From Pseudorhodoplanes sp. (GTDB lineage: Bacteria > Pseudomonadota > Alphaproteobacteria > Rhizobiales > Xanthobacteraceae): 64,000 nucleotides of DNA. The stretch covers positions 2,062,332 through 2,126,331 of the forward strand of contig JAVSMS010000001.1 in assembly GCA_032027085.1 (NCBI GenBank), written 5' to 3'. A program made the translations under genes and the position numbers. The notes under the pieces are model-generated. The model made no database searches and was not told the origin of the DNA. It worked only from the letters and a program-made list of their open reading frames with translations. Below, piece after piece: positions 1 through 64,000 of the stretch; within the stretch, counting starts at the first letter, position 1, and every line of letters begins with the position of its first letter.

Positions 1-84
1 ATGACCCGCGGGCAGGTGACCGGCGGGTGGGCTTGGCGTCACCATCGCAAATGGCTGAAGGAACTGGTTACGGGTAAATCCTGA
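1..84 (+). CDS. Formate dehydrogenase gamma subunit (cytochrome b type), C-terminal end only
   Basis: Only the last 27 codons are inside the window, in a frame open at the left edge, ending at TGA 82-84. The residues fit the usual tail of FdnI/FdoI-type cytochrome b subunits, with a WAWRHHRKW segment matching the family pattern of WA, HH and W near the C terminus. That subunit anchors the periplasm-facing formate dehydrogenase and passes electrons to quinone. The assignment is supported mainly by the genes that follow (fdhE, selA, selB, selC), which typically sit behind a selenocysteine FDH. The ATG at position 1 is probably an internal Met rather than the start. Confidence 0.55.
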   Translation: MTRGQVTGGWAWRHHRKWLKELVTGKS

Positions 85-168
85 ACCGCAGCATATATGG
101 CGCCGGCATATAATTGCCGGCGCCGGCAAGGAAGACCGCGTGACCCGTGAGGTTCGTGAGGAAGAGTG

Positions 169-1086
169 ATGTCGCGAGTCGAAACGCCAGAAGCTGATCC
201 ATCCGCTGTCGGTACGATCCCAAAGCCTCCTTTTGTACGGCTTTCCGACCCTGTCGAGCTCTTTGCTGCCCGCGCTGGGCGCTTCCGCGCGCTCGCGGAA
301 GGCCATGATCTTGCACCCTATCTGCACTTTCTTGCAGAACTGTGCGAGGCGCAAGCGACGATGCAGGATGGGCTGGCCGAACCAGAAGCGATCGACGCCG
401 AAGTTCTTGCGCGCGCGCATGAGCATGCCATGCCGCCGCTTGATCGCGGCAGGTTTGCGGTGGACACGGTCTTTGCGGCCACCTTCGACCGTCTGTTAGC
501 GGCCGCGGAGCAAATGAACATGCCGCCGCAGGCCGCGGCGGCACGCGATCGCGTGAAGTTGATGGACGCGGCGCTGCGCGAGGAAATGGTGCACAACGTC
601 CTTGCCGAATCCATTCCGGTCGAGACGCTGGCCGAGCATATCTTTGTCGCCGCCGCCCTGCAGGTGCATTTTGCCCGTCTGGCCGCGCGCCTCGATCCCA
701 AAACTCTTGTATCTGTTGGCGATAGCCTTTGCCCGTCCTGCGGCGGTGCGCCGTCATCAACCGTGATCGTCCGATGGTCGGTCCCGGAGGGCGCGCGTTA
801 TTGCTCATGCTCTCTGTGCGGAACACTCTGGAATCACTTGCGGTCGAAATGCACGTTGTGCGGGGCCACCAAGCAAATCCTTTTCCAGGAAATCGAGGGA
901 AGCGGCGGCACCGTCAAAGCCGAGACCTGCGACGATTGCCGCGGTTACATGAAGGTCCTGTATCAGACCAAAAACGATGCGCTCGATCCGGTCGCCGACG
1001 ACGTAGCGACGCTTGGCCTCGATCTGCTTGTGCGTGAGCTTGGTTTCCGCCGCGGAGGCGTCAATCCGTTTCTGATCGGTTATTGA
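169..1086 (+). CDS. fdhE: Formate dehydrogenase accessory protein FdhE
   Basis: A cytoplasmic protein of 305 residues, the usual FdhE size. FdhE is needed for active membrane-bound formate dehydrogenase and is thought to act as an iron-binding (rubredoxin-like) maturation factor. The C-terminal half carries the expected paired cysteines: CPSC, a CSCSLC cluster, CTLC and CDDC, spaced over about 70 residues, while the N-terminal half is helical and cysteine-poor. I chose ATG 169 over the GTG at 166 because GAGGAAG at 158-164 gives good Shine-Dalgarno spacing. selA follows after 12 bases, so the two are very likely co-transcribed. Confidence 0.9.
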   Translation: MSRVETPEADPSAVGTIPKPPFVRLSDPVELFAARAGRFRALAEGHDLAPYLHFLAELCEAQATMQDGLAEPEAIDAEVLARAHEHAMPPLDRGRFAVDTVFAATFDRLLAAAEQMNMPPQAAAARDRVKLMDAALREEMVHNVLAESIPVETLAEHIFVAAALQVHFARLAARLDPKTLVSVGDSLCPSCGGAPSSTVIVRWSVPEGARYCSCSLCGTLWNHLRSKCTLCGATKQILFQEIEGSGGTVKAETCDDCRGYMKVLYQTKNDALDPVADDVATLGLDLLVRELGFRRGGVNPFLIGY

Positions 1087-1098
1087 CGGAGGCCAGAT

Positions 1099-2514
1099 GT
1101 GCACAAGGACGCCACTCGCCTCAGACGCATTCCGTCGGTTGACGAAATACTGAAAACCGCAGTGGCGGTGGAAGCCATTGACCGCTTTGGCCGTCCACTG
1201 GTTGTGGCTGCCATTCGCGGCGAAATCGACGAGGCGCGCAAGGCACTTGGCGCCGGCCAGAATGCTCCAATCGGCGCTCATGACATCGCTACATCCGCGC
1301 TAACGGAACTTGAAGTCGAATCCCGCCCGAATGTTCGTCCGGTGTTCAATCTCACGGGCACGGTGCTTCATACCAATCTCGGCCGTGCGATCTTGGCGGA
1401 AGCCGCAATCGAAGCCGCCACTGTCGCCATGCGTGAGGCGCTTGCACTTGAATTCGACCTCAAGGAAGGAAAGCGCGGTGAGCGTGACTCTCTGATTCGC
1501 GAGCTTTTGTGTGAATTGACCGGCGCCGAAGACGCGACGGTTGTCAACAACAATGCCGCCGCCGTCCTTTTGGCGCTCAACACGCTTGCAAAGGGCAAGG
1601 AGGCCATCGTATCGCGCGGTGAACTGATCGAAATCGGCGGCGCCTTCCGTATGCCGGAAATCATGTCGCGCGCTGGAGCAAGATTGGTCGAGGTCGGCAC
1701 CACCAACCGCACACATGAAAAGGACTATGTCGGCGCGATCGGACCGAAAACCGGGCTTATCCTGAAGGTGCATACCTCGAATTACCGGATTTCCGGCTTC
1801 ACAAAGGAAGTGCCGGCAAAAAAACTGTCCGAGATTGCCCGCAAAGGCAACGTGCCGCTGGTGAACGATCTTGGCTCCGGTACGCTGATTGATCTCGCGC
1901 GTTATGGTCTTGCACATGAGCCGACGGTCGCTGAGGCGGTCAGCGAGGGCGCCGATCTGGTGACGTTTTCCGGCGACAAGCTGCTGGGCGGGCCGCAGGC
2001 CGGATTCATTGTCGGCCGGAAGGAGCAGATCGAACGAATCAACAAGAATCCGATCAAACGCGCGCTGCGTATGGACAAAATTCGACTGGCCGCGATCGAA
2101 GCGACATTGCGACTCTATCGCGATCCTGATCGGTTGGCCGAAAAGCTGCCGACGGTCCGGCTACTGGCCAGGACAAAAGCCGATATCGAGGCGTCGGCAA
2201 AGCGTTTGGTTCCCGTGATCGGCCGTGCCGTTGGTCCGGCCTTTGCAGTGAATGTGATTGATTGTGCAAGCCAGATCGGCTCCGGCGCAATGCCCGAGGA
2301 AGCCATCGCGAGCGCCGGTATTGCCATTCGGCCGAAGGCGGGAAAAGGCAGCGGCCGCGCGCTTGCGACACTTTCCTCGGCGTTCCGCTCGTTACCGGTG
2401 CCGGTGCTTGGCCGTATCGACAATCAGACTTTCATTCTGGATCTGCGTTGCCTGGAAGAGGATGGAAGCTTCATCCGCAATCTTGTGTCGTTCAAACACA
2501 AAGGTAGCCAGTGA
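1099..2514 (+). CDS. selA: L-seryl-tRNA(Sec) selenium transferase SelA
   Basis: SelA is a PLP enzyme that converts Ser-tRNA(Sec) to Sec-tRNA(Sec) using selenophosphate. The product is 471 residues, close to the family norm. The N terminus has the typical RRIPSVDEIL segment, and the PLP-binding lysine is K294 within SGDKLLGGPQ, almost the same position as K295 of the E. coli enzyme. The RPVFNLTGTVLHTNLGR block is also characteristic. The start is GTG 1099 with ACGGAGG at 1086-1092; an ATG two bases upstream is out of frame. The stop overlaps the start of the next gene. Its presence means the organism makes selenoproteins; the Sec-containing FDH catalytic subunit is presumably just upstream of the window. 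Confidence 0.96.
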   Translation: MHKDATRLRRIPSVDEILKTAVAVEAIDRFGRPLVVAAIRGEIDEARKALGAGQNAPIGAHDIATSALTELEVESRPNVRPVFNLTGTVLHTNLGRAILAEAAIEAATVAMREALALEFDLKEGKRGERDSLIRELLCELTGAEDATVVNNNAAAVLLALNTLAKGKEAIVSRGELIEIGGAFRMPEIMSRAGARLVEVGTTNRTHEKDYVGAIGPKTGLILKVHTSNYRISGFTKEVPAKKLSEIARKGNVPLVNDLGSGTLIDLARYGLAHEPTVAEAVSEGADLVTFSGDKLLGGPQAGFIVGRKEQIERINKNPIKRALRMDKIRLAAIEATLRLYRDPDRLAEKLPTVRLLARTKADIEASAKRLVPVIGRAVGPAFAVNVIDCASQIGSGAMPEEAIASAGIAIRPKAGKGSGRALATLSSAFRSLPVPVLGRIDNQTFILDLRCLEEDGSFIRNLVSFKHKGSQ

Positions 2515-3314
2515 TGCGCTGGCTCACTCGTATCTCGGCGCGCAAATCCAGGCCTGCCCAGGAGCAATCCGTGGCCGATACGATGGCGGCCGCATTCGAC
2601 GCCGCGCAGCGCAACGATTATGAGACTGCTCTTTCAATCTGGGGGACACTTGCCCAGCAGGGCGTTGCGCGTGCGCAGAACAACGTCGGCGCCTGTTTTG
2701 CCGAGGGCATGGGTGTAGAGCGCGATCATACGCTCGCGTTCAAATGGCTTACGCTGTCTGCGCAAGCTGGCGATCCCGTTGGCCAGCGCAATCTCGCGGC
2801 GCTTTACTTCAAAGGGGAGGGCGTCGAATCTGATCCGGCACGAGCGGCAGAGCTTTATCGCAGCGCGGCGGAATCCGGCGATGCGCCGGCCCAGGACATG
2901 CTGAGTTGGATGCTGCTTGAAGGAGACCTGATCGCGCCTGACCATGTGGAGTCGCGACGCTGGGCGGAAGCTGCAGCAGCCCAAGGTGTTGCTGCGTCGA
3001 TGACCAGGATCGGCATGATCTACCACAACGCGCTTGGTGTAGAACGAGATCCAGCCGCGGCGGTGCGGTGGTGGGACAAGGCTGCTGCGCGCGGAGATGC
3101 GGATGCGCAGGCCATGCTCGGTGCAGCGTTCCACTTGGGTGCTGGCGTGGCGCGCGACCCGGTGGCTGCGATGACCTGGCTGCTGCGTGGCCAGGAGGGG
3201 GGTAGCGAACTTGCCACTCCGTTCCTTGACGCTGTGCGCGCGAGTCTGGCGCCAGCTGAACTGGATCGCGCGGTCGCACTGGCCGAGCAACCCTTGCCGG
3301 AGCCCGTGGCATGA
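2514..3314 (+). CDS. Sel1-like repeat (tetratricopeptide-type) protein between selA and selB
   Basis: The 266-residue product contains about five Sel1-like repeats of roughly 36 residues, each with an A-x-A/G-Q-N-x-L/V-G start, a G-x-G-V-x-x-D turn and an A-x-x-W/Y-L/Y helix. Such repeats form an alpha-solenoid used for protein-protein contacts. I see no signal peptide, although a basic N terminus precedes the repeats. It is translationally coupled on both sides: the selA stop overlaps ATG 2514 (TGATG) and its own stop overlaps selB (ATGA). A scaffold or maturation role in selenoprotein or FDH assembly is an inference from position only. The name similarity of Sel1 repeats to the sel genes is coincidental. 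Confidence 0.85.
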   Translation: MRWLTRISARKSRPAQEQSVADTMAAAFDAAQRNDYETALSIWGTLAQQGVARAQNNVGACFAEGMGVERDHTLAFKWLTLSAQAGDPVGQRNLAALYFKGEGVESDPARAAELYRSAAESGDAPAQDMLSWMLLEGDLIAPDHVESRRWAEAAAAQGVAASMTRIGMIYHNALGVERDPAAAVRWWDKAAARGDADAQAMLGAAFHLGAGVARDPVAAMTWLLRGQEGGSELATPFLDAVRASLAPAELDRAVALAEQPLPEPVA

Positions 3315-5392
3315 TCATTGGCACGGCAGGTCATATCGATCATGGCAAGACGTCGCTCGTGCGCGCGCTCACCGGTGTCGACACCGACCGACTCAAGGAA
3401 GAAAAATCGCGTGGTATTTCCATAGATATCGGCTTCGCCTATCTGCCGGTCGACGACAGCCGCATCATTGGTTTCGTCGACGTACCGGGACATGAGCGTT
3501 TTGTCCATAATATGCTGGCGGGCGCGACAGGAATCGATTTTGTCCTGATGATTGTGGCTGCGGATGATGGGATCATGCCACAAACCAGGGAGCATCTGGC
3601 GATCATTGATCTGCTCGGCATCGATCGTGGGATCGTGGCCCTGAGCAAGAGCGATCTTGTCGATGCCGATCAGATCGCGCGGGTGACCAACGAAATCGCA
3701 AATGCACTGCTGCCGACATCTTTGAAAGATATCGAGATTGTGCCGGTTTCATCGACCACCGGACAGGGGGTGGATGCACTGCGGCAGAAGCTTTTCGATG
3801 CCGCGCGCACGCTCGGGATCCGGGCCAACAAGGGTCGGTTCAGGCTCGCCGTCGATCGTTCGTTCACGCTGCACGGCGCGGGTACGGTGGTAACCGGGAC
3901 CGTATTGTCCGGGCGTGTTGCGGTCGGGGACCGTGTGACGGTCAGCCCCTCGGGGGTGGAGGCGCGGGTTCGGTCCCTGCATGCGCAGAACCGCGCCGCG
4001 GAGTTTGGGCAGCCCGGTGATCGCTGCGCTCTCAATCTGGTCGGTGAGAAGATCACCAAGGATGTGATTTCGCGCGGCGACGTTGTTCTCGATCCACAGC
4101 TGCACGCGCCTGCGGACCGGATCGATGCCGAATTGCGGGTTCTTCAATCTGAAACCAAGGCTATAGGTCAATGGATGCCGGTGCGGCTCCATCATGCGGC
4201 GGCAGAGACGGGTGCACGCATTGTGCTGCTGCAAGACACGCCCATCGAGCCCGGAAGCACGGCCTTTGTCCAGCTCGTGCTTGAGTCTCCCATCGCCGCG
4301 GCCGTTGGCGACCGCTTTGTGGTGCGCGACACGAGTGCGCAGCACACCATCGGCGGCGGTCGTTTTCTCGATCTGCGGGCACCTGCACGCAAGCGGCGGA
4401 CGACAGAGCGTCTCGCGCAACTGCAAGCGCTTGCCATCGCTCAACCTGAAAAGGCATTGCTCAGTCTGCTCGATCGAGATCCGAGCTATACTGATCTTGA
4501 TGCATTCGCCCGCGATCATGCGATGGCGCAGGCGGAACTCGAAGCTATTGTCGAGCGCAATGCGCTTGTCCGAATTGCCGTGTCGAAGACGACGCTGGGT
4601 CTTTCACCGGCGAGCTGGCTGCGGCTGAAGCGTAGTTTGATCGCGGCGCTTGAGAGATTCCATGCTGAAAATCCTGATCTCGCCGGGATCGGACTAGAGC
4701 GGTTGCGTCTGCAACTTGAACCACGCCTGCCGGCTCCTGCCTTCGTCGCCATGCTCCAGAATTTGCAGCGTCGCGGCGAGATCACCCTCGACGGTGCATG
4801 GGTCAAGCTGCCGGGCCACGAAGTGCAGCTTACGCTGCGGGATGAATCGCTATGGGCGCGGATACGCCCGCTCATCAGCGGTGCGGAGCGCTTCCGCCCC
4901 CCGCGTGTGCGCGACATCGCGGGTCTCCTCGACGTGCCGGAAACGGAGATGCGGCGTCTTTTGAAGCTTCTCAGCCGGATCGGACAATTGGATGAAGTTG
5001 CTCACGATCATTTCTTCCTGCGTGGCACCGTCGCGGAAATGGTCCAAATAGCTAGGCACTTGGCGGAGTCCGCGAAAAGAGGGGAATTTTCCGCCGCGCA
5101 GTTTCGCGACCAGCTCGATAATGGCCGCAAAGTCGCCATTCAGATTCTCGAATTTTTCGATCGTCACGGTGTGACGCTGCGCCGCGGTGATCTGCGACGC
5201 ATCAACAAGCATCGTCTCGACCTGTTTCGCCTGCCAGCCGGCGAGAACGGCGAGCCAAAGTCTGTGCTTTCAGGAGGAGAAACGTCCCCGGTGGGGCGTC
5301 CGGACTTCAAATCCGGGAAGGGCCGCGAGACGGTTCTTAGTGGGTTCGACTCCCACTCTCTTCCGCCACTTTCCCGAAGGACCGCACGATGA
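3311..5392 (+). CDS. selB: Selenocysteine-specific elongation factor SelB (reading frame runs through selC)
   Basis: SelB delivers Sec-tRNA(Sec) to the ribosome at UGA codons followed by a SECIS hairpin. The N terminus is an EF-Tu-like GTPase: P-loop GHIDHGKT at residues 7-14, DVPGH at 57-61 and SKSD at 112-115 as the NKxD variant. Beta-barrel domains follow, then a winged-helix C-terminal region that binds SECIS RNA, ending near residue 640 with an ILEFFDRHGVTLRRGD segment typical of the last winged helix. The frame then continues without a stop through the whole tRNA-Sec gene (residues 655-686) to TGA 5390-5392, giving 693 residues against 614 in E. coli. The stop overlaps the next ATG. Whether the extra 50 residues exist in the protein is unknown. 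Confidence 0.93.
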   Translation: MIIGTAGHIDHGKTSLVRALTGVDTDRLKEEKSRGISIDIGFAYLPVDDSRIIGFVDVPGHERFVHNMLAGATGIDFVLMIVAADDGIMPQTREHLAIIDLLGIDRGIVALSKSDLVDADQIARVTNEIANALLPTSLKDIEIVPVSSTTGQGVDALRQKLFDAARTLGIRANKGRFRLAVDRSFTLHGAGTVVTGTVLSGRVAVGDRVTVSPSGVEARVRSLHAQNRAAEFGQPGDRCALNLVGEKITKDVISRGDVVLDPQLHAPADRIDAELRVLQSETKAIGQWMPVRLHHAAAETGARIVLLQDTPIEPGSTAFVQLVLESPIAAAVGDRFVVRDTSAQHTIGGGRFLDLRAPARKRRTTERLAQLQALAIAQPEKALLSLLDRDPSYTDLDAFARDHAMAQAELEAIVERNALVRIAVSKTTLGLSPASWLRLKRSLIAALERFHAENPDLAGIGLERLRLQLEPRLPAPAFVAMLQNLQRRGEITLDGAWVKLPGHEVQLTLRDESLWARIRPLISGAERFRPPRVRDIAGLLDVPETEMRRLLKLLSRIGQLDEVAHDHFFLRGTVAEMVQIARHLAESAKRGEFSAAQFRDQLDNGRKVAIQILEFFDRHGVTLRRGDLRRINKHRLDLFRLPAGENGEPKSVLSGGETSPVGRPDFKSGKGRETVLSGFDSHSLPPLSRRTAR
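5273..5368 (+). tRNA. selC: tRNA-Sec (anticodon TCA), inside the 3' end of the selB frame
   Basis: A 96-base gene including encoded CCA at 5366-5368. The acceptor stem is 8 bp (5273-5280 with 5357-5364, one G-U pair) and the T stem 5 bp (5340-5344 with 5352-5356) around the loop TTCGACT. This gives the 8+5 arrangement typical of bacterial tRNA-Sec. The anticodon TCA is at 5307-5309 in the loop CTTCAAA, and a long variable arm follows it. All of it lies on the same strand and within the open selB frame. There is no visible stop or separate promoter between the SelB winged-helix region and the tRNA. Confidence 0.96.
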
Positions 5393-5853
5393 GCATGAAG
5401 CCGATCGACAATTATCTTCAAAGGCTCGACTCGACGGCGCGCTCTAAGAGCGCATCAGAAGATGCATATCGCCGCGAGGCGGCCGAGCGGATCAAGGAGC
5501 TTGAGCGCGCGCGCGCCTTCTCGTTCCGGCGGCTGGCTCTTGTGAGGTCTGTCGCAGAGGCCGTGGCCGGCGCCAAAGATGAGGCAGAGGCCGCCGCGCG
5601 GGGATCTGCGGCGTTTCTGCGGGAAATCGGATGGACCGGCGCAACCGAGTCACAGCGCGAAGTCCTGGAGCGCTTCAGCCCGATTATTGCTTCGCTTTGG
5701 GAGATGTGCCGCGACGAGCCGCCGGCAGTCGACGTGCATGGCATCGACGACGATCTTGCCGCGTTTGAGACTTGGTTCGCGCAGAACCGGAACGGTTCTT
5801 TCCTGAGTCTGATGGATGCAGAACCCCTGGAGCTGCCGCTTGTCGAAGTGTGA
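5389..5853 (+). CDS. Hypothetical protein, 154 aa, first gene after selC
   Basis: I do not recognise a family. The product is soluble and charged: an N-terminal helical stretch rich in Lys, Arg, Glu and Ala (residues about 10-50, possible coiled coil), then a second helical part with Trp-containing segments and an acidic C terminus. ATG 5389 overlaps the selB stop as ATGA, and GAAGGA at 5376-5381 gives a Shine-Dalgarno. The next gene overlaps its 3' end, so it is part of the same operon as selB and the lipoate genes. Codon composition resembles its neighbours, which supports it being a real gene. Confidence 0.75.
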   Translation: MSMKPIDNYLQRLDSTARSKSASEDAYRREAAERIKELERARAFSFRRLALVRSVAEAVAGAKDEAEAAARGSAAFLREIGWTGATESQREVLERFSPIIASLWEMCRDEPPAVDVHGIDDDLAAFETWFAQNRNGSFLSLMDAEPLELPLVEV

Positions 5854-6241
5854 ATCGTTGCCAAGTGGTGCGTTTCTTTTTGACCACTGGGTGGTGGAAG
5901 AATTCCGCCGGTTGGATGGTTTCACGGCGCTTGTGGTGCTTGTCGGAATCGGCGACACCACCGTGTCCCCGCTGCGATCGACCTTTATGCATGTCATCGG
6001 CGAGGAACTGGACTGGATGGAGTTTTGCAAATTGCTCGCCGGCGCTGGCGTCGCCTGGGACGGCGTGCTGTTGGAGACTGTATCCGCGAAGGATGGCGGT
6101 CCGGTAACCGACGCTGAAGCACGCGCGGCGTTGCGGGCGTTAGAAAAGCGCGTGGTCGAAGACCGCCTGGTCATCAATGAGGGTCATTTTTTCGATAAAT
6201 GGGGGCGCCGGTTGAAAATCGAGGAGGCGTTGCCGCAATGA
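5840..6241 (+). CDS. Hypothetical protein, about 133 aa, upstream of lipoate ligase
   Basis: No family recognised. The protein is soluble, with a hydrophobic GFTALVVLVGIGD core early on, a DWMEFCKLL segment in the middle and a charged C terminus. It holds no obvious metal or nucleotide motif. The start is uncertain: TTG 5840 with GGAG at 5829-5832 is well spaced, while ATG 5816 is an in-frame alternative adding 8 residues and has a poorer ribosome site. It overlaps the preceding gene in another frame, and its stop overlaps the lipoate ligase start (ATGA). This tight packing argues that it works with the ligase, DsrE and lipoyl carrier genes that follow. Confidence 0.7.
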   Translation: MSKCESLPSGAFLFDHWVVEEFRRLDGFTALVVLVGIGDTTVSPLRSTFMHVIGEELDWMEFCKLLAGAGVAWDGVLLETVSAKDGGPVTDAEARAALRALEKRVVEDRLVINEGHFFDKWGRRLKIEEALPQ

Positions 6242-7305
6242 GCGTAGCGCTGCGCATTCTTGATACGGCAGAAATGCCGGCGCGCTGGAATGTCGCGATG
6301 ACGGCGGCGCTGACCGAGCTGCACCGCGCCGGGCGGATCGCCGACACACTGCGTTTTCATCGCTATCCGGCTGCTGTCCTTATCGGGCGGCATCAGAATC
6401 TCGGGCAGGCGGTCCATGTCGGCAGGTGCCGAGCCGCCGGAATCGAACTTGCGCGACGCGTGACGGGCGGTGGCGCCGTCTATATGGCACCAGGTGCTCT
6501 TGCTTGGGATTTGGTCATTGGGCGCGATACTGTCGGCTCTCGACTCAATCACGCGGCCGCTGCGGTCGGCGAAGCTGTAGCCGCAGCTTTGGCACGTCTC
6601 GGCCTGCCTGCGCGCTACCGGGCTGAAAACGAAATTGAGATCGCAGGCCGCAAGATATGCGGTATGAGCGGCTATTTCGACGGCGGCACGCTGGTTTATC
6701 AGGGAACGATACTCACCGACGCCAGTCTTTCGAACATGTCTCGGTTTCTGAAGCTGCCTTTGAAGCGCACACAGTCACTCCGTCACGACCTCAGAGAGCG
6801 GCTGGCGACTGTGACGGAAATTCTGGGGCGAAATCCGGATCCGGGTGAGATCGAAAATGCAATAGAGGCGGAACTTGCCCATGCGCTTGGTAGGTCGTCC
6901 ATACGGCGAGACCTGACGGTCGAAGAGAGGGAGCTGGCCGAAGAATGGCATCGCACGGAATTTGGGCTGGAGTCTTTTGTGAGCGGCTGCGATCTGCCGA
7001 GCGAGGAAATGACGATGATTGGACGAGACGGCTGTGTCCATGCCTATATCAAACTCATTCCCGGTTCGGAACGCCTCATTGATCAGATATGGCTTACGGG
7101 AAATTTCAGCGTCTCTCCGTCCCGGACGATTCCCGATCTGGAAGCCGCGCTGCGCGGAATGCCAGTGCAGCATGCATCCGAACGGACGGTCGAAATCCTG
7201 TCCAGTAGACAGATCGAAATGCGCGGTGCCTCTTGCTGCGACCTTGCGGCAGCAATTGCAAAGGCGGCGGTCGGTGGTTGCGGCCGGCGAACGAAATCCC
7301 TGTGA
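6238..7305 (+). CDS. lplA: Lipoate-protein ligase A family protein
   Basis: Predicted to attach lipoate (or a related acid) through an acyl-AMP to a lysine on a carrier protein. The 355-residue length suggests the catalytic domain plus the C-terminal accessory domain of two-domain LplA enzymes. Diagnostic residues are visible: RRVTGGGAVY at 73-82 for lipoyl-AMP binding and the conserved lysine K139 within the GRKICG segment, preceded by an NEIEI stretch. ATG 6238 overlaps the previous stop, and its own stop overlaps the DsrE gene, so it is translationally coupled to both. The obvious substrate is the GcvH-like protein two genes downstream. It could instead be a general lipoate scavenging enzyme, but its place in this operon argues for a dedicated role. 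Confidence 0.85.
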   Translation: MSVALRILDTAEMPARWNVAMTAALTELHRAGRIADTLRFHRYPAAVLIGRHQNLGQAVHVGRCRAAGIELARRVTGGGAVYMAPGALAWDLVIGRDTVGSRLNHAAAAVGEAVAAALARLGLPARYRAENEIEIAGRKICGMSGYFDGGTLVYQGTILTDASLSNMSRFLKLPLKRTQSLRHDLRERLATVTEILGRNPDPGEIENAIEAELAHALGRSSIRRDLTVEERELAEEWHRTEFGLESFVSGCDLPSEEMTMIGRDGCVHAYIKLIPGSERLIDQIWLTGNFSVSPSRTIPDLEAALRGMPVQHASERTVEILSSRQIEMRGASCCDLAAAIAKAAVGGCGRRTKSL

Positions 7306-7679
7306 AACGACGACTTCTTATCGTCCTTCTGAACACCGACCCGCGAAATGTGGAGGAGCTCGCCGCGCCCTTCTACCATGCTGCCGTAGCGGCTGCGATG
7401 GATTACGAGGTTGATGTTGTCTGCACGGCGACCGCCGGAAAGCTGATGATCAAGGGTGTCGCCGAGAATCTGCACGCCAAGGCCGGACATCCCATGACTG
7501 TACACGACTGGATCAAGGAGGCGCATCAGCATGGCGCGCGCTTCTGGGCGTGCCCTGCCAATCTTGATTTGTTTGATATCACTGAAGAGGATTTAATTTC
7601 TGAGTGCAGCGGCATGATGGGTGCGGCTTCCATGATCGAGGGAATCATGGAGGATGACTGTCGGGTGCTGACCTATTAG
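7302..7679 (+). CDS. DsrE-family (sulfur-relay type) protein
   Basis: A 125-residue protein of the DsrE/TusD-like fold. Proteins of this family carry persulfide sulfur on a conserved cysteine and pass it to partner proteins. The likely active cysteine is C84 in the ACPANL segment, followed by an ITEEDLI helix as in the family. C41, C102 and C120 are further cysteines. The GTG start at 7302 overlaps the lplA stop (GTGA). It is followed 9 bases later by the lipoyl-carrier gene. DsrE proteins, lipoate ligases and GcvH-like carriers also occur together in sHdr sulfur-oxidation loci, but no hdr-like genes are seen here. Confidence 0.82.
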   Translation: MKRRLLIVLLNTDPRNVEELAAPFYHAAVAAAMDYEVDVVCTATAGKLMIKGVAENLHAKAGHPMTVHDWIKEAHQHGARFWACPANLDLFDITEEDLISECSGMMGAASMIEGIMEDDCRVLTY

Positions 7680-7688
7680 GAGAGTGGG

Positions 7689-8129
7689 GTGGTTGCGGTT
7701 CGCGGATGCATGTTTCCAGATAACCTGCTCTACGACGTTCCAAATCACACTTGGTACAGTCCGGATAAAGACGGTCTTGTCCGCGTAGGCATGACCCAAG
7801 TGGCCATCGCGCTCGCGCGCGAAGTGCTGGTGTTCACGCCCAAGCGTGCCGGCCGTGTGTTTGAAGCGCAACGTTCCATTGCCACGATCGAGAGTGCCAA
7901 ATGGGTTGGCGTTGTGCGCGCCGCCTTTGATGGCGAGGTGGCTGCCGTCAATGAGGGATTGGTGGCACGACCCACTACGGCGAACTACGATTGTTACGGC
8001 GAGGGTTGGTTAATGCTTGTGCGACCAGCGAAAGGCGACTGGCAAGCCGGCCTGGTCACTGGTGCGGCGGTAGGGCCAGCATATGAGGACTGGATGGAGA
8101 ACGAAGGCTATCCAGGTTGCGGCGGCTAG
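7689..8129 (+). CDS. GcvH-like lipoyl carrier protein
   Basis: The 146-residue product has the H-protein fold signature. The lipoylation lysine is K71 within TIESAKWVG (family pattern IES-x-K-x-x), followed by the usual beta-turn region FDGEVAAVNE and the YGEGW motif near residues 103-107. In the glycine cleavage system the lipoyl arm shuttles an aminomethyl group, but no gcvT or gcvP is nearby. Here the partners are a lipoate ligase and a DsrE protein, which makes it resemble LbpA-type lipoate-binding proteins. The start is GTG 7689; AGGAG around 7679-7683 is a close Shine-Dalgarno. It is the last gene of the operon that starts before the window. Confidence 0.82.
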   Translation: MVAVRGCMFPDNLLYDVPNHTWYSPDKDGLVRVGMTQVAIALAREVLVFTPKRAGRVFEAQRSIATIESAKWVGVVRAAFDGEVAAVNEGLVARPTTANYDCYGEGWLMLVRPAKGDWQAGLVTGAAVGPAYEDWMENEGYPGCGG

Positions 8130-8392
8130 CGAGAGTGCGATTGCAGGAGGGCCTCGCACCCGCGAATTCAGGTCTTTTTGACATACGGCAAGAGCGTGCA
8201 AGTACGTCACCCGCGTTCATCACGTCGCGCGTATTGCGTTCCTGGCTCCATTGGCCGTAGGGTGGCCATAGCCCACGGCTATTGCTGACAATTGAAGAAA
8301 TCGATTGATTGATTGCACACGACCACTTGTTCCGCGATCGTGTGGGCCTATGAACTTTTCCTATTGGCTGATGGCTCACGGATAATCGCCGG

Positions 8393-9298
8393 ATGATCGA
8401 CAAGCTTGAATTTTTCATCGCCCTCGCACGAGAGCAGCATTTTGGGCGGGCCGCCGAAAGCTGCGGCATCAGCCAGCCGTCTTTGTCGGCGGCCGTCAAA
8501 AGCCTTGAAGACTCCTTCGGTGTGCTTCTGGTTCATCGCGGCTCCCGCTTCCGCGGTTTTACGCCCGAGGGCGAGCGTGTTCTCGAATGGGCCCGGCGAA
8601 TCGTTTCCGACGCGAGAGCCATGCATCAGGAGGTCGATGCGCTTAAACGCGGCCTCGCAGGCCATCTGCGTATCGCCGCGATCCCGACCGCTCTGGCCAT
8701 GAGCGCGATGCTGACCACGCCCTACCGTGCCAAACATCCGGAGGTGAAATTCAGCGTCCTGTCGCATACCTCGGTTGAAGTGCTGAGCATGATCGAAAAT
8801 CTCGAGGTGGATGCGGGCATCACCTATCTCGACAATGAGCCCCTGAATCGCGTGAACGCCATCCCCCTCTATCAGGAAGAATATCGGCTGTTGACGTCCC
8901 CGAACGGGGTGCTTGGCAATCGCGACAAGGTCACCTGGGCGGAGGTCGGACAGGTGCCGCTCTGCCTGCTGACGCCGACTATGCAGAACCGTCGCATTAT
9001 TGACGGATTGCTGCGTGCGGCAGGCTCCGAACCTTCCCCGACGCTTGAATCGAATTCGATGATCGTTCTGTTCGCACATGTGCGAACCGGGCAATGGGCG
9101 AGCATCATGCCGGCGAAGCTCGCCGACACGCTGGGTCTGACCGAGAGCGTGCGTTCGATCCCCATCATTGAGCCCTCTGCAACGCATGCGGTGGGGCTCG
9201 TCGTCTCTGATCGGGACAAGACCACGCCGCTGGTTCGGGCTCTGATTTCAGAAGCCAAGAAGCTTGCCAAGGTGCTTGCGCAACCTGTTGCTGCGTGA
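8393..9298 (+). CDS. fdsR: LysR-type regulator of the fds formate dehydrogenase operon
   Basis: A 301-residue LysR-type regulator. The N-terminal winged helix-turn-helix covers residues about 1-60 (FFIALAREQHFGRAAESCGISQPSLS), followed by a linker helix and a substrate-binding domain. It sits directly upstream of fdsG in the same orientation, the usual place for the fds regulator, which responds to formate in related bacteria. The 263-base gap before it (8130-8392) holds no gene; it contains AT-rich stretches and a repeated GATT block near 8300-8315 that could form its promoter. The name fdsR is inferred from position. Confidence 0.85.
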   Translation: MIDKLEFFIALAREQHFGRAAESCGISQPSLSAAVKSLEDSFGVLLVHRGSRFRGFTPEGERVLEWARRIVSDARAMHQEVDALKRGLAGHLRIAAIPTALAMSAMLTTPYRAKHPEVKFSVLSHTSVEVLSMIENLEVDAGITYLDNEPLNRVNAIPLYQEEYRLLTSPNGVLGNRDKVTWAEVGQVPLCLLTPTMQNRRIIDGLLRAAGSEPSPTLESNSMIVLFAHVRTGQWASIMPAKLADTLGLTESVRSIPIIEPSATHAVGLVVSDRDKTTPLVRALISEAKKLAKVLAQPVAA

Positions 9299-9337
9299 AG
9301 CGGCATTCGCCGATATTTGTTGTCTTTAGTTAATCTT

Positions 9338-9347
9338 ATCAATTGAT
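9338..9347. promoter_or_regulatory. ATCAATTGAT palindrome in the fds promoter region
   Basis: A perfect 10-base palindrome in an A/T-rich stretch, 122 bases before fdsG. The surrounding TTATC-ATTGATCAGA fits the loose T-N11-A rule for LysR-type binding sites, so it is a candidate FdsR operator. This is inference from symmetry and position only. Confidence 0.35.
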
Positions 9348-9367
9348 CAGAAATCCGGATCGCCGCG

Positions 9368-9388
9368 ACGATCAGCAAGGCTGATCGT
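9368..9388. promoter_or_regulatory. Perfect inverted repeat before fdsG
   Basis: Arms ACGATCAGC (9368-9376) and GCTGATCGT (9380-9388) match perfectly around the spacer AAG. It lies 80 bases upstream of fdsG and 70 bases after the LysR gene. It could be a second operator half for the LysR regulator or an RNA hairpin attenuating or terminating the fdsR transcript. There is no T-run after it, which argues against a classical terminator. Confidence 0.45.
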
Positions 9389-9468
9389 TCCATCCGCGCA
9401 GCTGTATTGATTCAACGAGGCTTTCCTTTCAGTTTCCGACCATTCTCATCTGGAGATGGTCACAGGCT

Positions 9469-9942
9469 GTGCCGACATTTGAACCTTGGACTACCGATCG
9501 GGCGCTGAGCATCATCGCGGAAAACAAGGACCGCGATGGCGCAACATTGCCGATCCTGCACGCGCTGCAGGAGACATTCGGACATGTGCCGGAAGCGGCG
9601 GCACCACTGATCGCCGACGCACTCAATCTGTCACGCTCGGAAGTGCATGGCGTCATTACCTTCTACCATGTTTTCAGACGGCAGCCGGCAGGCCGTCATG
9701 TTCTGAAACTGTGCCGCGCGGAAGCGTGTCAGGCATGCGGCTGCGATGACCTCATCTCGCAAGCGGAATCGCGGCTTGGCGTGAAGCTTGGCGGCACGAC
9801 CGCCGACGGGCGCGTGACGATCGAAGCTGTCTATTGTCTGGGCCTGTGCTCCACCGCGCCGTCGGCAATGATCGACGGAAAGCCCGTCGGCCGGCTGACC
9901 GAGAAGAAGCTCGGCACATTGCTGGCGGAGGCCGACCGATGA
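9469..9942 (+). CDS. fdsG: NAD-dependent formate dehydrogenase gamma subunit FdsG
   Basis: A 157-residue NuoE-like protein. It carries one [2Fe-2S] cluster on the pattern C82-x4-C87 and C123-x3-C127, seen directly in the translation. In the FdsGBAD complex it works next to the FMN subunit in passing electrons from formate to NAD+. The start is GTG 9469 with GGAG at 9452-9455, slightly far but the only good option. The stop overlaps the fdsB start as ATGA, and the order fdsG-fdsB-fdsA-fdhD-fdsD is the standard one. Confidence 0.94.
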   Translation: MPTFEPWTTDRALSIIAENKDRDGATLPILHALQETFGHVPEAAAPLIADALNLSRSEVHGVITFYHVFRRQPAGRHVLKLCRAEACQACGCDDLISQAESRLGVKLGGTTADGRVTIEAVYCLGLCSTAPSAMIDGKPVGRLTEKKLGTLLAEADR

Positions 9943-11495
9943 GCCACCGCATTTACATTCCCGGCGATTCCGCCGCTGTCGCCTGCGGTGCCGACGAAAT
10001 TGCCGCGGCAATCGAAACGCTGGCAGCAAGGAACAAGATTGCCGTCACGATCATCCGCAACGGTTCGCGCGGCCTGCATTGGCTGGAGCCGCTGCTTGAA
10101 GTCGAAACGCCGAAAGGCCGGGTCGCCTATGGGCCGGTGGAGGAGGGTGACGTCGTCTCCGTTTTCGAGGCGATGCTGGCGGAGGGCGGCGAACACAAGC
10201 TGCGGCTCGGCGTCACCGACGACATTCCCTGGCTGAAACGGCAGACACGCCTGACCTTCGCACGTTGCGGCATCGTGGATCCTCGCTCGCTGGACGATTA
10301 CAGGGCGCATGACGGCTACAAGGGGCTGGAGAAGGCGCTGGCCAATCCAACGGGCATTGTCGCAGAAGTGACCGAATCCGGTCTGCGCGGCCGCGGCGGT
10401 GCGGGCTTTCCGACCGGCATCAAATGGAAAACGGTCGCCGACGCCAAACCTGATCAGAAATACATCGTCTGTAATGCGGACGAGGGCGACAGCGGAACCT
10501 TCGCCGACCGCATGATCATGGAGGGAGACCCATTCGTTCTGATCGAGGGCATGACGATTGCCGGGATCGCCGTCGGCGCCAGCAAGGGCTACATCTATTG
10601 CCGCTCGGAATATCCGCTCGCCATCGCCGTGCTGAATGACGCCATCAAGGCTGCGATGCGTGGCGGGATGCTGGGCAAGAATGTTGCCGGTTCCCCTTTC
10701 ACATTTGAGCTTGAAGTGCGCTCGGGCGCGGGCGCCTATGTCTGCGGCGAGGAAACCTCGCTGCTGGAAAGTCTGGAAGGCAAGCGCGGTCTGGTGCGGG
10801 CCAAGCCGCCGCTGCCGGCCCACAAGGGTCTGTTCGGCAAGCCAACGGTCATCAACAATGTGCTCTCGTTCGCGACCGTGCCGATCATCATGCACAAGGG
10901 CGGCGCGTTCTACAAAAACGTCGGCATGGGCCGGTCGCGCGGTACGATGCCGGTCCAGCTTGCCGGCAATGTCAAGCATGGTGGTCTTTACGAAGTCGCC
11001 TTTGGCATTACGCTCGGCGAGTTGGTGGAGCAGATCGGCGGGGGGACGGCCAGCGGCCGCCCGGTACGTGCCGTGCAGGTCGGAGGCCCGCTCGGGGCGT
11101 ATTTCCCGCCTGCGCTGTTCGACACGCCGTTCGATTATGAGGCTTTTGCGGCGCGCGACGGCCTGATCGGGCATGGCGGCATCGTCGTGTTCGACGACAG
11201 CGTCAACATGGCCAAGCAGGCGCGCTTCGCGATGGAATTTTGCGCCATCGAATCCTGCGGCAAGTGTACGCCCTGCCGCATCGGGTCGACACGCGGCGTC
11301 GAAACGATCGACCGCATCATCAAGAACGAGAAGCGTCCTGAAAACCTCGCCGTACTCGAAGACCTTTGCAACACCATGAAATTCGGTTCGCTCTGCGCGC
11401 TGGGCGGCTTCACGCCGTATCCGGTCATGAGCGCGCTTACCCATTTCCCTGAAGATTTCGGCGCAGCGCCACCGCGTCTGCAAGCTGCGGAATGA
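9939..11495 (+). CDS. fdsB: NAD-dependent formate dehydrogenase beta subunit FdsB (FMN/NADH site)
   Basis: The 518-residue diaphorase subunit is homologous to NuoF, with an extra N-terminal thioredoxin-like domain. Seen in order: the glycine-rich NADH/FMN site GLRGRGGAGFPTG, the acidic NADEGDSGTFADR segment, the AYVCGEETSLLES block, and the [4Fe-4S] motif ESCGKCTPCR with the distant cysteine in SLCALGG. It takes electrons from the Fe-S chain of FdsA and reduces NAD+. ATG 9939 overlaps the fdsG stop; a longer in-frame extension to 9834 would lie inside fdsG and is rejected. fdsA follows after 11 bases. Confidence 0.96.
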   Translation: MSHRIYIPGDSAAVACGADEIAAAIETLAARNKIAVTIIRNGSRGLHWLEPLLEVETPKGRVAYGPVEEGDVVSVFEAMLAEGGEHKLRLGVTDDIPWLKRQTRLTFARCGIVDPRSLDDYRAHDGYKGLEKALANPTGIVAEVTESGLRGRGGAGFPTGIKWKTVADAKPDQKYIVCNADEGDSGTFADRMIMEGDPFVLIEGMTIAGIAVGASKGYIYCRSEYPLAIAVLNDAIKAAMRGGMLGKNVAGSPFTFELEVRSGAGAYVCGEETSLLESLEGKRGLVRAKPPLPAHKGLFGKPTVINNVLSFATVPIIMHKGGAFYKNVGMGRSRGTMPVQLAGNVKHGGLYEVAFGITLGELVEQIGGGTASGRPVRAVQVGGPLGAYFPPALFDTPFDYEAFAARDGLIGHGGIVVFDDSVNMAKQARFAMEFCAIESCGKCTPCRIGSTRGVETIDRIIKNEKRPENLAVLEDLCNTMKFGSLCALGGFTPYPVMSALTHFPEDFGAAPPRLQAAE

Positions 11496-11506
11496 AGGAG
11501 ACACAC

Positions 11507-14383
11507 ATGTCGCTCGTTCATGAGGCCGATTTCGGAACGCCAGCCTCGAAATCTGAAAAGATGGTCGAACTGACCATCGACGGCCGGAAAATTTCGGTGC
11601 CCGAAGGTACTTCGGTCATGCGCGCGGCGATGGAGATGGGAACGCAAATTCCAAAACTCTGCGCCACCGACATGGTGGACGCATTTGGTTCCTGCCGGCT
11701 CTGTCTTGTGGAGATCGAGGGGCGTGCCGGCACGCCGGCCTCCTGCACGACACCCGTCGCGCCTGGCATGGTCGTGCACACGCAGACCAACCGTCTGGCG
11801 CAGCTCCGCAGGGGCGTGATGGAGCTCTATATCTCCGATCACCCGCTCGACTGCCTGACATGCTCGGCCAACGGAGACTGCGAATTGCAGGACATGGCCG
11901 GGGCGGTGGGCCTGCGCGACGTGCGTTACGGCTACGAGGGCGAGAACCACGTCTTTGCGAGGAAGGCCGGAGTCGCCAACGAGAACTGGCTGCCGAAGGA
12001 CGAGTCAAACCCCTATTTCACCTACGATCCGTCGAAGTGCATCGTCTGCTCGCGCTGCGTGCGCGCCTGCGAGGAAGTGCAGGGCACCTTCGCGCTGACG
12101 ATCTCGGGCCGCGGCTTCGACAGCCGCGTGTCGCCCGGCACGAACGAAAGCTTCCTCGGCTCCGAATGCGTGTCCTGCGGCGCCTGCGTACAGGCCTGCC
12201 CGACCGCCACGCTGAACGAGAAGACGGTGATCGAGATCGGCAAGCCCGAGCATTCGGTGGTCACCACCTGCGCCTATTGCGGCGTCGGCTGCGCCTTCAA
12301 GGCGGAGATGCGGGGCGAGGAACTCGTCCGCATGGTTCCCTACAAGAACGGCGAGGCGAACCGCGGACATTCCTGCGTGAAGGGCCGCTTCGCCTGGGGT
12401 TATGCGACCCACAGGGAGCGCATCCTCAAGCCGATGATCCGCAAGAAGGTCACGGATCCGTGGAGGGAGGTAAGTTGGGAGGAGGCGATCTCCTATGCCG
12501 CATCCGAATTCAAGCGCATCCAGGCGAAATACGGCAAGAATGCCGTCGGCGGCATCACCTCGTCGCGCTGCACCAACGAGGAAACCTTCCTCGTCCAGAA
12601 GCTGATCCGGGCCGCCTTCGGCAACAACAATGTCGATACCTGCGCGCGCGTCTGCCATTCACCAACAGGCTACGGGCTGGGCCAGACTTTCGGAACGTCA
12701 GCCGGAACACAAAACTTCGATTCCGTCGAAGATGCAGATGTCATCGTCATCATCGGCGCTAATCCGGCGTCGGCGCATCCGGTGTTTGCCTCGCGCATGA
12801 AAAAGCGCCTGCGTCAGGGCGCCAAGCTGATCGTGATCGATCCGCGCCGCACCGAGATGGTGAAATCGCCGCATATCGAGGCAGACTATCATTTGCCGCT
12901 GTGGCCCGGGACCAATGTGGCTGTGCTGACGGCGCTCGCACATGTCATCGTCACCGAAAAGCTCTACAGCGAGACGTTTATCCGCGAACGCTGCGACTGG
13001 GATGAGTTCCTGCACTGGGCCGATTTCGTTTCGCTGCCGCAGAATTCGCCCGAAACTGTTGCGAAACTCTCGAGCGTTCCGGCCGAGACCATTCGTGCTG
13101 CCGCCCGGCTTTATGCGACCGGCGGCAATGGCGCGATCTATTACGGTCTCGGCGTGACCGAACACAGCCAAGGTTCGACCGCCGTGATGGCGATCGCCAA
13201 TCTTGCCATGGCGACCGGTAATATCGGCCGGCCCGGCGTCGGCGTGAACCCGCTGCGTGGACAGAACAACGTGCAGGGCTCCTGCGACATGGGGTCGTTC
13301 CCGCACGAACTGTCGGGCTATCGGCATATCTCGCTCGATGAGCCGCGCGCGATGTTCGAGAAGGACTGGGGCGTAACGCTCGACAAGGAGCCGGGCCTGC
13401 GCATCAACAACATGCTCGACGCCGCCGTCGATGGTAGCTTCAAGGGCATTTACATCCAGGGCGAAGACATCCTTCAGTCCGACCCAGACACAAAGCATGT
13501 GTCGGCCGGCCTGGAAGCCATGGAATGCGTTGTAGTACAGGACCTGTTCCTGAACGAGACCGCGCGTTTCGCGCATGTCTTCCTGCCGGGGTCCACCTTC
13601 CTTGAAAAGGACGGCACTTTCACCAATGCTGAGCGGCGCATCCAGCGCGTGCGCAAGGTGATGTCGCCCAAAAATGGCTATGGCGACTGGGAAATCACGC
13701 TGTTGCTTTCCAAAGCGCTCGGCTACGAGATGCATTACAGCCACCCGTCCGAGATCATGGACGAAATCGCGCGTCTGACGCCGGGTTTCGCCAATGTCTC
13801 CTATGAGATGCTGGACCGGCGTGGTTCGGTGCAATGGCCGTGCAACGACAAGGCGCCGGAAGGCTCGCCGATCATGCACATCAACGGTTTCGTGCGCGGC
13901 GAGGGCAAGTTCATCGTCACAGAATATGTCGCGACCGATGAGAAGACTGGACCGCGCTTCCCGCTGCTGCTCACAACCGGCAGAATCCTGTCGCAGTATA
14001 ATGTCGGTGCGCAGACGCGGCGCACTGCCAACTCCATGTGGCATGCGGAAGACGTGCTGGAAATCCATCCACATGACGCCGAGCAGCGCGGCATCCGCGA
14101 CGGCGACTGGGTGAAGCTGGCAAGCCGTGCCGGCGAGACGACCCTGCGCGCGCAGATCACCGACCGCGTCGCGCCGGGTGTCGTCTACACCACTTTCCAT
14201 CACCCCGACACGCAGGCCAATGTCATCACGACCGACTTCTCGGACTGGGCGACCAATTGTCCGGAATATAAGGTCACGGCGGTGCAGATCTCGCCATCCA
14301 ACGGGCCGTCGCGCTGGCAGCAGGAATACGAGGAGTTCTCGCGCCAGACCCGCCGCATTGCGCCGCTGGAAGCCGCGGAGTAG
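11507..14383 (+). CDS. fdsA: NAD-dependent formate dehydrogenase alpha subunit FdsA (Mo-bis-MGD)
   Basis: The catalytic subunit oxidises formate to CO2 at a bis-MGD molybdenum centre. The 958-residue length is typical. Clusters visible: N-terminal [2Fe-2S] on C52, C63, C66 and C80; a His-Cys cluster on H112, C116, C119 and C125; two ferredoxin-type [4Fe-4S] clusters between C178 and C231; and the Mo-proximal [4Fe-4S] on C255, C258, C262 and C290. The Mo ligand is C383 in DTCARVCHSPT, so this enzyme is the Cys form and does not need the Sec machinery. I chose ATG 11507 over 11492 because GAAGGAGA at 11494-11501 fits it. The segment 11840-12650 looks richer in G/C at third positions than the rest of the gene. 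Confidence 0.97.
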   Translation: MSLVHEADFGTPASKSEKMVELTIDGRKISVPEGTSVMRAAMEMGTQIPKLCATDMVDAFGSCRLCLVEIEGRAGTPASCTTPVAPGMVVHTQTNRLAQLRRGVMELYISDHPLDCLTCSANGDCELQDMAGAVGLRDVRYGYEGENHVFARKAGVANENWLPKDESNPYFTYDPSKCIVCSRCVRACEEVQGTFALTISGRGFDSRVSPGTNESFLGSECVSCGACVQACPTATLNEKTVIEIGKPEHSVVTTCAYCGVGCAFKAEMRGEELVRMVPYKNGEANRGHSCVKGRFAWGYATHRERILKPMIRKKVTDPWREVSWEEAISYAASEFKRIQAKYGKNAVGGITSSRCTNEETFLVQKLIRAAFGNNNVDTCARVCHSPTGYGLGQTFGTSAGTQNFDSVEDADVIVIIGANPASAHPVFASRMKKRLRQGAKLIVIDPRRTEMVKSPHIEADYHLPLWPGTNVAVLTALAHVIVTEKLYSETFIRERCDWDEFLHWADFVSLPQNSPETVAKLSSVPAETIRAAARLYATGGNGAIYYGLGVTEHSQGSTAVMAIANLAMATGNIGRPGVGVNPLRGQNNVQGSCDMGSFPHELSGYRHISLDEPRAMFEKDWGVTLDKEPGLRINNMLDAAVDGSFKGIYIQGEDILQSDPDTKHVSAGLEAMECVVVQDLFLNETARFAHVFLPGSTFLEKDGTFTNAERRIQRVRKVMSPKNGYGDWEITLLLSKALGYEMHYSHPSEIMDEIARLTPGFANVSYEMLDRRGSVQWPCNDKAPEGSPIMHINGFVRGEGKFIVTEYVATDEKTGPRFPLLLTTGRILSQYNVGAQTRRTANSMWHAEDVLEIHPHDAEQRGIRDGDWVKLASRAGETTLRAQITDRVAPGVVYTTFHHPDTQANVITTDFSDWATNCPEYKVTAVQISPSNGPSRWQQEYEEFSRQTRRIAPLEAAE

Positions 14384-14414
14384 GGCGATTCAGACGATTT
14401 CAATCTTTCCGCGG

Positions 14415-15209
14415 ATGTCGTGGCGAACCGCCGCCGGTTCGGTCAGCGGCGTGCGTGCGATCCCGGAGGAAACGGCCATCGCCTTCACCTACAACGGGGG
14501 CTCCTATGCAGTGATGATGGCGTCACCGCAGAATCTGGAAGACTTCGCCTTTGGTTTCAGTTTGCATGAAGGCATCGTGTCCTCGCCGCATGACATTGCC
14601 AGTCTTGACATCGTCGAGCATGGCGACGGCATCGAATTGCGAATGTGGCTCAGCGAGGCGCATACGCGGCAGCTCAGCGAGCGGCGCCGGCATATCGCCG
14701 GTCCAACCGGCTGCGGTCTGTGCGGCCTTGAAAGCCTGTCGGAGGCCCTGCGGCCAACGCCGCATATCCCGAGCAGCGGTCGGACGATCACGCCCGGGCA
14801 GATCATGCAGGCATTGTCGGCGGTACCCGCGTTGCAACAGCTGAACCAGCAGACGCGGGCCGTACACGCCGCGGCATTCTGGGAGCCGGCCTTTGGCATC
14901 CTGGCTCTGCGTGAAGATGTCGGCCGTCACAATACGCTCGACAAGCTGGGCGGCGCGCTCGCCCGCGCGGGGCGGTCGGGAAAATCCGGCGCAGTGATTG
15001 TCACCAGCCGCGTGTCGGTGGAGATGGTGCAGAAGACGGCCGTCATCGGCGCGCCCGTCATTATCGCCGTGTCGGCACCAACCGCGCTGGCGGTTCGGAC
15101 CGCCGAGGCGGCCGGCATCACGCTGGTGGCAACTGCACGCGACGATGGTTTTGAAATTTTTACACATCCCGAGCGTATTCACCAGGAAGCGGCCGCCCAT
15201 GTCGCATAG
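14415..15209 (+). CDS. fdhD: Formate dehydrogenase sulfurtransferase FdhD (FdsC), first copy
   Basis: FdhD passes sulfur from a cysteine desulfurase to the molybdenum cofactor, and in Rhodobacter the FdsC homologue also holds the cofactor. The product is 264 residues. The key loop cysteines are C100 and C103 in GPTGCGLCG, and the LREDVGRHNTLDK and SVEMVQK motifs are intact. An in-frame extension to 14127 overlaps fdsA and is rejected; ATG 14415 is the first start after the fdsA stop. It ends 11 bases inside fdsD. A second fdhD lies at 22029-22892 beside another molybdoenzyme. Confidence 0.93.
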   Translation: MSWRTAAGSVSGVRAIPEETAIAFTYNGGSYAVMMASPQNLEDFAFGFSLHEGIVSSPHDIASLDIVEHGDGIELRMWLSEAHTRQLSERRRHIAGPTGCGLCGLESLSEALRPTPHIPSSGRTITPGQIMQALSAVPALQQLNQQTRAVHAAAFWEPAFGILALREDVGRHNTLDKLGGALARAGRSGKSGAVIVTSRVSVEMVQKTAVIGAPVIIAVSAPTALAVRTAEAAGITLVATARDDGFEIFTHPERIHQEAAAHVA

Positions 15210-15438
15210 CAAGTCGACCGATAAGCTGGTCTATATGGCCAACCAGATCGGAAAGTTCTTCAGCAGTCAGGGGCACGATGGGGCGGCAGCCGGGATTGCC
15301 GAACACATCAGGAAATTCTGGGACCCGCGCATGCGCAGCGTTATACTCTCGCATCTGGATGCGGGCGGACAAGGACTTGACCCCGATGTACGTGCCGCGA
15401 TCGGTCGCCTCAGGGATATGGCTCGTCAAGGCGCATAA
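15199..15438 (+). CDS. fdsD: Formate dehydrogenase delta subunit FdsD
   Basis: A small 79-residue subunit of the soluble formate dehydrogenase, recognised by the LVYMANQIGKFF start, the HIRKFWDPRMR segment and the small helical C terminus. FdsD is required for stable, active complex. ATG 15199 lies inside the 3' end of fdhD, giving an 11-base overlap, so translation is probably coupled. It closes the fdsGBACD gene set. Confidence 0.92.
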   Translation: MSHSKSTDKLVYMANQIGKFFSSQGHDGAAAGIAEHIRKFWDPRMRSVILSHLDAGGQGLDPDVRAAIGRLRDMARQGA

Positions 15439-15508
15439 TCGAGCCGCATAGTGCCGGACACGCGCCGCCGCTCTTGCCATCTGCCGTGGCCTTTGCCAAC
15501 TACGAGCA

Positions 15509-16300
15509 ATGGCACAGGGTCACGGATTTTCGCAGCCACCCAGGCACCGGCTCCGTTTGGTGAGCACCACGGCGCCGGCGGGCGAGCGCGGGCTCGCCGT
15601 GTCTGATCCCCCTCCGGTTGTTGGGGGCAGTCACGATCCGCTGCTGGAATGGGCGTTGCGAGAGTGCAATGCAGGCCTTGTTTACACGCCGGAAGGCAGC
15701 GCGGCCGGTTTGCAGCGCTTTGTCGACGGCGGACTTGTCGCCGCCGCCATTCATCTGCATGCCTTCAGTGATGACAGCGATGAGAATGTTGCAGTCATGC
15801 GCAGTGAACAGCGCCTGCGCGACGCCGTGCTGGTCGGTTTTGCCCGCCGGGAGCAGGGCATTGTTGTGGCGAAAGGCAATCCTCTTGATCTTGCGGGAAT
15901 CCGAGATGTGGCAAGTGCCGGCATACGCGTGGCGGTGCGTCCGGCCGGTGCCGGCGCGCAATTGCTGCTTGAGTCGCTGCTGGCGCGTGAGAACCTCGAT
16001 GTCTCGAAGCTGACAATTGTCACGCCGGTCTGTCCAACCGGCACGGACATCGCGCTGGCCATCCAGGCGGGTCGGGCCGATTGCGGCATTGCCAGCCGCA
16101 GCGTGGCCAAGGCCGCCGGTCTCGATTTTATCTCTATGGCGTGGGAGCGTTTCGACCTTGTCGTGCGTCAGCGCGAGTATTTCCGGCCGCCGTTGCAGAC
16201 GTTCTTCGCTTTTCTGACCACGCCGGCAATGAACGCCCGCGCGCAGGCCGCCGGCGGCTATGACATATCGATGGCCGGGCAGATCCGCCTCGCGCCGTGA
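15509..16300 (+). CDS. Stand-alone PBP-like (molybdate-binding type) domain protein
   Basis: The 263-residue product looks like the substrate-binding half of regulators that join an excisionase-type helix-turn-helix to a periplasmic-binding-like domain (PF12727 type), often near molybdoenzymes. The VVGGSHDPLLEWALRE block and the following GLQRFVDGG segment are typical. The N-terminal DNA-binding part is absent, and no helix-turn-helix frame is visible between fdsD and this gene, only 70 bases. There is no signal peptide, so it is probably cytoplasmic. The first 40 residues may be too long; GTG near 15559 is another possible start. It could be a molybdate sensor or a remnant of a larger regulator. 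Confidence 0.7.
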   Translation: MAQGHGFSQPPRHRLRLVSTTAPAGERGLAVSDPPPVVGGSHDPLLEWALRECNAGLVYTPEGSAAGLQRFVDGGLVAAAIHLHAFSDDSDENVAVMRSEQRLRDAVLVGFARREQGIVVAKGNPLDLAGIRDVASAGIRVAVRPAGAGAQLLLESLLARENLDVSKLTIVTPVCPTGTDIALAIQAGRADCGIASRSVAKAAGLDFISMAWERFDLVVRQREYFRPPLQTFFAFLTTPAMNARAQAAGGYDISMAGQIRLAP

Positions 16301-16531
16301 AGTCCGTGTCAGAGCGGCGATAGGTGAATTGATAAATGCGCGAGACGGAAACCGGATCAAGTGTTTATGAGGTAATATTGTTTGCCGCTCGCGTCGAATT
16401 GCGGCGAGGCCGAGAGATACGCCTGGAGCGAATGATCAACTGCGTATCGTCAGAAGATTGCCGATTCAAATCGTACCGAATTGATGCCGAAATATCAGCA
16501 ATGTAGATTGCGGCCGTTCATTCCGGAATTG

Positions 16532-17464
16532 ATGAAACAGACGAGAATGATCGCGCGCCTGCTCAGACGCCTCAGACCCAAAGCCCCCTCGGTGATCATA
16601 ACCGTCTATGGCGACTCCATTATGCATCACGGGGGCAGCGCCTGGCTGGGAAGTGTCATCGAATTGGTGGCGCCGCTCGGCCTGAACGACCGGGCGGTCC
16701 GGACGTCTGTCTTTCGCTTGGCCAAGGAGAACTGGCTGATCGCCGAACAGATCGGGCGCCGCAGCTACTACCGCCTCACCGAGGACGGGCGCCGGCGCTT
16801 CGATGCGGTGCATGGCCGCATCTATCATCGTGCAAGCCAGCCCTGGGACCGTCACTGGACCTTCGTCATCGTCAATTTCGCCGGCATGCCGGCGAAGCGC
16901 CGCGCTAGCCTCCGTAGCGATCTCCGCTGGCAGGGATTTGGCCAAGTGGCGAGCGATGTCATGCTGCATCCGGATCCCGATGAGGCCACATTGCGTCAGG
17001 TTCTGATTGAATCCGGCGCCGGCAAGCAGGCGTTGGTCATGCGCACTACGGCCGAGCCCTGGGTCGCTGCCGATGCACAGCGCGACCTCATCGGCCGCTC
17101 CTGGGACATGAAGCGGCTTGCCGCGGACTACAGAGCCTTCCTCGATACGTTTCAGCCGGTCTGGCAAAAGCTCAGTATCGCCGACAAGCTTGATCCGCAA
17201 ACCTGCTTCATGGTCCGCACGCTGCTCATGCACGCCTACCGCCGTGTTCTGTTGCGTGATCCGAAGCTTCCAGACGAGCTGCTGAAGGCAAACTGGCCGG
17301 GCACCGCTGCGCGGCTGCTGTGCCGCGACCTCTACAAGCTGATTCAGGGGCCGGCCGAGCAGCACCTGATGGCGAGGCTGCAGACGGTGGACGGCCCGGC
17401 GCCCGCGGCCCATCCGAGCTATTTCACACGCTTCGGCGGCCTGAATTCGTTCGCCGACGCATAA
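16532..17464 (+). CDS. paaX: PaaX-family transcriptional repressor
   Basis: A 310-residue protein with the PaaX layout: an N-terminal winged helix (SVIITVYGDSIMHHGG, then a recognition helix with RTSVFRLAKENWL), a central dimerisation part with the DRHWTFVIV block, and a helical C-terminal domain. PaaX represses phenylacetate catabolism and is released by phenylacetyl-CoA. No paaABCDE genes are in view, but the next genes encode a PadBCD-like phenylacetyl-CoA oxidoreductase, which would make the same effector plausible. I chose ATG 16532; the frame extends back to 16481. The 181 bases before it contain no gene. Confidence 0.82.
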   Translation: MKQTRMIARLLRRLRPKAPSVIITVYGDSIMHHGGSAWLGSVIELVAPLGLNDRAVRTSVFRLAKENWLIAEQIGRRSYYRLTEDGRRRFDAVHGRIYHRASQPWDRHWTFVIVNFAGMPAKRRASLRSDLRWQGFGQVASDVMLHPDPDEATLRQVLIESGAGKQALVMRTTAEPWVAADAQRDLIGRSWDMKRLAADYRAFLDTFQPVWQKLSIADKLDPQTCFMVRTLLMHAYRRVLLRDPKLPDELLKANWPGTAARLLCRDLYKLIQGPAEQHLMARLQTVDGPAPAAHPSYFTRFGGLNSFADA

Positions 17465-17781
17465 TCAAAGTCCGCTATCAGGGGCACGATTTCATTAGAT
17501 TATTCATAGTGTTGTGGCCGCAAATCGGTGCCGCTCGCCGCTGCTCAGAAATGATACAAATCAAGTTTCTAAAAGAAAAAATATGTAATACGTTGATTTG
17601 TGCAGGAGGAATACGTCCCGGACTTGTCGTCATCCGGCGATGATCACGGTGCCGAAACAGGGCCACGCCGCCATTGCAGAACGAGGCGATGCACCTTTCG
17701 CATTCAGGCGCGGATCGAGACCGACGACACCGGACATTTCGCTGCCCGCCAGGCTTTGCGGGCTGAAGTGAGGGTGCAGAC
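17465..17781 (+). promoter_or_regulatory. A/T-rich leader between paaX and the molybdoenzyme genes
   Basis: This 317-base gap starts with a notably A/T-rich stretch (about 17475-17600, including TTATTCATAGTG and an A-rich run near 17570), a likely promoter and operator zone for the PaaX-type repressor. A strong AGGAGGA sits at 17604-17610 with no good start codon behind it. A 43-codon frame at 17640-17771 and a longer frame ending in an ATGA overlap with 17782 exist, but neither resembles a known protein. I annotate no gene. Confidence 0.35.
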
Positions 17782-18141
17782 ATGACAGCGCTTGCAGCGC
17801 GCGACACGGCCGCGCGAAAACTGGTCCCGACCCTTTGCTACAATTGCGTCGCCGGCCCGGATTTCATGCAGGTGATCGTCGAGGACGGCGTTGCCACCGG
17901 CATCGAGCCGAACCACAGCGCGGCCGGTGTCCATCCGGGAGCAGGGCGGCCCTGCGTGCGCGCCTACGGTCTCGTGCAGAAGACCTACAATCCGCACCGC
18001 ATTAGCCAGCCGATGAAGCGGACCAATCCGAAAAAGGGGACGCGACGAGGATCCGGGCTTCGTGCCGATCTCCTGGGACGAGGCACTCGACACCATCGCC
18101 GCGCGGCTCAAGGACATCATGAGCCGCGGCCTCATCGATGA
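17782..18141 (+). pseudogene. Molybdopterin oxidoreductase (PadB-like), N-terminal fragment before a frameshift
   Basis: About the first 86 codons read as the start of a DMSO-reductase-family catalytic subunit: LCYNCVAGPD with a CxxC for the [4Fe-4S] cluster, a VEDGVATGIEPN strand and GRPCVRAYG supplying a further cysteine, then YNPHRI. At 18031-18040 (A5 G4 A) the sense changes frame. Removing one G restores KKGRDEDPGFVPISWDEA and joins this fragment to the frame that continues to 20545. Residues after that point in this frame (to TGA 18141) are not protein-like. It may be a real mutation or a base-calling error in the homopolymer. Confidence 0.8.
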
Positions 18142-20545
18142 GGCCGGGCTGCCGCGCGTCGCGGCGTCGTTCGGGCATGGCGGCACGCCGCGCAGCTATA
18201 TGGGCTCCTTCCCCGCCTTCATGTCGGCTTTCGGTCCGATCGACTTTTCGTTCGGCTCCGGACAGGGCGTCAAATGCACCCATTCCGAACATCTCTACGG
18301 CGAATACTGGCATCGTGCCTTCACCGTCTCCTCCGATACGGTGCTGACCAATCTCGTCGTCTCCTTCGGCTCCAACTATGAAGTGACCGGCGGCGTCTGC
18401 GCGGTGCGCCGGCATGCCGACGCCCGCATCCGCGGCGTCAAACGCATCCAGATCGAGCCGCATCTATCGGCGACCGCCGCCTGTTCGGCGGAATGGGTGC
18501 CGATCAAGCCGAAGACAGACGCCGCCTTCATGCTGGCGATGATCCATGTGCTGCTGCATGAGACGCCGCGCACCGCGCTCGACATCCCCTATCTGCGCGA
18601 CCGCACCTCCTCGCCCTATCTCGTTGGGCCGAACGGCTACTATCTGCGCGATCCGCAAAGCGGCAAGCCGCTGGTGTGGGACGAGAAGGTCGGGCGCGCC
18701 ATGCCCCACGACACGCCCGGCATCGTGCCGGCGCTGGAAGGTCATTTCACGGTTGCCGAGGCGGTCAGCCATCTCGCCGACAAGGAAGTGGCGCGCCACG
18801 ACAATGCGCCGGCGCACACCGCCTTCACCGCCATGGTCGAGCATATGCGGCACTATTCGCCGGACTGGGCGAGCTCGATCTGCGGCGTGAAGCCCGACAA
18901 GATTCGCCATGTCGCTAACGAATACGTGTCGAACGCCTGCGTCGGGCAGACGATCGAGATCGAGGGCCACACGCTGCCGCTGCGGCCGGTGGCGGTGACA
19001 CTCGGCAAGACCGTCAATAACGGCTGGGGCGCATTCGAATGCTGCTGGTCGCGCACGGTGCTGGCGACGCTCGTCGGCGCGCTGGAAGTGCCGGGCGGCA
19101 CGCTCGGCACCACGGTGCGCCTCAACAAGGGCCACGATAACCGTCTCGTCAGCGTCCTGCCGGGCGAGGACGGCTTCATGGTGTCCTCGCTCAATCCGAC
19201 GAGCGAGGCCGACTGGAAGGCCAAGCCCACCGGACGTAACGCCCACCGCACGCTCGTGCCGATCGTCGGCAATTCCGCCTGGAGCCAGGCGCTCGGCCCC
19301 GCGCATCTGCCCTGGCTGTTCATGGACAAATCGCCGGAGGAATGGCCCAAGCAGCGCGCGCCGGAATTCTGGCTCACCTTCCGCACCAATCCGGCGGTCG
19401 CCTTCTGGGATACTGCGAAGCTCACGCGCGCCATTTCGCAGATGCCGTTCGTCGTGGCCATCGCCTACACCTTCGACGAAACCAACCACATGGCGGACAT
19501 CCTGCTTCCAGATGCCTCCGACCTCGAAAGCACGCAGCTCGTGCCCATCGGCGGCACGAAATTCGTCGAGCAGTTCTGGGAGCATACCGGTGTCGCGTTG
19601 CGCCAGAAGGCGGTCGAGCCGCAGGGCGAGGCGCGCGATTTCACCTGGATCACGACCGAGCTCGCCAAGCGCACCGGGCTCATCGAGAAATACAACGCCG
19701 CCATCAACCGCGGTGCCATCGGCGCCCCGCTCAAGGGCAAGAACTACGATTTCTCGCTGTCGACCGATCAGGTGCACGACGCCGACACCATCTGGGACGC
19801 GGTGTGCAAGGCCTCGACTGCGGCGCTGACCGACGGCCAGGAGGTCAAGGATCTCGCCTGGATGAAGGAGCACGGCTATTTCGTCGTGCCGTTCAAGCGC
19901 ACCGACTGGTACCTCTATCCGAGCCTTGCCGACCAGAATCTGCGCTTCGAATTGCCGTATCAGGAGCGGCTGATGCGGGTGGGTGAGGAATTGCGCCGCC
20001 GCCTGCACGCGCAGGGTATTCACTGGTGGGACGAGCAGCTCAGCGAATATCAGCCGCTGCCGGAATGGCATGACGTGCCCGGCCGCTGGGTCAAGGCGGT
20101 GGTGGCGGCGGGTAAGAAGCCGGAGGACTATCCCTTCTGGGGCATCACGACCAAGACCATGTTCTATTCCGCCGGCAACAATTCCGGCGTGCCGCTGATG
20201 CACGAGGTCGGGCAGAACGTACGCGGCCATGGCGGCATCATCCTCAATGCCGGCGTCGCAGAGAAGCTCGGCATCGCGGCCGGCGACTGGATCGAGGTGC
20301 GCTCCATCGTCGCCGCGACGCGCGGGCGCGCGGTGCCGGTGCAGGGCTGCCATCCCGAGACCATCGTCATTCCCGGTCAGCACGAGCACTGGAAGACGCC
20401 GTTCGCCAAGGACCTCAACTTCCCCTCGCTCAACACCGTCACGCAGATGTCGATGGAACTGACCGACGCCACCGGCTCGGGCGCCGACGTCGTGCGCGTC
20501 TGCGTGCGCAAGGTCGACGGACCCGGAAAGGGAGCGCGGTCATGA
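18062..20545 (+). CDS. Molybdopterin oxidoreductase catalytic subunit, phenylacetyl-CoA:acceptor oxidoreductase (PadB)-like; lacks its N terminus in this frame
   Basis: The main part of a large Mo-bis-MGD subunit (827 codons in this frame, about 914 if joined to 17782). The frame opens at ISWDEALDTIAARL, the usual start of the second domain. The MopB body follows, and a C-terminal dinucleotide-binding barrel contains the GDWIEVRS segment. Together with the four-cluster ferredoxin and NrfD/DmsC-like anchor downstream, it matches the PadBCD enzyme that oxidises phenylacetyl-CoA to phenylglyoxylate with a quinone-type acceptor. I rely on the PaaX neighbour and subunit resemblance for this; other DMSO-reductase-family substrates are possible. 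No Tat signal is seen at 17782, so the active site is probably cytoplasmic. The stop overlaps the next start. Confidence 0.75.
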   Translation: MPISWDEALDTIAARLKDIMSRGLIDEAGLPRVAASFGHGGTPRSYMGSFPAFMSAFGPIDFSFGSGQGVKCTHSEHLYGEYWHRAFTVSSDTVLTNLVVSFGSNYEVTGGVCAVRRHADARIRGVKRIQIEPHLSATAACSAEWVPIKPKTDAAFMLAMIHVLLHETPRTALDIPYLRDRTSSPYLVGPNGYYLRDPQSGKPLVWDEKVGRAMPHDTPGIVPALEGHFTVAEAVSHLADKEVARHDNAPAHTAFTAMVEHMRHYSPDWASSICGVKPDKIRHVANEYVSNACVGQTIEIEGHTLPLRPVAVTLGKTVNNGWGAFECCWSRTVLATLVGALEVPGGTLGTTVRLNKGHDNRLVSVLPGEDGFMVSSLNPTSEADWKAKPTGRNAHRTLVPIVGNSAWSQALGPAHLPWLFMDKSPEEWPKQRAPEFWLTFRTNPAVAFWDTAKLTRAISQMPFVVAIAYTFDETNHMADILLPDASDLESTQLVPIGGTKFVEQFWEHTGVALRQKAVEPQGEARDFTWITTELAKRTGLIEKYNAAINRGAIGAPLKGKNYDFSLSTDQVHDADTIWDAVCKASTAALTDGQEVKDLAWMKEHGYFVVPFKRTDWYLYPSLADQNLRFELPYQERLMRVGEELRRRLHAQGIHWWDEQLSEYQPLPEWHDVPGRWVKAVVAAGKKPEDYPFWGITTKTMFYSAGNNSGVPLMHEVGQNVRGHGGIILNAGVAEKLGIAAGDWIEVRSIVAATRGRAVPVQGCHPETIVIPGQHEHWKTPFAKDLNFPSLNTVTQMSMELTDATGSGADVVRVCVRKVDGPGKGARS

Positions 20546-21195
20546 CCCGCTATGTGATGGTGGCGGACCTGCGCCGCTGCGTCGGCTGCCAGGCCTGCAC
20601 CGCCGCCTGCAAGGAAGCCAACGGCACTCCGATCGGCGTGCAGTGGCGGCGCGTGCTCGACATCGAGGTCGGCGAGTTTCCCGACGTGAAGCGCGTCTAT
20701 GTACCGACCGGTTGCCAGCACTGCGCCGAACCGCCCTGCATGGATGTCTGCCCAACCACGGCGACCCGTCAGCGTCCCGACGGCATCGTCACCATCGACT
20801 ATGACCTGTGCATCGGCTGCGCCTATTGCGCCGTCGCCTGCCCCTACGAGGCGCGCTATCGGGTGGATCACCCGAAATTTGCCTTTGGCGAGGAAGCATC
20901 GATCTCGGAACAGGCGCGCTTCGACGACAGGACGATCGGCGTAGCGACCAAATGTACCTTCTGCGTCGACCGCATCGACGGCGGTTGCGCCAAGGGTCTG
21001 GTGCCCGGCGTCGATCCCGACGCCACACCGGTCTGCGTCAACACCTGCATCTCCGGTGCGCTCGCCTTCGGCGATATCGACGATCCAAACAGCAACGTCT
21101 CGCGGCTCTTGGCAGAGAACAAATCGTTTCGCATGCATGAAGAGGCGGGAACATCTCCCAGCTTTTATTACCTCTGGGACAAGGAGCTGTCATGA
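20542..21195 (+). CDS. Four-cluster ferredoxin subunit (PadC/DmsB-like)
   Basis: The 217-residue electron-transfer subunit has cysteines for four [4Fe-4S] clusters: C13-x2-C16-x2-C19-x3-C23; C58-x2-C61-x4-C66-x3-C70; C90-x2-C93-x2-C96-x3-C100; and C138-x2-C141 with C165-x3-C169. This is the standard pattern of DmsB/NrfC-type subunits linking a Mo catalytic subunit to a membrane anchor. ATG 20542 overlaps the upstream stop (ATGA) and its own stop overlaps the membrane-subunit gene, so the three subunits are translationally coupled. Confidence 0.93.
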   Translation: MTRYVMVADLRRCVGCQACTAACKEANGTPIGVQWRRVLDIEVGEFPDVKRVYVPTGCQHCAEPPCMDVCPTTATRQRPDGIVTIDYDLCIGCAYCAVACPYEARYRVDHPKFAFGEEASISEQARFDDRTIGVATKCTFCVDRIDGGCAKGLVPGVDPDATPVCVNTCISGALAFGDIDDPNSNVSRLLAENKSFRMHEEAGTSPSFYYLWDKELS

Positions 21196-22028
21196 AGCAG
21201 GTGTTGCAGGCGCGCCTCCAGCGCTACTGGGATATGCGTGCCGCCGGCAATTTCAGCTTCGGCGGCACCGGCAGCGGACTGGTTATGGCCGCGGCCCTCG
21301 GCTTGGCTATCGGGTTGCCGTCGGCGCTGTCGCTTGCGGTCGGGCTTGCGCTGATCGGACTGGGCCTGTTCTGCGTCTGGCTTGAGATCGGGCGGCCGTG
21401 GCGCGCGCTCAACGTGTTCTTCCATCCGCGCACCTCATGGATGACGCGCGAAGCCATGCTGGTGCCGCCGCTGATGGCCGTCGGCGTCGCGGCCATCGTG
21501 CTCGACATCAGATTTGTTGTTCTCGCGGCCCTGTTCGCGGCCGGATTTCTCTATTGCCAGGCGCGCATGCTACACGCCGCGCGCGGCATTCCGGCCTGGT
21601 GTCAGAAAGAGACGGTCCCGCTGATCGTCGCCACGGGAATTGCGGAAGGGACCGGTCTCTTCCTCGCGGTTGCTGGCGCACCGCCCGCGATGATCGGCGC
21701 CGCGCTTTGCGCCGTGATCCTGCGTGAAGTCGCCCGCGAATTCCATCGACGTGGCCTCATCAAGGCGAAAGCACCGGCGGGGACGCTGGCATGGTTCGCG
21801 CTGCGCGAAGAAAGGGTGCTGACCGCGGCCCGCTATGCGACCATTGCGCTCTTGGCGCTGGCGCTTGCCGGCTGGAACACGGCCGCAATTGGCGGCTTGA
21901 TGGCAGTTGCGACCGGCTGGGGATTGAAAGTCATGCTGATCACCCGCGCCGCTTTCACCCGCGGGCACGTCATCAAGAACACGCCGGCCCGCGGCCGCGA
22001 TCCGAGCCATGTCATTATACCATCCTGA
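21192..22028 (+). CDS. Membrane anchor subunit (PadD / DmsC-like)
   Basis: A 278-residue integral membrane protein with about eight predicted hydrophobic helices, for example residues about 33-60, 78-110, 130-150, 155-175 and 215-240. The WLEIGRPWRALNVFFHPRTSWM loop after the second helix is characteristic of DmsC-type anchors and of PadD. It should anchor the complex and donate or accept electrons with the quinone pool. It overlaps padC-like by 4 bases and is followed directly by a second fdhD gene. Confidence 0.88.
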   Translation: MKQVLQARLQRYWDMRAAGNFSFGGTGSGLVMAAALGLAIGLPSALSLAVGLALIGLGLFCVWLEIGRPWRALNVFFHPRTSWMTREAMLVPPLMAVGVAAIVLDIRFVVLAALFAAGFLYCQARMLHAARGIPAWCQKETVPLIVATGIAEGTGLFLAVAGAPPAMIGAALCAVILREVAREFHRRGLIKAKAPAGTLAWFALREERVLTAARYATIALLALALAGWNTAAIGGLMAVATGWGLKVMLITRAAFTRGHVIKNTPARGRDPSHVIIPS

Positions 22029-22892
22029 ATGGGCTGTGCGGTGACCGCAGACAGCATTGTCATCAACGATATAGGTGTCGTGCACGACAACTTGCCGGCG
22101 CCCGTCGACAATGTGCTGTCGCTCGCGTGCCGCAAGCGCCTCGCGCAGGAGCGCATGCGCGGTGTGCCGGAGGAGACGCCGGTCGCGCTCACCTTCAACG
22201 GCACGACCTATGTGGTGATGATGGCAACACCGGCCGATCTCACCGACTTCGCGGTTGGATTCAGCCTGACCGAGGGCGTGATCACCTGTCCCGCCGAAAT
22301 TGAAAGCCTCGCGGTGATGACGCACGCGACCGGCATCGAATTGCAGATGTGGCTTACGCCCGAACGTGCATCCGCACTCGGCGAACGCCGGCGCAGCCTC
22401 GCCGGTCCAACCGGATGCGGACTATGCGGTGTTGAAAGCCTCGCTGGCGTGTTGCGGCCGGTCCCGCGCGTTGCCGACGGAATCGTCATTACACCGCATA
22501 CAGTCCGTGCTGCCTTGTCGTCCCTTTCATCGGCGCAATATCTGTTTCAGGAGACGCAGGCGGTTCATGCCGCCGGGCTGTTCGTGCCTGGCCATGGCCT
22601 CGTGTCCGTGCGCGAGGATGTCGGGCGGCATAATGCGCTCGACAAGCTGGTTGGTGATCTCGCGCATCGCCGTATTCCTGGAGCGACCGGCCTCGTGGCG
22701 CTCACCGGACGCGTTTCGATCGAGATGGTGCAGAAGACCGCTGCGCTCGGCGCTGCCATTATCGTCGCCATCTCGGCGCCAACCGCGCTGGCCATCCGTG
22801 CGGCAGAAGCGGTCGGCATCACCCTGATCGGGATTGCGCGCGAAGACGGCTTCGAGGTCTTCACCGGCGGGCATCGGATGAGCTTCCCATAG
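22029..22892 (+). CDS. fdhD: FdhD-family Mo-cofactor sulfurtransferase, second copy
   Basis: A 287-residue homologue of FdhD with all key features: C130 and C133 in GPTGCGLCG, VREDVGRHNALDK and SIEMVQK. ATG 22029 starts immediately after the membrane-subunit stop, so it belongs to the PadBCD-like operon. It is similar throughout to the copy at 14415-15209 but has a longer N terminus (about 30 residues). The likely job is sulfuration of the molybdenum cofactor of the neighbouring oxidoreductase; it may instead duplicate the role of the fds-linked copy. Confidence 0.9.
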   Translation: MGCAVTADSIVINDIGVVHDNLPAPVDNVLSLACRKRLAQERMRGVPEETPVALTFNGTTYVVMMATPADLTDFAVGFSLTEGVITCPAEIESLAVMTHATGIELQMWLTPERASALGERRRSLAGPTGCGLCGVESLAGVLRPVPRVADGIVITPHTVRAALSSLSSAQYLFQETQAVHAAGLFVPGHGLVSVREDVGRHNALDKLVGDLAHRRIPGATGLVALTGRVSIEMVQKTAALGAAIIVAISAPTALAIRAAEAVGITLIGIAREDGFEVFTGGHRMSFP

Positions 22893-23030
22893 GTTTCACT
22901 CAGTAGCCAACGACCTGATCGCGCATGCTGAGATGAGGGCCGCCCGCGCTGTAAGCGTTTGCGCCGGGATACGCGTTCGTCTCAAGTGCTAGAAGTTGCA
23001 CGTTAGATAATTCGTCGTTTCAAAATTGCT

Positions 23031-24434
23031 CTATTGAACCTCGACCCCCGTCGTACGTTCCAGCGATGAGCGCGGAGCGAGAGTTGGCTTACGTGGTGTC
23101 ACGATTTCCTGCTGCGCCTCGGAAAATGGACCTGTGTCCAGGAGAATTGGCGCTTCAACCTTGAGCGTATCGCCGGGCTCCAGAGGCGTCGTTTCAGACG
23201 CATTCACTTCTATGGTCCGTCCTGCATCTTCACGCAGTATCGTAAAGAGCGGCTGCATCTTGCGGGCGCGTGCGCGTTGGGCCAAGGATTGGGGGGCGAC
23301 CACCTCGGCTTCATAGAGCAGTTGTTCGGCCGTGTTGAGTTTCTGTCGAATTTCATCGAGCTTATGCTGAGTCGCGCGCAGTTCCGTCGTGGCCTCATTA
23401 GTACGTTTGTTGTGAAGCTCCAATATGGCGATGTCTGTCTTGCTGATTTCTTGCCTGGCTTTTAGAAGAGCCGTGCCGACCCGCAGACGATCGCCCTCGA
23501 TTTGCGCCAGCGTCCGTTCCAGGGAAAGCTGTCTCGGAGTAACGGACAATCCCTTGTCTACGAGTGCAGAAATGTTCTGAAGTTCCTTTTTGACGAGCCT
23601 GATTTGGTCATCTTCCGTCTTTAACTGGCCCTCGAGCGAGACGATTTCCTTATCCAAGTAGGTTTTCAACTGGTTCAGCGCATGTATCTGAGTTGCAAGC
23701 GCCTCTCGGCGTGCCACGAAGATCGATTTCTCTTGCTCAATAATGAGTGCAACGAACGGTTCACGCTGTCTCCCTGTCAGCTCGCTGGGAAACGAAATCG
23801 CTTCTGATTGATTCAGTTCCGCGTCGAAACGCGCTTTGCGGGCGAGCAGGCTGGCCATTTGCGCTTTCAACACGTTCAAGTCGCCTCTCGATGAAATCGC
23901 CTCCCGTCGCAGCCTTATCGAGCCCGAATCGTTCAATCGGTATACGCCGCCGGCGATCGTCAGGGCCTTCAAGACTGTGAGGCCGGGCCGATATGGATAT
24001 TCTCCAGGGCGGTCCACGTCGCCTGCGATATAGAATGGTCTGAATTGTACGATTTCGACAGATAAGTCTGGCGCTCGACCCATGCCCATTTCTCTTCGGA
24101 AACGTTCAGCAATCAGTTTCGCCAGCTCCCCGACCTGAAGACCGGAGGCCATAACATCGCCGGCGAAGGGCAGGGACAACATACCGTCGGGCCCAACAGT
24201 AAACTCATCGTTCAATGCGTCCCATTCGACGACTTGACCAAGAGTTGCGCGCCATTCGTAAGCCTTCAGGCGAATTTTGTCGCGGGGTCCGAGCCGATAT
24301 TCACTGCCTATTGCTGGAGATCCTTCGGCGACGAGAACAAAGAGCAGAACTACGGAAAACAACAAGGCCAGCGATCGATAAATGCTTCGTGCTTGTTGTC
24401 GCTTCAGATGGAAAAGGCGCTTCTGGTGTCTCAT
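23031..24434 (-). CDS. ExoF-like outer-membrane polysaccharide export protein
   Basis: A 467-residue protein with an N-terminal signal or anchor segment (residues about 20-42, a leucine/valine-rich stretch ending in an SPAIGSEYRLG start of the mature part). A polysaccharide export (PES/SLBB) domain follows, with YRLGPRDKIRLKAYEW and FYIAGDVDRPGEYPYRPGLTVL. A long coiled coil then covers about 180-360 before a C-terminal SLBB-like strand region. This layout is that of Sinorhizobium ExoF. It likely forms the periplasmic/outer-membrane channel of the polysaccharide exporter. It is transcribed toward the fdhD gene and is the second gene after a glycosyltransferase, 16 bases away. Confidence 0.85.
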   Translation of the reverse strand: MRHQKRLFHLKRQQARSIYRSLALLFSVVLLFVLVAEGSPAIGSEYRLGPRDKIRLKAYEWRATLGQVVEWDALNDEFTVGPDGMLSLPFAGDVMASGLQVGELAKLIAERFRREMGMGRAPDLSVEIVQFRPFYIAGDVDRPGEYPYRPGLTVLKALTIAGGVYRLNDSGSIRLRREAISSRGDLNVLKAQMASLLARKARFDAELNQSEAISFPSELTGRQREPFVALIIEQEKSIFVARREALATQIHALNQLKTYLDKEIVSLEGQLKTEDDQIRLVKKELQNISALVDKGLSVTPRQLSLERTLAQIEGDRLRVGTALLKARQEISKTDIAILELHNKRTNEATTELRATQHKLDEIRQKLNTAEQLLYEAEVVAPQSLAQRARARKMQPLFTILREDAGRTIEVNASETTPLEPGDTLKVEAPILLDTGPFSEAQQEIVTPRKPTLAPRSSLERTTGVEVQ

Positions 24435-24450
24435 GACATGCCCGCTGAGT

Positions 24451-25323
24451 TTAGATTTTCAGGATGTATTCGGGCTCAATTCGTCCCTGCATCAGGTGAT
24501 AGGCCGCGAGAAGATTGCCCTTGAGGCGCCCTCGTCTATCGACATAGGGTTCCGACCAGAAGCTCCGGAGGAAATTAGCAGCCACGTTGCGTCCAATCAG
24601 CCGGAGCGCAAAGATTGCTGGAACGGTGCCTTTCTTGATGAGATAGACTGGATTTGCGATCTGCGAATAACCAAAACGGACGCCGCTAACACGCCCGGCC
24701 TTGAGGCCTAGATGAACACCAATAGCGGTGTTCAATTGGACGATACGGCCGTGACGGCGCAGTTGACTTGTGAAATCAATATCTTCCTGCCAACCATAGA
24801 GCACTAGGCGCTCGTCGAAGCGCAACTGGCCAATAAGACGCGATCGCATCGACATATTGCACCCATAAGCTCCGATATGATCTGTCACTTCGAGCTTTGT
24901 GGGCGCGCTTGCCTGAGCGGAGCGAAGGAGAGCAAGTCCCTGCTCGAAAGTAAATCCCTCGTGTCGCGCTCCATCCTTCACGACATGCCCCATGATGACA
25001 GCCCAATCGGAATGTGCTTCGAAGCAGCCTGCAACAATCTTCAAATAGCTATCTTCAGGAAGAAAGTCGTCGTCGAAGAACGTCACGATATCGGAGCGCG
25101 GAAGTGCGTGTGAGAGGGCTAAGTTGCGCTGTGCGCTTAAGCCTCTTTGCCCAAAAACATAAGATATCGGGAAGCTCGTGCTTCGGAACGGCTCCACATG
25201 TGTCGAGTCGGGTGCCGAAATGATGACCTCATCCGGCTTGCGCTGTTGTCGCTCGAGATGAGACAGCAGGCGGTTGATCTGCCGTTTTCGATCCAAGGTT
25301 GGAATAACCGCGACAATTTTCAT
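24451..25323 (-). CDS. Glycosyltransferase family 2
   Basis: A 290-residue GT-A enzyme. The N terminus has VAVIPTLDRKRQINRLL, and the metal-binding DXD-like motif is FFDDDFLP around residues 86-93. A GWQEDIDF segment at about 177-184 supplies the catalytic acidic residues. The C-terminal part is basic and may touch the membrane. It would add one sugar to the lipid-linked repeat unit; the donor cannot be told. It is the first gene of a two-gene minus-strand unit with the ExoF-like gene, and is divergent from the GT4 gene at 25694. Confidence 0.85.
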   Translation of the reverse strand: MKIVAVIPTLDRKRQINRLLSHLERQQRKPDEVIISAPDSTHVEPFRSTSFPISYVFGQRGLSAQRNLALSHALPRSDIVTFFDDDFLPEDSYLKIVAGCFEAHSDWAVIMGHVVKDGARHEGFTFEQGLALLRSAQASAPTKLEVTDHIGAYGCNMSMRSRLIGQLRFDERLVLYGWQEDIDFTSQLRRHGRIVQLNTAIGVHLGLKAGRVSGVRFGYSQIANPVYLIKKGTVPAIFALRLIGRNVAANFLRSFWSEPYVDRRGRLKGNLLAAYHLMQGRIEPEYILKI

Positions 25324-25693
25324 TGCTCACCTGAGAAAGGTCTGCGAGCTGGTTCGTGTTGCGTCGCCTGCATACCAGCCGTCGACACACTGCCGGCCGC
25401 TGTTGCCTGCCGGAAATGAAGGTTACGTCCGCAGCGAACCGGGAACATCCTCCCAAATAAGTCTAGACCTCTTGCGCGGCGCAATACGCCATGGCGGATA
25501 TTAATGATGGCCCTACGTCAAACGACTATCGATCGAAAGCCTTAGAGCTACGCCTTCGGAATTGGCCGCGCATCACGCTTTCCAGTCCCACATGAACCGT
25601 TAGCTACCTTGTTTGCAAACGACTCCTGGCGAATGGTTTAGCAAGGCATCGTCACTGCAAAGGTTCTATCAACGGCACGCGGATGGGAGACGA
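25324..25693. promoter_or_regulatory. Divergent intergenic region between two glycosyltransferase genes
   Basis: About 370 bases with no convincing gene. It must hold promoters for both flanking units. A frame on the plus strand runs from TTG 25613 into the GT4 gene, but its first 27 residues look non-conserved. I see no clear palindrome or hairpin. Confidence 0.3.
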
Positions 25694-26947
25694 ATGCATC
25701 GCTTACCTCAAAGCGAAGTGATTGCCCGGCAAGTTGTCCCGACGGAGATTCCGCGAGTTTCAAGAATTGGAAAGGTCCCGCGGAAATCGCCATTCTTGCC
25801 CATCGCGACGAGCAAGAAGGTGGCTATTGTCCACGACTGGTGCCCGGCCTTCCGAGGGGGCGAGCGTGTCCTTGCCCAGCTATGTAAACTGTTTCCAGAG
25901 CCGGAAGTCTTCACCCTGTTTGATTTCCTGACTTCGGAAATCAAGGAGCAGCATTTTTTAAACGTTGCTTTTCACACGTCGGTCGCGGATCGCTTGCCGA
26001 TGGTTGCTAAGTTCTACCGTTCGCTCTTCTTTCTGTGTCCATTTCTAATCGAGCAATTTGATGTGACCGACTATGACGTCGTCATATCCTCATCTGCGGC
26101 TTTTTCACGGGGCGTGTTGACGCGGCCAGATCAACCGCATTTATGCTATGTGCACAGCCCGATTCGCTATGCATGGGACGAGCAATTCTCGTATCTTTCG
26201 CAGGGGCATCTTGGCTTCGGGCCCAAGGGATTGCTGTTTCGTTACATGTTGCATCGTCTCAGGGCTTGGGACACGCGGACTGCCCACGGACCCGACGTGA
26301 TGCTGGCGAATTCTCACTACGTGCGCGCCCGGATCCGGCGCATTTATGGTCGTGACGCGCGGGTGGTTTATCCGCCCGTTGCGCTGGATGAGCTTGAATA
26401 TGTTCCGGAAAAAGATGACTACTATGTCGCAGCTTCATTTTTGGCTCCATACAAGAGAACAGATCTTGTCATTCGAGCCTTCAACGAGATGCCTTCACGG
26501 CGTTTGATTGTGGTCGGGGAAGGACAACAATCGGCGGAGTTGCTGGCATTGGCCGCCCCAAACGTCACATTTACTGGATTCCTACCACGGCAGGAATATG
26601 TGAAGACGATAGCGAGAGCCAGGGCGCTGATCTTCGCCGGGTGCGAAGATTTTGGCATCGCTCTTGCCGAGGCCCAAGCCTGCGGCACTCCCCTTATCGC
26701 TTTTGACAGAGGTGGTGCGCGTGATATCGTTCAGAATCTTGGAAATTCTGAGCGTCCAACTGGCATTCTCTTCCAGCGGCAGACCATCGATGCAGTACGG
26801 CAGGCGGTGGAGCATTTTGAATCGCATCGGCGAGAGATTCGGCCGTCAGCTTGCTGCCAGAATGCCGCCCGCTTCTCTGTCGAACGGTTCAATCGGGAGA
26901 TAGCACAGGCATTCGAGGCCGTTCAAACGATGCATTCGCCAAGTTGA
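25694..26947 (+). CDS. Glycosyltransferase family 4
   Basis: A GT-B enzyme of about 417 residues. The N-terminal domain begins with KVAIVHDWCPAFRGGERV, containing the GGxE-type motif. The HSPIRYAWD block follows, and the C-terminal nucleotide-sugar domain has SFLAPYKRTDLVIRAF and the catalytic CEDFGIALAEAQACG (E-x7-E pattern). Proteins of this subtype are mannosyl- or rhamnosyltransferases of exopolysaccharide loci. I prefer ATG 25694; TTG 25613 would add 27 residues. It is monocistronic and converges on the next gene. Confidence 0.82.
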   Translation: MHRLPQSEVIARQVVPTEIPRVSRIGKVPRKSPFLPIATSKKVAIVHDWCPAFRGGERVLAQLCKLFPEPEVFTLFDFLTSEIKEQHFLNVAFHTSVADRLPMVAKFYRSLFFLCPFLIEQFDVTDYDVVISSSAAFSRGVLTRPDQPHLCYVHSPIRYAWDEQFSYLSQGHLGFGPKGLLFRYMLHRLRAWDTRTAHGPDVMLANSHYVRARIRRIYGRDARVVYPPVALDELEYVPEKDDYYVAASFLAPYKRTDLVIRAFNEMPSRRLIVVGEGQQSAELLALAAPNVTFTGFLPRQEYVKTIARARALIFAGCEDFGIALAEAQACGTPLIAFDRGGARDIVQNLGNSERPTGILFQRQTIDAVRQAVEHFESHRREIRPSACCQNAARFSVERFNREIAQAFEAVQTMHSPS

Positions 26948-26981
26948 TGTCTCCGCTTTGAGCCACCCGATCGTTGTTTCC

Positions 26982-28106
26982 TCAGTTTGGCGCCGCGTCA
27001 TCTGCGGGAGCGCCGATGCCGTCCAAGCGAGCCATCGCAATTAAATACTTCTCCGCCGATTTTTGCCAGCTGAAGAGCGGAGCTCTTTCTCGGCCATTTT
27101 TGATCAGTGCCGCGCGAAGGTGTTCATCCGCTCGTAGACGTACGAAATGATGAAACCAGTCATCAGCGTTTGTGGGCGAGGCGTAAAGGGCGGCTTTGCC
27201 GCAGATTTCCGGCAAGCTGGCGCGGTTGGATACAACGACGGGGCAACCGAGAGCCATTGCCTCGAGGGGAGGCAAGCCAAAGCCTTCGACAAATGAGGGA
27301 AAGGCAAGGCACAGGGAATCGAGGAGAAGCGCACCAAGTTCATTGTCAGATAACCGGCCGAGCCACATGATGTTGTCTGCATCCGGGTCAAATGCCCCGG
27401 CATTAAAAACACGAGAATTACCGAGACCGACCACCGCAATGCGCAGGCCAGCGGATTCCAACCTGTTCGCAATTCCAATAATGAGTGCAATATTCTTATG
27501 AGGTGCAGGATTGCCCAGGATCACAATCGTATTGCGTCCAGCCGCCGCACGCGTTGATTCTGAATGTCGGGGTGTCCACCGAAGTGTGTGTTCGTAGCCG
27601 TTAGGCATTAGCCTGATCTTTTCTCTGTCGCAAATTTGATAGCGAATTAGCTCGCTGGCGGAATGAAATGAAACGGTTCCGATGGTCGTGGCGGAACGCC
27701 CCAGCAGCGGAAGCAATATGCGGTAAACAGCGCGAAACCGTGGCGAATAGCTGTGCGGGCAGGTTCGGGTATTAAGGTCGTGAATGCAGACGATATGTTT
27801 GCGTTGCGAGAGTGGCCCGGTATTGCACAAGCTGATAAGGGCGCCGCGGGTTTGATAAGGAAGAACGGTCTGCTCCCAAAGATGCCCGTTCACGCGACCG
27901 ACAGAACGGTGATGAATCGCGTGCAACGGTGGTACGGCCGTGCCCGGCGGGACAAGCAATTCGATTTCCAGATCGCGTGTGAGCGGGTGGCCTTGGTTCA
28001 GCAGAGCGTCCAGCGCATGCAAAATTTCGTGCGCATACCGCTGAACGCCCGTCAGGGACTGCGTAAGGAAGCGACCGTTTATGCTCCAGTGTCGGCGCAT
28101 ATGCAT
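26982..28106 (-). CDS. Glycosyltransferase family 4 (paralogue of the divergent neighbour)
   Basis: About 374 residues with GT-B architecture. Near the N terminus is WSINGRFLTQSLTGVQRYA, and the C-terminal donor site is EGFGLPPLEAMALGCPVV. The closest relative in view is the product of 28400-29743, which shares WTING, the GVxRYA block, KHIVCIHDLxTR and the same EGFGLP motif. The two genes are divergent, suggesting duplication. The start is uncertain: ATG 28106, ATG 28100 or GTG 28136. The acceptor sugar is unknown. Confidence 0.82.
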   Translation of the reverse strand: MHMRRHWSINGRFLTQSLTGVQRYAHEILHALDALLNQGHPLTRDLEIELLVPPGTAVPPLHAIHHRSVGRVNGHLWEQTVLPYQTRGALISLCNTGPLSQRKHIVCIHDLNTRTCPHSYSPRFRAVYRILLPLLGRSATTIGTVSFHSASELIRYQICDREKIRLMPNGYEHTLRWTPRHSESTRAAAGRNTIVILGNPAPHKNIALIIGIANRLESAGLRIAVVGLGNSRVFNAGAFDPDADNIMWLGRLSDNELGALLLDSLCLAFPSFVEGFGLPPLEAMALGCPVVVSNRASLPEICGKAALYASPTNADDWFHHFVRLRADEHLRAALIKNGRERAPLFSWQKSAEKYLIAMARLDGIGAPADDAAPN

Positions 28107-28399
28107 CTCGCGCGGGCGTAATCTTTGTGCGGTCACGTAGTCCTCGTACCCTATCGCGCCCTCGCTCTGGGAGTGTCTCTTCGCGAAATATCGTACGCCG
28201 CGAGACCGGAAACGACACGTAAGGTGAATGGGCGGTCGTGACCTTTTCAGAGCCTACGGCTTTCGGGGTAGAGCCTTACATCGCAAGTGGCAGCGAGCGC
28301 GAGGATCGACTCGTTGAGATGATCTTAATCAGCCGAATGCACGGCTGTCCTAAACGGCCTTTACGAATAAGTTTAAGTGGGCTCCAAGGTCGATCGACG

Positions 28400-29743
28400 A
28401 TGGATGGCATGGAACGACAGCCACGTTACGGGGTTGCAGCCCTCCTGCAGCGGGCATCTCTGGCTGTTGATTTTGCTTCCGAGCTTAGTCGGACCGACCA
28501 ACAATCACTTACGCCCGCGGTCAACGCGCAACGTCGTGCATGGACAATCAACGGAGATTTTGTCGCGCTACAGCCGAACGGTGTCGCTCGATACGCGCGG
28601 GAGGTCACGCTGGCCATTGACGCGCTTGTGGCTGAAAAGCATCCGCTCGCGGCGGGACTCGATATTGAACTTCTCGCACCCCATGAACCGCGCGAGCCTT
28701 TGCGCCTGCAGAAGATTCCGATCCGAATCATTCCGGAATTCAAGTACCCGCGATTGCCTCAAGTCTGGGTTCAAGCGCAATTGCCTCAGCACGTGGCAGG
28801 GGGGCTTCTAAGTTTCTGTAATCTGGCACCGATGCTCAACCGTAAGCACATTGTGTGCATTCACGATTTACACACGAGGCTAATGCCGAATAGTTACGGT
28901 AGATTGTTCCGTTGGGTGCATCGCGTCGTTTTGCCAATCCTTGGCCGGCGTGCAAAATTTATTACGACTGTTTCGACCTCGTCGCGCGAACATCTGATCC
29001 GGTTCGGGGTGGCGCCGGCGGAAAAGATCGTCGTGACCTATAATGGCAGCGATCACACCGCCTGTTGGCGGCCAGAAAAATCCAATCTTAAACCAAAACC
29101 CGCTCGCCCGTTCGTGCTGTGTCTCGGTCAAAATCAAGAATATAAAAACACGAAAATGGCTTTGCGATTGGCACAATCGCTCGATGAAATGGGCCTCGAT
29201 ATCTGTATTGCAGGAAATATCAATGAAAAGACCCTTCGTGCCGACACAAGGGAGGATCCGCGCAATCTCCGTTTGCTTGGGCGCATCGATGACGATGATC
29301 TGGCCAGCATGATGTCCAAAGCGTTGTGCTTTCTCTTTCCGTCGCGAATAGAGGGTTTTGGCTTGCCGGTGATTGAAGCAATGGCGCTCGGCTGCCCGGT
29401 TGTCGCGTCGAGCGCGCCGTGCCTTCCCGAGGTGTGTGGGAACGCGGCATTGTTGGTCGATCCAGACGACCCTGCCGGCTGGATCGAGGCCGTGCGCGAC
29501 CTGCAAACCGATCAGCGGCTGCGGCGGCGCATGATCCTAAGAGGGTACGCGCGTGCGCGCATTTATTCGTGGCGCAATATTGCCGAGGTCTATCTGCAGC
29601 TTATGGCGCAGGTCGACGAAGCAACTCTTCCACATTCTCAAATGCGAAATTGCGACCGGATACGCCTTGATGCAACAAGGCGGTCGAATCGGAAAATACG
29701 ACCAAAGAAGTCAAGAATAGTGCTGAGCGGCAGGCAGGGTTAA
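28400..29743 (+). CDS. Glycosyltransferase family 4
   Basis: About 447 residues from ATG 28400; the frame is open back to GTG 28238 but the first 54 residues look non-conserved, and AAGG at 28385-28388 could serve ATG 28400. The GT-B fold is indicated by WTINGDFVALQPNGVARYA, KHIVCIHDLHTR, LCLGQNQEYKNTKMAL and the donor-site motif EGFGLPVIEAMALGCPVV. The C terminus is basic. It leads a plus-strand unit with a GT2 and two methyltransferases (29748-32768), spaced by 4 to 60 bases. Confidence 0.82.
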   Translation: MDGMERQPRYGVAALLQRASLAVDFASELSRTDQQSLTPAVNAQRRAWTINGDFVALQPNGVARYAREVTLAIDALVAEKHPLAAGLDIELLAPHEPREPLRLQKIPIRIIPEFKYPRLPQVWVQAQLPQHVAGGLLSFCNLAPMLNRKHIVCIHDLHTRLMPNSYGRLFRWVHRVVLPILGRRAKFITTVSTSSREHLIRFGVAPAEKIVVTYNGSDHTACWRPEKSNLKPKPARPFVLCLGQNQEYKNTKMALRLAQSLDEMGLDICIAGNINEKTLRADTREDPRNLRLLGRIDDDDLASMMSKALCFLFPSRIEGFGLPVIEAMALGCPVVASSAPCLPEVCGNAALLVDPDDPAGWIEAVRDLQTDQRLRRRMILRGYARARIYSWRNIAEVYLQLMAQVDEATLPHSQMRNCDRIRLDATRRSNRKIRPKKSRIVLSGRQG

Positions 29744-29747
29744 TCCG

Positions 29748-30683
29748 ATGTTGCCCCGTGTATCCTTGGCCCTCCCTGTTTACAATGGAGAAAAATTCAT
29801 TGGGGATGCGATCCGATCTATCCTGGACCAGGATTACAAGGATTTCGAACTCATCATCACTGATAATGCGTCGACTGACGGAACTGGACGAATTTGCGCG
29901 GAATTCGCGCAGTCCGATGGCCGCATAAGATACGTCCGCAATGAGCGCAATCTCGGCGCAGGTCCGAATTTTAATCGCGGCTTTGACCTCAGTTCAGGAG
30001 AGTTCTTCAAGTGGTGCGCTTGTGACGACTGCCTAAGTCCAGATTTCATTGGAGCTTGCGTCCGGGCGCTCGAAATGGATCAAGATGCCGTGCTCGCTTA
30101 CGGCATGACACGGAGCATCGACGAGGACGGACGTCTCATACCCTTGGTCGGGTCGATGATGACGGATATGGGAGATGACACTCCACCTCGGAGATTTCGG
30201 AAAGTCATTGCTGAAGTCGGAACATGCTATGAGGTTTTTGGCGTATTTCGCAGAGAGGCTCTCAAGAAAAGCGCGTTGCACCGCTTCTATTATGGATCCG
30301 ATCGCGCACTTATTGCGGAAATGGCGCTGCTTGGAAGATTCTTGCATGTTCCGGATGTCGTTTTCTACAACAGAGAACATGCAAACCGGTCTATCAATAT
30401 AGTCGACAAAAAAGCTCGTGTCTTCTGGCACAACACCGATGCAAAATCGACGCGGGCGCTCGAGCATTGGAAGCTGTTGAAGCAGCTGATCGAGACCGCC
30501 GTTCGCCACAGGCAAGTTGTTCCGCTGAGCAAGACGTTGCCGTCTCTTTTTGCCTGGGCGACCACACCACTTCAGTTGTCAAGATACGCCTTGGAAGTGA
30601 TCGGACTCGTAGTGCCTTCCGCACAGGGTTGGTTGCGACAGATGGGCTGGTCCGTCTTACAGACTTTGCGAAAAACGGGATAG
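29748..30683 (+). CDS. Glycosyltransferase family 2
   Basis: The 311-residue GT-A protein has the classical start VSLALPVYNGEKFIGDAIRSIL, the nucleotide-contacting ITDNASTDGT segment and the FKWCACDDCLSPDF stretch in place of a canonical DXD. The C-terminal part is helical with some hydrophobic character. It starts 4 bases after the preceding glycosyltransferase stop and ends 3 bases before a methyltransferase start, a tight operon. The sugar donor is not predictable. Confidence 0.86.
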   Translation: MLPRVSLALPVYNGEKFIGDAIRSILDQDYKDFELIITDNASTDGTGRICAEFAQSDGRIRYVRNERNLGAGPNFNRGFDLSSGEFFKWCACDDCLSPDFIGACVRALEMDQDAVLAYGMTRSIDEDGRLIPLVGSMMTDMGDDTPPRRFRKVIAEVGTCYEVFGVFRREALKKSALHRFYYGSDRALIAEMALLGRFLHVPDVVFYNREHANRSINIVDKKARVFWHNTDAKSTRALEHWKLLKQLIETAVRHRQVVPLSKTLPSLFAWATTPLQLSRYALEVIGLVVPSAQGWLRQMGWSVLQTLRKTG

Positions 30684-30686
30684 CTT

Positions 30687-31472
30687 ATGCGCGGGAAGTT
30701 GATCACGAGCGAGGAGTCATTGCTGCATATCACGGGCAGCTGCGCGATGAACTATCAAGAATACGCCGAATTGAAGGGATGGAGCGGATCCGAATTCGGG
30801 AGATGCTCGTTCGGTGAAAGGGCCTATTACGCGATGGAGCTTGCGCGCCACGGAGTGTCCTGTCAGGGCCGGAGGATTCTCGAACTGGGCTTTGGAAATG
30901 GAATGTTTTTGCGTTTTGCGCGCGATAGCGGGGCTGAAGTCGTCGGTGTCGAGATCCAGGATAATTTATTGAAGCGTGCAGCTGACAGAGGCTTTGTCGT
31001 TTACCGTAGTCTCGATCAGGTTCTTGAATCCGCAGTCGAGAAGAAGTTTGACCTCGCGGTTGCTTTTGATGTTCTGGAGCACCTGTCTCCTGAGGAAACT
31101 GTTGAAGCCCTTCGGAAGATGCAACGGTTGGTCAAGCCCGATACAGGGCTGTTTGTTGCGAGGTTTCCGAATGGGGATAGCCCGTTCAGCCTGCCTCTTC
31201 AAAACGGCGATTATACCCATAGGATTGCCCTTGGCGCCGGAATTGTCAGTCAGATTTTAGCTCGAGGCGGATGGAAGATAAATTATCTCGGGGAGCCGAT
31301 GTTGGCCCCGGCGACTTTCAGGGAGCGGATGCTGGCGGGTCCAGCTCATGTATTTCGGCGTGCTCTGGAGCGTTTGTTGATCGCTCTTTATTACGGCCGC
31401 CACGGTCCCTCTACCCTGTACCACAACTACATACTCGCCGCGTCCCCAAATATAGAGGGCGACGGTCGCTGA
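30687..31472 (+). CDS. Class I SAM-dependent methyltransferase
   Basis: A 261-residue protein. Motif I is ILELGFGNGMFLRFA at about residues 67-81, followed by the acidic VVGVEI strand end and the DLAVAFDVLEHL motif IV region. The family includes O- and C-methyltransferases. Here it probably modifies a sugar of the polysaccharide, or caps the growing chain, but the substrate cannot be told. It lies 3 bases downstream of the GT2 gene. Confidence 0.82.
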   Translation: MRGKLITSEESLLHITGSCAMNYQEYAELKGWSGSEFGRCSFGERAYYAMELARHGVSCQGRRILELGFGNGMFLRFARDSGAEVVGVEIQDNLLKRAADRGFVVYRSLDQVLESAVEKKFDLAVAFDVLEHLSPEETVEALRKMQRLVKPDTGLFVARFPNGDSPFSLPLQNGDYTHRIALGAGIVSQILARGGWKINYLGEPMLAPATFRERMLAGPAHVFRRALERLLIALYYGRHGPSTLYHNYILAASPNIEGDGR

Positions 31473-31532
31473 GAGAGACATCATGGGCGTGACAAAGCCA
31501 TCGAGCTGTCTTCCATTTGATCTGGTGCGACA

Positions 31533-32768
31533 ATGAGCACAGCTGATCTGAGAGTTGCGCATAAACAGGAGATGATGACCCGCCCGGTACATTGTCCTTG
31601 CTGTGGTGGGCGTGCCACGCGGACGCTCTACGATGCGCCGTCTGTTCCCGTGCACAGTTGTATCTTATTGAATTCGCGCGAAGAAGCCTACGCGTTTCCT
31701 CGGCGCGATCTGAAGCTCGCCTATTGTGAGACCTGCAGCTTCGTATTCAATTGTATCTTCGACGAAGCCGTAATGAAGTACTCGACCAATTTCGAGGAGT
31801 CTCAGCATTTTTCAGATACATTCGGTGCCTTTGCCAAACGTCTCTCTCGTGACATTGCGCGAAGATGCGAAATTGCGAACAAACATGTGCTTGAGATAGG
31901 TTGCGGAAAGGGAGAGTTCCTGCGGGAAATGTGCGAGGGAAGTGGGGCCACTGGGCTTGGCATCGATCCGGCTTACCGAGCGGATGAGGGGCGCAGTAAT
32001 AAGGACGATAGCGTTGACTTTATCGTCGACCTTTTTGGGCCGAAATACAGGCATCTCAGCGCAGACGTTATCCTCTGCCGTCATACCCTGGAACACATTG
32101 CTCCTGCTGCCGAGTTTATCCGGCTAATTCGCGAGATGAGGAGCATCCGTAGCGATACTTGGATCGTATTTGAAACGCCAGATGCCAAACGGGTGCTTGA
32201 TGAGGGCGCCTTCTGGGACATCTATTACGAGCATTGCTCCTATTTCAGCCCAGGCGCTCACGCACGTCTTTTTCGAAAGGAAGGATTCGACGTTACGGAT
32301 CTCGAACTCGTCTATGATCAGCAATACATCGTTCAATACGCGAAACCGGCCCCCAAACCCACGCAACCGCATTTGTTGCTGGAGCAAGACCTTCAGGAGA
32401 TGCATGCGTTGGCGGCAGCCTTTCCCGCGCGGGTCGGCGAGTCTTTGAATAGCTGGCGCGAATACGTGCGTTCGGCCTGGTCGAGTGGCCGTCGTGTCGT
32501 GCTTTGGGGTGGCAGCTCGAAAGGCGTTTCCTTTCTTACCACTCTCGGACTCACCGAGGAGGTGGCAGCAGTTGTTGATATCAATCCTTACAAGCAGGGA
32601 AAATTTGTACCTGGCAGCGGGCATGCCGTCGTTGCGCCGAAGGCGCTCGTCGTTGAGCCACCGGACGTGGTTCTGGTGATGAATCCGATCTATGTGAATG
32701 AAATTGCTATGTGTCTGAAAGCATTGGATCTGGAACCTGAAATCGTCGCAGTACAGCCGCTGATGTAG
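31533..32768 (+). CDS. NovU-type sugar C-methyltransferase with zinc-binding N terminus
   Basis: The 411-residue product has the three-part layout of sugar C-methyltransferases. A putative zinc site is formed by C21-x2-C24 and C65-x2-C68, the SAM domain has VLEIGCGKGEF at 119-129, and the C-terminal Rossmann-like domain has LWGGSSKGVSF and DINPYKQGKFVPGSG. It is paralogous to the product of 34965-36137, which shares all three blocks. Family members add a methyl carbon to a keto-deoxysugar nucleotide. It closes the plus-strand unit begun at 28400 and faces the convergent gene at 32846. Confidence 0.84.
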   Translation: MSTADLRVAHKQEMMTRPVHCPCCGGRATRTLYDAPSVPVHSCILLNSREEAYAFPRRDLKLAYCETCSFVFNCIFDEAVMKYSTNFEESQHFSDTFGAFAKRLSRDIARRCEIANKHVLEIGCGKGEFLREMCEGSGATGLGIDPAYRADEGRSNKDDSVDFIVDLFGPKYRHLSADVILCRHTLEHIAPAAEFIRLIREMRSIRSDTWIVFETPDAKRVLDEGAFWDIYYEHCSYFSPGAHARLFRKEGFDVTDLELVYDQQYIVQYAKPAPKPTQPHLLLEQDLQEMHALAAAFPARVGESLNSWREYVRSAWSSGRRVVLWGGSSKGVSFLTTLGLTEEVAAVVDINPYKQGKFVPGSGHAVVAPKALVVEPPDVVLVMNPIYVNEIAMCLKALDLEPEIVAVQPLM

Positions 32769-32845
32769 ATTGTGCGTGCGTAGCTCACCTCACGACATTC
32801 CAATCTGAATGCCTCTCTGCACGACTTGTGGAAGTCGGGCAGCTC

Positions 32846-34954
32846 TTACCAACGGGCTGTGAAAGCTTCAAATTTCGAACCGGTGTCGTTTCCCCATTCC
32901 CAATTGATGGCAAGTCCGACGCGCATGACCCGCAATGGCGGATCGTCCGGATAGAGATCGGTCAGGCTGCGCTGCATGATCGGCTCGCCGTCGACGAAGA
33001 CGATAAAGTGCTCTCCGTCAAACGCGATCCTAAGGCAAAATGGCTTACCCCAATCAATCTTGTCCCAGATCATCGTCCAGATTGCGTCATAAAGTTCTTC
33101 GAACCCATGGCGTTTCGTGAACAGGGCGATCGAAGAGCCTTTGTAGTTGTCATCCAGATAGGCGGTGAAGGAGAGATAATTGTTCTTATCCTGCCAAAAG
33201 ACGAGACCACACCGGCAGCAATGCTGCTGGCCCCGGTACTTGCCGGGAGGAGTAATCGTAACTTCGAGATCGGCGAAGTCGGATCGGCTCCACGGTAAAG
33301 TGTAAAAGGTACGGCCAGGATTTGGCTTCTCCAGAGTGGCCCGCACACGGGCGCTGCCCAGGCCGTCGACATCGATGTGGCCGGCGCCCAGCGTCTTTTC
33401 CCACATTCCTTCGCCGCGGAGCGGCCTGCGCCCGGCAAGATCGCCCGCCGTGCCGGCGAAATCGTCGGCGTACGCAGTGCGTGTACCCTGTCGACTCCAA
33501 GGCGGATCAAAGCGCACGGCTGCCGGCATCGGAGCTTCGCGCGGATGCGCCTCGAAATCGCGTATCTGCGCGCCACTCCTCTCCCCAAACCAGAGACCGA
33601 CTCCGGTCGCTTCTTCGAGCGTTTTGTCGTCGAACCAGCAGTCGAAAAGGCGCTCACCATCCAGATAACAGCCGATCTGGTTGTGCGCATCCAGGATTTG
33701 GACCGAATGCGTAGTCTTTCGACCGAGACCATGGGTCTCGTCTCGCGCTACCGGAATCTCAGCGCCATCCTCAACACGAACGAGTAAGGAGCCATTGTCT
33801 GAAAGCTTGAGAAGCCAAAAGTTCTCGCTGTCACGAACGCGCCAGACAAGCCCGTTTGCGGTCGGAGCATCGTTCGTCTCGAGGATTGCGTGAACGAGTC
33901 CGGATGGGGCTCCAGGGTCAAGAATCGCGAGTGCGTTGCCGTCGGTCACTGCTCCCCTTTTAGTGCGAGCGATCCGGCCACCTAGGATATGCCATGTTCC
34001 GCCCAGTATTGCTCCGCCCTTGAGCTCACCCTGTCCCGTTAGGGGGTCACCCGCATGCGCCGTACCAAATGGCCGTGTGAACTCTGGGATTTGGCCGATG
34101 TGCACGCCATGGATCCGCGTATCGACGCGGAAGCCGATCTGACCGAGCACACATTGATGGATTCCCGCATACAATGTCTTATCGATATTGAACGGATCGA
34201 TAGCGATCGGACGCAGCATCGGGAAACCGGCGAGCGCGTGTGCGCCCTCGATCGCAGCCGCGTAGTATACGGCGCCGCGCTCACGCAATGCGACGACATA
34301 GCAAATTTGCAGATTTTTTACCTGCCGGAACGCACTGAGGCAGCGACTGCCGACGCGGGCCCACAGCTCCCCGTTTTCACCTTCGGCGGCGTGCATGATG
34401 AGCCCGCATCCATCGACGAGCGGATCACTCGGGGCTTCGCTCGTGAACCACCCAACCGCCAAGTTCTCGTTGCAATTCGGCAGGTTGTAAGTTCTGGACG
34501 TGCTGCGCATCCACCAGAGAAATCGTCGAAATGTTCCTTTCTTGCGCGGTCCACGTATCCACGCAGCGAGTCGTGTCGGCAAGGGATCAACGTCAGGGCC
34601 CACCGCCCACCGCCAGAACCGCTTGACGATATGCTCCGGGATGATGCCGCCCTGTGATGTGTTGTGACCGTTCGTTATTGATACCGCCAGCGTGAGCCCG
34701 TTCATTCTGGGGAATGGACCGTAAGCGATCCCTTGGCGACCCCAACCGGGTGTGATGAGAGGTTGAAACCGGAGCGCGCCGTGATCGATGGCTATTTGGC
34801 GCTCGATATCGCAGCCTAGCCTGACGGCGCCGGGGATTTCAGCCGTGCCGATGACTGTACCGGCCGGACGGTCGTCTGAAAACATGTCCACGATGAGCGG
34901 CTTCGGATGCTTGAGCGGCGCTCCAGCCGCAGCAATTTTCAACGGCGCCGTCAT
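32846..34954 (-). CDS. Large hypothetical protein with concanavalin A-like domains
   Basis: No named family recognised. The 702-residue product has no signal peptide or membrane helix, although it lies in a polysaccharide locus. At least two regions look like beta-sandwich (LamG or DUF1080-type) domains. One lies at about 330-490, with an NGLVWRVRDSENFWLLKL strand pair and a GVGLWFGERSGAQIRDFEA end. The other is at about 510-702, with CGLVFWQDKNNYLSFTAYL and a closing FEAFTARW. The N-terminal 300 residues are distinct. I chose ATG 34954, which follows the upstream stop; the frame extends to 35017 inside the neighbour. It is last in a minus-strand unit of sugar-modifying genes. Confidence 0.75.
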   Translation of the reverse strand: MTAPLKIAAAGAPLKHPKPLIVDMFSDDRPAGTVIGTAEIPGAVRLGCDIERQIAIDHGALRFQPLITPGWGRQGIAYGPFPRMNGLTLAVSITNGHNTSQGGIIPEHIVKRFWRWAVGPDVDPLPTRLAAWIRGPRKKGTFRRFLWWMRSTSRTYNLPNCNENLAVGWFTSEAPSDPLVDGCGLIMHAAEGENGELWARVGSRCLSAFRQVKNLQICYVVALRERGAVYYAAAIEGAHALAGFPMLRPIAIDPFNIDKTLYAGIHQCVLGQIGFRVDTRIHGVHIGQIPEFTRPFGTAHAGDPLTGQGELKGGAILGGTWHILGGRIARTKRGAVTDGNALAILDPGAPSGLVHAILETNDAPTANGLVWRVRDSENFWLLKLSDNGSLLVRVEDGAEIPVARDETHGLGRKTTHSVQILDAHNQIGCYLDGERLFDCWFDDKTLEEATGVGLWFGERSGAQIRDFEAHPREAPMPAAVRFDPPWSRQGTRTAYADDFAGTAGDLAGRRPLRGEGMWEKTLGAGHIDVDGLGSARVRATLEKPNPGRTFYTLPWSRSDFADLEVTITPPGKYRGQQHCCRCGLVFWQDKNNYLSFTAYLDDNYKGSSIALFTKRHGFEELYDAIWTMIWDKIDWGKPFCLRIAFDGEHFIVFVDGEPIMQRSLTDLYPDDPPLRVMRVGLAINWEWGNDTGSKFEAFTARW

Positions 34955-34964
34955 CCTTGCACCT

Positions 34965-36137
34965 TTAGGCAATAACGATTTCGGGCGTAAGGCCGAGCGC
35001 CGCCGCCGTACTGGCAATTTCGTCGCGATAGAGCGGGTTCATAACGATGATCGATTGGAGCCGCCGTTCCCGCAATGCGTCGGGAGGCAGAACCGGCGCG
35101 CCAGTTCCCGGCACAAAGCGGCCCTGTTTGTGCGGGTTTACGTCTATAAGCGCACTGATTCGATTCGCGCCTGGAACGGCATTAACAAATGTAACGCCCT
35201 TTGAGCCGGCGCCCCACACGACGGTTTGGTGTGGGTCGCGCGCTGCGAGATAGTCACGCCAGTGTTTGATCTTGTCGCGATAGACCTCATCAAAATTCTG
35301 AACGAGCGATTCGATCTCGCTGCTCTTCGAGAGCGGAACGGGAAGGCGCGCGGGACCGGGTTTCGCTTCTATGTAGAGGTATTGGTCGCCGAACAACGCG
35401 CCGACGTCGAGCACTTCGAATCCCGCCACATTGAATGCTGTGCATAATGAAGCTGGGGTGAAATACGAGATATGCTCGTAGATGATATCCCAGATACCCA
35501 TATCGCGCAGCGTGTAAAGAGCATTGGGAACTTCAAAGTAGAATACCGTCGCAGGGCCGACACCGGGATGAGTGCGAAGCGTGCGCAGAAACGCGACCGG
35601 CTCAGCTATGTGTTCGAGGACATGCCGGCATAGTACGAGATCTGGCCGCACGTCTGCATAGGTGTTGGAGAACCAGTCATTGACGAAGCGGATGCCGGGC
35701 ACCGATTTATTCCGGCTCTTCTCAAAGCTCTTGTCGAAACCGAGCCCCTTGGCTCCGCTCATCACGCACAGTTTCGTGAGGAAATCACCTTTGCCGCAAC
35801 CAATGTCGACCACCGTCTTGCCGGCAAGTGAATAAGTCTTGCTCAGCCGTGCCGCCAGCGCGTCAGCAAAAACCGTAAAGCGCTGGGAGAAGTGCAGCGA
35901 TGTCTCATAACCTTGCGTGTAGTCAATTTGGTCTTCATCAAATGCAGCATTGAAAACATGTGTACATTCGCGGCAATGCATGGTTGCAAATCGTGCGGTC
36001 CGCGCCGAGCGTGCCGACCCCGCATCCAGGTGAAGCGAATTGCACAGAACGGGCAACGCCTCAAAGGCAACTGACGACAGCAGACTGTGCCCTTGGCATA
36101 CGGGGCAGTCCGTGCGCTCTGGAGGAGGCGCTTCCAT
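34965..36137 (-). CDS. NovU-type sugar C-methyltransferase (paralogue of 31533-32768)
   Basis: A 390-residue protein with C11-x2-C14 and C55-x2-C58 for zinc, SAM motif VVDIGCGKGDF at 109-119, an LCRHVLEHIAEP block, and a C-terminal domain with VWGAGSKGVTF and DVNPHKQGRFVPGTG. It resembles the plus-strand gene at 31533 closely in every block. Its ATG overlaps the upstream methyltransferase stop (TGATG), and the order with 36137, 37412 and 38465 implies one pathway. The product probably methylates carbon or oxygen of a nucleotide-bound deoxysugar. Confidence 0.84.
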   Translation of the reverse strand: MEAPPPERTDCPVCQGHSLLSSVAFEALPVLCNSLHLDAGSARSARTARFATMHCRECTHVFNAAFDEDQIDYTQGYETSLHFSQRFTVFADALAARLSKTYSLAGKTVVDIGCGKGDFLTKLCVMSGAKGLGFDKSFEKSRNKSVPGIRFVNDWFSNTYADVRPDLVLCRHVLEHIAEPVAFLRTLRTHPGVGPATVFYFEVPNALYTLRDMGIWDIIYEHISYFTPASLCTAFNVAGFEVLDVGALFGDQYLYIEAKPGPARLPVPLSKSSEIESLVQNFDEVYRDKIKHWRDYLAARDPHQTVVWGAGSKGVTFVNAVPGANRISALIDVNPHKQGRFVPGTGAPVLPPDALRERRLQSIIVMNPLYRDEIASTAAALGLTPEIVIA

Positions 36138-37384
36138 CAGACGACAAGTGGTGCGGGGACCGGGATAATGAACTTACCGCCGCGCGCGCGATATTCGCGT
36201 TGTTGCTCGAGTATTTCTTCGGCAAAATTCCAGGCGAGCATCAACACGTAGTCCGGTTGAATTTCAAGAAGGGACTCTGCCGAGCGGATGGGGACGTGCT
36301 GGCCCGGCATGTATCTGCCGTGTTTATGGATATTGCGATCAACGACAAAGTCGATGAGGTCGCGTCCGATGCGGGACGTATTGATCAGCGTAGCGCCCTT
36401 GGCAGCTGCGCCATAGGCGGCGATCGAAGCGCCTTCGCGCTTTAGCCGATGCAGAAGCGCCGACAGATCGCGCTTCAGCTTCTCGACTTTGGCGGAGAAA
36501 TCGCGGAAGTAGGCAATTGAATTGATCCCACGCGCAGATTCGTGCGCAAGCTGCTGTTTCACGCTTGCCCCCACTCGCTCTTGCGGCTCCACGTAGAGGC
36601 GCAATGAACCGCCGTGAATCGAAAGGTGCTTGACCTCGTTGAGATAAAGCCCGTGGTGGCGAAACAGTCGATCGAGCGCGGAGACTGAAAAGTAACAAAG
36701 ATGTTCGTGGTAGATCGTGTCGAACTCGCAGTGATCGATCAGCTGTTCGACATAGGGGACCTCGATGACCGCTACACCATTGTCCGTGAGAAGTCGCGCG
36801 ATCCCCCCTACAAAGCCGTTGGTATCAGCGACGTGAGCAAGCACATTGTTGGCATGGATGACATCGGCCCGTATACCCTCTGAATGAAGAGTATCGGCAA
36901 GCTCGCGGGTGAAAAAGGCGCAGCGCGTGGGAACTCCCATCCTCTCCGCCGCGGCAGCGGGACCGTCGGCGGGATCAATCCCAAGCACGGGAATTTCCGC
37001 TTCGATGTAGTTTTTCAGCAGGTAGCCGTCGTTGCTCGCCAGCTCGATAACGAAACTATTCGGACCCAGGTTTCGGCGCCCAATAAGATCGAGCGCGTTT
37101 TCACGCGAATGTTTAAGAAGCGCCGGTGAGAAGGACGAATAGTACGGATATGCATCTGCAAATAGAATTTGTGGGCTCACCGTCTCGGTTATCTGCGCAA
37201 GGCTGCAGTCTTGGCAGAATGCGACGCGGAGCGGAAAGACGAGTTCGGGTCTTTCAAGGTCTGCATCGGTCAGAAGACGGTCAGCCAGTGGTGTCTCGCC
37301 AAGCTCGAGAAACGTTTCGATCCGGTTCCCGCCGCACGACCGACAGGTGCGCTCTGTCACGGAATTCGGTTCGCAACGTGCCAT
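36137..37384 (-). CDS. NDP-hexose C-methyltransferase (NovU/TylCIII-like)
   Basis: The 415-residue enzyme is the most typical sugar C-methyltransferase of the three here. Zinc ligands are C14-x2-C17 and C57-x2-C60, and the N-terminal [11 protein letters not shown] block is characteristic. [19 protein letters not shown] site and the YHEHLCYFS segment follow, where the conserved Tyr/His pair acts as base. The C-terminal domain has [11 protein letters not shown] and [14 protein letters not shown]. It sits between the SDR gene (28 bases upstream) and a paralogous methyltransferase with overlapping codons. Confidence 0.88.
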
Positions 37385-37411
37385 AGCGCGTTATATTCCT
37401 TTCTACTGCCT

Positions 37412-38461
37412 TCAAGCCGCAATCACTTCGGCCGGCGAGGCGATACGACGCAAATCCGCGTCCACTTCGCGGTCGTGAATAAGCTTCTTCACATGGGCGA
37501 TGCGCTTGAAGCGCTCTCCTTCGAAATCATCAAGCGTAAGCCCGACGGTGCAGAAGCTTTCGTAAAGCTGCTCCACGCCTCGTCGAGCCGTCCACTGCGG
37601 CTTGAAAGCGTGCAGACGACGGCCGATGTAGTTGCAGTCAACGCGATAGCATCGTGTGTCTGGACCCGCCGTGGCAGCGTATTCGATCCGGCTGTTCGGC
37701 ACGACCGTCTTGACGATTTCTGCCAGTTCCCTGATCTGATAGTTCTCAGTTGTCAGGCCGACATTGAATGCTTCGTTGTGGACGAGGTCACGATCGGCTT
37801 CGAGAGCGGCAATATAGGCTCGTGCGATGTCCTCGACATGCACGATCGGCCGCCATGGCAAGCCGTCGCTCTTAAGGTACACCTGTCCGGTTGTAAACGC
37901 CCAAGCGGTCAAGTTATTCACGACCAGGTCGAATCGAAGGCGCGGCGATAAGCCGTATGCAGTAGAAGCGCGCAGGAAAGTAGGACTGAACCTCTCATCC
38001 GCCATTGGCGCTATGGCACGCTCAACGTTTACCTTTGAAAGCCCGTAGGGTGTAACAGGGTTGAAAGTCGCATTTTCGGCGATGAAATCCTCGCCGGACG
38101 CTCCGTAGTTGCTGCACGATGAAGCATAGAGAAATCGTAAAACGCCAGCCTGTTTTGCAAGCCGTGCGAGGTTTACGGATGCCCTGAAGTTAATTTCGTC
38201 GGTGAGTTCGAGCCGGTAGTCGCCGAGGGGATCGTTAGAAAGTCCCGCGAGGTGGATGATCGCGTCAAATCCCGACACCTCATCGATAACTGCGTCGCGG
38301 ATATCCTTCTCAATCGTCGGTATTTCGACGAGAGTCCCGATGAATGTGCAAGCGCGGAAGATATCGCTGTCAAATCCCCAGACATCATGGCCGCGCTCCA
38401 GCAGCATAGGCGCGAGCACGGAGCCGATATAGCCGCGATGTCCGGTTAGCAAGACCTTCAT
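37412..38461 (-). CDS. NAD-dependent epimerase/dehydratase (extended SDR)
   Basis: A 349-residue extended short-chain dehydrogenase with the cofactor motif TGHRGYIG at residues 6-13, a serine pair at 114-115 (YASSCSNYG) and catalytic Y139-x3-K143. It acts on nucleotide-activated sugars, as epimerase, dehydratase or 4-ketoreductase. As it starts 3 bases after the CDP-glucose synthase gene and precedes C-methyltransferases, it plausibly works on a CDP-deoxysugar. A separate RfbG-type 4,6-dehydratase is not seen in the window. Confidence 0.86.
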   Translation of the reverse strand: MKVLLTGHRGYIGSVLAPMLLERGHDVWGFDSDIFRACTFIGTLVEIPTIEKDIRDAVIDEVSGFDAIIHLAGLSNDPLGDYRLELTDEINFRASVNLARLAKQAGVLRFLYASSCSNYGASGEDFIAENATFNPVTPYGLSKVNVERAIAPMADERFSPTFLRASTAYGLSPRLRFDLVVNNLTAWAFTTGQVYLKSDGLPWRPIVHVEDIARAYIAALEADRDLVHNEAFNVGLTTENYQIRELAEIVKTVVPNSRIEYAATAGPDTRCYRVDCNYIGRRLHAFKPQWTARRGVEQLYESFCTVGLTLDDFEGERFKRIAHVKKLIHDREVDADLRRIASPAEVIAA

Positions 38462-38464
38462 TGC

Positions 38465-39235
38465 TCAACTCCATGTTTTCCAAGGCGGCCGTTCGCTATC
38501 CCAAAGCTTTTGCAGGAGGTGTTTCTCCCGTATTGTGTCCATGCATTGCCAGAAAGAGTCGTGACGATACGCCGCGAGTTGTCGGTCGGCGGCGAGGCGC
38601 CTCATCGGTGCGTGTTCGAACATGACATCATCACCGTCGATGTAATCCCTGATGCCGGGCTCTAGGACAAAAAAGGCGCCATTGATCCATCCCTCGGAGG
38701 CCTGCGGCTTTTCAGTAAAGTCGGCCACCAGATCGCCGTCGAATTCGATATGGCCATAGCGTGCGGGTGGGCGCACTGCCGTCATAGTGGCTAGCTTGCC
38801 GTGAGATCGATGGAACGCGACTAGCTTGTCTAGATCTACATCAGACACTCCATCTCCCCACGTAAGCATAAAGGTGCCGTTGCCCATCCAATCTAGCAGC
38901 CGCTTAATGCGGCCGCCTGTGAGCGTGCTCAGTCCTGTTTCGATGAGATCGACGGACCAATCGGGAACGGAGTTGGAGTGGTGCTTCACATCGCCCGTTG
39001 CGAGTCGGACTGTCATGCTGCCGTTCAAGTCACCATAATCTTTGAACCAACGCTTGATGTACTCACCCTTGTACCCGAGCGCGATAGCGAATTCATGATG
39101 ACCGTAACGGTAATAGTGCATCATGATGTGCCAAAGGATCGGCATGGAACCGATCTCGACCATTGGTTTGGGACGTATCTCAGTTTCCTCCGCCAGCCGG
39201 GTCCCAAATCCGCCGGCGAGAATACCGACCTTCAT
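38465..39235 (-). CDS. rfbF: Glucose-1-phosphate cytidylyltransferase
   Basis: The 256-residue nucleotidyltransferase makes CDP-glucose from CTP and glucose-1-phosphate, the entry step to CDP-linked dideoxy and branched sugars. The N-terminal signature is LAGGFGTRLAEET with the RPKPMVEIG block. The MMHYYRYGHHEF and GDVKHHSNS stretches separate it from RmlA-type thymidylyltransferases. I chose ATG 39235 with GGAGAAG just upstream; an in-frame ATG at 39274 is less well placed. It heads the minus-strand unit 39235-32846. Confidence 0.92.
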   Translation of the reverse strand: MKVGILAGGFGTRLAEETEIRPKPMVEIGSMPILWHIMMHYYRYGHHEFAIALGYKGEYIKRWFKDYGDLNGSMTVRLATGDVKHHSNSVPDWSVDLIETGLSTLTGGRIKRLLDWMGNGTFMLTWGDGVSDVDLDKLVAFHRSHGKLATMTAVRPPARYGHIEFDGDLVADFTEKPQASEGWINGAFFVLEPGIRDYIDGDDVMFEHAPMRRLAADRQLAAYRHDSFWQCMDTIREKHLLQKLWDSERPPWKTWS

Positions 39236-39323
39236 GAGGTCTTCTCCACCAACACACGTGATTGTAGTTAGCACGTGTGGTTAGCTTGGACGACGCAAGA
39301 GAACGGATGATGGAAACGCACCC

Positions 39324-40148
39324 ATGTATGACGCCAGACGAGCCATTTGCATGATGCTCGATAGCTGTATGCGGCACCGATTTAAGTCTTTGGAGGTAGA
39401 CGATTGGGCAGAGTCGGCCATCATTTTCGCGCCACATCCGGACGACGAGACTCTTGGTTGCGGGGGCGTTGCAAACAAGAAGATCAATTCGGGTGCGCGG
39501 ATCAGATTTGTCTTTGTTACTGATGGCGCAGCGTCTCACCCTGGTCGTATAAATCCCGGAGCGTTGCGTGCGATCCGCGAGGCGGAAGCCATAGAAGCAG
39601 TTCGCCGTTTGGGCGCCTCATCTGATTGTGTTACCTTCCTGCGTTTTCCAGATGGGTCCGCCCTAAAACATCTTAATGAGATAACGGGTGCGATTGTGTC
39701 TCTGCTCAATGCGTGGCGACCACAGAGTGTGTTCGTGACCCACGCGAAGGAGCCGCCGCCCGACCATGTAGCTGTCAATTCAAGCGTGCTTGCGGCGCTT
39801 CGCGCACATGGCCTGCCTGTTACGGTGTTCGAGTATCCTATCTGGTATTGGTACCATTGGCCCTGGATACGGATAGGCGGTGATTTGCCCGGCATGTGGC
39901 GGACCACCCTGCGACAGACGCTCAAGACGGCGGCGGGGTTGCGTGCGTTGTCTACACTCGACACATTAGCCTATGTGGGCGACGTAATCGACGTGAAGCG
40001 CGCTGCTTTGGCCGCACATATGTCCCAGATGAAACGACCGGAGGATCAAGACAATTGGCTGACGCTTCCGGATCTGTCGGGCGGTGATTTTGTTGCGCGA
40101 TTGCTGTCAGACTACGAAGTGTTTACACGCTATGAAGTCAATACATAG
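39324..40148 (+). CDS. PIG-L family N-acetylglucosamine deacetylase-like protein
   Basis: A 274-residue LmbE/PIG-L type zinc hydrolase. The metal motif is PHPDDE at residues 37-42 (H38, D41), and a later DHVAVN supplies the third histidine. Family members deacetylate GlcNAc-linked substrates. Here it may remove an acetyl group from an amino sugar of the polysaccharide or from a lipid-linked intermediate. There is no signal peptide, so it is probably cytoplasmic. It diverges from rfbF and overlaps the following FG-GAP gene by 17 bases. Confidence 0.85.
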   Translation: MYDARRAICMMLDSCMRHRFKSLEVDDWAESAIIFAPHPDDETLGCGGVANKKINSGARIRFVFVTDGAASHPGRINPGALRAIREAEAIEAVRRLGASSDCVTFLRFPDGSALKHLNEITGAIVSLLNAWRPQSVFVTHAKEPPPDHVAVNSSVLAALRAHGLPVTVFEYPIWYWYHWPWIRIGGDLPGMWRTTLRQTLKTAAGLRALSTLDTLAYVGDVIDVKRAALAAHMSQMKRPEDQDNWLTLPDLSGGDFVARLLSDYEVFTRYEVNT

Positions 40149-42426
40149 TGATTTCGGGATTGCCGCAGCCGTGTTTGTGGTCGCAGCCACAATCGCTGCA
40201 GCCGTCAGTATCGATCGGAGCTATGGACAGTTCGAACAACGTCTTGCAGCGGGTCTCATTTTTGATCGCAAAGAGATTGCCAACCAATCCGGAGATGTAA
40301 AGCTTGTCGGCGACCTGGATGGGGACGGACAATTGGATCTTGTCCTCGGAGGCTACCCGCAAGATCCCTTATCCTGGTGGCGCTGGCCAGATCTGCGTCG
40401 CACGATGATTGCAGCTGCCCGCGTCGAGTTCACGACTGACGGGGTGCTGGCCGACGCCGATGGCGACGACGACCTCGACATCATCACGGCTGATGGTCCT
40501 AAGGGGATCAATCTCGTTTGGTTCGAGAACCCACGCCCACATGGCGATCCGGCCGACGGCACTCAATGGAAGCGTCATGAGATTGGTGCCGTCGGAGACT
40601 GGGTTAAGGACATCGAAGCAGCCGATTTCGATGGTGACGGCCGCATCGATATGGCGGCCCGATCGGCCAGAGAACTGATGATCTTCTTTCACGACCGTCC
40701 CGGGGTCTGGAACCGAACGCTTCTGCGCGGTTTCGATTTGGGAGAGGAGGGCATGGCAAGCGGCGACATTGATGGAGACGGGCACGTTGATTTAGTCCTG
40801 CGCGGCATTTGGGCGAAGAACCCGGGAGGCGCGGCGGCGCGTGATCCCGCTCGGTGGCGGGCTTATCCTGTCGGTGTTTTCAGTCCCGCCTTTAAGGCGC
40901 TTGTCGTTGACCTGGACCAGGACGGCCGGCCCGATATTCTCACTTCGAGTTCTGAACACACGGCGGATGTTGCCTGGTTCCGCGCGGATGAGGGGCCGAC
41001 GCGGCGGTGGACCCGTCATGTCATTCAGCCTGCGGTCAGCGGCGCTCATACGCTGCAGGCGGCCGATATGGATGGAGATGGCGACATAGACGTCGTGGTG
41101 GGACAGATGCACACGACCAAGGAGCGGGCGCTAGCCATCCATTACAATATTGACGGTCGTGGAACGCGCTGGGCGCGGCAGGTCATTGACAATACGGGGC
41201 TGCACAATGGCGTCGTCGCCGATATCGACGGCGATGGCGACTTCGATATTTTCGGTTCGAATTGGGCGGGCAATCCGCCGCTGAGAGTCTGGATCAATCG
41301 CCTCGATCCGCCTGCTTCAATTCGCCGTCTCGATCGCTGGAGCTATCACCGGGTCACTGACAAACATGTTCGCTCGTTCAATCTCGCCTTTGCTGATGTG
41401 AATGGCGATGGGAGGACCGACATCATTTCGGGTCCATTCTGGTATCGCCAGCCTGTCGATCCCTGGACCAAAGCTTGGGAGCAGGTCCGCCTTGGAGATG
41501 GCCTGGACGCGATAGCAGCGCTCGACTTCGACGAAGATGGCCGCGCGGAGATCATTGCACAGCGTGGCAGTGGTAAGGCGCTGCAGGTTGTGTGGCTCAA
41601 GGCAGTGGATTCCGATACACGCATCTTTCAGGAGCACCGCATAGGCGAGGTTCCTGCCGCCAGCCACGAACTTGGCTCTCAAGGCCACGCACTGGCACAA
41701 ATCGCGACCGGTGGGCGGGCGGAGATCGTCGTATCCAGCGGAGGTGGCGTATTCTATTTTCAAATTCCGGAAAATCCGGAATCGGGACCGTGGTCGCGCA
41801 CACGCATCTGCGCCGAGGCCTCCGACGAAGGGTTTGCCTTCGCCGACATCGACGGCGACGGTCTGCTCGATCTTGTTGCCACCACGGGCGAGACGAAAGG
41901 CGTCGCTTGGTGGCGCAATCCTGGTGATGGCTCGGCCGATTGGGAACGGCGGAATGTCGGGACAGTTCGCGAGATGGTTTTCCCGGATCGTGTTGCGGCT
42001 GCCGATCTCGACGGCGATGGACATCCCGACATCGTCGTCAGCGAGGAGAACGGCAAAGTCGATGGCGCGAAGGCCTATTGGTGGCGCAATCCCGGTGACG
42101 GATCGCTTGATTGGAAACGGCACGAGATCACCTCACGCGGCTCGCTCAACAGTCTTTCTGTGGCCGATCTCAACGGTGACGGCAGACCAGATCTCGTCAT
42201 GGGAGAACATCGCGGTGCGCTGCGCCTGTCGATCTGGAATAATCTTGGTGGCGGACGCTTCATCGAGCAGATGATCGACGAGGGAAGAGAAAGTCATCTC
42301 GGCGCTGGCGTATTCGATCTCGATGGTGACGGATATCTCGATGTGGTCTCGATCGCGTGGGATGCGCCTGACGCGATCCACGTTTGGCGCAATGGTGCCG
42401 TCAGGGAGTGGTCCACATGGAATTGA
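40132..42426 (+). CDS. Secreted FG-GAP/VCBS repeat beta-propeller protein
   Basis: The 764-residue product has a signal peptide-like N terminus (KSIHSDFGIAAAVFVVAATIAAAVS) and about 13 calcium-loop motifs of the DxDGDGxxD type, for example DLDGDGQLDLV, DIDGDGHVDLV and DIDGDGLLDLV. These are arranged as in FG-GAP beta-propellers of one or two rings. Such proteins bind calcium and often polysaccharide or protein ligands at the cell surface. I chose ATG 40132, which gives the signal peptide; the frame begins at 40084. Several aromatic/Trp-rich blocks (AWWRNPGDGS) recur between repeats. It overlaps the genes on both sides. Confidence 0.86.
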   Translation: MKSIHSDFGIAAAVFVVAATIAAAVSIDRSYGQFEQRLAAGLIFDRKEIANQSGDVKLVGDLDGDGQLDLVLGGYPQDPLSWWRWPDLRRTMIAAARVEFTTDGVLADADGDDDLDIITADGPKGINLVWFENPRPHGDPADGTQWKRHEIGAVGDWVKDIEAADFDGDGRIDMAARSARELMIFFHDRPGVWNRTLLRGFDLGEEGMASGDIDGDGHVDLVLRGIWAKNPGGAAARDPARWRAYPVGVFSPAFKALVVDLDQDGRPDILTSSSEHTADVAWFRADEGPTRRWTRHVIQPAVSGAHTLQAADMDGDGDIDVVVGQMHTTKERALAIHYNIDGRGTRWARQVIDNTGLHNGVVADIDGDGDFDIFGSNWAGNPPLRVWINRLDPPASIRRLDRWSYHRVTDKHVRSFNLAFADVNGDGRTDIISGPFWYRQPVDPWTKAWEQVRLGDGLDAIAALDFDEDGRAEIIAQRGSGKALQVVWLKAVDSDTRIFQEHRIGEVPAASHELGSQGHALAQIATGGRAEIVVSSGGGVFYFQIPENPESGPWSRTRICAEASDEGFAFADIDGDGLLDLVATTGETKGVAWWRNPGDGSADWERRNVGTVREMVFPDRVAAADLDGDGHPDIVVSEENGKVDGAKAYWWRNPGDGSLDWKRHEITSRGSLNSLSVADLNGDGRPDLVMGEHRGALRLSIWNNLGGGRFIEQMIDEGRESHLGAGVFDLDGDGYLDVVSIAWDAPDAIHVWRNGAVREWSTWN

Positions 42427-43163
42427 TCGCGAAGCTCCGCGGCATATTTTCAGAAACATATGTTGTCGCCGAAGGGAGAGGCGCCGGCCTGAAGCTGGTC
42501 GCAAGGGGCGCTGATCCGAATTTTGCGCGTGGAATTTATGAACAGCCCATGCAGGAAGCAGTTATTTCCGGCCTGTCCGCGGGCGATGTCTTTTTCGATG
42601 TGGGCGCCAATATTGGATTTTTCTCACTCATCGCCGCGCGCCGGGTAGGCACTGAGGGGTACGTTTACGCTTTCGAACCCGTTCCGCGCAACGTAGTCGC
42701 GATCCGGCGAAGTGCACAGCTCAACGGTCTTGCTATGATCAAGGTTTACTCCGAAGCCGTCGGAGCAACAACCGGGCGCGCCGAACTTCTGCTTGCGCAT
42801 CATATTGGCGGCGCTGCACTCGCTTCCGTAGGTGCGCCGCCGGATACACGCGGCCGCATGCAAGTCGACGTCGTGACACTGGACGATGCCGTAGCCCGGC
42901 GGGGGTTGCGACCGCCATCGCTGGTCAAGATCGACGTCGAAGGCGCCGAGATCGATGTCCTTCACGGTATGACGGAAATTATGCGCAGATATCGGCCGAA
43001 GGTCATCTACGAGGTCGACGATGCAACGAGAGAAGGGCTCGCTCGCAAAGCCCGCAATATTGCGGCATTCATGACAAAGGCGGGTTACACGCTGGCGCCA
43101 TTGCCGGCCTGTTACCCTGATGAAGACTGGTATGTCGAACACGTCTTCGCACGTCCCATGTGA
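42417..43163 (+). CDS. FkbM-family methyltransferase
   Basis: A 248-residue SAM enzyme. The motif I region reads FFDVGANIGFFSLIAAR, followed by VYAFEPVPRNV and the VKIDVEGAEIDVLHG segment that is diagnostic of FkbM-type O-methyltransferases. It probably methylates a hydroxyl of a sugar or glycan chain. ATG 42417 lies inside the last codons of the FG-GAP gene; an alternative ATG at 42384 is further inside that gene. The next gene starts 37 bases downstream. Confidence 0.85.
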   Translation: MELIAKLRGIFSETYVVAEGRGAGLKLVARGADPNFARGIYEQPMQEAVISGLSAGDVFFDVGANIGFFSLIAARRVGTEGYVYAFEPVPRNVVAIRRSAQLNGLAMIKVYSEAVGATTGRAELLLAHHIGGAALASVGAPPDTRGRMQVDVVTLDDAVARRGLRPPSLVKIDVEGAEIDVLHGMTEIMRRYRPKVIYEVDDATREGLARKARNIAAFMTKAGYTLAPLPACYPDEDWYVEHVFARPM

Positions 43164-43199
43164 GGAAGCGTCTTTGCATCGCCGCAGGCAGAGGGTCTC

Positions 43200-43814
43200 A
43201 TGCAAGGCAGGAGCAGCATAGTCACAGAGACGAGGAACGCAGTACGCGATTTCCTGCGGGCGCGCGCACCGTTTCTGGCGCGTCACATTGGCACTTTTCA
43301 TCTGAGCGAAGACCGCAAGCTTCTCGAGTTAGTCATTCTGACCTATCTGCGCGATGACCCGACGATAAAGCGTATCCTGTTTGTCGGTTGTGAGTGGTAC
43401 ACGAAACCTTACGAATCCTTGTTCCGATCCATGGAATATTGGACGCTGGAAATCGACCCGGGTAAGCGCCGCTATGGCGCGCGCCGCCATGTCGTTGATG
43501 CTCTGAAAAATCTTGAGCGGCACGCGCCCGCCGAATATTTCGATGCGATCGTCTGCAACGGCGTGTTCATGAAGACAGCAATTGAAACACGCGAGGAGGC
43601 GGAACCATCTTTCGAGGCATGCCGGCATTGTCTGCGGTCTGGTGGCTGGTTCATCCTGGGCTGGAACGACACCGACGAATTGCGTCCTTATCCGCCGAGC
43701 GAAAGCTCGTCGCTCACTGCCTTGACGCGCAGCGCGTTTCCGCCACTCGGTGTGAGCGAGCACCGGACCGAGACAAGTTATCGACATACCTATACGTTTT
43801 TCACAAAGCCTTAG
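43200..43814 (+). CDS. Small methyltransferase-like protein
   Basis: The 204-residue product has a Rossmann-like layout with IKRILFVGCEW where motif I would be, LEIDPGKRRYG as the acidic strand, and DAIVCNGVFM plus GGWFILGWND as later strands. The glycine-rich loop is degenerate (VGCEWYT instead of GxGxG), so SAM binding is uncertain. Related small proteins occur in polysaccharide clusters. Its stop overlaps the convergent glycosyltransferase stop by 4 bases. Confidence 0.7.
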   Translation: MQGRSSIVTETRNAVRDFLRARAPFLARHIGTFHLSEDRKLLELVILTYLRDDPTIKRILFVGCEWYTKPYESLFRSMEYWTLEIDPGKRRYGARRHVVDALKNLERHAPAEYFDAIVCNGVFMKTAIETREEAEPSFEACRHCLRSGGWFILGWNDTDELRPYPPSESSSLTALTRSAFPPLGVSEHRTETSYRHTYTFFTKP

Positions 43815-45082
43815 CCTGCGGCGGCCTTTCGCCACCGCCGCACCGATAGGGCCTCGCCATGCAGGTCGTGAGTGAGAGCGGCGATCCGTGTCCATGGATA
43901 AAGCTCGGCGACACGCTTTGCGCCGCGCCGGCCCATTTCCGCGCTCGCTTCGGGAGTGGCAAGCAGTCGAATGATCGCGTCAGAAAGGGCGGCTGGATTG
44001 TTTTTTTCGACGAGCACGCCGCCGCCGGTCGCTTCGATGATCTCCGGCATGCCACCTGCGCGGGTCGCCACGACCGGCGTGCCGGTTGCAAGGGCCTCTA
44101 TGAGACTCATGCCGAAGGATTCACTGAGCGATGGATTCACGAGCAGCGATGCGCCGGCGCAACGCTCAATGACGCGCTCATACGTTTCCGGACCGGTGAA
44201 ATTAACTGTGTGCCTGAGCTGTGGTGGAACCATCGTACGCAACGCGGAGCCGTACGAACCTTTGAAGGCCATTCCTCCGCGATAGAACCGAGACAGGTTC
44301 AACACGTCCGGGTCCTCGCTCAGATCAATCAGGAATTCTCGTGGGGTCTCGGCTGGCGGACCGACGATGTCGAGACGGGCCTCGGGGTGGGCGGCAATGA
44401 CCTTAGGCCAGGCTTCGAGCAGCGTGTGAATGCCCTTCTCCGGCGACACACGCCCGACGAACAACACCTTTCCTACCGTAGGCCGCGCTCCAATGCGGGC
44501 GAGCCGTTCCACCGGCGCACCGTTGGGCAGAACAGCAAAAGGTGCATCCGCGTTTGCGAACCGTTCGAGAGCGGTCGCTACGACGTGCCCCGAACAACCG
44601 ACGACAAGATCGGATGCGGCCACACCACGCGCCATGACATCACGGTCGAGCCGGGCGAGCCAGTCGCAATGCATGTGCAAGACAATTGCGGCGTTGGGCG
44701 CGGCGCGCCGAATAGCCGGTGCATAGTGCGGAAAATTCTGAAGATGAATGACGTCTGGCGCGAGACGGCGGAGTTTCCGCGTTGCCTGGATGAGGAAGTC
44801 GAGGGCGTAGAAGCTGCGCGCAAAAAGCGGAGCACGCGGGCAGACTCGGCTCCATAGCCGGGACGCCTTGCCCCACACGCGCACCGGCGCACAGGTGAGA
44901 AGCTCCATACGCGCGCCGTCGATATCGACCTGTGCAGCCTCTCCGCGCGAGCGGCGGGCGATAACAGTCACGTCGCAGACTGCGCCCAGGCGGCGCGAGA
45001 CTTCATAGGTCCAGATGCCAATAGAGCTCTGATTTGGCGGAAGGACCAGATCGAAATGCTGGCAGACGAACGCAACTTTCAT
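43811..45082 (-). CDS. Glycosyltransferase family 4
   Basis: About 423 residues. A GT-B enzyme opening with VAFVCQHFDLVLPPNQSSIG, with HLQNFPHYAPAI and HMHCDWLARLDRD in the acceptor domain, the domain link VLFVGRVSPEKGIHTLLEAW, and the donor motif LSESFGMSLIEALATGTPVV. ATG 45082 is the second in-frame Met; the first, at 45109, lies right behind the flippase stop. It ends in a 4-base overlap with the convergent small methyltransferase gene. It is the last gene of the minus-strand unit that starts at 48963. Confidence 0.86.
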   Translation of the reverse strand: MKVAFVCQHFDLVLPPNQSSIGIWTYEVSRRLGAVCDVTVIARRSRGEAAQVDIDGARMELLTCAPVRVWGKASRLWSRVCPRAPLFARSFYALDFLIQATRKLRRLAPDVIHLQNFPHYAPAIRRAAPNAAIVLHMHCDWLARLDRDVMARGVAASDLVVGCSGHVVATALERFANADAPFAVLPNGAPVERLARIGARPTVGKVLFVGRVSPEKGIHTLLEAWPKVIAAHPEARLDIVGPPAETPREFLIDLSEDPDVLNLSRFYRGGMAFKGSYGSALRTMVPPQLRHTVNFTGPETYERVIERCAGASLLVNPSLSESFGMSLIEALATGTPVVATRAGGMPEIIEATGGGVLVEKNNPAALSDAIIRLLATPEASAEMGRRGAKRVAELYPWTRIAALTHDLHGEALSVRRWRKAAAG

Positions 45083-45111
45083 GAACCTGAATCCTGGCCC
45101 GTCATTCACGT

Positions 45112-46557
45112 CTATTCACGCAGCCTCAGAAGCACATCACGGGCGTTGAGAAGGTCGGGGCGCACCAGCACGATGGCGGCAGCGATATAGACGGCAGCGC
45201 CGACGGCGATTCCGCCCGCAATTAGAATTTCCTGGGGAACGTAGGCTGGAGCACCGACAAGCCATGCGGTCACGGCCGCAAACATGGTTGCAGCCGCGAT
45301 CGCAAGTCGCGGGAATATCGCGAGCGGCTTCAATATGTCGATTTGCGCGATGCGCTGGACGAAAAAGAGAAAAACCGGCAGCAGCACAAGATTGCAGGCG
45401 ACGAGCGCCGCGATCGCTGTCTCAAGGCTGATCTGTGCGGCGGCAGTGAGCAGGATCGCCCCGAGCGCTGTGTAAGCCATGTTTAGCTTCAGGATCAGGC
45501 CAGAATGGCCGAGCGCAAGGATGGTAAACCCGCAGAGACTGTCGATCGTGCGCTGCAGGCCGAGCAACATGAGGATTTGGACGGCGACGGTGCCGCTGGC
45601 CCATTGTTGGCCGAAGATAAATGGCACCGCGACAGGCGCGATTGCGGCAAATCCTATGAATGCCGGAAAGCCGGCGATCCCGGCGATGCGCACGGTCGTG
45701 TTGAAGTAACGATCGATTTTTTCCGGCTCATCTTGAAGACGCGCCAGCGCCGGCATCGTCACTGCCATGAGGGGACCCAGGAACACCTCCACGAGGAGCT
45801 CCAGCGGCTTGCGGGCGAGCGTGTAAATGCCAACCGCATATGGTCCGAGGAATGTGCCCAGTATAACTTTCGGCATCTCGTCATTCACGAAATTCCACAG
45901 CGACTGGCCGACGATCGGGCCTGCAAAGCCAAACAGGTCACGACAGCGCGCATAGGAATATCGCAGGCGCGGTCGCCATGAACTGCCGAAGAGAATGACA
46001 GTGGTTTCCACCGTCGCCTTTGCGAGCTGCATCCAGACGAGGCTCCACATGCCGAAACCGGCGATTGCCATGACAATGCCAAGCGTCCCGCCTACAGCCG
46101 TGCCGAGCAGCGTGCGCGCGGCAAACAGACGGAAATGGAGCTGACGTTTGAGTACCGCCGTCGGCACTGCCGCAAGCGCCTGAATTGCCACAATAACGCT
46201 CGTCCAGCGGACGAGATCTTCGAGAAGTGGTTGGCCGAACGCGGCGGCGATTACACCGGAAAATATCCAAATCAGCGCGCTGAGCAGCACGCCGGTCACG
46301 GACAGGAGCCAGAAGGCGGAATCGAGATGAAGGGGCTCGATCTCCGCCCGTTGAATGAGTGCTTCAGGTATTCCTTTTGTTACCGGGACCGCGAGGATGA
46401 TTGGGGCCACCATTGCAAGCGCAGTGAGACCAAACGCTTCGGGGCCGAGATGGCGGGCAAGTATGACAAAGACGGCAAACATCGCCGCCTGCCGACCCCA
46501 CGTCTCGACCGCCGTCCAGGCTGCGCCGCTGATGATTTTCCGGCCGATCGACGTCAT
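45112..46557 (-). CDS. Oligosaccharide flippase (Wzx-like)
   Basis: A 481-residue integral membrane protein with about 12-14 hydrophobic helices in the MOP/polysaccharide synthase family style. The opening GRKIISGAAWTAVETWGRQAAMFAVFVILAR is typical, as are the basic loops between helices (ETTVILFGSSWRPRLRYSYAR). It should flip the undecaprenyl-linked repeat unit to the periplasm for polymerisation by the Wzy-like protein at 49010-50410. It starts inside the 3' end of the hydrolase gene upstream (4-base overlap). Confidence 0.88.
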   Translation of the reverse strand: MTSIGRKIISGAAWTAVETWGRQAAMFAVFVILARHLGPEAFGLTALAMVAPIILAVPVTKGIPEALIQRAEIEPLHLDSAFWLLSVTGVLLSALIWIFSGVIAAAFGQPLLEDLVRWTSVIVAIQALAAVPTAVLKRQLHFRLFAARTLLGTAVGGTLGIVMAIAGFGMWSLVWMQLAKATVETTVILFGSSWRPRLRYSYARCRDLFGFAGPIVGQSLWNFVNDEMPKVILGTFLGPYAVGIYTLARKPLELLVEVFLGPLMAVTMPALARLQDEPEKIDRYFNTTVRIAGIAGFPAFIGFAAIAPVAVPFIFGQQWASGTVAVQILMLLGLQRTIDSLCGFTILALGHSGLILKLNMAYTALGAILLTAAAQISLETAIAALVACNLVLLPVFLFFVQRIAQIDILKPLAIFPRLAIAAATMFAAVTAWLVGAPAYVPQEILIAGGIAVGAAVYIAAAIVLVRPDLLNARDVLLRLRE

Positions 46558-48197
46558 TGCGTATCTCTTTGACGCTGGTCGGGAAAAAGGATTGCGTGGT
46601 TGAACCGAAACTCGTTCGAGTGCAGAAATTCTTGCTGTAGATTGTTGCGGCTCAACAGGCTGCGATCGAGTTGAGAGACATAATTCGCAAACCCGCTACC
46701 ATCCGGTTCCCGTCCGAGCAGCAGTCGATAGAGCCGGGTTACGTATTCGGAGTTGGTCAGCGCGGCCGGCAGATAATTTCCGCTGACCTCGTCGGAGCTC
46801 AGCATTTCCACGAGCATTTGCGGAACAGCCAGAGTTTTCTTCAGTGCCGTCACGTAACGCCATTGCTCGGCGGGGCTTGGCATGCGGCGCATGATGAGAC
46901 AGTAGCCATAGGCCACCTGATTTTCGTGACTGAAGGCAGAACGGTTGAACGAGGCTAGATCGCAGTCGGCAGGCGCTCTTGCTGCGGGCGAGGGATGCGG
47001 GGTGAGTGTTTGTGCTTTGGGGGAAGCAGTTGTTCCGGATGTCGCCGAGGGTTCATCTCGTGCAAAGCCGCTTGCGATAAAATCCTTGACGGCGTGGTAG
47101 GCTGATTTGGGCGGGCCCGGTGTCCAGGCGCCTTTGCCATCTTTGATCAGACGAACCAAGCCCATGACGGCTTCGAAACTCGGAGCCCAGTAGGGCTCAT
47201 CCATCAGTTCGTAGATGTGGGCGGCCTCCACGTTGTAAGCGTATTGATGTCGGCGCAAATGCTCCATCATCTGCACCAATCCGGCGGCTTGTTGCTGTTC
47301 GCCCTGCTCGCTACCTCCTGCATTGTTAAATTCAGTCACCCAGATCGGCCGGTTAAGCGTGACGAGGAATTTGAATGCTTCCTCAGGATCGCCTTCGTAA
47401 TGGTGCCAGACGGTGATGTCCCACCTGATGCCGTCCTGCAGCATGCGTAGAAAAGCACCAGTATGTCCCCAACCGGCAGTTCCGATGGCCTTTCTGATCG
47501 TTGGATCCACGGCGCTTGTGCCGTCGGAGAGACCTTTCAGGACGGCGCTGACCTTCGACCAGCGCGGGCTGTAGTAATGCAGAACGCCGGTGCCGCCAGC
47601 AGGACCCCAGGAGCAATTATATTGGACGCCGTCATCCTGCATTTCGCAGGGCTTTATAATGGCGTAATTTTCCAACTCATTCCCAAGCTCCCAGACGCGG
47701 ATGTCGTTTTTGAAACGCGACACGAGAGTGACAGCGAAATTGTAAGACTTTGCGTAGAGGTTCGCGGAGGTCTCATTGGCGAGGTCAAGCCCCGGAGTGA
47801 TCACAGGCAAGATCTCGATGCCGCGAGACTTGGCTGCCTTGACGAGCCTGGCCAGTTCGGGCGCAGAACGCATGTCGGAAATATTGACCCGGTAGGAGCC
47901 TGTTCCAAGGTCTTTCACGTAATCCAGCTGACGCTCGAATGAGACACCGGGATAGCCGTTGAACGGATGCCCGTTCACGCCCCAAAGCAGGTCCGCCCGT
48001 ATTGTCGTGGTGCCCATTACGGCTACGGAGATAGACAGCAGTCCAACGACAAAGGCGCGGTTGAAAATAGATAGGTTCCAAATATGCTCCCGCGCGATAT
48101 GGGGTGGCCTGGATTCAGGTTCCACCGACGCCTGCTGCAGCCACCGGGAGGTCGGCAGTAATCCAGTCGTGGGGCTCTGGTGTTCCACGTATTTCAT
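46554..48197 (-). CDS. Clan GH-A glycoside hydrolase-like protein with C-terminal DUF4214
   Basis: A 547-residue secreted or anchored protein. A hydrophobic segment at about residues 46-66 ends at TIRA, consistent with a signal or membrane anchor. The following TIM-barrel domain has LGNE with candidate acid/base E174 and VTEF with candidate nucleophile E289, the clan GH-A pattern of retaining hydrolases (GH39/GH5-like). A proline/alanine-rich linker at about 405-435 leads to a DUF4214 domain with YRLLLGREPDGSGFANYV. It probably trims or cleaves the polysaccharide during export. I chose ATG 48197, which clears the upstream gene; the frame runs to 48302. Confidence 0.8.
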   Translation of the reverse strand: MKYVEHQSPTTGLLPTSRWLQQASVEPESRPPHIAREHIWNLSIFNRAFVVGLLSISVAVMGTTTIRADLLWGVNGHPFNGYPGVSFERQLDYVKDLGTGSYRVNISDMRSAPELARLVKAAKSRGIEILPVITPGLDLANETSANLYAKSYNFAVTLVSRFKNDIRVWELGNELENYAIIKPCEMQDDGVQYNCSWGPAGGTGVLHYYSPRWSKVSAVLKGLSDGTSAVDPTIRKAIGTAGWGHTGAFLRMLQDGIRWDITVWHHYEGDPEEAFKFLVTLNRPIWVTEFNNAGGSEQGEQQQAAGLVQMMEHLRRHQYAYNVEAAHIYELMDEPYWAPSFEAVMGLVRLIKDGKGAWTPGPPKSAYHAVKDFIASGFARDEPSATSGTTASPKAQTLTPHPSPAARAPADCDLASFNRSAFSHENQVAYGYCLIMRRMPSPAEQWRYVTALKKTLAVPQMLVEMLSSDEVSGNYLPAALTNSEYVTRLYRLLLGREPDGSGFANYVSQLDRSLLSRNNLQQEFLHSNEFRFNHAILFPDQRQRDTQ

Positions 48198-48204
48198 CGC
48201 GGAT

Positions 48205-48963
48205 TCACCTGGATCGGCCTTTGCGAGCAAATAAGAAAACGCCGAAATATTCGGCGTCTGGGTCGCATCGAATGATGCGAATCTCGGCTGATCTGGACGC
48301 ATAAAGGCCAGCCACCACCGCGTTCAGATCATAGCAATACATGTGCATCGGTGGATCGGCGTGTCCGTTCCGAAGCAGATTGGTTGCCTGGACCAGTGTT
48401 GGAAACCATGTCTTGAGTCCTTCTTTCACTTTTGAAAAGAACGGCCTCATGGGAATAATCGGAAATTGAATGCATAGAACTCCGCCTGGAAGCAGCAATT
48501 CCCACATCCGGGTAACGAGCGCAAAACCGTGACGCGGATCTATATGCTGCAGTACGTGCATGCTATGCACGAGGTCCGCCGAGGGCGCGAGCGTATCGAG
48601 CGCACTTGCGAAACGCACATTGTCGAGGCGTCTTTCTTCCGCGGCTCTGCGCGCTTCTGCGATCATTCCATCGGAAATGTCGACGCCGATTGCGCTGCGG
48701 TAATGACTCGCAAATGCCACTAGGCAACGCCCGACCCCACAACCGAAGTCCACCACCGTTCCGGTTTCATGATTGGGAGCAAATAGATCGAGTTGCTGAA
48801 CCACTCGTGCAACGTCTTGCTCGCCGGTTGCATAGAACTCCGCGTAACGCTCGGCGTTCATTTCACCGCAGCGGTAGCGGGGATTGGAAAGCACCCCAAA
48901 GAATGGATCAATAGATCCGAAATTCCGCCAGACTCTGTCCGTGTTAGCCGACATTATAATCAC
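48205..48963 (-). CDS. Class I SAM-dependent methyltransferase
   Basis: A 252-residue methyltransferase with motif I VVDFGCGVGRCLVAFA at about 69-84, VDISDGMIAEAR, and the ADLVHSMHVLQHI block. The N terminus (DRVWRNFGSIDPFFGVL) is typical of methyltransferases in glycan clusters. It lies 7 bases upstream of the hydrolase gene and 46 bases from the polymerase gene end. The substrate is unknown. Confidence 0.82.
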   Translation of the reverse strand: MIIMSANTDRVWRNFGSIDPFFGVLSNPRYRCGEMNAERYAEFYATGEQDVARVVQQLDLFAPNHETGTVVDFGCGVGRCLVAFASHYRSAIGVDISDGMIAEARRAAEERRLDNVRFASALDTLAPSADLVHSMHVLQHIDPRHGFALVTRMWELLLPGGVLCIQFPIIPMRPFFSKVKEGLKTWFPTLVQATNLLRNGHADPPMHMYCYDLNAVVAGLYASRSAEIRIIRCDPDAEYFGVFLFARKGRSR

Positions 48964-49009
48964 CTCAATCCATGTCGCTACCTGTCGCTGCTTCTGGTAC
49001 GTGCTCCGC

Positions 49010-50410
49010 TCAACTAGTTCCTGTTGACGTGACGTGACCGCGCGAGACTTGCTGTCGACACGCTATAACCGTTGCCAACGAGACGAAAAACAGAAGACCC
49101 GGATCTGCGCCACCGCCGGCGATCGCAGCGGCCATGAGCCACAACAAGGCAAAAGCACGCACACCGTCATGAATGGCGACTATCTCGAGATCGCTCCGGG
49201 CCGACTTCTGGCCGAGCCCTCTCATGAGATCCACGACAAGCGCAGCCATAAGGAAGGCGCCGATCGCACCGAACTGAGAAAGAACGGAGATAATCCAGCT
49301 CGAAGACCGCGAACTACCAAGGCCTATTCCCAGTCCTGCCGTATCGAAAAGCGACTGCAGACTTTTCAGATTCCAGTAGGCGCGCTCTTGTCCCGAAAGT
49401 GACGACGATTTGTTGAGTATCGTCGCCTCGAACAGCTTTATGACGGGCGCAAATACTTCTGAATTGTACAGATAGATCGCCAGTGCGATCGTAACGCAGA
49501 GAGACACCAGTGCGACCAATATCAGGTCCTCTCCCGAAAGGCGTCCCACCAAGATCGAACGAATGATGGAGGCGACAAGTGGTAGTGAAATGATAGTGAG
49601 TCCGACATACGCCGTGGTCGACGTGGAAAGGGCAAGAAGAACAATCAACGCAATCGACAGCGCAAATGCCAAAAATGATCGCGTCCTTCGCCAATAGGTA
49701 GACGTGAATGCCAGACAAGCGAGAGCGACTCCGCCGAACGCCGATGCTTCAGAATATCCGCCGGCGATACGAAAGAAGCCGGCCTCTTCAACATTGGTAG
49801 CCAGCGCATAACTTGCGCTGCGGACAGGCATGAGAACGTCGCCCGCTCCAATGAGCTTTCCCGTTAAGTCAACAAAGCCCAACGCGACATGCAGAACACA
49901 CAGCGTGAAGAAACCGCGCCGGATCATCTGCAACTTGTTCCGACGCGTGAGAAGAATACTGAGTGCGAGGAAAACCAGCGCCCCAAGACTGAAATAGCCA
50001 GTCTGGGTGATATTGCCCGATACGGGCGCGAGAGGCAATTCGAAGACTTCACCGCTAACCCGGGAGGGGACAAAGGCGGTGGTTTGGCCGGCGAAAAGCC
50101 GAGGAAGAATAATTGCTCCGAGGGTCGTGTAGAGGATAAGACTGCCTATGATCCATGGAGCCCCTGATCTCGTTAAGGCGACACCAAGATCGTGTAAGGC
50201 ATGTCGACGAAGCGGAATTGACACCAGCAAAAGAGCTGCAAAGACTGTAAAGATCAGTGGAGACGCGCCTCCCAGCGATTCGATTGTCGCAATCGCTGTA
50301 GATCCAAATGCGAAGGAAGCGATCAGTGCGACAATGACCGTTGCTCGCTGGTAATAGCCAACGATTAAAAGCCCGGCGCAAACAAGAGCTCCGACGACGA
50401 AAATCTGCAT
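49010..50410 (-). CDS. O-antigen/exopolysaccharide polymerase-like membrane protein (Wzy-like)
   Basis: A 466-residue protein with about 11-12 membrane helices and a large periplasmic loop (around residues 330-355, containing SSSLSGQERAYWNLKSL) as in O-antigen ligase/polymerase family proteins. It is the only polymerase candidate in the locus and would join flipped repeat units. Sequence conservation in this family is poor, so the call rests on topology, the loop motif and location between the flippase and the initiating transferase. Confidence 0.78.
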   Translation of the reverse strand: MQIFVVGALVCAGLLIVGYYQRATVIVALIASFAFGSTAIATIESLGGASPLIFTVFAALLLVSIPLRRHALHDLGVALTRSGAPWIIGSLILYTTLGAIILPRLFAGQTTAFVPSRVSGEVFELPLAPVSGNITQTGYFSLGALVFLALSILLTRRNKLQMIRRGFFTLCVLHVALGFVDLTGKLIGAGDVLMPVRSASYALATNVEEAGFFRIAGGYSEASAFGGVALACLAFTSTYWRRTRSFLAFALSIALIVLLALSTSTTAYVGLTIISLPLVASIIRSILVGRLSGEDLILVALVSLCVTIALAIYLYNSEVFAPVIKLFEATILNKSSSLSGQERAYWNLKSLQSLFDTAGLGIGLGSSRSSSWIISVLSQFGAIGAFLMAALVVDLMRGLGQKSARSDLEIVAIHDGVRAFALLWLMAAAIAGGGADPGLLFFVSLATVIACRQQVSRGHVTSTGTS

Positions 50411-50577
50411 GGCTTAGGGCTCGTCGGCTCTTCCGGCCGGCATTCGCCGAAAACTTGACCTCACAGCGGCGGCAGTCATGCTCCAATGCGATCCTTTTCA
50501 TGTGACGAGCGTGTCCACACTCTTTATCGGGTCAGCCGACTCTGCTTTCATGGCGCCGTTTCAATGGAGATATCATT

Positions 50578-50832
50578 GTGCTCTGGGCACTGCTTGCAGT
50601 CAGTGTAGCGGGATTACTTCTTGGATTCTGGTTCCGCGCGCCAGCTCTTGCATCCGCTGCGGCAATAGTCGCAATGATGAACATCGCCGTCGCCCTTGCT
50701 GGAGATTGGCCCTTACAAAGGGCAGCTATGTCGGTATTAATATTGCTGGTAGGGCTGAGCTGTGCATACCTGCTCGGGCTTCTTGGCTCTTTCACGTGGT
50801 CAAAGCTGAAGAAGAAGTTCGGCGATGGCTGA
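50578..50832 (+). CDS. Small membrane protein, 84 aa
   Basis: A possible small gene starting at GTG 50578 with GGAG at 50566-50569. The product has three hydrophobic stretches (about 2-20, 24-42 and 50-72) and a basic C-terminal tail KLKKKFGDG. It lies alone on the plus strand between two minus-strand polysaccharide genes. No family is recognised. The good ribosome site and membrane-protein pattern support it; its shortness and isolation count against it. Confidence 0.55.
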   Translation: MLWALLAVSVAGLLLGFWFRAPALASAAAIVAMMNIAVALAGDWPLQRAAMSVLILLVGLSCAYLLGLLGSFTWSKLKKKFGDG

Positions 50833-50922
50833 CTAGATCCCAATTCTGAAGTAACTCGATTGAACGGACGCGACGTATTGCAAACTTGTGCGCAAGCAGA
50901 AATCCGGGCGCGCCGTTGGTCG

Positions 50923-51768
50923 CTAGGCGGTTTCATCGAAGTTTGTCAGGACAAAAACTGTCTTGGCGAGAATGATGATATCTCCCCAAATGGACCAATT
51001 TCTTATGTAAGCGCAGTCGAGGGCAACACGCCGCGCATAGTTGACATTGCTTCTGCCGCTCACCTGCCAGATGCCTGTCAAGCCTGGCCTTGCCTTGAAA
51101 TAATCTTCGGAACTGGCGCCGTATTCTTGCAATTCTTCCAAGACAATCGGTCGTGGCCCAACGCAGCTCATTTCGCCGCGCAAGACGTTGATTAGCTGAG
51201 GCAGTTCGTCAAGGCTCGATTTCCGCAGCAAATGGCCCAGGACAGTAACGCGCGGATCACTTCTTAGCTTCCTGGTTCGATGCCATTCTTCCGCAGCCTT
51301 TGGGTCGTTTGCGAGATGCAGACGCAACGCTTCTTCTGCATTACGGACCATGGTGCGGAATTTATAACACTTGAACAGCTTCCCGTTATAGCCAACGCGG
51401 GGGTGGGCAAATATCGTCGGTCCGCCCATCGTCAACTTGATCAGTCCAGTGATGATTACCAACAAGGGCAGAAGCAATGTGATCGCGCAGAGAGCGATCG
51501 CGATATCCATGGCTCTCTTTGGCGCGCCTCCGAGAGGCACTGAGGGCGGCGCGCGGCGAAAATTGGCGGATACCGTGCCTTGCTGATCGGCCGAATAATT
51601 TGATGCAGCTGCAAATGGTTTCATTTCGTAGACTGCGAAACGGAGTGGCTCCTCTTGCTTTGCTCTTAGATAAACGTCGTTCGCACTTGCGTGGCTGAGT
51701 GGAGAAGCCTCGCTCACTTGGCTTGATCCGGTAGCTGGTTTCGAAACGTGAAGCCTCATGGCTAACAC
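50923..51768 (-). CDS. Undecaprenyl-phosphate sugar phosphotransferase (ExoY-like initiating enzyme)
   Basis: A 281-residue bacterial sugar transferase. One hydrophobic helix (about residues 90-115, following RAMDIAIALCAITLLLPLLV) precedes the catalytic domain with GPTIFAHPRVGYNGK, FKCYKFRTM, LRKSSLDELPQLINVL and GPRPI. The end RVALDCAYIRNWSIWGDI is also typical. The length fits ExoY rather than the longer WcaJ/WbaP type. It transfers the first sugar phosphate to undecaprenyl phosphate. Its 296-base upstream region (51769-52064) has no gene and should carry the promoter. Confidence 0.92.
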   Translation of the reverse strand: MLAMRLHVSKPATGSSQVSEASPLSHASANDVYLRAKQEEPLRFAVYEMKPFAAASNYSADQQGTVSANFRRAPPSVPLGGAPKRAMDIAIALCAITLLLPLLVIITGLIKLTMGGPTIFAHPRVGYNGKLFKCYKFRTMVRNAEEALRLHLANDPKAAEEWHRTRKLRSDPRVTVLGHLLRKSSLDELPQLINVLRGEMSCVGPRPIVLEELQEYGASSEDYFKARPGLTGIWQVSGRSNVNYARRVALDCAYIRNWSIWGDIIILAKTVFVLTNFDETA

Positions 51769-52064
51769 CTGCAGCCAAATTTACGTCAGTATTTTCTCTA
51801 GCGGCAGGAGTAGCAAGGCGTGCAAAGGGAGTAGTGCCATTCAAGCGGGCAACGCCCCTTAATGCTTACGCACGTAAATTGCTTGAGTTGGAGCTCATAC
51901 TTCCTGCTTGCAGGAGGAGCTTTGCGCGGAGCAACTTTGTTAGTCAGAAATGCTTCTTTAACGAGGCGCCGCTGGTGCCGCTTGGCAGATAGTCAGCGTC
52001 CGCGCTATCAGTCGAGCTTTATAAGCAGCGATCCGACCTGATGAATGGGACCATCGATTCTGAG

Positions 52065-52868
52065 TCATCTACTGGTGGGGCGCAGCATATCATTGGTCAT
52101 ATAGGCAACTTCGGTTCTGTTCTTGGCCTTGAGCTTCTTCATGATGTTTCTGATGTGTACCTTGACGGTGCTTTCCCTCAGGTTGAGTTCGTACGCAATA
52201 ATCTTGTTTGATTTTCCTCGTCGTAGTGCCTCAACCACTGCGGTCTGCCTCGCGGTGAAAGGACCATTGTCCACGTGCGCTGATGACGTAATGTGTTTTG
52301 TGGACGGTCGCATCGCTACAAGGCTGCTTGCAGGCGCAAAAACGCCCCCTGCTTTGACGAGACGCATCGCTTCGACGGCAATCTCAAGAGGAACGCTCGT
52401 CGGAATGTATCCGCGCGCTCCGTTATTCAGCGCTCTGATAATTTCATCGGGCTCCTCGACATCAGAAAGGATAATTGTCGGCAGTGGATTATGCGATTGC
52501 GCAAGCAAGGAAAGATCACGACGCATCTCCGCCTCGTCTGGCTTTCCTGCGACACACAACACGACAAACGAGGCCAAAATGCTATCGGAAACGGCCAGCC
52601 AGCTGTCGACGCTTGGAAAGGAATTTACGTTATGTCCCGATATCAGCTTTAAGCTGCGCGTCAGACATTCGCGGACAAAGGCCCTCTTTTCAATAACGAC
52701 AATGACAGGGGCCAGGGGCTCATCTGTCGCGACATCTATTTCGGACCGTGACCCTAAGTCCCTTAGCCCAGAATTAAAACCTAGTGAATCTTGGTCGAGC
52801 GGTTTGATGGAGGAATGCATCCAGGAAATGTTGAAAACACCGGTGTCTTCGTTTCTGAGATTGCGCAT
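52065..52868 (-). CDS. LuxR/NarL-family regulator with degenerate receiver domain
   Basis: A 267-residue protein. Residues about 55-170 have the shape of a receiver domain, and 205-260 form a clear LuxR-type helix-turn-helix (FTARQTAVVEALRRGKSNKIIAYELNL, then STVKVHIRNIMKKL). The receiver lacks the usual signature: the acidic pair is reduced to one Glu, the expected phospho-Asp after strand 3 is replaced within FVVLCV (C105), and the conserved Lys is replaced in YIPTS. It is therefore unlikely to be phosphorylated. It may control the adjacent polysaccharide genes. Confidence 0.85.
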   Translation of the reverse strand: MRNLRNEDTGVFNISWMHSSIKPLDQDSLGFNSGLRDLGSRSEIDVATDEPLAPVIVVIEKRAFVRECLTRSLKLISGHNVNSFPSVDSWLAVSDSILASFVVLCVAGKPDEAEMRRDLSLLAQSHNPLPTIILSDVEEPDEIIRALNNGARGYIPTSVPLEIAVEAMRLVKAGGVFAPASSLVAMRPSTKHITSSAHVDNGPFTARQTAVVEALRRGKSNKIIAYELNLRESTVKVHIRNIMKKLKAKNRTEVAYMTNDMLRPTSR

Positions 52869-53115
52869 GACGCCCTCACAAATTGAAATTTTGCTGTCCC
52901 GGCCGCAATTTGTCTCCTACATGTTTGAAAGGTTACTGCCTTCTTAACGCCATGTTTACTATATCTTTTGGCCACCAGGTTACCGCTTTCGGGTCGTGGC
53001 AGGGTGCCGACCTGGACAAAAGAGCAGGAGAACCGAAGTCGAATAGCTCTTTTGATGCGGTAGAGAGCTAACTTATGGCGACGACAAACTACCTATTGCG
53101 GACTTATGGCCCTCT

Positions 53116-53174
53116 TGAGTTGTTTGTTTATGGACCAATGAGTTGTTTGGGAATGAGTTATTTGTTTACGGATC
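53116..53174 (+). repeat. Imperfect direct repeats, 21 bp units
   Basis: Unit A at 53116-53136 and unit C at 53154-53174 share 17 of 21 positions (TGAGTT, TTTGTTTA and GGA in common), 38 bases apart start to start. A shorter copy of the first 11 bases lies between them at 53139-53149. The repeats sit just before the small gene at 53179 and could be regulator sites or leftovers of tandem duplication. Confidence 0.5.
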
Positions 53175-53178
53175 AAGC

Positions 53179-53421
53179 ATGGCCAGATCAAAGGAACAGT
53201 CAGCTGAACTCCTGCGCGAGCAGTTAGGGCGGAAAACAAAGTGCGCAGAAGTCACTTCTTGGGCGGTCGGGCGGATTGAAGGATCCCAGGTCGTTGCTCT
53301 TCAACTTAACGACGGTACGCCATTTCTGCTGAAAGCGGCGGAGGCAAAAAAGATTGCCGCGGCACTCCGGAGCGAGGCTGACATCGTCTCCAAGCTCGAA
53401 GCTAACCCGAAAAAGCGGTGA
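53179..53421 (+). CDS. Small hypothetical protein, 80 aa
   Basis: A charged, soluble protein with a helical N terminus (KEQSAELLREQLGRKTK), a central beta-like VGRIEGSQVVALQLNDG stretch and a Lys-rich end. No family recognised. ATG 53179 is preferred; the frame extends to 53143 across the direct repeats. It lies in an A/T-richer part of the polysaccharide region, alone on the plus strand. The 310 bases before it (52869-53178) hold only the promoter side of the LuxR-type gene and the repeats; the 225 bases after it show nothing clear. Confidence 0.55.
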   Translation: MARSKEQSAELLREQLGRKTKCAEVTSWAVGRIEGSQVVALQLNDGTPFLLKAAEAKKIAAALRSEADIVSKLEANPKKR

Positions 53422-53646
53422 TTGAGAAACTGCTGACGAGTAGCTTAATGTTCTAAGCATCCACCTCGGTACCTCAGATCTTACAATTTGTTTCTTTTCA
53501 CGTGGATTGCCCCAAGCTGATCCGTTTAAGCAGCCATGCATCTGATCCGTTGTTCGGGCACAGCACTTTGTCTGAGAAGACGTATCCGGGCTTGCTTTTG
53601 TCGCCGTATCAGTGACCAGAAAATCCTGGGCTACCTCGATCGATTG

Positions 53647-54720
53647 TTATGTTCGCGTACCGCCAAGACTGTGTCGCGTGATAGCAAGTGCGAAACCAAT
53701 CGTGAGTCCAATCAGCAGTGCCAAGGCCAGCACCAACGTGGTTCGCGGATAACTTTTGGCAAGCGGTCGTGCGGCAAGCGTAATGACTCGTGCATCGGAG
53801 ACAGGATAGGACTGCCGCTGAACGGAAGCGGTATAAGCCTGAAGGAAACTCTCATATATCTTGCGATACGTCTCGGCCGTCGTCTCGAGCTCCTCAAGCG
53901 TGGGTTTCTTTGGGCCAACATCGATGTTCGTATTCGAATCTTGCAGACGATTAGGCTCAGTAATATCTTCTGGTCTCACGTCGACACTGTAATCGTGCTT
54001 TGCCCGAAACGCCTGAACTCTAAGTGTCGCGATATTCATCTGTGCCCGCAGTTCGGCAAGACGCACCTCTAGCCATCTACTGGCTTGTCGTGCCGATTCC
54101 GACTTCGATTCAATCTGATCACGTAGATACGCTTCCGCTGTCGCGTTGGCGATGAGGGCAGCTTTTTCTGGGCTCGCAGACGAAAATGCGATTTCGATGG
54201 CATACGATAGGCCCACTCGGCGAATGACTAAGCCGGCGCTGAATGCTGTGATGGCGCCGCGCGCCTTAACAAAAGTTGATTCCGCGTTGTTCTCTTCTGG
54301 TGCACGCCACGCCAATAGCTTGCCAATGTTCAATTTCGAAGCGTCCTGAAATTCGGGGTCGTCCTCAAGGCCAAGTTTTGCAATTACGGCCGCAGCAATT
54401 TTCTCTGATCGCAAAACAGCGATGTGACTTTCAACCTGGGCTGAATCCAGAGAGAAATTCACTTCTCCAGTTTGCTCACGAAGTATCGGTGTCTTGGGAT
54501 CAATGAGTATCTGAGATCGGGCGATGAAAATCGATGTCGCGAAGAATAAATACACGCACGCAATAGCCACCGAAAGAAGCAGTGGACCGGCTATTGTCCA
54601 GAAATATTGTCGAATGAACCGATTGATGTCGGAGAGGCTGATGAATTCTCCGGTCTCAACAGCTTTCGTAATTGGTATCCGGTGTAAGTGTGGTCGCCCT
54701 GTTGTTACGCGCTCTTGCAT
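53647..54720 (-). CDS. Polysaccharide chain-length determinant protein (Wzz/GumC type) without kinase
   Basis: A 357-residue membrane protein with two terminal helices: residues about 36-58 (IAGPLLLSVAIACVYLFF) and about 328-348 (TTLVLALALLIGLTIGFALA). Between them is a periplasmic domain that includes the RSQILIDPKTPIL block and a coiled coil. The cytoplasmic Walker-type tyrosine kinase found in ExoP or Wzc is absent, so it is a PCP without a fused kinase. It probably controls polymer length and export with the ExoF-like protein. It starts 9 bases after the stop of an unrecognised gene. Confidence 0.86.
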   Translation of the reverse strand: MQERVTTGRPHLHRIPITKAVETGEFISLSDINRFIRQYFWTIAGPLLLSVAIACVYLFFATSIFIARSQILIDPKTPILREQTGEVNFSLDSAQVESHIAVLRSEKIAAAVIAKLGLEDDPEFQDASKLNIGKLLAWRAPEENNAESTFVKARGAITAFSAGLVIRRVGLSYAIEIAFSSASPEKAALIANATAEAYLRDQIESKSESARQASRWLEVRLAELRAQMNIATLRVQAFRAKHDYSVDVRPEDITEPNRLQDSNTNIDVGPKKPTLEELETTAETYRKIYESFLQAYTASVQRQSYPVSDARVITLAARPLAKSYPRTTLVLALALLIGLTIGFALAITRHSLGGTRT

Positions 54721-54729
54721 GAGTCCCGC

Positions 54730-55752
54730 TCAGAAGTGCTGAAAATTGAGGTGCTTGACGATGCGGGCTGAAATTGTCTCATTGCAGAGATGGCGGGCAT
54801 CGACAGCATTTTGCGCCCGTTGTGCCGGCCTCACTGTTATCGGATTACCGCTGGCCATGACTCGGCGCGCAATCTTCAAAAGGCGCTCTGATCCAATTGT
54901 GAGATCGGCGTGGATGTTGAGAATAAGATCACACCGAGCGCTCTCGGAATTGCCGTTCACCGGCGCGCGTCCGAATTGCGCTACGAGATACTCGGCGATG
55001 AAAGTTGGCATCAGCGCAGGTCGACCACGCACTAAATATCCCAACCAGGCGGCGATCAGCAGCAATTCGTGGAAGATTACAAAATCCCGATAAACATATG
55101 CGCCGTTGAAGCTCGCATAGAGACTTGCAATGAGCGCCTCCGGCAAACTGAAGCGATCATTGGTTTGATCTGGGGTCCCAGTCTTGGTTAGCGAGTCGCG
55201 TAAGATCCGGTCCAGACATGCCAGAACGGTCAACTCAAAGATCCAGACATCGCGGTTAGCATCTATTTCCGGACCTCGCTTTTCTCTTACAGGTCCGACG
55301 AGAGAGCGCAAGACTGGCGAGTCGCCATACAGTTCCGGAAATGCTGCCTGTCCCTCAGCCCAGATCTGATGGAAGGGGAGGGCGGTTATGGTGCCGCTCT
55401 GGGCAATTATGTCACGTACCTGTTTTGATACATTTGTGCTGCCGCGCAGGGTCGATGACAGCATCTGTACCGCCCAATGCAGACGGGCGCCAAGGGCGCG
55501 GCGCAAGTACCGGCTTGGGCCGATCGCGCCGGCTCGCGTTCCTGTCCCAACCTCGGACGCGAGCGAGGGAATGAGAAATGCGAGTTCATCTTCCGATACG
55601 CTATCCCAGGTGCAGCGGTACCAAAGCGTGGATAGTGATTGCTCCGCTAGACCGTCACCCCAAATAGGCCTGGACGCCCGGCTGTTCCATCGGCGACTTG
55701 TTGCGGAAAGTCCGCGGTATGCGTGTCGGAATGCAGAGCCGACTCCAAGCAT
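54730..55752 (-). CDS. Unrecognised protein, about 340 aa, possibly missing its N terminus by frameshift
   Basis: No known family. The product is mostly soluble with hydrophobic segments at about 205-240 (FHELLLIAAWLGYLVRG). The coding-like reading continues upstream of ATG 55752 for 17 more codons without a start, then hits a stop at 55804-55806. A second frame reads on in a coding-like way from 55906 to about 55803 (see separate entry). The two join with a one-base shift, which suggests a broken gene or a sequence error. It lies directly upstream of the chain-length protein gene and is probably co-transcribed with it. Confidence 0.6.
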   Translation of the reverse strand: MLGVGSAFRHAYRGLSATSRRWNSRASRPIWGDGLAEQSLSTLWYRCTWDSVSEDELAFLIPSLASEVGTGTRAGAIGPSRYLRRALGARLHWAVQMLSSTLRGSTNVSKQVRDIIAQSGTITALPFHQIWAEGQAAFPELYGDSPVLRSLVGPVREKRGPEIDANRDVWIFELTVLACLDRILRDSLTKTGTPDQTNDRFSLPEALIASLYASFNGAYVYRDFVIFHELLLIAAWLGYLVRGRPALMPTFIAEYLVAQFGRAPVNGNSESARCDLILNIHADLTIGSERLLKIARRVMASGNPITVRPAQRAQNAVDARHLCNETISARIVKHLNFQHF

Positions 55753-55802
55753 GACACTGTCGCATCTCTCGATGGCAATCTCCGTGCAGGTTAGGCGGTT
55801 CG

Positions 55803-55906
55803 TTCAGATCGGTGAACGTCTTCAAAAGTAGTAAGCAACGAACGACTCCGGCCCAAGGGCTAAGCGAGTGCCATGGATCGTGATTGCGGGCTGAAGCATC
55901 AAGCAT
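55803..55906 (-). pseudogene. Possible N-terminal fragment of the 54730-55752 gene
   Basis: From ATG 55906 this frame gives MLDASARNHDPWHSLSP and then a hydrophobic AGVVRCLLLLKTF segment that looks protein-like. Near 55800 the sense moves to the frame used by 54730-55752 (NRLTCTEIAIERCDSVML). A single-base difference in that area would fuse them into a protein of about 390 residues. The evidence is the shape of the translations only. Confidence 0.4.
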
Positions 55907-56342
55907 GAGTCTGAGTAGTTGTCTCTGCTTCTGGACCTTCCTGCTCCGATTCGATGTTCCGACGGCATACCACGTTGTGCGTATGCCTCAGTCCTTTGCA
56001 GGAGCGCGCATTCACATGCAATTCTCCGAATTCGGAGGCTTTTCTGAAGTGCGGCTTACCGTAACATGCCACATTGCACAGAGGGGCTCACGCAGGGAGA
56101 CATGCGTATTGAATGGGATTCCTTGGAGAAGACGGAACAACCAGCGTTGCGACGTGTCGCATCGACATGGATTGATGAACAGGAAGGTGTAGCCGGATAT
56201 CCCCGGCGTGCAACTCTCCATGGTGACATGCATTGAGCGCGAAGGTTCAGGTTCGTTGCCGAACGGCGCCGGATCGTTTCTGCATAAGACGCGCGACCAA
56301 CTTAAGACACGCCCCCGACGTCAGGCCGGCGGCAGCCATTCG
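55907..56342. other. Gene-poor interval with a 14-bp palindrome
   Basis: About 435 bases between the unrecognised minus-strand gene and the SDR gene. I find no convincing gene. It should contain divergent promoters. A perfect palindrome, CTCCGAATTCGGAG, lies at 56024-56037. The plus-strand frame from 56208 into the SDR gene looks non-conserved before 56343. Confidence 0.4.
56024..56037. promoter_or_regulatory. Perfect 14-bp palindrome CTCCGAATTCGGAG
   Basis: A fully symmetric site in the divergent gap between the minus-strand gene ending its N terminus near 55906 and the plus-strand SDR gene. It could be an operator for a dimeric regulator. No function can be assigned from sequence alone. 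Confidence 0.35.
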
Positions 56343-57350
56343 ATGCTGTGTTCTGCCGGATTGCGCGAAAACTTATTGAAACGGAAACGTGTCTTGGTCA
56401 CCGGCGGAGCCGGCTTTGTGGGGTCACATATTGTCGATCTGCTTGTCCAGATCGGATGCGACGAGATTATTATTATCGACAATATGACGACCGGGCGGCC
56501 CGAAAACCTGATCGGATCGCTTCAATCTGGCAAGGTGAAGCTTGTCGTTGGTGATATTCGAAACAGATTGCTGCTCAAGGAACTCATCGATGGCGTCGAT
56601 ACCGTTTTTCATCAAGCCGCCCTTGACACTCTTCATTGTATAGTCGAGCCGCGGCTTGCTCTGGAGGTCATGGTTGACGCTGTGTTTAACCTCCTTGAGC
56701 AGTGCGTTAGGGCGAGCGTTCGTAAGATCGTCACGGCCTCCTCCGCATCGGTTTATGGCATCGCCGATGTTTTTCCCACGACGGAGCACCACAATCCCTA
56801 TTCCAATCGAACGCTGTTCGGCGCAGCGAAATGCTTTGGCGAAGGTCTCATGCGTTCGTTCAACGAAATGTATGGAACGGATTACGTCGCCCTGCGCTAC
56901 TTTGACGTCTATGGGCCCCGGATGGGTAACAAAGAATTCCATGCGAAGGTCTTGTTCCGCTGGACTGAGCGGGTAGCCGCCGGTTTGCCGCCGATCGTCA
57001 TAGGCGCCGGCTCCCAGACGATGGACATGCTACATGTGAATGACGTTGCCAGGGCAAACATCCTCGCCGCAATTTCACCCGTGTCGGATATCGCGCTTAA
57101 TGTCGGCAGCGGCAAGGAAACATCGCTCCTGAATCTCGCCCGCATTCTGGCGCGGGTCATGGGCCGACCGGACCTGGAGCCTGTATTTTGGGAAGGACGT
57201 ACGAATTTAGTGGCTCGGCGCGTCGCCGACGTAGATGCTGCGCGCCGTACCATCGGCTTCGAATCCAGCGTTTCACTGACGGATGGGTTGGAGGGTTTTG
57301 TCGAGTGGTGGCGCGGACGCTCAGTCACTCCCCAAGATGCGCTTGGGTAA
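56343..57350 (+). CDS. NAD-dependent nucleotide-sugar epimerase/dehydratase
   Basis: About 335 residues. An extended SDR with VLVTGGAGFVGSHIVDLL for NAD binding at about residues 14-31, the TASSASVYG serine region, and the family block RYFDVYGPRMG. The usual catalytic YxxxK position reads FGAAK (TLFGAAKCFGEG): tyrosine appears replaced by phenylalanine, which is unusual and may alter chemistry. The C terminus is DGLEGFVEWW. The start is uncertain (ATG 56343; the frame runs back to 56208). It ends the polysaccharide island on the right. Confidence 0.8.
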   Translation: MLCSAGLRENLLKRKRVLVTGGAGFVGSHIVDLLVQIGCDEIIIIDNMTTGRPENLIGSLQSGKVKLVVGDIRNRLLLKELIDGVDTVFHQAALDTLHCIVEPRLALEVMVDAVFNLLEQCVRASVRKIVTASSASVYGIADVFPTTEHHNPYSNRTLFGAAKCFGEGLMRSFNEMYGTDYVALRYFDVYGPRMGNKEFHAKVLFRWTERVAAGLPPIVIGAGSQTMDMLHVNDVARANILAAISPVSDIALNVGSGKETSLLNLARILARVMGRPDLEPVFWEGRTNLVARRVADVDAARRTIGFESSVSLTDGLEGFVEWWRGRSVTPQDALG

Positions 57351-57728
57351 CCGCGAGATTGGAGGACACGCATGTGGGGTCAAGTTAGATCGCCGCACGT
57401 GATCGGCACCCCCTTTAGCTCGAGCGTTTCCTTGTGGCCAAATCCCTTTTTGTTGTCGATCAGAACAATGCGTTCGGGATCTAGACGATAAATCTCTCGC
57501 CGGACAAGGATTGCGTCGAAGCCAGAACGGCAACCGATGCGGATTCCGTCGCGCTGGCGCCGCCACTCACTCCTGCGCGACAACCGAAAGCCGCGACCCC
57601 CGCATTGTCCCTCTGCAACCCAGAGGTCCTCCAGAAACTTCCTAGCCACCAAGGCCGCAAAGCAGCGTAGAATGCGGACAAGCCCCGCCAAGCGGGTCCA
57701 CAATCACCCCCGGGATTTGTTTGCTGCC
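57351..57728. other. Intergenic interval at the right edge of the polysaccharide island
   Basis: About 378 bases without a firm gene. A minus-strand frame at 57380-57703 (107 codons) contains a stretch, REIYRLDPERIVLIDNK, that looks protein-like in its C-terminal third, while the N-terminal part does not. It may be a remnant of a lost gene at the island border. The last 100 bases should hold the promoter of the hydrolase gene. No insertion-sequence ends were found. Confidence 0.35.
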
Positions 57729-58562
57729 ATGAGTGAAGAGATCTGGCGCGGGATGACCCGCGAGGAACTGGATGCCGCCTACAACAACACTGCCGCGGTC
57801 AAGCACAGCGCGGCCACCCTTGCCGACTGGACGCGCCGCAGCGCCGATTTGCGCGCCGCGCATCCGGAATTGCTGAACCTGTCCTACGGGCCGCGGCCGC
57901 GCAATAAGATCGACCTGTTCCGCTGCGGCAAGTCGGGCGCGCCGCTCTTTGTTTTTATCCATGGCGGATACTGGCAGCGCAATTCCAAGGAAATTTTCTC
58001 ATGCATGGCGGAAGGTCCGCTGGCGCACGGATTCGATGCCGCCATTATCGGCTACACATTGGCGCCCGAGGCCACGCTCACTGAGATCGTCGCCGAGACG
58101 CACGCCGCCATTCGCTGGCTGCGGAGCCAAGGTCCACGTCATGGCGTCGGCAATGCAGCGCTGGTGGTGTCAGGCTGGTCGGCGGGCGGGCACCTTGCCG
58201 CGATGGCGATGTCATTGGAAGAGGTCGATGCCGGCTTTCCGATCAGCGGCATCTTCGACATCGAGCCCTGCCGCCTCAATTACCTGAACGAGAAGCTGCG
58301 ACTGAGCGAAAAGGAGGTAGAGACGCTCAGCCCCATTTACCATCTGCCGAGAGAATCCAAGCCGATGATTATCGCATTCGGCGCATCGGAATTGCCCGAG
58401 CTGCAGCGCCAATCGCGGGACTATGCCAAGGCGCGCGGCGAGGCCGGGCTTCCGACGCGCCTCCTGGCGCTAGCGACGCACGACCACTTTTCCATTCTGG
58501 AAGAGCTTTACAAACCCGGCGGCAAGCTCACCGCCGCGCTATTCCGCCTGTTACATGCGTGA
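57729..58562 (+). CDS. Alpha/beta hydrolase, kynurenine formamidase-like
   Basis: A 277-residue hydrolase. The oxyanion-hole motif is FIHGGYWQ at about residues 77-84, the nucleophile elbow is GWSAGG, and the last catalytic histidine is likely in the ATHDHFSIL segment near the C terminus. The HGGYW version is typical of arylformamidase-like members that hydrolyse amides of aromatic amines. I chose ATG 57729; the frame continues back to 57537 without conservation. It converges on the dioxygenase genes with a 13-base gap, which fits a role in the same aromatic pathway. Confidence 0.8.
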   Translation: MSEEIWRGMTREELDAAYNNTAAVKHSAATLADWTRRSADLRAAHPELLNLSYGPRPRNKIDLFRCGKSGAPLFVFIHGGYWQRNSKEIFSCMAEGPLAHGFDAAIIGYTLAPEATLTEIVAETHAAIRWLRSQGPRHGVGNAALVVSGWSAGGHLAAMAMSLEEVDAGFPISGIFDIEPCRLNYLNEKLRLSEKEVETLSPIYHLPRESKPMIIAFGASELPELQRQSRDYAKARGEAGLPTRLLALATHDHFSILEELYKPGGKLTAALFRLLHA

Positions 58563-58575
58563 GGTGAGGTTGCTC

Positions 58576-59169
58576 CTAGATGACGATGCTGGGATTGCGG
58601 ATGCACTGATCGCATTCCAGCAGGTTCACCTGCCGCGCCTGGATCTCCCAGCGGCCATTCTGTTCGACATAGCGATAGCCCGCCCAGCCCGGGAGGGAGC
58701 GTGTCTCGAAGCCGCGGAACTCGCAGATCTGAAAACTGGCGCGCACCATGCGCACATTGGGCTTGTCAGTGCGAAACACTTCGACATTCGATACCATGCG
58801 CACCGTTCGTGATTTGGGTTTCTGTGACCAGGCAAAGCCGGTGCGCAAACGGTAGACGCGGTCTTCCATGCGGCGGCGATCGTCGAACGAGATCGCCACC
58901 TCGCGGCGCGGATCGCCGCCGGTGACGGTGGCAGGAGCCCAGTAGACGCACTCGGCTGCAAACAGCTTGAGCCATTCCTCCAGCTGATCCTTGTCGAGGA
59001 GGCGAGCCTCCTGCTCCAGCAAGCGGCGGAACATGTCGCGTTCGACGGGATCGATGACGGCCAAATCGTCGCGCTGCCAGTTGGTGAAAGCGGCGATGAT
59101 CTCGTCATAAAGGTCATCATTGACATAGTAAGACGTCTTCGACGGATCGTGCATCGCGGTTGCGGACAT
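58576..59169 (-). CDS. Aromatic ring-hydroxylating dioxygenase, beta (small) subunit
   Basis: A 197-residue protein of the SnoaL-like fold used by dioxygenase beta subunits. Typical blocks are EQEARLLDKDQLEEWLKLFAAEC, the YWAPAT segment, a DDRRRMEDRVYRL helix and the RMVSNVEV and QARQVNLLE strands. It has a structural role in the alpha3-beta3 oxygenase. I chose ATG 59169, which stands 8 bases after GGGAG; ATG 59175 overlaps the large-subunit stop but is too close to the ribosome site. It is the last gene of the minus-strand unit. Confidence 0.9.
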   Translation of the reverse strand: MSATAMHDPSKTSYYVNDDLYDEIIAAFTNWQRDDLAVIDPVERDMFRRLLEQEARLLDKDQLEEWLKLFAAECVYWAPATVTGGDPRREVAISFDDRRRMEDRVYRLRTGFAWSQKPKSRTVRMVSNVEVFRTDKPNVRMVRASFQICEFRGFETRSLPGWAGYRYVEQNGRWEIQARQVNLLECDQCIRNPSIVI

Positions 59170-59171
59170 GA

Positions 59172-60545
59172 TCATGGCTCCCGCTTGATCTGAATATTCG
59201 GCTCGGTCTGCATCAGCCGTTTCCATTCCTTGATATATTCGCGCATGAACATCTCGTCGGTCGCTGGGGCCGTGATCACGCCGTCGGCGTCGCCGCTGAT
59301 GCGGCCGGGAATGTCCATGCCGCGATGCATGTAGACCCATTCGTCCTCAAACGCGGCGAGCCCGCGCTGGATCTCCTCAAAATTGGCGAGATCGTCGACC
59401 TCGCCAAAGTTCGGAAAGCCTTCCTGCGTGCGCATGCGCAGCGCATTGATCAGCGGCAGCGCGTCGCCCCAGACGCCTTCGTCGTCGACGACCGCGGTGC
59501 CGTACCAGATCGTGTTGGTCTCGTAGTGATTGAGCGGCTCGATCACCTGGATGTGGTTGCCAAGGATGGAGAGATTCGGAAACACGTTGATGTTGACCGG
59601 CTCCGACGCCGCGAGGTCGAGGGCTTCGTCAGCGCGCGCGCTGAACCGGCGGCGCAATTCAGCTTCATAATGCTCCATGCCGGGATGCGGCCCCTCGATG
59701 GCCCACATCGCGCCCGGCTTGATCTCCATGTTCGGGCGCTTGTCCTTGAAGTGATGGCCGTGCCCGAAATATTTCATGTACATCGGCGCGCTGTCGGGCC
59801 GGCCTTTGTAGAACGACATGCCCTTGTCCGCCTCGTTCACCAGGCGATTCTCCATGTCGAGCAGCGAGCGGTGCGAGAACACGACGTGATAGCCGTCGCA
59901 GGAATTGTCGTAGGCGAGCTTCCAGTTGCCGCGATACATCAGGCGGTTGGCCTCGCAATAGGCGATCTTGCCGCCAGGATGGCGGTCCAGCCATTCGTCA
60001 ATCGGGCCTTTTACCGGACCGAGATAATCGTCGAGCGAGGGCGCATCCATGTTAAGGGTGCCGAAGATGAAGCCGCGATAGGACTCAACGCGCGGCACCT
60101 GCGCGACATTGAACTTTGAATCCTTGAAATCGCTGGCGTAGCCGTCCGGCCACGGCACGTTGCGCAGCTTGCCGGTATTGTTGAAGGTCCAGCCGTGATA
60201 GGGACAGCGGAAAATATGCGCGGAGCCCTTTTCGAGGCGGCATAGCGTCGTGCCGCGATGCGTGCAGCGATTATAAAGCGCGCGGATGACGCCGTCGGAA
60301 TCGCGCAGCACGATGATCGGCCGCAGACCGAGCTTTGTCGTGATGAAATCATCGTTCTTCGGGATCTGGCTTTCATGCGCGAGATACACCCAGACCGCAC
60401 CGAAGATATGCGTCATCTCCGCGGTGAAGATCGCCGGGTCGGTGTAGATCGACTGATGAACGCGATCGTCCTGGATCAGATAATCATAATCGTAACCAGG
60501 GCCGTTGAAGCCGGGCCGGTTGTGTCCCGCGGTTTTGTCCAGCAT
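59172..60545 (-). CDS. Aromatic ring-hydroxylating dioxygenase, alpha (Rieske) subunit
   Basis: A 457-residue large subunit. The Rieske [2Fe-2S] ligands are C94-x-H96 and C114-x2-H117 (CTHRG, CPYHGW). The mononuclear iron histidines are H220 and H225 in DNSCDGYHVVFSH, with a bridging Asp in the same block. It would dioxygenate an aromatic ring with electrons from a reductase not present in the window. I chose ATG 60545; the frame extends to 60626 through an intergenic repeat. The glutamine synthetase-like gene upstream suggests an aromatic amine substrate, as in aniline dioxygenase systems. Confidence 0.9.
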   Translation of the reverse strand: MLDKTAGHNRPGFNGPGYDYDYLIQDDRVHQSIYTDPAIFTAEMTHIFGAVWVYLAHESQIPKNDDFITTKLGLRPIIVLRDSDGVIRALYNRCTHRGTTLCRLEKGSAHIFRCPYHGWTFNNTGKLRNVPWPDGYASDFKDSKFNVAQVPRVESYRGFIFGTLNMDAPSLDDYLGPVKGPIDEWLDRHPGGKIAYCEANRLMYRGNWKLAYDNSCDGYHVVFSHRSLLDMENRLVNEADKGMSFYKGRPDSAPMYMKYFGHGHHFKDKRPNMEIKPGAMWAIEGPHPGMEHYEAELRRRFSARADEALDLAASEPVNINVFPNLSILGNHIQVIEPLNHYETNTIWYGTAVVDDEGVWGDALPLINALRMRTQEGFPNFGEVDDLANFEEIQRGLAAFEDEWVYMHRGMDIPGRISGDADGVITAPATDEMFMREYIKEWKRLMQTEPNIQIKREP

Positions 60546-60577
60546 GGCTCGTTCCTCTACTGTGAGTCTAAGTCGAT

Positions 60578-60691
60578 CCGTTATCCTCAGGTGCGAGCGC
60601 AGCGAGCCTGGAAGGATGACGGCCACTGATTGCGGCCAGCGGGCTCTTGCCTTCGAAGCCCGGCTTCGTCGGCGCGCCTCGGGGTGACGGG
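60578..60691. repeat. Intergenic palindromic (REP-like) element
   Basis: An imperfect inverted repeat between the glutamine synthetase-like and Rieske genes. CCGTTATCCTCAGG (60579-60592) pairs with the complement of CCTGGAAGGATGACGG (60607-60622) around TGCGAGCGCAGCGAG. A second hairpin follows around GAAGCC and GGCTTC (60655-60667), ending with CCTCGGGGTGACGGG. The wording closely resembles dispersed intergenic repeats that I recall from Bradyrhizobium and related genomes. No second copy was noticed in the window. Confidence 0.55.
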
Positions 60692-60713
60692 GAAAGTCAA
60701 AGCGCGGCCACCC

Positions 60714-62240
60714 TTAAAAGAAATCGAAATACTCATTCTGCTCCCAGTCGCTCGGCTCGTCGGCCGGCGCCTGGCGGCCGTGATCCTCGCGCCAGCGCGC
60801 ATAACGGCCGAGTTCGTTGCGCTTGAGCCTGAGGAAATAGTCCATGAACACCTCGCCGAACTGCGCGCGAAAAATGTCCGACACCTCGAGCGCCTTCAGC
60901 GCGTCTTCGAGATTGTTCGGCAGCAGCGGATATTGTGACGCGTAAGGGTTGAGCTCCTGCGGACCGGGATCGCGCTTGTTGGCAACACCGTCCAGGCCGG
61001 CGACGATCTGCGCCGCCATGTAGAGATAGGGATTGGCCGAAGGTTCCCCGGCACGGTTCTCGATGCGCGTCGCGCCATCGCCCGGCGCGCCCAGGACGCG
61101 CAGCATCACGCCGCGATGATCATAAGCCCAGGTGGCGCGATCGGGCGCCAGCGAATTCGGCCGGAAGCGCCGATAGCCGTTGATGGTGGGTGTGGTGAAC
61201 GGCGTCGCGCCTTGCGCATGCGCGAGCAGTCCGCCGAGATATTGCAGACCGAGCTGCGACAGCGGATCGCCCTTCTTTGGTGGCATGAACAGATTCTTGC
61301 CGCTTGCATCGACCAGCGACTGATGCAGATGCCAGCCGCTCGAGTAATAACCCTTGATTGCAGGCCGCGCCATGAAGGTGGCGAAATAGGCCATGCGGCG
61401 GCAGATCTGTCGTGTCGCGCTGCGGAAGAGGATGAGATTGTCGGCGGCCTCAAGTGCCGAACGCGGCGCAAAGGTGCATTCGACCTGACCCGGGCCCCAT
61501 TCATTTTCAATCGACCTCAATGGCAGATCGATGGTCTCGAAATGCTCGGCGAGCTGTGACAGCACCGGCTGCATCAGGTCGAAATTGGATTCGGAGTGAT
61601 ACGAGTAGCCGGGTTCTGCCGGAATTGTGCGGATCGGTTTTCCGCGCGTGCCGGGAATGCCGATATTCTCCGCGCCCAAACAATCATCGGCAACGCGCAG
61701 CAGATACCATTCGACTTCCAGGCCGACGACGAGGCCTTTCTTCTGCTCGGTCAGCCTCCCAATCTGCCGGCGCAGCAATTGCCGCGGCGAGAAATGGAAG
61801 GGGATGCCGGTGTTGAAATATTCGTCGCAGAGAATCCATCCGACGCCGGGCGCCCAAGGCAGCACCCGGAATGTCGCTGGATCGGGAACGATCGTGAGAT
61901 TGGGCGAGCCGGTCATCTCCTCGAGGCCCATGCCGCCGCCCGGCGTGAACGAGGAGAAGGTGCGCGCACCGGACGCATCCAGCGTCGTCGTCGCGACATT
62001 GATGTTGTAGCCGTTCGAGAGCGCCGACAGGAAAGCGGGGACAGTCAGCTCCTTCGTGCGGGCATGACCGTGCGTGTCGGACCAGACCACGCGGATCAGG
62101 CGCAGCTTGTCTTTTTCGACGCGGCGCTTGATCTCGGCGGCGCGGCGCTTCTGTTCGGCGGTCCAGAGGCCGAAACGCTCGATAAAGGGAATAGCCTTGG
62201 TCGATCGGGGATTTCCCGATTTGCTGGATCGGTAAAGCAT
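60714..62240 (-). CDS. Glutamine synthetase-like gamma-glutamyl amide ligase
   Basis: A 508-residue type I glutamine synthetase homologue. Seen are the N-terminal RVVWSDTHGHARTKE (beta-grasp), a GLEVEWYL segment with active-site glutamates, ENEWGPGQVECTF, GWHLHQSL carrying the metal histidine, and RIENRAGEPSANPYLY. It is probably not the housekeeping GlnA because it lacks the usual adenylylation-loop sequence and sits with dioxygenase genes. Comparable ligases (TdnQ/AtdA1 type) glutamylate aniline before ring oxidation; polyamine or other amines are alternatives. I chose ATG 62240; ATG 62267 is also possible. It is divergent from the LysR gene. Confidence 0.82.
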   Translation of the reverse strand: MLYRSSKSGNPRSTKAIPFIERFGLWTAEQKRRAAEIKRRVEKDKLRLIRVVWSDTHGHARTKELTVPAFLSALSNGYNINVATTTLDASGARTFSSFTPGGGMGLEEMTGSPNLTIVPDPATFRVLPWAPGVGWILCDEYFNTGIPFHFSPRQLLRRQIGRLTEQKKGLVVGLEVEWYLLRVADDCLGAENIGIPGTRGKPIRTIPAEPGYSYHSESNFDLMQPVLSQLAEHFETIDLPLRSIENEWGPGQVECTFAPRSALEAADNLILFRSATRQICRRMAYFATFMARPAIKGYYSSGWHLHQSLVDASGKNLFMPPKKGDPLSQLGLQYLGGLLAHAQGATPFTTPTINGYRRFRPNSLAPDRATWAYDHRGVMLRVLGAPGDGATRIENRAGEPSANPYLYMAAQIVAGLDGVANKRDPGPQELNPYASQYPLLPNNLEDALKALEVSDIFRAQFGEVFMDYFLRLKRNELGRYARWREDHGRQAPADEPSDWEQNEYFDFF

Positions 62241-62346
62241 GCGCCCATCCTCGTTCGGATCGGGCAAAGGCCCGCATCCGTCGGACCGCGGCTCTCGGAT
62301 CGCCGCTCGTTGGAATCATTCTCAAAAATCGATATAGATATTTCAA

Positions 62347-62369
62347 ATGAATTATCGGCCTATATTCAT
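62347..62369. promoter_or_regulatory. ATGAAT-N11-ATTCAT inverted repeat in divergent promoter
   Basis: A perfect 6-base dyad with an 11-base spacer in the A/T-rich gap between the ligase gene (minus strand) and the LysR gene (plus strand). Its spacing and place fit a LysR-type regulator operator that controls both directions. Inferred from symmetry and context only. Confidence 0.45.
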
Positions 62370-62383
62370 GCTAAAAGCGGCAT

Positions 62384-63388
62384 ATGTCTAAACCCACGGC
62401 CGCGCGCGCGGGACAAACCTTGCGGCGCCGCGTCCGCTTGCGGCAGCTCGAATTGCTGGCCGCGCTGGATCACGCGGCGACATTGAGCCAGGCGGCGCGG
62501 GAGGTATGGCTGTCGCAGCCCGCCGCATCCAAACTGCTGGGGACGCTGGCGCAGGATCTCTCGATCGAATTGTTCGAGCGCGTCGGCCGCACCTTGCGGC
62601 CGACGGCCGCCGGGCGCGCACTGATCCGGCATGCGGCGAGTTTCATCAGCAATCTCGATCGCGCCCAGGCTGATCTCGACGCTATTGAAGGCGGGTTGAT
62701 CGGCGTCACCGCCCTCGGCGCCGGGATTGGCGCCTGCTACGTTCTGGTGCCGCGCGCGCTGTCGCTGCTGCTCGAAAAGGCGCCGGGCATCGCCGTGACG
62801 TTGCGCGAAGGCCCGATGGAGGAGATGCTTTCCATGCTGCGCGACGGGCGGCTCGACATGGTCGTGGGGCGCGTGGATTCCGCGCTGGTCGACCGCGATT
62901 TCGTGCTCGACGAACTTTACGATCCGCCGATCCACATCGTCGCCGGCCCCAGACATCCTCTCGTGAAGAACCGCCCAGTGAGCTGGGCGACGCTGGCGGA
63001 CCAGGAATGGATTTTGCCGCAGGAAGGCACGCCCATGCGTACCGGCATCGAACGCATTTTTCAGCGCGTGCGGAGGCGGCCGTCGCGCTGCATGTTCGAA
63101 TCGTCGTCGATCCAGACGAATGTCAGTCTGCTCAATGCGCGCGACATGCTGTGGGTGCTGTCGGCGGATATTTCGGACTACTTCGAGAGGCTGGGCTTGC
63201 TGGCGGTCCTTCCGGTGGAGAGCCTCTGCGGACCGGCCGCACTCTCGGCGGTGCGGTTGCGCGGCCGCAGCCTGTCGCCGCCTGCGATGCGTCTGCTGGA
63301 TTGCATTCACGCCGCTGCGCGGCAATTGCCCGGCCAACATGACGGCAAGCCAAGGAAGCCCTCCCGAAATAGAGACAGGAAAGCTTGA
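62384..63388 (+). CDS. LysR-type transcriptional regulator of the aromatic oxidation cluster
   Basis: A 334-residue LysR-family protein. The helix-turn-helix lies at about residues 20-60 (LRQLELLAALDHAATLSQAAREVWLSQPAASKLL), with a linker helix and the effector domain behind it; the FQRVRRRPSRCMFESSS segment is typical. It is divergent from the ligase-dioxygenase operon, so it most likely controls that operon in response to an aromatic compound. It ends in a strong hairpin shared with the convergent OmpW gene. Confidence 0.88.
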   Translation: MSKPTAARAGQTLRRRVRLRQLELLAALDHAATLSQAAREVWLSQPAASKLLGTLAQDLSIELFERVGRTLRPTAAGRALIRHAASFISNLDRAQADLDAIEGGLIGVTALGAGIGACYVLVPRALSLLLEKAPGIAVTLREGPMEEMLSMLRDGRLDMVVGRVDSALVDRDFVLDELYDPPIHIVAGPRHPLVKNRPVSWATLADQEWILPQEGTPMRTGIERIFQRVRRRPSRCMFESSSIQTNVSLLNARDMLWVLSADISDYFERLGLLAVLPVESLCGPAALSAVRLRGRSLSPPAMRLLDCIHAAARQLPGQHDGKPRKPSRNRDRKA

Positions 63389-63420
63389 GGCGGCAGATGC
63401 GGTTGTGCATCCGCCGCCTC
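63387..63420. terminator. Bidirectional hairpin between LysR and OmpW genes
   Basis: A 14-base stem with one mismatch: GAGGCGGCAGATGC (63387-63400) and GCATCCGCCGCCTC (63407-63420) around the loop GGTTGT. It starts at the LysR stop codon and ends 7 bases before the OmpW stop, the expected place for a shared terminator. There is no marked T-run, so it may need Rho or act as an RNA stabiliser. Confidence 0.6.
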
Positions 63421-63427
63421 GCGTCGT

Positions 63428-64000
63428 TCAGAACTTGTAAGTGAGGCCCCCGCCGACGATCCACGGGTCCAGCCGGGCCTTGCCGGTCAGCGGGATTGCC
63501 CCGTCATTGACCGCCGCTTCGAATTTCGGACGCAGGAACAGCTTTTTAACGTCGACGTTAATTCCCCAGTGCCGGTCGATCATGTAGTCGAAGCCGGCCT
63601 GCAAGGCGGGCGCGAAGGCATTGTCGATGCTGAGGCTCGAAATGCGGACCGCCGGATTTCCGCCTGGTATGTTGGCGGCCTTCTCGCTGAAGAACACCGT
63701 ATAATTCACGCCGGCGCCAACATACGGCTTGAATGCGCCGAAATTGGTGAAGTGGTATTGTAGTGTCAGCGTGGGCGGCAGCAGCCAGGTCTTGCCGATC
63801 GGCAAGCCGTCCATGTTCAATCCCGGCGCGGCGCCGCCGATGACAGTCCCTTTGCCGGTGGCTTTGTGCGGCGTGACGCCGAGGATCAGTTCGGCCGCGA
63901 TATTCGGTGTAAAGAAATAGGTGATGTCGAGTTCAGGCACGACCGACGTCGACCAGTTTGCATTGCCGCCCGGCAATTGGTCGAAGGTTGTATCGTCGCG
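63428..64000 (-). CDS. OmpW-family outer membrane protein, 5' end beyond the window
   Basis: The C-terminal 190 or so residues of an outer membrane beta-barrel are present; the frame is open to the window edge at 64000. OmpW features are VVPELDITYFFTPNIAAEL, a TLTLQYHF strand, FKPYVGAGVNYT, the DYMIDRHWGINVDVKKLF block and the terminal GGGLTYKF with C-terminal Phe for barrel assembly. OmpW-type porins pass small hydrophobic compounds, which would suit an aromatic catabolism cluster, but it may be unrelated to it. Confidence 0.88.
   Translation of the reverse strand, partial: RDDTTFDQLPGGNANWSTSVVPELDITYFFTPNIAAELILGVTPHKATGKGTVIGGAAPGLNMDGLPIGKTWLLPPTLTLQYHFTNFGAFKPYVGAGVNYTVFFSEKAANIPGGNPAVRISSLSIDNAFAPALQAGFDYMIDRHWGINVDVKKLFLRPKFEAAVNDGAIPLTGKARLDPWIVGGGLTYKF

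Follow-up and report, generated by a model that had tools for sequence, protein, structure and literature searches.

The window analysed here is a 64,000-nt stretch of DNA from Pseudorhodoplanes sp., to whose positions all coordinates refer; the operon features described below all lie on its plus strand. Downstream of selB, five closely linked genes (A154, B, LplA, DsrE and a lipoyl carrier) continue the operon of a selenocysteine (Sec)-containing formate dehydrogenase (FDH), fdhE, selA and selB. In this operon, fdhE (166..1086; TIGR01562, 8e-83) is followed by selA (1099..2514, an open reading frame kept ahead of selB among relatives as judged by tblastn), a gene for a Sel1-repeat protein (2511..3314; Pfam Sel1, 1.7e-39) and selB itself (3311..5392; TIGR00475, 1.7e-129), inside whose reading frame ARAGORN places selC, the tRNA-Sec with anticodon tca (5270..5368). 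The FDH alpha gene ahead of the run has an in-frame TGA, as it does in all 17 loci compared (the window genome, six other cassette loci, and 10 SelB loci with no pair or the carrier only). The preliminary description of this locus had pictured overlapping genes behind selB, and most junctions do overlap, as ATGA at selB/A154 and B/LplA and as GTGA at LplA/DsrE; the run begins, however, at 5389 with A154 rather than at 5840, and the carrier frame opens 9 bases past the end of DsrE. A scan 3′ of the carrier returned no promoter-like site and a single terminator-like site on the opposite strand, not above shuffled sequence.

The first two genes of the run encode proteins of no known family. A154 (5389..5853) is a helical protein, the window copy of which has no Pfam match, with scattered weak ones among 25 members (the NCBIfam search covered the window copy only); its model, at pLDDT 89, finds no PDB match at E<=0.001. 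B (5840..6241; 133 aa), most likely starting at the TTG at 5840 within A154, is an alpha/beta protein with only single weak Pfam or NCBIfam matches among 17 members and a model (pLDDT 84) likewise lacking a PDB match at E<=0.001. Assignment of either to a known family was therefore rejected. From their positions, A154 and B are probably "ORF1" and "ORF2" of the alphaproteobacterial fdoGHI-selABC cluster (Mukai, 2021, PMC8124441), which shares with the window the Sec-FDH, selA, a Sel1-like gene, selB with selC inside it, and a pair of reading frames downstream. What the window adds downstream is the ligase, DsrE and the carrier; the main text of that paper contains neither "lipo" nor "dsre". 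On Sinorhizobium meliloti pSymA, tblastn locates FdnG, FdhE, SelA, SelB, B and SelD, and across a plasmid collection B matches 60 records, mostly from Sinorhizobium (46) and Roseomonas (11), with no match to DsrE.

The remaining three genes form the cassette proper. LplA (6238..7305; Pfam LplA-B_cat, 2e-38) is a lipoate–protein ligase of the sLpl(AB) type with an LplB-like C-terminal part, residues 279–343 matching the LplB model NF053749 at 5e-7, below its curated cut-off. The RRxxGGG motif (RRVTGGG in the window copy) is present in 13/13 cassette ligases, and the lysine motif [RK]K[ILFV]xG, which holds the presumed catalytic K139 (codon 6652..6654), in 12 of them, L033 being the one in which it was not seen. 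DsrE (7302..7679) matches Pfam DrsE_2 (4e-10) and DsrE (5e-7), its matches over cut-off being only of the DsrE type, with no SirA domain. Its presumed persulfide cysteine, C84 (codon 7551..7553), is kept in all 27 cassette proteins and in 7/7 alphaproteobacterial relatives, two long stray rows of the tree (L163_5665 and L176_17260) being excluded from these counts; the preceding residue is alanine in 27/27 cassette proteins versus cysteine in six of the seven relatives, and the surrounding sequence is WACPAN, not CGxC. DsrE is 59–65% identical to the DsrE of six loci where Hdr genes are present (L034, L096, L100–L102 and L176) and of L097, and by this close relation and the conserved cysteine it is a putative DsrE3C-like sulfurtransferase. 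In trees, ligase and DsrE also match proteins of sHdr operons. The ligase tree has 45 rows, of which 14 are other sequences taken at random, and the ligase is 34–39% identical to its relatives; the DsrE tree separates cassette from sHdr rows, with weak deeper forks.

The carrier (7689..8129) is the sole GCV_H match in the window's genome. Its K71 (codon 7899..7901), the presumed lipoylation site, sits in IESAK and is kept in 27/27 cassette carriers. Thus the ligase, DsrE protein and carrier of the preliminary description are where it placed them, Pfam matches and recomputed residue numbers agreeing for K139, C84 and K71. The carrier tree was built from cassette rows, alphaproteobacterial and GcvH rows of at least 95 residues, chosen outgroups and 18 random others (87 of 163 rows, with few columns relative to their number). 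In it, the 27 cassette carriers form a single clade (100/100) that joins nine alphaproteobacterial rows at 100/94, seven of them from loci with Hdr matches, while 11 GcvH rows fall in another clade. This bears out the resemblance to the LbpA module of sHdr sulfur oxidation that had been pointed out earlier, and by sequence comparison the likeness is one of true homology; identity is 45–52% to relatives in L034, L096, L097, L100–L103 and L176. The glycine cleavage H protein has fold family and lipoyl lysine in common with the carrier, but differs in clade and in the residue after the lysine (A in 11/11 GcvH rows versus W in 27/27 cassette carriers), and the window genome, consistent with the earlier report of no gcvP, has no GDC-P match over cut-off (best 22.9 bits, cut-off 26); on these grounds the carrier was rejected as a glycine cleavage H protein. 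It is the only H-type match in 8 of 12 cassette genomes checked; G023, G044, G045 and G059 have a second, GcvH-like match besides. A carrier-like match of 37% in genome G055 (L104), beside which no DsrE, Hdr or sel match was found, was excluded from cassette counts.

Presence counts of A154, B, ligase, DsrE and carrier in the loci rest on profile searches. Among 248 sampled genomes of the Xanthobacteraceae, the host's GTDB family, this DsrE is present in 27, and in 24 of these DsrE and carrier stand in one run downstream of selB, as they also do in Paracoccus marinaquae (L033). The locus is thus no single-genome oddity; the proposed tie to Sec and FDH genes recurs across the family, and the earlier reservation, that the Sec neighbours might belong to one genome only, falls away. 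Since the arrangement recurs and both proteins look to be under constraint (Nei–Gojobori dN/dS over nine pairs each, rough because some dS exceed 1, of 0.11–0.24 for the carrier and 0.03–0.16 for DsrE), it is more than chance. What did not stand is the idea of a dedicated ligase–carrier pair as a constant unit: the ligase is missing from 14/27 cassette loci, and 10 of the 13 present are truncated and lack the C-terminal domain, full length being retained in the window, L087 and L088. DsrE and carrier stay together where the ligase is absent or truncated, and are the constant part.

The link to Sec is not class-wide, and most SelB genomes of the family do without the cassette. In a 121-genome sample, SelB exceeds the cut-off in 36 genomes overall and in every one of the 13 family members that encode an LbpA-grade carrier, but of the 34 SelB-bearing family genomes in the relatives sample 22 are without the cassette, so that Sec synthesis does not need it. 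In genome G982, which is 95% complete, the DsrE–carrier pair persists and is still constrained (dN/dS 0.14–0.26 for the carrier, 0.06–0.18 for DsrE); SelB has no match there, and sel, fdhE and FdnG have none in 19 kb. At locus L097 (G099) a carrier is accompanied by DsrE, a ligase and lip genes, and no Hdr or sel match occurs in 19.9 kb; LbpA modules may therefore stand apart from both systems too. Among 53 SelB loci of a class sample (385 genomes, 55 with SelB; the window's own locus and a fragment in G457 excluded), DsrE occurs in none, the carrier in one (L133, convergent), a ligase-type match in two (L125, L129), A154 in three and B in four. Conservation of the cassette with selB across the class was accordingly rejected, and the link is one at family level plus one distant case. 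Of 397 genomes in an order sample, 31 have SelB and 18 an LbpA-grade carrier (E<=1e-14); to the extent that the contigs reveal it, the window is the only adjacent case, six of the 17 other carrier genomes having been read.

Two further known systems offer points of comparison. The sHdr–LbpA system, for example that of Hyphomicrobium denitrificans, is arranged as dsrE3C-shdr-lbpA with lipS1-lipT-lipS2-slpl(AB). Like it, the cassette has a homologous carrier, DsrE and ligase, with the same lysine and cysteine; unlike it, the cassette lies in a selenocysteine/FDH operon with no Hdr genes nearby, and its ligase is often truncated or lost. The absence of hdr genes noted earlier was borne out: the window genome has no sHdrA match at E<=1e-20, 25 of the 26 cassette genomes in the search likewise gave none (4/4 controls were positive; the exception, G044, has two distant matches of 30–33%), and HdrA, HdrB2, HdrC1, LipS1, LipS2, LipT and LipX found no match in 26 cassette loci, in the stretch upstream or anywhere in the 64-kb window. 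The second comparison is with YedF/FdhU, a SirA–DsrE protein whose DsrE-like domain is likewise tied to selenium use; its reported links to SelD and to the biogenesis of Se-dependent FDH (PMC5322559) are a precedent for the relay proposed below. The cassette DsrE differs in having no SirA domain match and no CGxC at C84. YedF systems are not known to include a lipoyl carrier.

That a module of the sulfur-oxidation type sits within a Sec-FDH operon suggests sulfur or selenium carriage for Sec-FDH. We tentatively favor, as quite plausible though short of probable, a reading in which the three proteins, as an LbpA-type module, descend from a sulfur-oxidising operon of the sHdr type and were built into the present one as a sulfur/selenium relay, perhaps feeding SelD. 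Here the ligase would put lipoate on K71, a task that the housekeeping LipB route might perform where the ligase is lost; C84 of DsrE would bear a sulfane chalcogen as persulfide or perselenide and transfer it to the arm of the carrier, where the lipoyl dithiol can retain and reduce it; and the carrier would deliver it to an acceptor of the same pathway. We infer both this transfer and its acceptor, the most likely candidate being SelD, taking selenide for selenophosphate. The more specific form, in which DsrE loads selenium on lipoyl-LbpA for release as selenide to SelD in selenocysteine synthesis, is possible but on the doubtful side. SelD lies within ~1.3 kb of the carrier in 11/27 loci (convergent in eight and in the same direction in L087, L088 and L167, that of L087 being fused to a Pyr_redox_2 domain) and was not found near it in the other 16, where the stretches extend at least 2.9 kb beyond the carrier; in the window genome the closest SelD is on the opposite strand, ~7 kb before the window begins.

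Alternatively, the relay may bring sulfur and not selenium, serving the sulfido ligand of the Mo cofactor via FdhD or another step of Sec-FDH maturation. This would fit the FdnG-type FDH ahead of selB in 22/27 cassette loci (the stretch or contig stops short of this position in L088, L091, L163 and L167, and L177 has none), the reported handling of sulfane sulfur by relatives in sHdr operons (PMC12423496), and the presence in the window of an FdhD gene (22029–22892), albeit outside the cassette operon. However, among the loci read the DsrE–carrier pair was not seen beside an FDH lacking selB, and the window's fds-type FDH has a gene cluster of its own. The E. coli FdhD–IscS route is not known to need a lipoyl carrier, and we consider this reading rather unlikely. 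Another scenario, which we regard as unlikely, casts the pair as a unit for redox or sulfane-sulfur buffering or sensing that merely travels with the sel operon and has no role in Sec or FDH. The constrained pair of G982, the many SelB genomes of the family that do without the pair, and the L097 module would all be natural under it; the unchanged position within the run in 24/27 family loci, and SelB in every one of the 13 carrier genomes of the 121-genome sample, would not. A one-carbon or formate step, with the carrier bearing formyl or aminomethyl groups on its lipoyl arm, draws only on fold family and on the FDH genes, and is very improbable given that the carrier groups with LbpA in the tree, that the genome has no glycine decarboxylase match over cut-off and that the constant partner is a DsrE protein. 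Least credible is an ordinary GcvH with its fellow glycine cleavage genes elsewhere, for which the Pfam GCV_H match (7.6e-23) speaks and against which stand the subthreshold GDC-P score, the separate GcvH clade, the KA versus KW distinction and the second GcvH-like match in four cassette genomes.

In the literature found, LbpA is described as part of sulfur oxidation, and no sulfur- or selenium-carrier role is described for such a module in a Sec-FDH operon; here the module persists without sHdr and is tied to selenocysteine and FDH. To the question of how SelD obtains reactive selenium, not yet settled in the field, this operon offers a compact candidate route that can be separated genetically; sister genera with this operon but no DsrE–carrier pair provide natural controls. 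If the selenium-carrier reading is true, LbpA would have a function beyond sulfur oxidation, and selenium would be delivered by proteins dedicated to that task.

The genome of Pseudorhodoplanes sp. is a single contig of 4.97 Mb, rated 100% complete, in which the window occupies G000:C1:2062332-2126331. Directly upstream (stretch L105) lies a formate dehydrogenase (FDH) alpha gene whose reading frame contains a TGA codon (NQAR-TGA-HGPTV); behind it come two ORFs that, judged by eye, resemble its FeS and cytochrome subunits. The window holds, in order, fdhE, selA, a Sel1-repeat gene, selB with a nested tRNA-Sec, and five more genes ending at 8129: A154 (5389-5853) and B (5840-6241), both of no known family, a ligase (6238-7305), a DsrE gene (7302-7679) and a lipoyl carrier gene (7689-8129) resembling LbpA, the lipoate-binding protein of sulfur-oxidising sHdr operons. 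Because stop and start codons overlap at selB/A154, B/ligase and ligase/DsrE, and a gap of 9 bases separates DsrE from the carrier, the run from selB to the carrier looks translationally coupled. Further downstream are a LysR gene and, as a separate cluster, the genes of an fds-type FDH. At 17800-20545, what looks like the N-terminal region of a third molybdopterin oxidoreductase, a cysteine-containing stretch, is out of frame with the 827-aa remainder; either the gene is frameshifted or the sequence contains an error.

This arrangement recurs. A DsrE of this kind (E<=1e-25) occurs in 27 of 248 family-sample genomes, and at 24 of the 27 loci, all of which were read, it lies with the carrier in one run behind selB (11 including the window, and 13 more). 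As for the others, the G002 cassette is cut by a contig end, with SelB on a different contig; the G977 locus is an sHdr locus in a genome without a SelB match; and G982 (95% complete) has the pair and no SelB match in the genome. The G982 pair (L177) sits away from sel genes, adjoining transporter-like ORFs. Outside the family, Paracoccus marinaquae (L033) carries the full run, which together with the 24 selB-linked loci, G002 and G982 gives 27 cassette loci. The family loci were selected via DsrE, and the carrier is present in all 26 kept; conversely, 12 family genomes with the cassette were first found via the carrier, and all 12 have DsrE. A154 is found at 24 of the 27 cassette loci, B at 17 and the ligase at 13.

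The window's DsrE protein has C84 and its carrier is a GCV_H-domain protein with K71, the sole GCV_H match of a genome in which no glycine decarboxylase match passes the cut-off. The lysine and C84 are each kept in 27/27 cassette proteins, and dN/dS over 9 pairs each ranges from 0.11 to 0.24 (carrier) and from 0.03 to 0.16 (DsrE), with ligase-less pairs included and dS above 1 in some. A carrier cysteine, C102 (7992-7994, in a DCYG stretch), occurs in 10/27 cassette carriers versus 0/136 other rows; all 10 loci hold a cassette ligase, and L091-L093 have the ligase and lack C102. The window's ligase comprises an LplA/B catalytic domain, with RRVTGGG and K139, and an LplB-like C-terminal part, and is full-length in 3 of the 13 loci that bear one. 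Another ligase/LipB-family domain match lies outside the cassette in 25 of 26 genomes, the exception being G002 (weak and partial in G851; G873 also has a strong match within a 489-residue frame), which suggests that LipB may stand in where the ligase is lost. Repeated conversion of ligases into octanoyltransferases through LplB-domain loss is described in the available text of Tanabe 2023 (PMC10332631).

How closely does the cassette follow selB? Among 121 relatives, SelB exceeds the cut-off in 36 and an LbpA-grade carrier (E<=1e-20) occurs in 19. All 13 family genomes with such a carrier have SelB, a count in which shared ancestry is not factored in; 12 carry the cassette, and the thirteenth, G055, a 37% carrier located elsewhere. 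SelB passes the cut-off in one of the 6 non-family carrier genomes. The cassette is missing from 22 of 34 family SelB genomes; in 20 of these the SelB locus was read (L180-L199; the L186 contig stops at selB). Because A154 (12/20) and B (11/20) persist among these loci and none has DsrE, carrier or ligase, A154 and B look like older operon parts and the DsrE-carrier pair looks like an optional extra. Of 385 class-sample genomes, 55 have SelB, and DsrE is absent from all 53 SelB loci fetched. We equate A154 and B by position with ORF1 and ORF2 of Mukai 2021 (PMC8124441), whose available text describes nested selC and two ORFs downstream. On S. meliloti pSymA, the homologue of B sits between the region hit by the tRNA-Sec portion of the selB query and SelD. 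Structure models of A154 and B (5389-6241) are confident (pLDDT 89 and 84), with no PDB match at E<=0.001.

SelD lies within ~1.3 kb behind the carrier at 11 of the 27 cassette loci (8 convergent, 3 in the same direction). Directly behind the carrier gene at L087:7189-9564, it is fused to a pyridine nucleotide-disulphide oxidoreductase domain; fusions with an NADH dehydrogenase-like domain are the commonest for SelD in the available text of PMC4561486 (Genome Research 2015). The window's genome has two SelD matches over the cut-off, the nearer on the opposite strand, ~7 kb upstream of the window, adjoining an ORF that by eye is cysteine desulfurase-like, and the second far away.

The module is most likely derived from an sHdr-type operon that it has outlived, as judged from the trees and from the lack of sHdr matches in nearly all cassette genomes searched. 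All 27 cassette carriers fall into a single clade (100/100) that joins 9 alphaproteobacterial rows at 100/94; 11 rows of GcvH, the glycine cleavage H protein, form another. Seven of the 9 sister rows come from loci with Hdr matches; L097 has lip genes and no Hdr match within 19.9 kb, and L133 has neither. The 13 cassette ligases (100/99) and 7 alphaproteobacterial relatives (97/95) form two clades joined at 81/73, and the DsrE tree splits likewise, with weak deeper support. Neither the 64-kb window and its upstream stretch nor any of the 26 fetched cassette loci gave a match (E<=1e-10) to HdrA, HdrB2, HdrC1, LipS1, LipS2, LipT or LipX; among six control loci, five were matched by each of the three Hdr queries and by some Lip queries, and L097 by Lip queries only. 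A genome-wide search for sHdrA came up empty in 25 of the 26 cassette genomes covered (controls 4/4; Paracoccus marinaquae outside the set); the remaining one, G044, has two distant matches (30-33%). L097 (G099), with LbpA-type carrier, DsrE, ligase and LipS1/LipS2/LipT matches and no Hdr or SelB match in 19.9 kb, is possibly another LbpA module outside sHdr. Tandem LbpA-like genes mark clusters at L043 and similar Chloroflexi loci and at L073 and L075-L078 (Sulfobacillus and kin); by eye, L043 also has Hdr-like and Etf-like ORFs and a molybdopterin oxidoreductase.

Among published systems, dsrE3C-shdr-lbpA is treated in the available text of PMC12423496; we apply the DsrE3C label to sHdr-operon DsrE from gene order and papers, with no family model. 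The strings "lipo" and "dsre" do not occur in the main text of Mukai 2021, nor "selen" and "formate" in the available text of Cao 2018 (PMC6067878) and Tanabe 2023. Lin 2015 (PMC5322559) puts forward YedF as a selenium gene, and its available text contains neither "lipo" nor "gcvh"; that of a 2026 review (PMC13188914) lacks "lipo". No LbpA-selenocysteine link appeared in the titles and abstract openings surveyed.

Three observations speak against a strictly selenium-bound role: the G982 pair is still under constraint without a SelB match, 22 of 34 family SelB genomes lack the cassette, and the L097 module adjoins neither Hdr nor sel matches. On our best reading, drawn from sequence, the cassette would be a chalcogen relay in the biogenesis of selenocysteine-containing FDH. 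DsrE would hold a persulfide or perselenide and pass the chalcogen to the lipoyl carrier, which would hand it to an acceptor in that biogenesis, with SelD as the first candidate and Mo-cofactor sulfuration as the second.
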